Source of the DNA: a virus
Strand: one strand, 5' to 3'
DNA length: 21,203 nt
Virus record (IMG/VR): IMGVR_UViG_3300046777_000568
Coordinates: 1 to 21,203 of that record
Position numbers and translations under genes: made by a program. The notes under the pieces are model-generated. The model did not search any database and had not been told where the DNA came from. It was given only the letters and a program-made list of their open reading frames with translations. Shown piece after piece: positions 1 to 21,203 of this stretch. How positions within the stretch are numbered: position 1 is the first letter of the stretch; each line of letters opens with the position of its first letter.

Positions 1-262
1 GTGTAAATACAGGCCTATTATCTTCGTTCGCTATAGAGTTATATTCTGGCGCAGAAGGAGGTGCGTAAACAGGCTCTGGTGGAGGTGTGTAAACTGGTGG
101 TGTGTAAATAGGCGCAGGTTCTGGATTGAACACAGGCGCATTGCCAGCAAAGAAGTTGGAATAGCCTTGACCACCACCTTCGATAAAGTCATCCCTAAAA
201 AGACCACCATTGTCTTCGTAGTTTGCATATATTGGGGTGTCAGCAAGAAAAGGTCTATACAT
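1..262 (-). CDS. Pro-rich phage protein, C-terminus off the window edge
   Basis: This open frame runs off the left edge, so only the N-terminal 87 residues are visible. The start at 262 is chosen because GGAG lies 6 nt upstream. In-frame ATGs at 274 and 301 lack a well-placed ribosome binding site and would add only 4 or 13 residues. The visible protein begins MYRPFLADTPIYANYEDNGG and passes into a low-complexity Pro/Tyr-rich stretch (about residues 48-72) with PIYTPPVYTPPPEPVY repeats, probably extended or unstructured. It is the last visible gene of the tail cluster, so a virion or tail-associated role is possible, but I do not recognise the family. A frame-shifted 71-codon ORF over 31-246 looks like a composition shadow. 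Confidence 0.6.
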   Translation of the reverse strand, partial: MYRPFLADTPIYANYEDNGGLFRDDFIEGGGQGYSNFFAGNAPVFNPEPAPIYTPPVYTPPPEPVYAPPSAPEYNSIANEDNRPVFT

Positions 263-324
263 CTCTTTCTCCATATAGTTTTGGACTGCGAGATGCGTCA
301 TCCTTACGCACAATTATACCTAAA

Positions 325-1098
325 TTAGCCAATAACAACATATTTGTAAGTCTTGTTAGCGGTTGAATTTGCAAAGTGAGTGATCGTAGCCGTACCCTGT
401 CCCAAGCTACTGGCGTAGATGTTTGTCAAGGCAGAGGGCGAGATATAGTTCATTGTGGTAATCAATGACGCTGTTGAGGGGTAATTTGTACCAGCAGCAT
501 AGGTTTGTAGGCTTACAGTTGTGCTATCTGTTTCCCACCAAAGTTCCACATAATCATTGGCGTTTAGGCTTAGATAATAGTTCCAACCAACCAAACCACG
601 ACCATTTACTACACCATGCTTGCTAGGCACAGCAAAGAAGCCTGTTGAGCCAGTTAAGTTAGTGCCATTTATCTTTATCCAAACCCTCACATCGTGATCT
701 TGGGAATCGGTATTCTCAAACTGACCAGACCATTGGAAGTTATAAATGCCAGTATTCTTAACATTCATCCTAGAACTGTTAGACAGCGTTACACCATTGC
801 TAAAGTCTGTGGTGTCCAATGTCATGGCATAAGCCGTGTTTATCGCAGCAGCAGTCTGGTCAGCAAGGCTCTGAAATGCACCATAAGGTATGTAGTCTGT
901 AAAAGCAGCAGCCGAATCAGGCACAAACAAGATAACGCTATCGCCACCAATCCTTCTGTCGTTCAGAGTGGTAGTCGTAGCACCACCAGTAGCCAAGGTT
1001 AGCGTACCAGTGTTATTGGTCTTGCCATCCATGATTCCACGAATGATCTCGGCTGTCTGTCGCTGATCTCCACCAAAAGGCGGTAGGGTTCTAAACAT
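325..1098 (-). CDS. Virion protein with inserted jelly-roll (C1q/TNF-like) domain
   Basis: This 257-aa protein has two conserved-looking ends around a different middle. Residues 1-60 (GGDQRQTAEIIRGIMDGK, then TLTLATGG and NDRRIGGDSVILFVP) and the last 30 residues (QGTATITHFANS ... YKYVVIG) resemble a short phage protein family of about 100-120 residues that I recall being encoded in tail clusters. Residues of about 75-225 look like a beta-sandwich insertion: GIYNFQWSGQFEN, VRVWIKING, LVGWNYYLSLNANDYVELWW. This pattern matches the C1q/TNF-like jelly rolls carried by cyanophage and pelagiphage structural proteins. A role in the tail or receptor binding is inferred. It starts at TAATG, sharing one base with the stop of the upstream gene, and has GGAG upstream. 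Confidence 0.65.
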   Translation of the reverse strand: MFRTLPPFGGDQRQTAEIIRGIMDGKTNNTGTLTLATGGATTTTLNDRRIGGDSVILFVPDSAAAFTDYIPYGAFQSLADQTAAAINTAYAMTLDTTDFSNGVTLSNSSRMNVKNTGIYNFQWSGQFENTDSQDHDVRVWIKINGTNLTGSTGFFAVPSKHGVVNGRGLVGWNYYLSLNANDYVELWWETDSTTVSLQTYAAGTNYPSTASLITTMNYISPSALTNIYASSLGQGTATITHFANSTANKTYKYVVIG

Positions 1099-2543
1099 TA
1101 CCTAACTCCCTGACCTTGGTAATCAACGTCTAAGGAAACAGCAGTTTTCCATTGACCAGTAGGTGTGATCTGGAATTGATGGAAGTTGCCATTAGACCTT
1201 AGTGAAATCCTATTATCAGAATCAGCCGCCAAAGCAGTACCAAACACAGGTGCTTCGCTCAATAGTGTCCTAGAAGCCACAGCTACGTTAGCCGACCCTC
1301 CATCAATTAGAGGTCTAGCTAGGGTTACTACTGATCTACCACCAGCGTTTAGATCGCCAGTAATGATGTTTCCAGTAGCGTTAGGGCCGTTGTAAGTAAC
1401 CACATACCTACCATTTGTTCCACCAAGGAAGTACTTACCACCCATGTAAAGGATAGAGTCTAAAGATACTGTCAAAGCATCAATACTATTGGAGATCGAA
1501 TCTAGGTTTTCTAGGGTTGTGGCTGCTGTAGATGCGTCAGAGATGTAGTCAGCACCAGCATCGCCATAAGTCCACTTTTTAGTGTTGAAGTTGTAAATTA
1601 ACAACTGTCTGTTACCAAAAGTAGTTCTGAAGTTCCAAATAATCAACTTGCGAACAGGGTCAACAGCAGCAGACATGATACCGAATTGGCTTTCATCAGC
1701 ATTGGCAAAGAACCAACGATCTACTCGCTCTGTGCCAATCCCAACGACATTCTGTCCATCACATGAATAGAAACCATCGTCTGACAAGAAAAAGGTTACA
1801 CCTTGAACCTGTGCAATAGAGCCTGATGCGATACATCCCTTGCCACGAGAGATATTGTCAAACTGGAAAATAAAGGGAGTACCGATGTAACTCATGCGAG
1901 TAATTCCCTTTTCCAAGAGAATAATACCCACCTCGCCACCACGAATCCCCATGATCTGACCACCATCAGGAATGTCTTGGTAATCAGCTTGGGTTACTTG
2001 ATCTGCTGTCCATTCAGTCTCATCATTGATACCAGACCAACGAACCCTAGATGGATAGATCACAGAAGACTCGTTAGTAACAGCAGTCACCACAAAGTCA
2101 CGCACGACAGTCAAATATCGGCAGATAGGCGCAGTAGCCGCTAGGTCTGTAAATCCTGTAGAAGTCCCCAAGGTGAACACTTGCATTGGGTCACTAAAGT
2201 TAGTCCCAATAATAGCGTTACCAAACTGAGTAAACCTAAATCTGTCGCCATAAGCATTAGGGGTGTAGCCACCAGTTTTAGACACATCGGTTAAAGCACC
2301 AACACCACTTACGCTAAAGATTTTGGTTGTACCAGCAGCGAACAGCTTTGTGTCATTAGTAGGGGTTTTCCCTGCTACCAAAGTAGTAAGGTCTTCTGAG
2401 GCTTGTTGGGAGAATGTCGCAGCAGTAGGGAGTGGGCCATAACCCACAGCCTGAGATACCACATTCTTTGCGTCAACCAAAGCACCTGTAAAGCTAGGTT
2501 GGTCAGGCATCCACTCACCAAATGTTAATTTTGTCGTAGCCAT
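1098..2543 (-). CDS. Podoviral tail hub/nozzle-like protein
   Basis: This 481-aa beta-rich protein has repeating blade-like segments, for example IIGTNFSDPMQVF, VGIILLEKGITRMSYIG, GVTFFLSDDGFYSCDG and KLIIWNFRTTFGNRQLLIYNF. The pattern is that of beta-propeller tail proteins (tail tubular B, nozzle or hub type) that sit below the adaptor in podoviruses. The phrase ERVDRWFFAN followed by DPVRKLIIWNF is, from memory, typical of this family. Residues of about 344-366 (LENLDSISNSIDALTVSLDS) resemble the N-terminus of the protein from the next gene upstream. The start at 2543 has AGGAAG 6 nt upstream, inside the end of the repeat-protein gene, which it overlaps by 19 nt. The tail role is well supported by position; the exact ring or nozzle identity is not certain. 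Confidence 0.75.
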   Translation of the reverse strand: MATTKLTFGEWMPDQPSFTGALVDAKNVVSQAVGYGPLPTAATFSQQASEDLTTLVAGKTPTNDTKLFAAGTTKIFSVSGVGALTDVSKTGGYTPNAYGDRFRFTQFGNAIIGTNFSDPMQVFTLGTSTGFTDLAATAPICRYLTVVRDFVVTAVTNESSVIYPSRVRWSGINDETEWTADQVTQADYQDIPDGGQIMGIRGGEVGIILLEKGITRMSYIGTPFIFQFDNISRGKGCIASGSIAQVQGVTFFLSDDGFYSCDGQNVVGIGTERVDRWFFANADESQFGIMSAAVDPVRKLIIWNFRTTFGNRQLLIYNFNTKKWTYGDAGADYISDASTAATTLENLDSISNSIDALTVSLDSILYMGGKYFLGGTNGRYVVTYNGPNATGNIITGDLNAGGRSVVTLARPLIDGGSANVAVASRTLLSEAPVFGTALAADSDNRISLRSNGNFHQFQITPTGQWKTAVSLDVDYQGQGVR

Positions 2544-3415
2544 GTGTTACTTCCTTGAGCCTGAATTGTCCATGTGTTGTCGTTAGCTGATACTGGTGTC
2601 CAAGTATTTGTGTCGCTAGAAACAACAGTCCATGTGTTTGAATCTGTAGAAACAGGAGTCCAAGTGTTGTCATCTTCTGGTACTGGATTCCAGTTTTGTC
2701 CAAGAATATGACCATTGGCTGTGATCGTAGCTGTGCCAGTAACGCTACCAACCCCTGCGTAAATTGCGGAGGCAGAGGCCGTAAAATCTGTATTACAGAC
2801 AACACTTGCGTTGGCATCAGCAACAATACCGCCATTGGCTGTGAATATCGCAGTACCAGTTATTGTGCCTACAGCATCACGCACCCTAATAGCGTCAGCA
2901 GTTACTGTTGCATCAGCCGTGATAGATGCCACGCCATTGGCTACGATTCCACCAAGAGCAGTTACATCAGCAGTACCAGTAATTGACGCATCACCAAACT
3001 GAACACGAGTACCAATTGCAGTTACATCAGCGTTACCTGTGATACTTCCAGAGGCAAACTGAACCCTGATCGCATCAGCAGTAACAGTCGCATTAGCGTC
3101 TATTGAGCCTGAAGCAAACTGAACCCTAATCGCATCGCATGAAGCACTTGCAGAGCCTGTAATGCTTGCACTAGCGTATTGAATCCTGACAGCATCAGCC
3201 GTAACTGTTGCTGTTCCATCTACTGCCCCTACTCCATTCTGAACCCTCACAGCATCGGCTGTAACAGTCGCAGAACCACTCACAGACCCATAGGCATCCC
3301 ATAGGGTTACTGAGGTGGTGTAGAGTGGACTATCGAGTGTGAGTGTTAAGTCATCAATGCTAGACTTTAAGTTGTCTAGCGAATCAATTGTCCACGGAGG
3401 CAGTAAATCAGCCAT
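2525..3415 (-). CDS. Repeat-rich virion protein (20-aa and 10-aa repeats)
   Basis: This 296-aa protein is almost entirely repeats. Residues 1-48 form a leader containing LDNLKSSIDDLTLTLDS. Residues 49-239 hold nine full 20-residue units and part of a tenth, with consensus ATVTADAIRVQxxxxSITG; the regular small/hydrophobic alternation suggests a stacked beta-solenoid. Residues 240-289 hold five 10-residue units of the type NTWTPVSTDS, ending in NTWLRQN. The second period is exactly half the first. It lies between a tail-fibre-type gene and the tail hub, 1 nt after the stop of the upstream gene (TGAGATG), so expression is probably coupled. A structural tail or fibre role is inferred from context only; I know no biochemical function for it. 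Confidence 0.75.
   Translation of the reverse strand: MADLLPPWTIDSLDNLKSSIDDLTLTLDSPLYTTSVTLWDAYGSVSGSATVTADAVRVQNGVGAVDGTATVTADAVRIQYASASITGSASASCDAIRVQFASGSIDANATVTADAIRVQFASGSITGNADVTAIGTRVQFGDASITGTADVTALGGIVANGVASITADATVTADAIRVRDAVGTITGTAIFTANGGIVADANASVVCNTDFTASASAIYAGVGSVTGTATITANGHILGQNWNPVPEDDNTWTPVSTDSNTWTVVSSDTNTWTPVSANDNTWTIQAQGSNTWLRQN
2528..2698 (-). repeat. Tandem 30-bp coding repeats (NTWT units)
   Basis: Five 30-bp units encode (N)TWTPVS-type decapeptides, with a last truncated unit at the C-terminus. The plus strand shows the recurring element CCA(A/T)GT(A/G)TT at about 30-bp spacing. Trp occupies the same position in every unit, including the truncated last one. Confidence 0.75.
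2699..3271 (-). repeat. Tandem 60-bp coding repeats
   Basis: These are nine complete 60-bp units and one partial unit, encoding the 20-residue repeats of the gene at 2525-3415. The best conserved stretch reads GCATCAGC(A/C)GT(A/T)AC on the plus strand and recurs about every 60 bp. The units have diverged at third positions, which points to old duplication followed by protein-level selection. Confidence 0.8.
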
Positions 3416-3416
3416 C

Positions 3417-3803
3417 TCACGCCAATGTGACGCTCAATGAACCAGAGGCAATGCGAAACACATCACCAGTAGCGATAGTCTTAGACGCATCCAAGGCTGT
3501 GTGATACAGCAAGTTGCCAGCAGTAGAAGCATCACGAATACCGATATGGGTAATCGTTCCCCATGAGCCACCAGCTTGAGGAAACTCAACAGCAGCAGAG
3601 TTTGTAGTAGCACCATTGCTAGGCGCACCAAAGGTCACAGCCTGACGAGCATAGCTAGTACCAGAACACTCTGTTCCTGTATCAGCATCAGTTGGGTCAG
3701 TTGTGTACAAAGCCACATAAACAGTCGTTGGTGCTGTGTAAGAGGTTGCTCTCAATGTGACATTGATAAGAGCATTTTCGAGGTAGTTAGACATTTCAGC
3801 CAT
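3417..3803 (-). CDS. Phage tail fibre-type protein
   Basis: This 128-aa protein follows closely a widespread phage family usually annotated as tail fibre protein. It has an N-terminal MSNYLENALINVTLR segment, then TTVYVALYTTDPTDADTGTE, SYARQAVTFGAPSNG, AAVEFPQAGGSWGTITHIGI and GNLLYHTALDASKTIATGD. The whole is a small beta-sandwich of normal length for the family. AAGG lies 7 nt upstream of the start at 3803; an ATG three codons later is also possible. It sits just after the adaptor gene, 4 nt from its stop, as expected for a tail-assembly protein. What it contacts in the virion cannot be read from the sequence. Confidence 0.75.
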   Translation of the reverse strand: MAEMSNYLENALINVTLRATSYTAPTTVYVALYTTDPTDADTGTECSGTSYARQAVTFGAPSNGATTNSAAVEFPQAGGSWGTITHIGIRDASTAGNLLYHTALDASKTIATGDVFRIASGSLSVTLA

Positions 3804-3807
3804 AGTT

Positions 3808-4428
3808 TCACCTTGCAGTAAGTTTCATTGCTAATGGGACACCAGAGTACTGAGTATTTTCATCAGACTTGGTAAGGGAGGAGATTGCTCTGTCGTACAT
3901 AGTTCCCCATGTATTGATTCGACCATCGTTCATTAAATATGGCTCGGCCTCAATCAATGCAGCGTAAAGTAGCGCATCAGGAGCAACATTTAAAAACACG
4001 TTTGAAGTGTTTGAACTAGACAGATATGCTGGCGCAGAGTAATACAAGAGCCTAAGTGTATAAACACCATCAGGAGGAGGAGACAGTAAGAACTCGTTAG
4101 CCAAGATCGTATAAGACTTAGGAACACCAACTTCTGATGCTCTTGGGTCATTAGACAAAGTTGAGGGACTAGAGTAACTCAATGGCTGAATTGGATTTGT
4201 CAGTACGACAAAATCACGAATCTGCAAGAAGTCGCTAGGAACTTCAACAGTTGAATCACCAGATACTGTGGCAGTCGTTACAGACTTGAGCATCTGACGA
4301 ACACGCAATTCTCTGCGAAGACGATTCTCAGCAAAGGTAATGAAGTCTGGAATCTGGCTAGTCAAGTCTGATCTAGCAAGATAACCTGCGATAGAGGTCT
4401 GTAAATCAGAGTATGTTGCGAAACTCAT
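3808..4428 (-). CDS. Head-tail adaptor (SU10 adaptor family)
   Basis: This 206-aa protein matches the SU10-type adaptor that bridges portal and tail in podoviruses. The N-terminus has the family signature of an aromatic/DL helix (FATYSDLQTSIAGYL) followed by DLTSQIPDFITFAENRLRRELR. A beta segment with VEVPSDFLQIRDFVVL follows. The C-terminus, with LRLLYYSAPAYL, PDALLYAALIEAEPYL and the ending WGTMYDRAISSL, is also typical. The length is normal. It overlaps the preceding gene by 4 nt (ATGA). Its place between the capsid gene and the tail proteins supports the assignment. Confidence 0.85.
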   Translation of the reverse strand: MSFATYSDLQTSIAGYLARSDLTSQIPDFITFAENRLRRELRVRQMLKSVTTATVSGDSTVEVPSDFLQIRDFVVLTNPIQPLSYSSPSTLSNDPRASEVGVPKSYTILANEFLLSPPPDGVYTLRLLYYSAPAYLSSSNTSNVFLNVAPDALLYAALIEAEPYLMNDGRINTWGTMYDRAISSLTKSDENTQYSGVPLAMKLTAR

Positions 4429-4730
4429 ACTACTCCTGTTCTAGTGCGCCATGCACGATTCATTGGGTCATTTAACCAAGCAGCAAAACGCTTGTCATCA
4501 AGAACAGCAAAACCTCGCATGATTCCTTGTTTGTTCAAGTCATCAATAACTGTCATTGGAATAGATGCAACCTTATTGCCAAACAAGTTATCAGACCATC
4601 TTGCTCTCTCGTCAAACGAGTTATATTCTTTTTTGTTCTGCTCAACAATATCAGAAACATCCTGACGAGTTTGGATAACGATGCCACCTTCGCCATCGGC
4701 ATGAACAGCAGTTTGTTTAAAGTTTTCCAT
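4425..4730 (-). CDS. Conserved-type protein between capsid and adaptor
   Basis: This 101-aa soluble protein is not assigned to a named family. The C-terminal half (RARWSDNLFGNKVASIPMTV and IDDLNKQGIMRGFAVLDDKRFAAWLNDPMNRAWRTRTG) is rich in Trp and Arg and looks well structured. The position, immediately after the capsid gene and terminator and overlapping the adaptor by 4 nt, is typical of small head-completion or connector accessory genes, so a virion-assembly role is plausible but unproven. It is the first gene downstream of the terminator, so it depends on read-through or on a promoter I cannot see. Confidence 0.65.
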   Translation of the reverse strand: MENFKQTAVHADGEGGIVIQTRQDVSDIVEQNKKEYNSFDERARWSDNLFGNKVASIPMTVIDDLNKQGIMRGFAVLDDKRFAAWLNDPMNRAWRTRTGVV

Positions 4731-4755
4731 ACCTTAATTCTATCAGTTTGCCTAG

Positions 4756-4794
4756 AAAAGAAAATGCCCCAGAGGTTTAAGTCTGAGGCATTTT
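4756..4794 (-). terminator. Intrinsic terminator after the capsid gene
   Basis: On the minus strand a 13-bp stem (AAAATGCCTCAGA with TCTGGGGCATTTT, one G-T wobble) encloses an 8-nt loop and is followed by TTTTC repeats. It lies 16 nt beyond the capsid stop codon. The near-symmetrical A/T tracts mean it could also work on the plus strand. It probably keeps capsid mRNA in excess over the tail genes. Confidence 0.85.
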
Positions 4795-4810
4795 TCGAGG
4801 TTACACCAGA

Positions 4811-5761
4811 TTAAGGTGTGATATCGGCAATGATGCCGTGAGCAGCTTGGTTCTTAACTTCCAATGTGTACTCACACAGCAATTGTGTGGTTTCATTGTC
4901 GCCAGTAACAGCCAACTCGTTGGTCTGGAAAGGACGCAAGTAAGCGATAGCAGCCATGTCAGGGTCAAGCACAAACGCAACTTCATCGCAAGTGTTGGTA
5001 GAAGTCATAAAGCGGTTGGGAACAACAGACACAGTTCCGAAGTCGCTCAAATAAACATCCGCAGCCCCGATGATTGTGGTAGGAGCGTTAGATGGAGCCA
5101 TGAAACGCTGTGCAGCGATACCAGCAAAAGCTGACACCAATTGCTTGTGTGCAGGGTTGACCATCAACACTTTGGGATTGCCACCAGAAGCGTAAACTTC
5201 ACGGATAACAGTCTTCAAAATGTCTTCTGTGAAAGTGCGGTTAGTGCCGTTGGTACGAGCAGTAGTACCCAAGTCACCAGCCACGCCAGAAGTACCGCCA
5301 TCATAGTTGCTGTTCAACCATGCTTGCAGACCACCCAACTTGCGAGCAGTAGAACTGTTGCCGTTAGCAGCAGTCTGATTGCTCAACAGGGTTGTTTCCA
5401 TGTCCCGCTTAATTTCGCTCGATGCTTTAGCCAGTTGATAGGCTTTTTCAGATTTGCGGCCTGCTTTGTCAACGCTCTGCAAAGTGCCAGAGATCTTTAC
5501 AGTCTTCTGAGCGATCTGAGTGCGGTTGCCAACACGAGTGGTTGGAGACATGGTAGCGTCAGAAGCTGTCGCCCCTTCAACAGCGTAGTTATCTAAAGTA
5601 GCCGAGGCAAGGCTATCCGTTTGCCACTCGTGCAAAACAGCAGTAGCCTTTGTCTTGCCAATAGAAGACATGAAAGGAACATCTGTTGGTGAAATCGAGT
5701 AGATAACATCCGAAAGGTCTTCACGCTGACCGATAGCGGTATAGGTTTGATATGTAGCCAT
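4811..5761 (-). CDS. Major capsid protein (SU10-type, DUF5309)
   Basis: This 316-aa protein is the shell subunit, with an HK97 fold inferred from its family. Family-typical segments include the N-arm YTAIGQREDLSDVIYSISP with DVPFMSSIG, then LHEWQTDSLASA, the helical stretch KAYQLAKASSEIKRDMETTL, GGLQAWL, the P-domain-like FTEDILKTVIREVYASGGNP with VLMVNPAHKQLVSAFA, and the end LLCEYTLEVKNQAAHGII. The length is normal. The start has GGAG 7 nt upstream. It follows the scaffold gene at a 15-nt distance and is followed by a strong terminator, as expected for the most highly expressed structural gene. Confidence 0.92.
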   Translation of the reverse strand: MATYQTYTAIGQREDLSDVIYSISPTDVPFMSSIGKTKATAVLHEWQTDSLASATLDNYAVEGATASDATMSPTTRVGNRTQIAQKTVKISGTLQSVDKAGRKSEKAYQLAKASSEIKRDMETTLLSNQTAANGNSSTARKLGGLQAWLNSNYDGGTSGVAGDLGTTARTNGTNRTFTEDILKTVIREVYASGGNPKVLMVNPAHKQLVSAFAGIAAQRFMAPSNAPTTIIGAADVYLSDFGTVSVVPNRFMTSTNTCDEVAFVLDPDMAAIAYLRPFQTNELAVTGDNETTQLLCEYTLEVKNQAAHGIIADITP

Positions 5762-5776
5762 TTTAAAACTCCAAAA

Positions 5777-6700
5777 TTAAATGAATCGTTCAAATGCTCT
5801 TGCTGCGTCAGTAACTTTTCCAGTTTCACGTAGCCTTTGCATCGCTTGTTTATCACCAGACGACTTTACAGGTGGGGCAGAAGTTCCTGATCGCATCATC
5901 TTAGGAGCAGCTTGAAGTTTCTTGTTTACCTCTGGCTTGCTCTTTTGAAGTTGCTGATACTTCATCCCGTTATATAAAGTCACCACAGCACGACTGTCAT
6001 ATAGTTGACTGAGTTCTTGGTCTGACCACCCAATAGACTTCGCATAGTCACGGATTTGTTTCCGAACCGCATCACCCTGTGGAGTGGCTAACTCAGGAAT
6101 CAGACTGGTTAACTTCTCAGACTCTTGACGGAGATGGTTTTGCAGAGAGGCTTGGTGCTCAGATTGTTGCTGTTGGGCAAGTCTTTGCTGTTCGGCTCTA
6201 ACTACTGCTAACTGTTTCTCACGCTGACTCTGTTCAGCAACCGCCACGGCATAGCCAATGGGGTCTGTTTCCTTTAGAACATCTAAGTTAACACCCTGAT
6301 TTTGCTGCGAAAGGAAGCTATCCAACGCTTGCAACTTCTGGGCATATGCTTGTCGCTCTTGTTTCACATACTCTAAGTGTTGACGTTCAGCTTCGAGAGC
6401 CTTACGTTGTTCAGCTAGAGCCTGAGACTTTTTAGTGTAATCTGCACCTTGTTGATAACCCTTGATAAGTTCGTCAAGTTCTACCTCAACTTCCTCACCA
6501 CTTGCCTTGACTTTATATTTTGGCTTGGGCTGTTCTTCTTCTTCAGAATACTCAACTTCATCAGTCTCTTGTTGGTCTTCTAGTTGACCTTCGGCTTGGC
6601 CTTCTTCGGCTTCCTCAGAATCACCCATCATCCCTTCAAACGCTGAAGCGGCTTGGTTTACATCTAGGCTTTCACTCCCTTGAGGGTTGGTGTTTTCCAT
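5777..6700 (-). CDS. Scaffolding protein
   Basis: This 307-aa protein is highly charged and almost wholly helical. It has an acidic, low-complexity N-terminus (about residues 20-60, many Glu, Asp and Gln), a long predicted coiled coil rich in Gln, Arg and Glu (about 80-215), and a basic, flexible C-terminus (about 255-307) with SSGDKQAMQRLRETGKVTDA. Scaffold C-termini usually bind the capsid protein. The position directly before the capsid gene supports the call. Only a weak ribosome binding site is seen before the ATG at 6700, and a hairpin lies just upstream at 6741-6756. No protease motif is visible. Confidence 0.88.
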   Translation of the reverse strand: MENTNPQGSESLDVNQAASAFEGMMGDSEEAEEGQAEGQLEDQQETDEVEYSEEEEQPKPKYKVKASGEEVEVELDELIKGYQQGADYTKKSQALAEQRKALEAERQHLEYVKQERQAYAQKLQALDSFLSQQNQGVNLDVLKETDPIGYAVAVAEQSQREKQLAVVRAEQQRLAQQQQSEHQASLQNHLRQESEKLTSLIPELATPQGDAVRKQIRDYAKSIGWSDQELSQLYDSRAVVTLYNGMKYQQLQKSKPEVNKKLQAAPKMMRSGTSAPPVKSSGDKQAMQRLRETGKVTDAARAFERFI

Positions 6701-6740
6701 TTGTCATCTCAAAAATCGCTAGACACCTTCTAGACGGAGG

Positions 6741-6756
6741 TTAGGGTTTCCCCTAA
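6741..6756 (-). other. GNRA-tetraloop hairpin between two head genes
   Basis: The minus-strand RNA would form TTAGGG-GAAA-CCCTAA, a perfect 6-bp stem closed by a GAAA tetraloop. It includes the TAG stop codon of the upstream gene (6753-6755). There is no following U-run, so it is unlikely to be a terminator. It could stabilise or mark a processing point in the mRNA ahead of the scaffold gene. Confidence 0.55.
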
Positions 6757-6992
6757 AGAATCTTCCACTTTTTCTCTTTGATTAGAGTTTCCGAGGCCAA
6801 GCCTTCTAGGTGTCCTGTAATCAAATCAATTGTCTTGATATGGCGATAAGCATCTTCTCTAACACCAATATCACTACTATTTGTGTTAATTATCACACTA
6901 ATCTGTTCTTTTTTCAAGTTATCTATGACTTCTTTGAAAAAGTCATCAGCTAACAGATTCCTAGCCCACTGAGCCTTGAGGTGTTTGTCCAT
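6753..6992 (-). CDS. Small helical protein between ejection protein and scaffold
   Basis: This 79-aa protein starts at the ATG at 6992 and overlaps the end of the preceding gene by 32 nt. A TTG start seven codons upstream is possible but no better supported. It is helical and charged, with AQWARNLLADDFFKEVIDNL, REDAYRHIKTIDLITGHLEGL and a C-terminal KEKKW. The pattern LL-x2-FF...REDAYR...I...L...HLE resembles a small phage protein found in head gene clusters; I recall the pattern but not a characterised function. No good ribosome binding site is visible, so translation is probably coupled to the upstream gene. Confidence 0.7.
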   Translation of the reverse strand: MDKHLKAQWARNLLADDFFKEVIDNLKKEQISVIINTNSSDIGVREDAYRHIKTIDLITGHLEGLASETLIKEKKWKIL

Positions 6993-8463
6993 ATTGGCTT
7001 TGTATTCCTGCAATTACATCATTAATCGAAAGGTTCTGGGTTGGGATAGATTCTCTTGAACCTCCCAAGATTCTAGTCAACTCATTAAACGTCATGTTGG
7101 ATGGGTTGGTAGAGGTTGGCATTGCAGGGGCTGTGCCATAGTTAGGGTCTAGTAACTTTTCCCATTGAGTGCCACGAAGCATCTCTTTAGAGCCAAAGTC
7201 AATCGGTGTCAAAGGCTTAAACTCTGCTACACCTGTAGGTTTAATTGGGCTAGTCCAATCGCTAGGGATAGGTACTATTGGGAAGCCACCAGAGTCACCA
7301 CCAAGGGCTTTAGCACCACCAGCCAATGCGCCTACAAGACTAGCTGCTCTTAGTGCGTCAGATACGCCTAAACCTTTAGTAGGAGGTGTAGGTGTTACAG
7401 GGGTTTCAATAGGTAAAGAAATAGTGCTTGCACCACTAGGATTTACGCCTGTATTCAAAGCACCAGAACCAAGACCAGTTATTCCTGTTGATACACCTGT
7501 ATTCAACGCACCAGCACCAACATTGGCGGCATTGGTTAATCCAGTAAGTCCACCAACTGTAGCGGCTGTATTTGCGCCAGTACCTAAAAGTTGTGCGCCA
7601 AGATTTGAACCAGATAAAACACCAGTACCAACCAAAGGTGTTGTAGATGTTGTACCAAGCAATGCTTTGCCTAACTCAGAGCCACTAAGAACACCAGTTC
7701 CTGTTAGACCAGCCAATCCTGCGCCAGTACCTAACAAACCTGTTCCTAAAGTTGAGCCTGTAAGAACACCAGTACCAGTTAAACCAGCACCTGCGGTAAT
7801 ACCAGCACCTGTACCAAGTGAGCCAAGACCTGCACCTGCAGCATTTAGTCCTAATCCACTAGCACCTGCTGATAAACCTGTACCACCACCCATACCAGCA
7901 ATAGTTCCAAGTTCTCCTGCTGATGCCAAGCCAGCACCTGTAGCACCAGCAGCACCACCACCCGCAGCAGCACCACTAGCACCAGCACCTAAACCCAAAG
8001 ACTCTAAGCCACCAATACCAGCAGCCAACAATGCCATTTGTGCAAAGGGCTTGATGATCTCACCAGCATTAGAACTAGACGCTCCAGTTGTGTAGAAAAC
8101 TGGCTTGCCTTCAGGGGTGAAATCTACTCTGTATCCAGTATTTCCCTTGCCCTCAAAAGTACCACCAAAGGCATTACCTGTTTGGCGTTCACTATAAGTA
8201 ACTGGCACAGCTTGACCAGTTTCTTTATTGCCAAAGGTTTGCTCAATTTGCTTCTGGTAAATAGGTGTTCCATCAACACCTTCACCCATGTATAAATCAA
8301 CTTCTTTGGTTACAGGGCCAAACTGGTTAATGTCTGTAATCCCAATACTGTCCAAGATACGAGCCATGTCTTTGGTAGCAGCGTCAGCACCAACACCACC
8401 TGTCCACTTAGACGTAGTGCCTTGTGATTGAATCTGCTTAATGAGATTATCAATGTTTGACAT
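6961..8463 (-). CDS. Gly/Ala-rich putative internal (ejection) virion protein
   Basis: This 500-aa protein has three parts. Residues 1-130 are mixed alpha/beta (MSNIDNLIKQIQSQG ... GYRVDFTPEGKPVFYT). Residues of about 135-345 are extremely rich in Gly, Ala, Leu and Thr, with imperfect repeats such as TGTGVLSGSNLG and LLGTGAGLAGLTGTGV. Residues of about 345-500 are Pro-rich, then helical. The long Gly/Ala segment is weakly hydrophobic and glycine-zipper-like, which suits proteins that are injected with DNA and insert into or cross membranes; this is inference. It sits just after the portal gene (2 nt from its stop), a common place for internal virion genes. AAGGG lies 6 nt before the start. 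Confidence 0.7.
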   Translation of the reverse strand: MSNIDNLIKQIQSQGTTSKWTGGVGADAATKDMARILDSIGITDINQFGPVTKEVDLYMGEGVDGTPIYQKQIEQTFGNKETGQAVPVTYSERQTGNAFGGTFEGKGNTGYRVDFTPEGKPVFYTTGASSSNAGEIIKPFAQMALLAAGIGGLESLGLGAGASGAAAGGGAAGATGAGLASAGELGTIAGMGGGTGLSAGASGLGLNAAGAGLGSLGTGAGITAGAGLTGTGVLTGSTLGTGLLGTGAGLAGLTGTGVLSGSELGKALLGTTSTTPLVGTGVLSGSNLGAQLLGTGANTAATVGGLTGLTNAANVGAGALNTGVSTGITGLGSGALNTGVNPSGASTISLPIETPVTPTPPTKGLGVSDALRAASLVGALAGGAKALGGDSGGFPIVPIPSDWTSPIKPTGVAEFKPLTPIDFGSKEMLRGTQWEKLLDPNYGTAPAMPTSTNPSNMTFNELTRILGGSRESIPTQNLSINDVIAGIQSQYGQTPQGSVG

Positions 8464-8465
8464 GA

Positions 8466-10601
8466 TTAGCCCTTAATCTCTACGTTAGAAGTAATGCCAG
8501 CACCAACCTTCATAGCCTTCAATTGAGCCTCAATCTCAAACTCTTGTTGCTTCATAGCAAAGTAAGCCTGTTGTTTCTCACGCTCTAATTGCAACTTAGC
8601 AGCCTCTTTTTCTCTCATTAACTGCATCTCAAGGCCAGCCTTTTGTTGAGCCATTTGCATATCAATCTGCTGTTGTTGCTGTTGCAATTGCATATCAGCT
8701 TGAGCCTTTTGTTGATTAGCTTGAATCTCAGCTTGCGTCTTCTGCATCATTGCCTGAACCTCTGGAGGCATCTGAGGCTGTTGTGGAGGAGGAGGATTAG
8801 ACAATTGCTGATCTTGCTCTGGCGTGATCGCCTTGTAGAACTCAGCACTATCCTTAAAGCCAGCAGCCTCAATCATTCTGCCCAAGGTAGAACGATATTG
8901 AGCAGGTGACACATAAGGATTAGCAGGGCCATATTGACCAATCAATTGCTCTTGTTTGGCAACGATCATCTGAAGCATAGCCATTTGCTCTTGTCTGTTA
9001 CCAGCACCTAAACCTACGTTAATGGCTACGTCATACTGGTTAGCCCATGTGCGAGGGTCAAACTCTACGAATTCGCCACGCATACGCACCAAACGAGGCT
9101 TGTCTTGGTACTTACACAGAAGATGCAAGATGCCCTTAAACAGAGATTTGACACCTGTCTCAGCAAAGATTCGAGCCATCAGTTCAATCTTGCCAGACCC
9201 TGCTTGTTGCATAGAAGCAATGGCAGCAGCAGTTACGTTTTGCAAGATAGATGGGTCTAAACCCTGAGAAGCATCAGATACGCCTGTACGCTTAGATTGG
9301 ATGGTATCCAAGTACTGAAGCATTGGGAAAGCCGCTTGAGCCACATTGGTCACATTAAGTTGCGACACAGCTCCTTGAGACTTAGCACGAATAACACCAC
9401 CAGCAGTAGATGTAAGAAGGTCGTCAAGGTTTACCTGCCCTTCAACAGCAACCACTCGTGCATTGTTTGTCAGATATAGGTTATCCAAAATCTGACGAGT
9501 GATAGTCGTCTTAATGAGTTGTAGATCAACAGTTCTGTCAGCGAGTGAGTTACCAAAGAACTTGTGTGGAATTGGGATAGGGCAGATTGAATGGAAAGGA
9601 ACGTAGTCCACTTCCTCAACCATGTCCTTACCCTTCTTGTCTTGCAGAATCTCATTACCTGCGTAGAAGACTTGAACGAGTGAGGCGATACCCTTGCCAT
9701 CTATATCAGTTTTGACATAGCACTCAAAGACCTCAATCTCTTGCATCGAGGGGTCATCGGTCTGTACTTGGTAGGGCTGCTCACCAGCAGAGAAACGAGC
9801 CACACGCTCTGGAGTGTAGGCAAGCGCATCATCCATCTGCAAGCCTTCAACTTGCTTCTTGTTGAAACCCATAGCAACCAAGTCACTACGAGTCAACATC
9901 TGTCTGTGGGCAACGAATGGGCTATCTGCAATCGTTCTAGCCTTCTTGCTAATCAAGAACTCCTCTGGGGGTACGTTCTCGATCACCACCTTGCCAACCA
10001 TCTTTTTCTGTTGGACAACAACATTGTGGATGGAGTTAATCATTGGCTGACCCATTTGGTCTAGCGCAGGATTACCCATTTGGTCAAGGATAGGGAATTC
10101 TTCTGTATCTTGCTCAACGATCTCCATTGTGTCGTCAGACATGAGCATCGCCAACTCATCGTTAGACAAGTTGAAGTAACGCTCTTTGGTGATGTTTTCT
10201 TTGTCTTGCCAGTAGGCTTTAACGATACCTACCTTCTGAAGTAGGGCATCCTTGAACCAATCATGGAGGATAGCGACACCATCGTTATCCCTATGAAACA
10301 CCCAATTGCAGTAGTCAGTAGCTTGCTTGGCAGAGGCTTCGTCTCTTGGGCCTTGTGGTTCAAAAACAACAATCTGATCTGAGCCTGTAAAAATGCGAAC
10401 AAGTGAGGGCAAAGCACCATCAATGGCCTCTGCTACCTCACCTGTAACGATCTGTGACTTACCCTCAACCTCATTGCCATATGGCTGTCGGAGATAGGCT
10501 TCTAAAGCCTGTTTGCGTTGTTCGACTGTCTCGGATTCGATGTAACCAATAGAATCATCAATCTCTGCTTGGATTATCGACAGTAACTCGTTCTGTGCCA
10601 T
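8466..10601 (-). CDS. Portal protein (P22 type)
   Basis: This 711-aa protein forms the dodecameric DNA gateway at the capsid vertex. The order is typical of P22-type portals: an N-terminal helical segment with EQRKQALEAYLRQPYGNEVEG, GEVAEAIDGALPSLVRIFTG, DYCNWVFHRDNDG and LLQKVGIVKAYWQ, then a middle with VPPEEFLISKKARTI, and the stem/clip region VPFHSICPIPIPHKFFGNSL with ADRTVDLQLIKTTITRQILD. From about residue 600 the C-terminus is a Gln/Met-rich coiled-coil tail, similar in position to the barrel extension of P22 (725 aa). AGGA lies 5 nt before the ATG. Its first 44 nt overlap the 59-aa gene upstream. Confidence 0.93.
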   Translation of the reverse strand: MAQNELLSIIQAEIDDSIGYIESETVEQRKQALEAYLRQPYGNEVEGKSQIVTGEVAEAIDGALPSLVRIFTGSDQIVVFEPQGPRDEASAKQATDYCNWVFHRDNDGVAILHDWFKDALLQKVGIVKAYWQDKENITKERYFNLSNDELAMLMSDDTMEIVEQDTEEFPILDQMGNPALDQMGQPMINSIHNVVVQQKKMVGKVVIENVPPEEFLISKKARTIADSPFVAHRQMLTRSDLVAMGFNKKQVEGLQMDDALAYTPERVARFSAGEQPYQVQTDDPSMQEIEVFECYVKTDIDGKGIASLVQVFYAGNEILQDKKGKDMVEEVDYVPFHSICPIPIPHKFFGNSLADRTVDLQLIKTTITRQILDNLYLTNNARVVAVEGQVNLDDLLTSTAGGVIRAKSQGAVSQLNVTNVAQAAFPMLQYLDTIQSKRTGVSDASQGLDPSILQNVTAAAIASMQQAGSGKIELMARIFAETGVKSLFKGILHLLCKYQDKPRLVRMRGEFVEFDPRTWANQYDVAINVGLGAGNRQEQMAMLQMIVAKQEQLIGQYGPANPYVSPAQYRSTLGRMIEAAGFKDSAEFYKAITPEQDQQLSNPPPPQQPQMPPEVQAMMQKTQAEIQANQQKAQADMQLQQQQQQIDMQMAQQKAGLEMQLMREKEAAKLQLEREKQQAYFAMKQQEFEIEAQLKAMKVGAGITSNVEIKG

Positions 10602-10737
10602 GTTTGTCCTTTGGAGGGCGACCCATTCGGGGTTTGTCCAATTTTAACTCATTTACCACATTTTCAAGCATTTCGATACGCATTTCAAGTTCTTTTACTT
10701 TTGGGGCTAAATTTACCCCTTGTCGCTCTACATACAT
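10558..10737 (-). CDS. 59-aa coiled-coil protein with GRPPKDK motif
   Basis: This very small gene lies between terminase and portal. AGGAG sits 6 nt before the ATG at 10737, a strong ribosome binding site, and the stop lies 44 nt inside the portal gene in another frame. The protein has a short amphipathic helix with heptad spacing (VKELEMRIEMLENVVNELKL, residues 14-33), then a basic tail KPRMGRPPKDKHG (35-47). GRPP recalls an AT-hook core or the GAGRPKG motif of small terminases, so contact with DNA is possible. It may be an oligomeric packaging accessory protein, but this is inference from position and sequence. No named family is recognised. Confidence 0.7.
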   Translation of the reverse strand: MYVERQGVNLAPKVKELEMRIEMLENVVNELKLDKPRMGRPPKDKHGTERVTVDNPSRD

Positions 10738-10749
10738 ACTTTTCTCCTG

Positions 10750-12012
10750 TTAAACAATCCAACTTGGTGCTTTGTTGATAGGCTTAGACCACGAGGAATT
10801 ACCCTCATCTAAACCTAATGCAAGGTATCTAAACGAATCAGACCCATGACTTGACCAATCATGTAGTGGTCTTTCATAGAATATCTTTCGCTTCTCATCG
10901 TAATCTCTGCGGTAGTTTCTCAGGCAATTGAGTCCTATTTGAACTTTAGGCACATTGAACCAACATCTAGGCAATAGTCGCCTCACCGCCTGAATACCAT
11001 CGTCTAGGCTCATTCTTGGGGCAATTTTGATCTCTAGTCCAGCTTCCTCAAGCATCTCCATTCGGCTCTTGCCTGTGCCTAACTCCCTTACCCTAACGTC
11101 ATGTGGCAAGATATGTTCAGCCTTCTCATAGTCGTTGTCCCTAATCCACTTGACGTAGTGGTCTAGTCCTACACCATGATTCTCGTAGTAGTCGATCAGT
11201 CTGATCTCTGTACCTACTAACTGAGCCACCCAGATAGACGTAGAGTCACCCATGCCCAAGTCCCAAGCTGTAAAGGTTCTGCTCAATTCCTCTCTAGGAA
11301 TCTCTTGCATATGCTTCTTGTCTTCTAACTCGTTGAGGATTTGCCCATAGTAAGAACCCTCTACGGCAGCGTCAAAGCTACATTCAAACTCTTGGCGGTA
11401 CTTATCCTCACCCATCTCATTGCGAGCAGCCTTGAGTTCTGTGTCATCAACTACCCCTGTCTCAGAGGCTTTGAACTCTAGCAAACCCCAATCTTCCTCT
11501 TTCTCTGCCCTGTCTCGCAGTTCTTTGAAGTGGTTGTGTCCCTTTGGTGTCCCGATAAATAAACACCATCCTTTTCTGTCAGCTAGTGCAGGGCGAATGA
11601 TGTCAGTCCATATCTTTGGGTTTTGGTCTCCGATCTCATCTAGAATTACCCCATCAAAGTATTGACCTCGGAGTGTTTCTGGATTGTCTGAACCATATAA
11701 CTGGACACGCCTACCCCAGAAGTCCACCCTTAGTTCTGTGATGTTCTGTGAGCCACCCAGAGGCTCTGCATACTTCACAAGGTAGTCCCATGCCACCCTC
11801 TTAGCTTGTCCATAGGTAGGGGCTATATAAGCGTATCTAGGGGCTTCCTTTTGGTTGAGTACTGCATCCTTGATTAGATGGTTAATCGCAGCAACACTTT
11901 TGCCCATACGCCTGTGGGCAACAACAACACCAAAACGCTTACTGTCCATCAGTTCATGGATAGCAAGTTGTTGTTCTCTGGGTTTGTAGGCTATCTCGAT
12001 TACTTCTGCCAT
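10750..12012 (-). CDS. terL: Terminase large subunit
   Basis: This 420-aa protein is the packaging motor, with an N-terminal ATPase and a C-terminal nuclease. Visible motifs are an adenine-binding-type segment YKPREQQLAIH (9-19), Walker A HRRMGKS (33-39), Walker B GVILDE (121-126) and the coupling-type motif IGTPKG (153-158). The RNase-H-like nuclease begins with the first acidic residue in AWDLGMGDSTSIW (D251) and ends with an Asp in SHGSDSFRYLALG. The length is short for TerL but within the range of podoviral enzymes, and no motif is missing. It overlaps the small subunit by 13 nt; the ribosome binding site is weak, so translation is probably coupled. Confidence 0.95.
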   Translation of the reverse strand: MAEVIEIAYKPREQQLAIHELMDSKRFGVVVAHRRMGKSVAAINHLIKDAVLNQKEAPRYAYIAPTYGQAKRVAWDYLVKYAEPLGGSQNITELRVDFWGRRVQLYGSDNPETLRGQYFDGVILDEIGDQNPKIWTDIIRPALADRKGWCLFIGTPKGHNHFKELRDRAEKEEDWGLLEFKASETGVVDDTELKAARNEMGEDKYRQEFECSFDAAVEGSYYGQILNELEDKKHMQEIPREELSRTFTAWDLGMGDSTSIWVAQLVGTEIRLIDYYENHGVGLDHYVKWIRDNDYEKAEHILPHDVRVRELGTGKSRMEMLEEAGLEIKIAPRMSLDDGIQAVRRLLPRCWFNVPKVQIGLNCLRNYRRDYDEKRKIFYERPLHDWSSHGSDSFRYLALGLDEGNSSWSKPINKAPSWIV

Positions 12013-12266
12013 TGGACACTTATCTGAATGTCTTTACCTTCTTCTCCAGTTACCTGAAGTGGTAAGACTTTACCGATTAGTCCCATGAAAGCCTGTGGAT
12101 GGCTCTCTGCCTTGTCGATTAGATATGCAACACCACCAGCACCCTCTAGTGCTTCTAAGATCATCTCTCTGATGACAGCGTTACCTTTGTCTAGGCTACC
12201 TTTAGGTCTTCCTGCGCCATCTCGTGCGCCACCTCGATTTGAAAGGTTTGATTGTTTTTCAATCAT
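12000..12266 (-). CDS. terS: Terminase small subunit
   Basis: This 88-aa protein lies directly before TerL and overlaps it by 13 nt. The motif GGARDGAGRPKGS (residues 12-24) is typical of many phage small terminases and related DNA-binding proteins. It is followed by helical segments (NAVIREMILEALEGAGGVAYL, FMGLIGKVLPL) suited to oligomerisation and a C-terminal beta strand (DIQISVQWQK). It would recognise the packaging site and regulate TerL. The length is at the short end for the family. AGAGGAG lies 6 nt before the start, the clearest ribosome binding site in this part of the window. Confidence 0.85.
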   Translation of the reverse strand: MIEKQSNLSNRGGARDGAGRPKGSLDKGNAVIREMILEALEGAGGVAYLIDKAESHPQAFMGLIGKVLPLQVTGEEGKDIQISVQWQK

Positions 12267-12306
12267 GTTTGACTCCTCTAGGGTTGGTCAAGGTTAAGTT
12301 AATACT

Positions 12307-13893
12307 TTATTCTAACAGACTTGTTATCTCTTTGCGTTTTTCTTCATCTAGCAAACCAGTTGCACCTAAAGGCAAAGCTGGCATGGCAAACATCTTGTCG
12401 CCAAACTTCTTAAACAATTGAGTGCGTTCTTCTGGAGTTTCGTAAAAGTAAATCTTATCAATCCCTTGGCTCTTTAGGTAATCAATAGACTTCTGAGGAA
12501 CATCTTTAGGAACAATTGCACCTTCAAACTCGCTTACTTGGACTGCCCTTTGTGGCTTAATCTCAAAGTATTCTGTAGGCATTGATTTAACTTTGTTCAT
12601 AAATATCTGAACATCAGCCTTTAGTGCCTCTGGAACATCCTTATAGATTTTGTCTAAAAAGTTTACATTCTTAACCTGACCTAGTTCATATAAAGCGTCT
12701 TCTGGCTTATATGCGTAATTGTTATTACCTTCTAGATTTCTCATCCTATCAGTTAGATCATCAAAGGCGTCACTTATCTTTTTCTTAACTGGTTCAAAAT
12801 CTTTAGATGAAACAATGTTTTCTCGTGCAGCCTTGACCTGCTCAAAGTTTTTAAATTTAGGCGTTGCTACAGCACGAATGTTTCCTACTCCATAAAAGTA
12901 ACCTTCAGCACCAGCACCACCTTTCATCTCTTTTACAAGATTATCTAGTGTTGCGTCTGCATAACGTCTGTTACCAGAATCTGTATAACCTTTGAAGATT
13001 CGCTCTGTTGGAGTTACACCAGCTTCAGCTAATGTGTTATCCATGTTTGCAGACCAACTTTCAAATTCAGGTCTTAAATCCCTAACTCGTTGGCTTACTT
13101 CTTGTTTAAATTTCCAAGCATCTTTCCCAAAGTCATCAGGATTAGGTAATAACCCTTGCTCATCAAGAAATTTTGCTTTGTAAATATCAGAATCACCTCG
13201 ATATTTCCAGTCTTGTTTTAGCCTATCAACTGTGTATTCGCCATCAGGTATTTTTTTAGCAACATCTGAAAAATAGTTATCTACATTATTAAGACTTTTT
13301 TTGTCAAAACTGTAGTCAATCTCAGGTGTTCTAGATGTGTAAGCATCAAATCCATAAACAGGATTTTTAGCAGATGGCACAGCCATTGATTTATCGCCAA
13401 TTAATGAGATGTTGCCAAAACCGCTTAATGGATTTTCTACATTAGAAACAGCAATAGATGGCACAGGCATACCACCTACTTTTTCAACTCGTGCTAGTTT
13501 TTCAGGTGAAAGATTGTGGTGAACAATCATTTCCTTACCAGCTTCAACATTAGGAACAAATTGAGATGGGACTCTTTTCCCCAAAAGCCCACCAACATCT
13601 TGAATACTTGCACCTACTGGTAAACCCTTAGTCATTGGTGCTAACAAAGGTGCGGCTTGACCCAACAAACCTAGAGCAAACGCTGGCTCTGCGGCTTTTC
13701 TAATCTTTTCGTAATCAGGGTTTAAAACACTAAACCCCATCTGGTCAGGAGCAGTTCCTAACAATCCCTGAACAACCGCATAGGTGCGAGGGTCTGCCAA
13801 TGTGTTTACATCACGCTGTGCGGCTAAAGCCCTAGCCCTAGCACCTTGACGCTGTAAATTAGGATTACCAAAAAATGCGCCTAGTTCAGCCAT
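12307..13893 (-). CDS. Polyvalent-protein-type domain protein, likely virion-borne
   Basis: This 528-aa protein is encoded just before terS. The N-terminal 100 residues include a hydrophobic Ala/Leu/Gly helix (AFALGLLGQAAPLLAPMTKG, about 72-91). Residues of about 122-195 (IVHHNLSPEKL, GGMPVPSIAVS, LSGFGNISLIGD, NPVYGFDAYTSRTPE) and 440-510 (EIKPQRAVQVSEFEGAIVPK, GIDKIYFYE) match modules I recall from the giant polyvalent proteins that phages and conjugative elements inject with their DNA. Here the modules stand in a mid-size protein. A role in the incoming cell, or in the virion, is inferred. Its catalytic activity, if any, cannot be told. Start at TAATG, one base shared with the upstream stop. 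Confidence 0.7.
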   Translation of the reverse strand: MAELGAFFGNPNLQRQGARARALAAQRDVNTLADPRTYAVVQGLLGTAPDQMGFSVLNPDYEKIRKAAEPAFALGLLGQAAPLLAPMTKGLPVGASIQDVGGLLGKRVPSQFVPNVEAGKEMIVHHNLSPEKLARVEKVGGMPVPSIAVSNVENPLSGFGNISLIGDKSMAVPSAKNPVYGFDAYTSRTPEIDYSFDKKSLNNVDNYFSDVAKKIPDGEYTVDRLKQDWKYRGDSDIYKAKFLDEQGLLPNPDDFGKDAWKFKQEVSQRVRDLRPEFESWSANMDNTLAEAGVTPTERIFKGYTDSGNRRYADATLDNLVKEMKGGAGAEGYFYGVGNIRAVATPKFKNFEQVKAARENIVSSKDFEPVKKKISDAFDDLTDRMRNLEGNNNYAYKPEDALYELGQVKNVNFLDKIYKDVPEALKADVQIFMNKVKSMPTEYFEIKPQRAVQVSEFEGAIVPKDVPQKSIDYLKSQGIDKIYFYETPEERTQLFKKFGDKMFAMPALPLGATGLLDEEKRKEITSLLE

Positions 13894-14057
13894 TATTTCA
13901 TTCTGCCCATTTTCTTGGCAGCTTCGCTAATTGCAATGGCGATGGCTTGCTTTGGGTTCTTAACAACCTTACCACCCTTACCAGAGTGAAGTGTGCCTTC
14001 TTTGTATTCGCCCATTACCTTGGACATTTTCTTTTCACCAGCTTTAGTCATTTTCAT
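13893..14057 (-). CDS. DUF6496-type basic micro-protein
   Basis: This 54-aa protein begins MKMTKAGEKKMSKVMGEYKE and continues GTLHSGKGGKVVKNPKQAIAIAISEAAKK, which I recognise as the DUF6496 pattern. It is common in phages and some bacteria and has no known function. It is lysine-rich and could bind nucleic acid. The ATG at 14057 is chosen because AGG lies 8 nt upstream and it matches the family N-terminus; a GTG at 14111 would add 18 residues and overlap the upstream gene. Its stop shares one base with the start of the next gene (TAATG). Confidence 0.8.
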   Translation of the reverse strand: MKMTKAGEKKMSKVMGEYKEGTLHSGKGGKVVKNPKQAIAIAISEAAKKMGRMK

Positions 14058-14076
14058 AGCTACACCTGTTGTTTTT

Positions 14077-14328
14077 TTACCACTTAACCTTGTTCGCCCA
14101 GAAAGCAGCACTCATCTTTCCCTTGGCGATATTCTCAGCATGGCGAGCCTTAAATGCTTCGTTCCTTGCTGAACCATCAGGAGAACCCTTTACACCTTGT
14201 TGACCAAAGCGAATCAGCTTCACATCATCACCAGACTTCGCCAAAACAGCGTGTGACTTGGTTGGATGGTTAGGAGTTCTCTTAGGCTTGTTATAGCCAG
14301 AAAACTGCTCTGTGCCTCGTTTAATCAT
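14077..14328 (-). CDS. Basic phage protein with FKARHAENIAKGKMSAAFWA motif
   Basis: This 83-aa basic protein has the core SHAVLAKSGDDVKLIRFGQQGV and the C-terminal signature FKARHAENIAKGKMSAAFWA ending in NKVKW. This RFGQ...RHAxNI...WA-x-K-V-x-W pattern is widespread in T7-like, T4-like and marine phages as a small protein of unknown function. The length is normal. It overlaps the gene upstream by 4 nt (ATGA). His, Arg and Lys content suggests nucleic-acid contact, but no catalytic residues can be argued. Confidence 0.8.
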   Translation of the reverse strand: MIKRGTEQFSGYNKPKRTPNHPTKSHAVLAKSGDDVKLIRFGQQGVKGSPDGSARNEAFKARHAENIAKGKMSAAFWANKVKW

Positions 14329-14483
14329 TTTTTCTTAGCCGTCTTAGCCGCTTGCTTAAACGCATCCGCAGTTGGCGCACCCTTCGAGCCAACTTTACGC
14401 ATACGCTCTGGAGTCTTGCCAGCAGCCTTTTGCGCCTTGATACGTTCTTTCTTGGCTGCAATGTTGGCATATAGGCCGTTCAT
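14325..14483 (-). CDS. 52-aa basic protein of the MYANIxAKxxRI type
   Basis: This micro-protein begins MNGLYANIAAKKERIKAQ and ends with a Lys/Ala-rich segment, RMRKVGSKGAPTADAFKQAA followed by KTAKKK. The pattern YANI-x-AK-x-x-RI ... MRK-x-G-x-KGAPT-x-x-AF matches a short protein I recall from many marine and freshwater phages, often beside the RHAxNI-type gene, as here. Function unknown; the charge suggests DNA or RNA binding. It is linked by 4-nt ATGA overlaps on both sides, so it is part of one translationally coupled block. Confidence 0.75.
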   Translation of the reverse strand: MNGLYANIAAKKERIKAQKAAGKTPERMRKVGSKGAPTADAFKQAAKTAKKK

Positions 14484-14605
14484 TTTTTAGGCTTCTTTGC
14501 TTTGTTCTTTGCAGTTCTCTCCCCACGCACAGGCATGGGTTTAGTCTTCTTCTGCATAAGTTTCTGCATCATCTCCAACGCTTGCTGATTTGTCGTTCCC
14601 ATCAT
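14480..14605 (-). CDS. 41-aa Met/Lys-rich micro-protein
   Basis: The frame MMGTTNQQALEMMQKLMQKK continues TKPMPVRGERTAKNKAKKPKK. The strong ribosome binding site GGAGGA lies 6 nt before the first ATG at 14605, and the stop overlaps the next gene by 4 nt (ATGA), which together argue that it is translated. The first 65 nt lie within the upstream Cys-rich gene in another frame. The N-terminal half can form an amphipathic helix and the C-terminal half is strongly basic. I do not recognise the family. Confidence 0.65.
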   Translation of the reverse strand: MMGTTNQQALEMMQKLMQKKTKPMPVRGERTAKNKAKKPKK

Positions 14606-15047
14606 CTTTTTCCTCCGTTATTGGGCCACCTGCAATCCACGCCTCACAAGTTCTCTTGGAAGCGCACTTAAAGTCGAAAACTTCGCAATATCCTAAGTCA
14701 CCAGCATCAATGACTTCCCAAGCATCCATCTCGGTGTCACCCATCTCAAGACCTGTCTCGATGCAAGACAGCATCTTTGGGGTTTGGATAAAGGCTGAAC
14801 AGTTACCGCAACGAGACTTTTTGGCTTGTTCTGGGGAGTTTCTCCAAGTCTTAGAGATTTCACGCCAGTAATCCATATTGGATTCGTTAGGGTTCATTGG
14901 GCCGTAGTTGGCCTTATCAATGGCTTTCTGACGATTCTCAAGGTTTACCTCTACATCGCCTGTAGCAACAGGGCAAGCATCGCCATTTTTCTCTTGGCTT
15001 TGTATCTCAATTTCAATTTTTACTGATGGTTCTAGCAAGCCTGTCAT
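14541..15047 (-). CDS. Cys-rich putative metal-binding phage protein
   Basis: This 168-aa protein starts at the ATG at 15047, which has GAGG 6 nt upstream; an ATG at 15059 and a TTG at 15083 are less likely. Residues 80-142 form a compact Cys-rich domain: CGNC (80-83), C95, GYC (C121), FKC (C128) and RTCEAW (C134), closing with IAGGPI. The Cys spacing suggests bound zinc or an iron-sulfur cluster, and the same ending (GYC...FKC...RTC-x-x-W...GGPI) occurs in phage proteins of unknown function I recall from memory. The last 25 residues are acidic. It is the first gene after the terminator at 15082-15106. Confidence 0.7.
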   Translation of the reverse strand: MTGLLEPSVKIEIEIQSQEKNGDACPVATGDVEVNLENRQKAIDKANYGPMNPNESNMDYWREISKTWRNSPEQAKKSRCGNCSAFIQTPKMLSCIETGLEMGDTEMDAWEVIDAGDLGYCEVFDFKCASKRTCEAWIAGGPITEEKDDGNDKSASVGDDAETYAEED

Positions 15048-15081
15048 GGCAATCCTCATGGAGTTTGTACTATTTTCGCAC

Positions 15082-15106
15082 AAAAAGAGAGGGGTATCAA
15101 CCCCTC
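15082..15106 (-). terminator. Intrinsic terminator at the early/late boundary
   Basis: The minus-strand RNA forms GAGGGGT-TGAT-ACCCCTC, a perfect 7-bp GC-rich stem with a 4-nt loop, followed by TCTTTTT. It lies 24 nt after the stop of the HNH gene and ends about 35 nt before the next start. It is one of the two best terminators in the window, and all packaging and structural genes lie beyond it. Confidence 0.9.
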
Positions 15107-15130
15107 AAAACTCATGGCAACTGAGTGCCT

Positions 15131-15388
15131 CTATCCTAACAACTTTCTCAGGGTTTCGTTAAGTACCGACATTTCGTCATGTTTATAAACTGACCAAATT
15201 CGTGCTTGACCATGAATCCCATTATGCGAGCCTTGGTGACAATCCTTACAAAGCGGAATACAGAGATACTGCTGATGTTGCTTAATGTGGTGTGCGTCTG
15301 ATGGCCCAGACTGACCACATACCCCACAAGGCATCTCTTTGATTCTTGCGAGGTGTAGCCTCTCTCTGCTGCTTGGCTTGTTATTCAA
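15131..15388 (-). CDS. HNH-type nuclease, Ref/DUF968-like
   Basis: This 85-aa protein carries a zinc-finger HNH fold: CGVC (C21, C24), the active-site pair in SDAHHIKQH (H33, H34), then IPLCKDCHQGSHNGIHG (C47, C50, H51, H55, H59), followed by the helical end FRAME-typical W65 and ETLRKLL. This arrangement resembles P1 Ref and the small DUF968-type HNH nucleases of phage recombination regions. It would cut DNA, perhaps at recombination intermediates; the substrate cannot be told here. It overlaps the upstream gene by 8 nt and is the last gene before the terminator, so it closes the operon that begins near 17608. Confidence 0.8.
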   Translation of the reverse strand: MNNKPSSRERLHLARIKEMPCGVCGQSGPSDAHHIKQHQQYLCIPLCKDCHQGSHNGIHGQARIWSVYKHDEMSVLNETLRKLLG

Positions 15389-15842
15389 TTTCCACCACCA
15401 GATTACTGTTTGACCTTATGTGGTCTTTTGTTTTCTGAATGTATCTCTCAAACTCACTTCTTGAGATACTTCCTTGCTGTAGATCAGCGTATTCGATCAA
15501 GTCTCTACAGGCTTTGATTCCTTCCCCATCCAAACCCATTCTCATTGTCTCTTGATAGCGCATAGCGGCTTTATGGAGGCTTTCTTGGGCTTTCTCGCAG
15601 ATAGGTAGCACCTCTGGGCCAACTCCATGCTTTCCCATCATCTCAGACAGGTTTAGAACATCTACCAAGGTACGCCAATCAGCAACAGTTCCATTGCCCT
15701 TAGTGATAGCTTCCAAAGCCGAATACTCAAGCATCCTTAGTTTGTCCAGCTTGTCCCTTTGAGTTATCGCTGCTCCCGTTATGGCATGGGTCAGAGGATC
15801 GATCAAGTTCCAATGCTTTCTCTTTGTTTTCTTGCGAGTCAT
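15381..15842 (-). CDS. Conserved phage protein, KHWNLIDP family, unknown function
   Basis: This 153-aa protein starts at the ATG at 15842 (GGGA about 7 nt upstream); an ATG at 15863 is possible. It is largely helical: RKHWNLIDPLTHAITGAAI, LRMLEYSALEAITKGNGT, DWRTLVDVLNLSEMMGKHGV and RDLIEYADLQQGSISRSEFE. I recall close relatives in phages and prophages of Burkholderiales, always hypothetical. No catalytic motif is apparent. It shares 116 nt at its start with the MGKGS gene in another frame and overlaps the HNH gene by 8 nt, so it belongs to the middle operon. Confidence 0.75.
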   Translation of the reverse strand: MTRKKTKRKHWNLIDPLTHAITGAAITQRDKLDKLRMLEYSALEAITKGNGTVADWRTLVDVLNLSEMMGKHGVGPEVLPICEKAQESLHKAAMRYQETMRMGLDGEGIKACRDLIEYADLQQGSISRSEFERYIQKTKDHIRSNSNLVVEIE

Positions 15843-15930
15843 TATCTTTCCCGAAAATGGCATCCCATCGGTTTGCGTATTCTTCGTTAGTTACTGAGAA
15901 TTTTCTTGGAGTAGAACCTTTGCCCATCAT
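15727..15930 (-). CDS. MGKGS-type small phage protein
   Basis: This 67-aa frame starts at the double ATG at 15930/15927, with AGG 4 nt before the first. The N-terminal half, GKGSTPRKFSVTNEEYANRW with DAIFGK, matches a short protein (MGKGSxPRPFSV...FxxxFDxIFGK) found in very many phages and of unknown function. The second half (residues of about 31-67) is polar and low-complexity and lies entirely over the start of the next gene, in another frame. So the core is probably ancient and the tail is overlap-derived. A longer version starting at 16050 would cover most of the zinc-ribbon gene and is rejected. Confidence 0.75.
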   Translation of the reverse strand: MMGKGSTPRKFSVTNEEYANRWDAIFGKDNDSQENKEKALELDRSSDPCHNGSSDNSKGQAGQTKDA

Positions 15931-16054
15931 CTTGCCTTTCTTGATTTCCACATCTATGCCGATTTGCTGCCTGTAATGCTTCAAACGCCCATTTACAGTT
16001 AGTGCATACCCAATATGGCGGGTTATTAGGTGCGTCTTTCTTTTGTTCAATCAT
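15887..16054 (-). CDS. 55-aa putative zinc-ribbon protein
   Basis: The start at 16054 overlaps the stop of the upstream gene (ATATGATTGA), which suggests coupled translation; a GTG at 16072 is the alternative. Residues 14-36 (YWVCTNCKWAFEALQAANRH then RCG) hold CxxC and, 12 residues on, HRC, a plausible zinc-binding knuckle. The remainder is polar. The family is not known to me. It overlaps the MGKGS gene by 44 nt, so if both are real this stretch is dense dual coding; codon analysis or mass spectrometry would decide. Confidence 0.55.
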   Translation of the reverse strand: MIEQKKDAPNNPPYWVCTNCKWAFEALQAANRHRCGNQERQDDGQRFYSKKILSN

Positions 16055-16340
16055 ATTGATCGTGGCACTCACAATGCGCCATCCAGTTATAACAAGTCAC
16101 ACAATATCCAGCATCAATCATTGCCATTCTTACTTCGTGGCGTTGTGAGCGATATGCTTCCCATTCTTTTTCAGGTAATCCATCAGGAGATATACGACAA
16201 TCAATTAGTTTTGAAACAGCCTCAAATAGCTCATCATTGCGCTTAAAAACATTGGCAGACCTCTCGATTAGCTTTTTGTTGCCTTCAGTTAAATCGTCTA
16301 TTTTCTTTTGTTGTTCAGCAATAATTCTCTCTAAGCTCAT
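16047..16340 (-). CDS. Coiled-coil protein with C-terminal Cys cluster
   Basis: This 97-aa protein begins with a coiled-coil helix (IIAEQQKKIDDLTEGNKKL, continuing to about residue 45) and ends with a cysteine/histidine group, YCVTCYNWMAHCECH (C80, C83, C90, C92, H93), which could bind zinc. No family is recognised. It overlaps the upstream gene by 4 nt (ATGA) and the downstream gene by 8 nt. AAGGA lies about 10 nt before the start. Accessory role presumed from the operon, unproven. Confidence 0.65.
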   Translation of the reverse strand: MSLERIIAEQQKKIDDLTEGNKKLIERSANVFKRNDELFEAVSKLIDCRISPDGLPEKEWEAYRSQRHEVRMAMIDAGYCVTCYNWMAHCECHDQYD

Positions 16341-16567
16341 GATTTCATATTCCTTACAAAAGTAGCAAAACTCTGCGCTGTGTCGCCAAAAGGCATCTTG
16401 TCAAACTCTTTAGCTACCTCCTCCAGCACCAAGTTTCTTTGAGATGGAGAAACGTAAATATCAAAGTGGTAGGGTTGGCCTAAATTCCTAAGAATTTGCT
16501 TACCAAGGTTACTTTGCTTTTCAACATCGTTGAAAGCCTCATCTTCCTCTTTTGTCCATTCAGTCAT
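16337..16567 (-). CDS. Unknown 76-aa acidic protein
   Basis: The start at 16567 is preceded by GAGG at 5 nt, an excellent site, and lies within the end of the upstream gene (4-nt ATGA overlap). The protein opens MTEWTKEEDEAFNDVEKQ and continues into a structured segment, YHFDIYVSPSQRNLVLEEVA with KEFDKMPFGDTAQSFATFVR. I do not recognise a named family. No membrane segment or catalytic motif is seen. The longer frame to 16609 begins with a poor non-ATG codon and is not preferred. Confidence 0.7.
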   Translation of the reverse strand: MTEWTKEEDEAFNDVEKQSNLGKQILRNLGQPYHFDIYVSPSQRNLVLEEVAKEFDKMPFGDTAQSFATFVRNMKS

Positions 16568-17007
16568 TTTTTCCTCGCTATTCGTGAAGAGCCTTTTGTT
16601 ACACCCCAATCTGTTGCCTGATTACGATTAGAGTAGCTAAGATGATTCATATCAATTCTTTTACTATTTCTCTTGTTTCGTTCTCGTTCTCTTGCAAGTT
16701 CTAAGTCATAAATGACATCTTTCTCTGTGTCATAAGAACTTGTTTCAAGTTTTCGTAAAAGAAGTATGTCTTTATCTGGGGTTTGTTCCCACAATCTTTT
16801 GTTAATTTTTGACAAGTGGTTTGCAACAAATATACGAATTCCTATTTTCCAAGGATATGGCGTAGGTGGTATGCGCTTTAATGGTGGGTCACATTCATTA
16901 AGTTTTTTTCCAGATATTGCCGAAAACAAATTCATTGCATCCATAACTAAACCAGCGTTACGCCATGTTTTTATTACTGCTGCATCCCAATTCTTTTGAT
17001 CGCTCAT
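16564..17007 (-). CDS. Unknown 147-aa protein of the middle operon
   Basis: AGGT lies about 6 nt before the ATG. The N-terminal part (WDAAVIKTWRNAGLVMDAMN, LFSAISGKKLNECDPPLKR) is helical. The middle (YPWKIGIRIFVANHLSKINK, RLWEQTPDKDILLLRKLETS) is mixed, and the C-terminal 45 residues are strongly basic and Arg/Asn/Ser-rich with RERERNKRNSKR, suggesting nucleic-acid contact. I recall similar sequences in Burkholderiales phages without a known role. Translational coupling to neighbours is indicated by ATGA overlaps at both ends. Confidence 0.7.
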   Translation of the reverse strand: MSDQKNWDAAVIKTWRNAGLVMDAMNLFSAISGKKLNECDPPLKRIPPTPYPWKIGIRIFVANHLSKINKRLWEQTPDKDILLLRKLETSSYDTEKDVIYDLELARERERNKRNSKRIDMNHLSYSNRNQATDWGVTKGSSRIARKK

Positions 17008-17144
17008 GTTTTCACCTGTAACGATTTAGGTACATAAATGCAAGCCTTGTCCTTGGAGTTCTTGACATTGACAGGATTAGGCAGAGAGAACCTTTTGCAA
17101 TTTAGACACTTTGCATCAGGCTCTTTAGGTTTACATCCAAGCAT
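17004..17144 (-). CDS. 46-aa Cys-rich protein
   Basis: The frame starts at 17144 in TGATG, one base shared with the upstream stop, and ends in ATGA with the next start, so it fills the space between two genes exactly. It has four Cys: MLGCKPKEPDAKCLNCKRFS, then DKACIYVPKSLQV. CKPK...CLNC...C could bind one metal ion. No family is recognised. The exact fit between its neighbours is the main support. Confidence 0.65.
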   Translation of the reverse strand: MLGCKPKEPDAKCLNCKRFSLPNPVNVKNSKDKACIYVPKSLQVKT

Positions 17145-17401
17145 CAGATACCACGCAAGTCGTAGTCAACAGAAGCTGAGTGTTCTGCTTCCTCCAAAAG
17201 ATGCTTCTGGAGGCGCATAGAACCTTCGATCTCCAAGTCACGATATTGCTCCATGCTGAAAATACCCATCAGCGAAACCTTTTCGTAGATCACATCCTCA
17301 ATGCTCTCGTTATAAATGCCTTCCTCGTCTTGCTCGTATTCCATAACCACAGTAACGATTACAGAGCCTTCACCAACAGTTGTGTCAAATTTGTATTGCA
17401 T
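17144..17401 (-). CDS. Unknown 85-aa acidic phage protein
   Basis: AAGGA precedes the ATG by about 7 nt. The first 23 residues form a beta-hairpin-like segment (MQYKFDTTVGEGSVIVTVVM). It is followed by an acidic region with SIEDVIYEKVSLMGIFSMEQ and a C-terminal helix, RLQKHLLEEAEHSASVDYDL. Phages encode small proteins with this plan (a beta hairpin, an acidic loop, a helix) but I cannot name a function. It lies 9 nt after the RMF-like gene, second in the operon from the promoter near 17615-17643. Confidence 0.7.
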   Translation of the reverse strand: MQYKFDTTVGEGSVIVTVVMEYEQDEEGIYNESIEDVIYEKVSLMGIFSMEQYRDLEIEGSMRLQKHLLEEAEHSASVDYDLRGI

Positions 17402-17410
17402 GATTTTTCC

Positions 17411-17566
17411 TTAGAAGTAGCAAGCAGTTTCACTAGCATCCATCTTGTCTTGATAGTGATTCCAGCCATCAATCCAATCTTTAGACTTTGACTTGTCGCA
17501 TGGCTCACAAGCTGCTGCTGCATCAAATCCATTACGAAATTCTTTGTTTGTAAAGTACTTGTTCAT
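17411..17566 (-). CDS. RMF-like 51-aa protein
   Basis: This is the first gene after the middle promoter, with AAGGA about 9 nt before the ATG. The protein MNKYFTNKEFRNGFDAAAAC continues EPCDKSKSKDWIDGWNHYQD and a short tail. The layout G-x-DAA ... CxxC ... W-x-x-GW resembles ribosome modulation factor (RMF), in which a G-x-x-A helix, a Cys/Pro turn and a W-x-GW helix occur in the same order and at the same length (55 aa in Escherichia coli). If the likeness is real it could act on host ribosomes. Similarity is by motif only; without a structure prediction it stays tentative. Confidence 0.6.
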   Translation of the reverse strand: MNKYFTNKEFRNGFDAAAACEPCDKSKSKDWIDGWNHYQDKMDASETACYF

Positions 17567-17614
17567 TTTGCTTAATCCTTAAAAGTACCCTCACGAATTG
17601 CTTGGGCTGTCTGA

Positions 17615-17643
17615 AGTATAGCAAACTAAACAGAATGTTTATT
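17615..17643 (-). promoter_or_regulatory. Middle-operon promoter (extended -10)
   Basis: On the minus strand an extended -10, TGC-TATACT (hexamer 17615-17620), lies within TTTGCTATACTT. The -35 is weak (AATAAA at about 17638-17643). Transcription would begin near 17608 and read the small genes from 17566 down to the terminator at 15082-15106. The core and much of the leader recur at the plus-strand promoter at 20854-20881. Confidence 0.7.
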
Positions 17644-17660
17644 CTAGGGACTTACCCTAA
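17644..17660 (-). other. Hairpin directly after ninB
   Basis: The minus-strand RNA forms TTAGGG-TAAGT-CCCTAG (five Watson-Crick pairs plus a wobble) starting on the base after the ninB stop codon. There is no U-run. The stem sequence is nearly the same as in the hairpin at 6741-6756, which also sits at a stop codon. Confidence 0.45.
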
Positions 17661-18062
17661 TCACAGATTTATTCCATTATTTGCTGCCCAAGCGTAAAGC
17701 CACTCTACAAATTCGCTTGCTTGCTCTTTTGTGAACTTACGAGTTTGGTAGCCTAACTGGACTATCCCAGAGCCATCTAGGTTAGGAATGATCTTTCCTT
17801 GGAGGTTTTCTGTTTCACGCAAGTATTGGTCAACCAGTAAGCGTTTCCAATCCTCTGCTGACCACTTAGCACCCATGTGCTGTGCTTGTTTGGCAATGTC
17901 GCCAATCATGGCGTGATATTTTTCTTCTTGCTCTCTGGTTTTGCTGACCAGCTTAATTTCCATCGTTAGATGTTTGCCAGAGTCCAAAGCCTTGGTTATC
18001 TTGTCCCAATGAAGACGAATACTGGTTTTCGCCTGTTCTGTGCTTGTCAGTTGGATAATCAC
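17661..18062 (-). CDS. ninB: NinB-like recombination protein
   Basis: This 133-aa protein matches NinB (Orf of lambda), a single-strand DNA binding recombination mediator that helps load recombinase at SSB-coated DNA. Typical segments are the N-terminal beta strands (MIIQLTSTEQAKTSIRLHWD, GKHLTMEIKLVSKTREQEEK), YHAMIGDIAKQAQHMGAKWS with AEDWKRLLVD, and the C-terminal helix FTKEQASEFVEWLYAWAAN. Length is close to the 146 aa of lambda. The start is GTG at 18062, with GGAG 7 nt upstream; it overlaps the nuclease gene's stop (GTGA). Its place after replication genes is as in lambda's nin region. Confidence 0.88.
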   Translation of the reverse strand: MIIQLTSTEQAKTSIRLHWDKITKALDSGKHLTMEIKLVSKTREQEEKYHAMIGDIAKQAQHMGAKWSAEDWKRLLVDQYLRETENLQGKIIPNLDGSGIVQLGYQTRKFTKEQASEFVEWLYAWAANNGINL

Positions 18063-18325
18063 TTAACCACTCCGATCATGCGTAAAGCCGCTTCTGGGCT
18101 ATCTATTCTTGCCAAGGTACTTCCAGACCAATTCTCAAAAAAGTCGGCTTGTAGCTTGGTTAAACGATTTTTAGAGCCATCTTTGACCTCTACGAGAAAA
18201 GTGTGACCCTTGTAGCCAACCAAAAGGTCAACAGGTAAGCCAATAATCCAGACATAAGCACCAGCGGCTCGCAAGGCAGAAACTATCTGGGTTTGGTTGG
18301 CATCCACCCTAGCTGCGTATCTCAT
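18059..18325 (-). CDS. Small PD-(D/E)XK nuclease
   Basis: This 88-aa protein has the core of a PD-(D/E)XK nuclease similar to VRR-NUC or Holliday-junction resolvase-like enzymes: an N-terminal helix (NQTQIVSALRAAG), PVDLLVG (D33), TFLVEVKDGS (E46, K48) and LTKLQADFFENW (Q59). All expected active-site residues are present. It is close to minimal length for the fold. Beside ninB it probably acts in phage recombination or resolution of DNA branches. Whether it acts with the methyltransferase three genes upstream as a restriction pair is unknown and less likely. Overlaps at both ends are 4 nt; AGGG precedes the start. Confidence 0.8.
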   Translation of the reverse strand: MRYAARVDANQTQIVSALRAAGAYVWIIGLPVDLLVGYKGHTFLVEVKDGSKNRLTKLQADFFENWSGSTLARIDSPEAALRMIGVVK

Positions 18326-18531
18326 TCGAGTTTCCCTTCTTTCATTTGCGCCATGTACGCTCTTATTCTGTCTCTAGCACCAGAGCCGTATATTCGTTCT
18401 GCTCGTTCCAATCTGGCACGAATCAGATCAGCGTTTTTACTTGCTGTCCAAGAACGATAGAGTTCCCTAGCTTCTGCTTGCTCTAGGATTACCCTATCGT
18501 TTGGGCTTTCTATGTTTCGTCTGGAATACAT
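18322..18531 (-). CDS. Unknown 69-aa Arg-rich protein
   Basis: This helical and basic protein reads MYSRRNIESPNDRVILEQAE, with AELIRARLERAERIYG-like and DRIRAYMAQMK segments further on. Arg/Glu pairs run through the sequence, suggesting a helical hairpin. No family is recognised. It starts 22 nt before the end of the preceding 40-aa gene and overlaps the nuclease gene by 4 nt. Only a weak ribosome binding site is visible, so coupling to the upstream gene is likely. Confidence 0.65.
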   Translation of the reverse strand: MYSRRNIESPNDRVILEQAEARELYRSWTASKNADLIRARLERAERIYGSGARDRIRAYMAQMKEGKLE

Positions 18532-18632
18532 AAGTCGCCAGTTAATTCCAAGGCTTTGTTTATCAGGTGAAGTGGTACAGGTACGCCTTCACGCACCTTG
18601 TCTAGTAGTTTCATAGCGTCAGCGTGACTCAC
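18510..18632 (-). CDS. 40-aa small protein, GTG start
   Basis: The GTG at 18632 begins on the base directly after the TAA stop (18633-18635) of the overprinting frame and has GGAG 8 nt upstream. The protein is MSHADAMKLLDKVREGVPVP then LHLINKALELTGDL and a short tail. The pattern AL-LLD-VREG...P...I--AL--TGDL resembles a short phage protein I have seen in other genomes, of unknown function. Its first 14 nt lie over the 3' end of the methyltransferase gene. Confidence 0.65.
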   Translation of the reverse strand: MSHADAMKLLDKVREGVPVPLHLINKALELTGDLCIPDET

Positions 18633-19419
18633 TTAAGATTCTCCATGCTGTTGCGGCACAAAGTGGCACTTGTCCATTTCCAATGGCTTTAAGTCTGTCC
18701 ACCCTATTGGCCACCCCATCAACCATTCGTACAGGCTCGGGTTTATTGAATGTGGAATATGAGTCCCATTCTTGATTGCATTTTTGTACGCTCCAGAACC
18801 GCCTATGTTCCCGCCTCCAGTCGGAGTCGTTGGTGTTGGCCATGTTGAAAGCCTTTTCTTCAATGCTTTCCTGCTGTTGCTTCCACCATCCAATCCTGTT
18901 GTGTTGGGCGTGTGAAAGAAGTTTTGATTGTCTGGCAACAATCCAGATTCGCTTCCTTTCATGCTTCGCTCCAATGTCTGATGCTCCCAACACTCCCCAT
19001 CTCGCATTAAACCCCATTGTGGCCAAGTCTCCGAGAACTCGTCCAAGTCCCCTAGAAGTGAGCATTGGTGAGTTTTCCACGAACACGAATCTGGGTTGTA
19101 CTTCGTGAATGACCCTTGCCATTTCTCCCCAGAGTCCTGACCTTTCTCCGTCAAGTCCTGCTCCTTTTCCTGCAGCACTAATGTCTTGACATGGAAATCC
19201 ACCTGAGATGACATCGACTTTTCCATTCCAAGGCTTTCCATCGAATGTACAAATGTCGTCCCAGATAGGGAATCTAGGTAAGAGTCCATCAGCTTGCCGT
19301 TGCAATAAAACTCTGCGTGGATAATCTTCGATTTCAACGGCACACACAGTTCTCCACCCGAGCAAATGTCCTGCAAGGATTCCTCCCCCCCCCCCCGCAA
19401 ATAATGCCAACTCATTCAT
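18619..19419 (-). CDS. dcm: DNA (cytosine-5) methyltransferase
   Basis: This 266-aa enzyme would transfer a methyl group from S-adenosylmethionine to carbon 5 of cytosine. Motifs in order: motif I ALFAGGGGGILAGH (5-18), motif IV GGFPCQDIS with catalytic C77 (73-81), motif VI ENS (115-117), motif VIII ERKRIW (154-159), and motif X AIGNGQVP (245-252). The region between VIII and IX (about 163-235), where the target is read, is short. Motif I is encoded through 12 consecutive G. Beyond modifying phage DNA against host restriction (inferred), its site is unknown. The start at 19419 overlaps the replication gene by 4 nt. A second frame runs across almost the whole gene (18633-19415). Confidence 0.93.
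   Translation of the reverse strand: MNELALFAGGGGGILAGHLLGWRTVCAVEIEDYPRRVLLQRQADGLLPRFPIWDDICTFDGKPWNGKVDVISGGFPCQDISAAGKGAGLDGERSGLWGEMARVIHEVQPRFVFVENSPMLTSRGLGRVLGDLATMGFNARWGVLGASDIGAKHERKRIWIVARQSKLLSHAQHNRIGWWKQQQESIEEKAFNMANTNDSDWRREHRRFWSVQKCNQEWDSYSTFNKPEPVRMVDGVANRVDRLKAIGNGQVPLCAATAWRILSESR
18633..19415 (-). CDS. Overprinted frame across dcm, 260 codons
   Basis: A +1 frame relative to dcm stays open for 260 codons. It starts at an ATG 4 nt after the dcm start, and its TAA abuts the GTG of the next gene. The product is unlike random out-of-frame sequence: KYNPDSCSWKTHQCSLLGDL (106-125), FSETWPQWGLMRDGECWE (127-144), TPNTTGLDGGSNSRKA (169-184), WPTPTTPTGGGN (192-203) and YEWLMGWPIGWTDLKPL (229-245). 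I recall this set of motifs, in this order, from phage proteins annotated as hypothetical or methyltransferase-linked. So both frames may be selected. Function unknown. The alternative is that the motifs are only a mirror of conserved dcm codons; testing is described under findings. Confidence 0.5.
   Translation of the reverse strand: MSWHYLRGGGEESLQDICSGGELCVPLKSKIIHAEFYCNGKLMDSYLDSLSGTTFVHSMESLGMEKSMSSQVDFHVKTLVLQEKEQDLTEKGQDSGEKWQGSFTKYNPDSCSWKTHQCSLLGDLDEFSETWPQWGLMRDGECWEHQTLERSMKGSESGLLPDNQNFFHTPNTTGLDGGSNSRKALKKRLSTWPTPTTPTGGGNIGGSGAYKNAIKNGTHIPHSINPSLYEWLMGWPIGWTDLKPLEMDKCHFVPQQHGES
19385..19396 (-). repeat. 12-base poly-G tract within the methyltransferase start
   Basis: The plus strand has 12 consecutive C, read as G12 on the coding strand. 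It encodes the Gly run of methyltransferase motif I at residues 9-12. Tracts of this length are prone to slipped-strand change, and loss or gain of one base would shift the frame. The present length restores the motif without gaps. Confidence 0.9.
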
Positions 19420-20189
19420 ACACCGCCTTTCATTTGTTTAGCAAATTGACGAATGTAGTCAGGCATAGGTGCAGCCCTCTTTTCATCAGCCTTAATCTTT
19501 TCCAATGCAGGGTCAGGCTCGTTCTTTGATGGAACTGTGAGCCTGATGTTGTCAGCAGGATTAACTTTCGGTGCATTGGTGTTTCTCACCCAATTACGCC
19601 ATGTAGCAAACCAATCCAACTTCACACCCTTTTGACCAGCTTGGGCTATCCAGTAGTCCTTGAACTTCTCAAAGGTTTGTTGTGCGTTTAGTTCTGGTCT
19701 TTGTTCAACAAGAAAGTCACACCATTCCTTTGGTAATAAAAAGTCTTGAGAGAGGCGTGAGCCTCGCTTGTTCTTATCTATTGGTTTATGGTTATTGGTT
19801 ATTGGTTCTTGGTTAGGGTTATGTTTGGAAACCACTTGGGTTTTCTGTGGGTTAGCATCTGGGTTTGATTTGGGTCTTCCACCAAGTTTTCCAACCTCAC
19901 GATTACGCTCTGCTTTGGCTTGATAGTCTGCAATTGCCTTGTCGCAACGCTTGTGAAACCAACAATCTCGTTCTTCGTCAAAAGTAAAAAACTCTTGTAA
20001 AACAGATAAAACAGCAGTTTCTTGATGTGTAAGCCGAATCCGTCTGGAAACCTCTTGGGTTTTGTTTGGGATAGGTTTTTCGCTTGTGTAGTACAAGTCA
20101 AGCAAGCGTCTAAATGCCAAGTCCTCATAGGCTGACAAGTGCGCTGTGTCGTGAATGTAGTCACTCACATGAAAAGAATAGTAGTGCAT
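19416..20189 (-). CDS. Replication initiator-like protein, DUF1376 (YdaU/O type)
   Basis: This 257-aa protein starts at the ATG at 20189, with GGAG 7 nt upstream; an earlier start at 20213 gives eight more residues and a poor site. Residues 1-90 are the DUF1376 domain (MHYYSFHVSDYIHDTAHLSA, YEDLAFRRLLDLYYTSEKPI) with Cys and His at CWFHKRCDKAIADY. A polar linker (about 95-150) separates it from a C-terminal domain, FLLPKEWCDFLVEQRPE ... WFATWRNWVRN, resembling the C-terminal region of DnaT- or O-type phage replication proteins. It would bind the origin and recruit the host helicase. The linker region of the gene contains iteron-like repeats. It overlaps dcm by 4 nt. Confidence 0.82.
   Translation of the reverse strand: MHYYSFHVSDYIHDTAHLSAYEDLAFRRLLDLYYTSEKPIPNKTQEVSRRIRLTHQETAVLSVLQEFFTFDEERDCWFHKRCDKAIADYQAKAERNREVGKLGGRPKSNPDANPQKTQVVSKHNPNQEPITNNHKPIDKNKRGSRLSQDFLLPKEWCDFLVEQRPELNAQQTFEKFKDYWIAQAGQKGVKLDWFATWRNWVRNTNAPKVNPADNIRLTVPSKNEPDPALEKIKADEKRAAPMPDYIRQFAKQMKGGV
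19779..19820. repeat. Iteron-like 7-bp repeats, candidate origin
   Basis: On the plus strand five 7-bp units follow each other: ATTGGTT, TATGGTT, ATTGGTT, ATTGGTT, CTTGGTT, then AGGGTTAT. They lie in the gene part that encodes the linker of the replication protein, where lambda has its origin. Because 7 is not a multiple of 3 the repeats are not a protein-level repeat, which points to a DNA-level role. Confidence 0.55.
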
Positions 20190-20294
20190 AAAGCATCTCC
20201 GCAAATCTCCCAAAAAAGAAACAATCGGCAGGCGGGGAGTTCGCTTTTCGGTCTGCTCATGACTTCAGACCTAGCCGTGTTTCAAAACATTGTA

Positions 20295-20633
20295 TCAAAT
20301 AAATTGATTGTTGGTAATCTCTTTAACTTTTGGTTTGCCAAACAATCTCTTAGCTTGAGCAGCCATCACAGCATACTCAGCTTTAGTAAAGATTCCATAA
20401 GTCTGGATACCACAAATAATGGTCTTATCCTCTTTAGGTTCTGGCTTTGTCAATGTGTACTTAGCCATCCAGTAGCGTCCTACCTTGACTTCCTCTGTGG
20501 TGAGTTCGCCTTTGTAGCGCAGTTTCTTAGCTGTGGACAGCACAGAGGACTTGGGCATACCTGTTAGGTCACAGAGTTCAGCAGAGGTCAGAGGGCCATT
20601 CTGGAGGGCTTTAATAATTGCTTCTTGTGTCAT
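20295..20633 (-). CDS. Winged-helix DNA-binding protein
   Basis: This 112-aa protein begins with a winged helix-turn-helix: IIKALQNGPLTSAELCDLTG then MPKSSVLSTAKKLRYKGEL, followed by a beta wing (TEEVKVGRYWMAKYTLTK) to about residue 60. The C-terminal part (KTIICGIQTYGIFTKAEYA, AKRLFGKPKVKEI) is unfamiliar. It follows cro and overlaps it by 4 nt, where lambdoid phages have cII. It is not a CII relative by motif, but a regulatory or replication-linked DNA-binding role is likely. There is an 81-nt gap to the next ORF limit, and about 105 nt to its preferred start. Confidence 0.75.
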   Translation of the reverse strand: MTQEAIIKALQNGPLTSAELCDLTGMPKSSVLSTAKKLRYKGELTTEEVKVGRYWMAKYTLTKPEPKEDKTIICGIQTYGIFTKAEYAVMAAQAKRLFGKPKVKEITNNQFI

Positions 20634-20782
20634 TTAAACCATTCTGGCTTGAGTTCTTTGAGTTGGTATAGGCGTAGAGGAGGGATTGTCTTCCAATGGT
20701 TGACTGCTGCCCTTGTAATGCCAAAGATTCTAGCAAGCTCACTCTGTGAGCCAGCAAGTGTGATAGCTTGTTGTATATCCAT
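20630..20782 (-). CDS. cro: Cro-like repressor, 50 aa
   Basis: The sequence MDIQQAITLAGSQSELARIF, then GITRAAVNHWKTIPPLRLYQ and LKELKPEWFK, is a minimal helix-turn-helix protein of the Cro type. The turn is SQSELARIFGITRAAVNHW (12-30), and IPPLRLYQ is characteristic of Cro-type repressors in proteobacterial phages. It should repress its own and the divergent early promoters by binding the palindrome at 20801-20815. The ATG at 20782 lies only about 7 nt after the -10 hexamer at 20789-20794, so the mRNA probably starts at the AUG and has no ribosome binding site. It is the first gene of the leftward operon; its stop overlaps the next start by 4 nt. Confidence 0.88.
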   Translation of the reverse strand: MDIQQAITLAGSQSELARIFGITRAAVNHWKTIPPLRLYQLKELKPEWFK

Positions 20783-20788
20783 CTCGAC

Positions 20789-20817
20789 AGTATAGCAAAA
20801 TCAACAAAGTGTTGAAA
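20789..20817 (-). promoter_or_regulatory. Leftward early promoter of cro
   Basis: On the minus strand an extended -10, TGC-TATACT (hexamer 20789-20794), lies in the same TTTGCTATACT core as two other promoters in the window. The -35 region (TTTCAA, 20812-20817) is 17 bp upstream. Transcription would start at or next to the cro ATG. Confidence 0.75.
20801..20815. promoter_or_regulatory. Operator-like perfect inverted repeat
   Basis: TCAACA-AAG-TGTTGA is a perfect 6-bp inverted repeat with a 3-bp centre. It fills the spacer between the -35 and -10 elements of the cro promoter, the expected place for autorepression. No second identical copy is seen in the divergent region, though GTTTA half-like repeats lie near 20856-20869. 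Confidence 0.7.
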
Positions 20818-20853
20818 GAAAGATACACTAGGGAAAGTACTTAGATAAATATC

Positions 20854-20881
20854 TTGTTTAGTCTGTTTACTTTGCTATACT
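20854..20881 (+). promoter_or_regulatory. Rightward divergent promoter
   Basis: TTGTTT (20854-20859), a 16-bp spacer and an extended -10, TGC-TATACT (hexamer 20876-20881). Transcription to the right would begin near 20888 and give a leader of about 40 nt before the gene at 20928. Two TGTTTA elements lie inside the promoter and could bind a regulator. Confidence 0.8.
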
Positions 20882-20927
20882 TACGTCAGCCCATAACAAA
20901 TCGTAAGTGGGTCTTTAAGGAAGCAAA

Positions 20928-21068
20928 ATGAAACTTTATAGAATCAATTTTTTCTGCGATTACAAGTCACACGCTGAAGAAGTTTGGGCTGTTGGGCGTT
21001 ATGAATTGGAAAAACAAATTTTGACTCAGTATCCCAAAGCTACTGGCATTGACATTTGGCTTATCTAA
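20928..21068 (+). CDS. Unknown 46-aa protein of the rightward operon
   Basis: AAGGA lies about 7 nt before the ATG. The protein MKLYRINFFCDYKSHAEEVW continues AVGRYELEKQILTQYPKATG and IDIWLI. It looks like a small alpha/beta protein with no signal or membrane segment. It is the first gene on the plus strand, and its leader matches that of the RMF-like gene at 17411-17566. The family is unknown. It is not a CI-type repressor, which might have been expected opposite cro. Confidence 0.7.
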   Translation: MKLYRINFFCDYKSHAEEVWAVGRYELEKQILTQYPKATGIDIWLI

Positions 21069-21078
21069 GGAGAACCAA

Positions 21079-21168
21079 ATGAACTTTGAAAAAATCATGG
21101 ACTACATCACAGCAATATCAATTGGTGTTGGAATGGCGGTTTTACTCGTGGCATGGTGGTCAACATGA
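21079..21168 (+). CDS. 29-aa single-pass membrane peptide
   Basis: AAGGAGA lies 6 nt before the ATG. The peptide MNFEKIMDYITAISIGVGMA continues VLLVAWWST. About residues 9-27 are a hydrophobic membrane-spanning helix ending in a Trp pair. Early phage operons often hold tiny membrane proteins that affect the host envelope or superinfection, but nothing in the sequence shows which. Its stop overlaps the next start by 4 nt (ATGA). Confidence 0.65.
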   Translation: MNFEKIMDYITAISIGVGMAVLLVAWWST

Positions 21169-21203
21169 ACACACAAGAACTAAGACGCAAAGCAAGACAG
21201 CTT
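21165..21203 (+). CDS. Start of a further gene, cut by the window edge
   Basis: The ATG at 21165 overlaps the stop of the membrane peptide (ATGA), and 13 codons are visible: MNTQELRRKARQL. A basic N-terminal helix is suggested. Too little is present to name a family. Confidence 0.45.
   Translation, partial: MNTQELRRKARQL

What the first reader, a model, noticed from the sequence alone, without database searches (positions are those of the whole stretch)
20871..20930. The promoter-leader cassettes of two separate operons are near copies
From -10 to ATG, the plus-strand sequence at 20871-20930 and the minus-strand sequence at 17625-17564 line up over about 60 nt: TTTGCTATACTT, then CAGCCCA, then a TCGT element, GGGT, CTTT, AAGGA and finally AGCAAAATG. 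The distances from -10 to ATG are 46 and 48 nt. Both leaders allow a short GCCC/GGGT stem. Genes behind them are unrelated. A duplicated regulatory cassette (repressor site, RNA element or antitermination site) would put both operons under common control.
Basis: seen in the sequence. Interest (0 to 1): 0.72.

Follow-up and report, generated by a model that had tools for sequence, protein, structure and literature searches.

The report
Conserved RNA hairpin starting phage operons
A large group of uncultured, metagenome-derived phages starts two of its operons with near-identical messages whose first 22-25 letters fold into the same small RNA hairpin; this is a new, strongly conserved control or stabilising element whose exact job still has to be tested.

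Summary
The two leaders (20871-20930 +, 17625-17564 -) are the only such pair in the record (blastn E 4e-10; no background window comes close). They are not a local accident: 345 IMG/VR stretches encode the gene family usually found behind the 17.6 kb copy; of the 80 fetched, 77 carry the leader. Of 20 records over 30 kb, 19 carry exactly two copies, on opposite strands. In 107 of 107 copies a -10 hexamer lies 6-7 nt before a conserved A, the inferred +1. Conservation starts at that base and holds (93-99% over +1..+33) where third codon positions and upstream DNA are only about 42% identical. Folding and pair changes on both sides (5 of 6 pairs) support a hairpin A-GCCC-AA-RC-NNNNN-GY-RA-GGGU, followed by U-rich, AAGGA, AUG. 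Upstream lie two dyads, enriched 165- and 370-fold and helically phased, so joint transcriptional control is likely. Best reading: an old duplication of a regulated promoter plus a 5'-terminal RNA hairpin that protects the mRNA 5' end and keeps the ribosome site open (0.5). Main rival: an RNA site read by a specific factor (0.33). Antitermination is weakened by a conserved terminator-promoter downstream of the second copy. No Rfam match.

The parts
20828..20844 (+). Dyad A of the left promoter, CTAGGGAAAGTACTTAG, centred -52
   Evidence: sequence; class CTAGGN7CCTAG is enriched 165-fold upstream of leaders and centred at -43/-53/-63
20876..20881 (+). -10 TATACT (extended, TGCTATACT) of the left promoter
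   Evidence: sequence; a -10 hexamer lies 6-7 nt before +1 in 107/107 copies
20888..20912 (+). Left leader hairpin, inferred +1 at 20888: A-GCCCAU-A-AC-AAAUC-GU-AA-GUGGGU
   Evidence: RNAfold -7.1 kcal/mol; model R1 22.1 bits; covariation
20913..20930 (+). U-rich tract, Shine-Dalgarno AAGGA (20917-20921) and ATG (20928-20930)
   Evidence: sequence; conserved in A5
20928..21068 (+). First gene of the left operon, 46 aa; no Pfam match; in relatives this place is usually held by a 25-30 aa membrane peptide, which is second here (21079-)
17644..17660 (-). Dyad A of the middle promoter, TTAGGGTAAGTCCCTAG, centred -44
   Evidence: sequence
17627..17641 (-). Dyad B of the middle promoter, TAAACATTCTGTTTA, centred -26
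   Evidence: sequence; TNAACAN3TGTTNA is enriched 370-fold upstream of leaders
17615..17620 (-). -10 TATACT (extended, TGCTATACT) of the middle promoter
   Evidence: sequence
17587..17608 (-). Middle leader hairpin, inferred +1 at 17608: A-GCCC-AA-GC-AAUUC-GU-GA-GGGU
   Evidence: RNAfold -7.3 kcal/mol; R1 58.4 bits; covariation
17564..17586 (-). U-rich tract, AAGGA (17580-17576), spacer and ATG (17566-17564)
   Evidence: sequence
17411..17566 (-). First gene of the middle operon, 51 aa; an inserted small gene; the usual first gene of relatives (85 aa) follows at 17401-17144
20801..20815 (.). Dyad B of the cro promoter, TCAACAAAGTGTTGA, centred -26 from the inferred cro start
   Evidence: sequence
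20633..20782 (-). cro-like repressor gene; inferred leaderless mRNA (TATACT + 6 nt + ATG)
   Evidence: Pfam P22_Cro 7e-9 and YdaS 4e-9; PHROG transcriptional regulator; same layout in 30 listed relatives
15072..15106 (-). Terminator-promoter that probably ends the middle operon: GAGGGGTTGATACCCCTC TCTTTTTGTGCGAAAAT

Best explanation
The two sites are descendants of one ancestral unit: a regulated promoter (dyads A and B plus a -10) joined to a 5' leader whose transcript starts with a small hairpin. At the DNA level, the shared dyads let the same regulator(s) act on the leftward-early and the middle operon; Cro is the obvious candidate for dyad B, which also sits at -26 of the cro promoter. At the RNA level, the transcript starts one nucleotide before the hairpin. 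That leaves almost no single-stranded 5' end for RppH and RNase E, and it presents the U-rich tract, AAGGA and AUG as an unstructured ribosome-loading site. The hairpin therefore works mainly as a 5'-end stabiliser and translation-ready leader for short non-structural operons. Shown: two copies per genome, fixed distance to the -10, strong conservation from +1, hairpin by covariation, enrichment and phasing of the dyads. Inferred: the start site, Cro binding, mRNA stabilisation, the effect on translation.
For: A -10 hexamer lies 6 nt (88) or 7 nt (19) before the conserved A in 107/107 copies. The 5' unpaired length in the MFE is 1 nt in 85 of 86 distinct leaders, and the SD is mostly unpaired, mean P 0.71. 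Covariation: 99.6% of cells paired, 5 of 6 pairs with changes on both sides, 0 of 500 shuffles reach this, slid structures collapse to 16-40% paired. The leader is 93% identical where third positions are 42% identical. Exactly two opposite copies in 19 of 20 long records. Dyads enriched and phased. 5' secondary structure stabilises mRNA because RppH and RNase E need single-stranded 5' ends (PMC3997798). In an intercistronic position a different hairpin stands before the same ACUUUUAAGGA, as expected if a hairpin upstream of the SD is itself useful.
Against: A plain stabilising hairpin should be free to change sequence, yet AGCCC/GGGU and the inner A-RC...GY-RA are almost invariant, and the outermost pair stays a wobble (G.U, rarely A.C) instead of becoming G-C or A-U. 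The cro and late promoters do without the hairpin. Start sites, half-lives and the host are unknown. RppH inactivation in E. [quoted passage not shown]
Confidence: 0.5

Rival explanations
1. The hairpin is a specific binding site on the nascent mRNA for a phage or host factor (protein, small RNA or ribosomal protein) that switches translation or decay of both operons together.
For: Near-invariant primary sequence at lasting pairing, including the asymmetric internal loop; when the outer stem changes (AACCCGC...GCGGGC in L074, L075, L102; ACCCG...CGGG in L055) the inner A-AC-AAUUC-GU-AA is kept; the outermost pair keeps wobble geometry; two operons share it and the cro operon does not.
Against: No candidate binding protein was identified; the apical loop varies (AAUUC, AAAUC, AGUUC, AGAUC, AAAAC, GAAUU, ACUUU); relatedness of the sequences inflates apparent conservation; no Rfam family matches.
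Confidence: 0.33
2. The leader is an antitermination site (nut- or put-like) that modifies RNA polymerase at both promoters.
For: Position at the very start of two operons, as for put and nut sites (own knowledge); a strong terminator lies 0.85-4.1 kb downstream of the middle copy.
Against: That terminator is followed at once by its own promoter-like sequence, so late genes need no read-through; the left operon is only about 2 kb in L026 and no strong terminator was seen inside it; no boxA/boxB pair (own reading), and the hairpin is far smaller than put.
Confidence: 0.09
3. The conserved stretch +1..+22 is a DNA operator rather than an RNA structure.
For: It lies directly beside the promoter, and the core is roughly dyadic.
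Against: The internal loop carries A's on both arms (CCCAAGC...GCAAGGG), which breaks DNA dyad symmetry but is natural in an RNA internal loop; pair changes preserve RNA pairing; the promoter core can vary while the leader stays; conservation starts sharply at +1.
Confidence: 0.03
4. The two leaders persist mainly as recombination homology for exchanging small first genes, with no further RNA function.
For: Small genes differ behind otherwise identical leaders, and one family (MKLY.INFF) stands behind the left leader in the window and L106 and behind a middle-type leader in L012.
Against: Does not explain base-pair covariation or the difference between longer left hairpins (18 of 27) and 22-nt middle hairpins (31 of 31).
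Confidence: 0.04

Closest known systems
5'-terminal mRNA-stabilising stem-loops (ompA, papA leaders of E. coli; reviewed in PMC3997798)
   Same: Stem-loop at the extreme 5' end with few unpaired nucleotides, upstream of an open ribosome-binding site
   Different: Here the sequence is near-invariant, on phage operons, present exactly twice per genome and coupled to operator dyads; stabilisation is untested
Start Associated Sequences and extended SAS of Cluster K mycobacteriophages (PMC3203893)
   Same: Short conserved repeats at translation starts of non-structural phage genes, with an inverted repeat upstream; function not known
   Different: SAS occur at many genes (93 sites identified) with 17-bp inverted repeats in ESAS, different sequence; ours occurs twice per genome, begins at the inferred +1 of a promoter and has a two-part stem of 4-6 plus 2 pairs
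Phage T7 gene 10 leader (own knowledge)
   Same: 5' hairpin, then U-rich tract and strong Shine-Dalgarno
   Different: Unrelated sequence, single late gene, T7 RNA polymerase
Lambda nut sites and HK022 put sites (own knowledge)
   Same: RNA hairpins near the start of early phage transcripts
   Different: No boxA-boxB order, one 22-25 nt hairpin at the 5' end instead of about 65-nt put RNA, no evident need for read-through

Membership tests
5'-terminal stabilising stem-loop | Stem begins within a few nt of the transcript 5' end | tested here: met
   1 unpaired nt in 85/86 distinct leaders if +1 is the conserved A; -10 spacing supports that +1; start not mapped by experiment
5'-terminal stabilising stem-loop | Base pairing conserved | tested here: met
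   covariation counts and controls
5'-terminal stabilising stem-loop | Longer mRNA half-life with than without the stem | not testable with these tools
   needs RNA measurements
Known Rfam RNA family | Match at the family's gathering score | tested here: not met
   0 matches at gathering score; at E up to 10 only one irrelevant mir-245 hit on the other strand
Lambda-type nut site | boxA followed by boxB hairpin with a GNRA-like pentaloop | tested here: not met
   hairpin comes first and the pentaloop is AAUUC/AAAUC/GAAUU; the boxA order judged by eye
HK022 put site | Two stem-loops, about 65 nt | tested here: not met
   one hairpin of 22-25 nt, ribosome site directly behind
HK022 put site | cis antitermination without a phage protein | not testable with these tools
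   needs a read-through assay
SAS/ESAS of Cluster K | 13-bp GGGATAGGAGCCC next to the start codon, many copies | tested here: not met
   different sequence and two copies per genome (definition)
Cro-controlled promoters of a lambdoid-like switch | Shared operator at cro and at the co-regulated promoters | tested here: inconclusive
   TNAACAN3TGTTNA at -26 of cro and of many left and middle promoters; the window's left copy keeps only a half-site; binding not tested

The most novel reading that the evidence does not exclude
The hairpin is a new class of phage RNA control element, read by a dedicated phage or host factor through its asymmetric A-rich internal loop and a conserved terminal wobble pair, which couples expression of the recombination operon and the middle operon after transcription.
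Probability: 0.3. Interest if true: 0.75.

Novelty: new variant of a known kind. Interest (0 to 1): 0.6.

Why it matters
It shows a structured 5' leader under strong selection in a large group of uncultured phages, tied to a compact three-promoter switch (leaderless cro, two hairpin-led operons). A 33-nt element with a fixed +1, covarying stem and clean natural variants can be tested with simple reporter fusions. It would show whether phages use a standard 5' cap-like hairpin or a dedicated RNA switch to coordinate operons.

Tried and rejected
Rfam at gathering and permissive thresholds: nothing relevant. blastn of both leaders against 50,697 phage records: none, and the 85-aa protein has no tblastn match there. 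Pattern scan of 84,980 bacterial and archaeal genomes: three hits; the one read in full (L038) has no promoter or AAGGA around it, L039 and L040 were not read, so no prophage or host was found. Leader in the nearest cultured relatives by terminase (Methylophilales phage Venkman, 62%; Manatee Spring MW202481, 63%) or in MW202462: no convincing copy in the stretches fetched. Pseudoknot CTTACG/CGTAAG across the left copy, considered from the sequence and dropped: its 5' arm lies before the inferred +1 and is not kept in other copies. Attenuator (hairpin + U run): the U run shrinks to 3 in many copies. Riboswitch: too small, and the genes behind vary. Papers: no description of this leader found.

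Full report
OBSERVATION. The leaders at 20871-20930 (+) and 17625-17564 (-) read as described. They are the only such pair in the record: blastn E 3.7e-10, 77% identity; local alignment score 53 against at most 23 in 4199 background windows. The -10 core by itself is no more frequent than chance. The record is a virus contig of IMG/VR. It carries a P22_Cro/YdaS-like regulator, NinB, DUF1376 and a C5 methylase and, in the late half, terminase and other structural genes.

DISTRIBUTION. Exact-pattern scans of IMG/VR gave about 35 loci. A protein search with the 85-aa family that normally follows the middle copy gave 345 encoding stretches; 80 were fetched, independent of the leader sequence. 76 of 80 showed the leader by a strict pattern, L103 has it with a variant SD, and the other three contigs start within 138-246 nt of the gene, behind an inserted gene. 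A covariance model of the middle type finds 107 copies, 41 distinct, in 58 loci, including diverged forms. In 20 records over 30 kb, at E up to 0.1, 19 have exactly two copies on opposite strands and one has a single copy; G018's extra copy is at the redundant contig end. No copy was found in named phages or in a genome collection.

THE START. In 107 of 107 copies a -10 hexamer (TATACT 75, TACAAT 29) ends 6 or 7 nt before a conserved A. The nucleotides between them vary and conservation begins at that A. I therefore infer that A is +1: 17608 (-) and 20888 (+) here. Among phages with the 85-aa gene, the leader (+1..+33) is 93% identical when the protein is under 50% identical, third codon positions 42% identical and the upstream 53 nt 43% identical. 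The copies were picked by a pattern that fixes part of the leader, so these values are somewhat high; the 77 of 80 result is not affected by that.

THE HAIRPIN. RNAfold gives the same shape for each type: one free nucleotide, a 4-6 bp outer stem, an A-rich internal loop, a 2-bp inner stem and a 5-nt loop. Single-sequence folding energies are not exceptional (z about -0.5 to -1.6), so the case rests on comparison. In the model-fitted alignment 99.6% of cells pair, 5 of 6 pairs show changes on both sides (inner pair A-U 19, G-C 17, G-U 5 distinct rows; C-G to A-U in L119), 0 of 500 shuffles reach this and slid registers pair 16-40%. RNAalifold, run on the same fitted alignment, returned the same structure. 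Diverged left copies change the outer stem (AGCCCAC/GUGGGU to AACCCGC/GCGGGC) and keep the inner part. The outermost pair is G.U in 38 of 41 distinct rows; in L004, L074 and their relatives it reads A.C, a similar wobble, though this rests on few independent events. In the loci where orientation tells the two apart, middle copies are all of the 22-nt type (31 of 31) and left copies mostly longer (18 of 27), so the duplication is old.

CONTROL REGION. Upstream lie two palindromes. TNAACAN3TGTTNA is 370 times and CTAGGN7CCTAG (one mismatch) 165 times denser within 90 nt upstream of leaders than elsewhere. Dyad A centres fall at -42..-45, -52..-54 and -62/-63, and the distance from left +1 to the cro -10 falls at 78-80, 88-90, 99-100 and 120, i.e. 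in helical turns (Rayleigh R 0.87 and 0.95; the p value treats related sequences as independent). Dyad B sits at -26 of the cro promoter as well. cro appears leaderless: -10, 5-6 nt, ATG in 30 listed relatives and in the window. A DNA-bound regulator acting on all three promoters is the simplest reading; Cro is the candidate.

OPERONS. The left operon carries a small membrane peptide, an Erf-like recombinase, an SSB-like protein and MazG, about 2 kb, in L026 (the names Erf, SSB and MazG are my reading of the translations, not a profile search). The middle operon carries small accessory genes and probably ends 0.85-4.1 kb downstream at a conserved terminator whose loop holds the -35 of the next promoter (34 distinct sequences; window 15106-15072). 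So the hairpin marks two short non-structural operons, while cro and the late genes do without it. Small first genes are exchanged behind the leaders.

MECHANISM. Shown: conservation, fixed start, covariation, dyads. Inferred: with one free 5' nucleotide the hairpin should hinder RppH and RNase E, which need single-stranded 5' ends (PMC3997798), while the SD stays mostly unpaired. A second, unrelated hairpin before the same ACUUUUAAGGA in an intercistronic place fits a general use of hairpins there. The near-invariant sequence is the main argument for a factor-binding site instead; I hold that at 0.33.

NOVELTY. No Rfam family matches and no paper in the library searched describes it; the closest published analogue in kind is the SAS/ESAS repeats of Cluster K mycobacteriophages (PMC3203893), which differ in sequence, number and place. 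It is a new variant of a known kind: a structured 5' leader on phage operons.

LIMITS. No transcripts, no host, relatives are metagenome contigs, sequences are related, and the pair counts were made on an alignment fitted to the structure.

Noticed in passing
20782-20794 (minus strand); 30 relatives: The cro-like gene appears to be transcribed as a leaderless mRNA: TATACT, 5-6 nt, then ATG, in every relative listed.
   Followed up: partly
20782-20888; same intergenic region in 45 distinct relatives: The distance between the divergent cro and left promoters is quantised in helical turns (78-80, 88-90, 99-100, 120 nt).
   Followed up: partly
15106-15072 (minus strand); 34 distinct sequences: A terminator hairpin whose loop contains the -35 (TTGnnn) of the next promoter (TGnGATAAT), conserved between the middle operon and the late genes.
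   Followed up: partly
upstream of the terminator in the loci: A further hairpin ACTCA-GTTGCCAT-TGAGT or ACCAA-GTTGCCAT-TTGGT: the arms change together while the loop stays.
   Followed up: no
L004, L008, L066, L074, L097, L108, L117, L119 and others: A second hairpin AGGGGACTTAGTTCCCC or AGGGGGCATAGTCCCCC directly before ACTTTTAAGGA and the 85-aa gene in many phages that have a small gene inserted behind the middle leader.
   Followed up: partly
20928-21068; L012 behind 1378; L106 behind the left leader at 1460 (-): A small gene family (MKLY.INFF) stands behind the left leader in some phages and behind a middle-type leader in another, so genes are swapped between the two leaders.
   Followed up: partly
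4794-4761 (minus strand): A strong terminator-like hairpin (13 pairs) just after the major capsid gene region.
   Followed up: no
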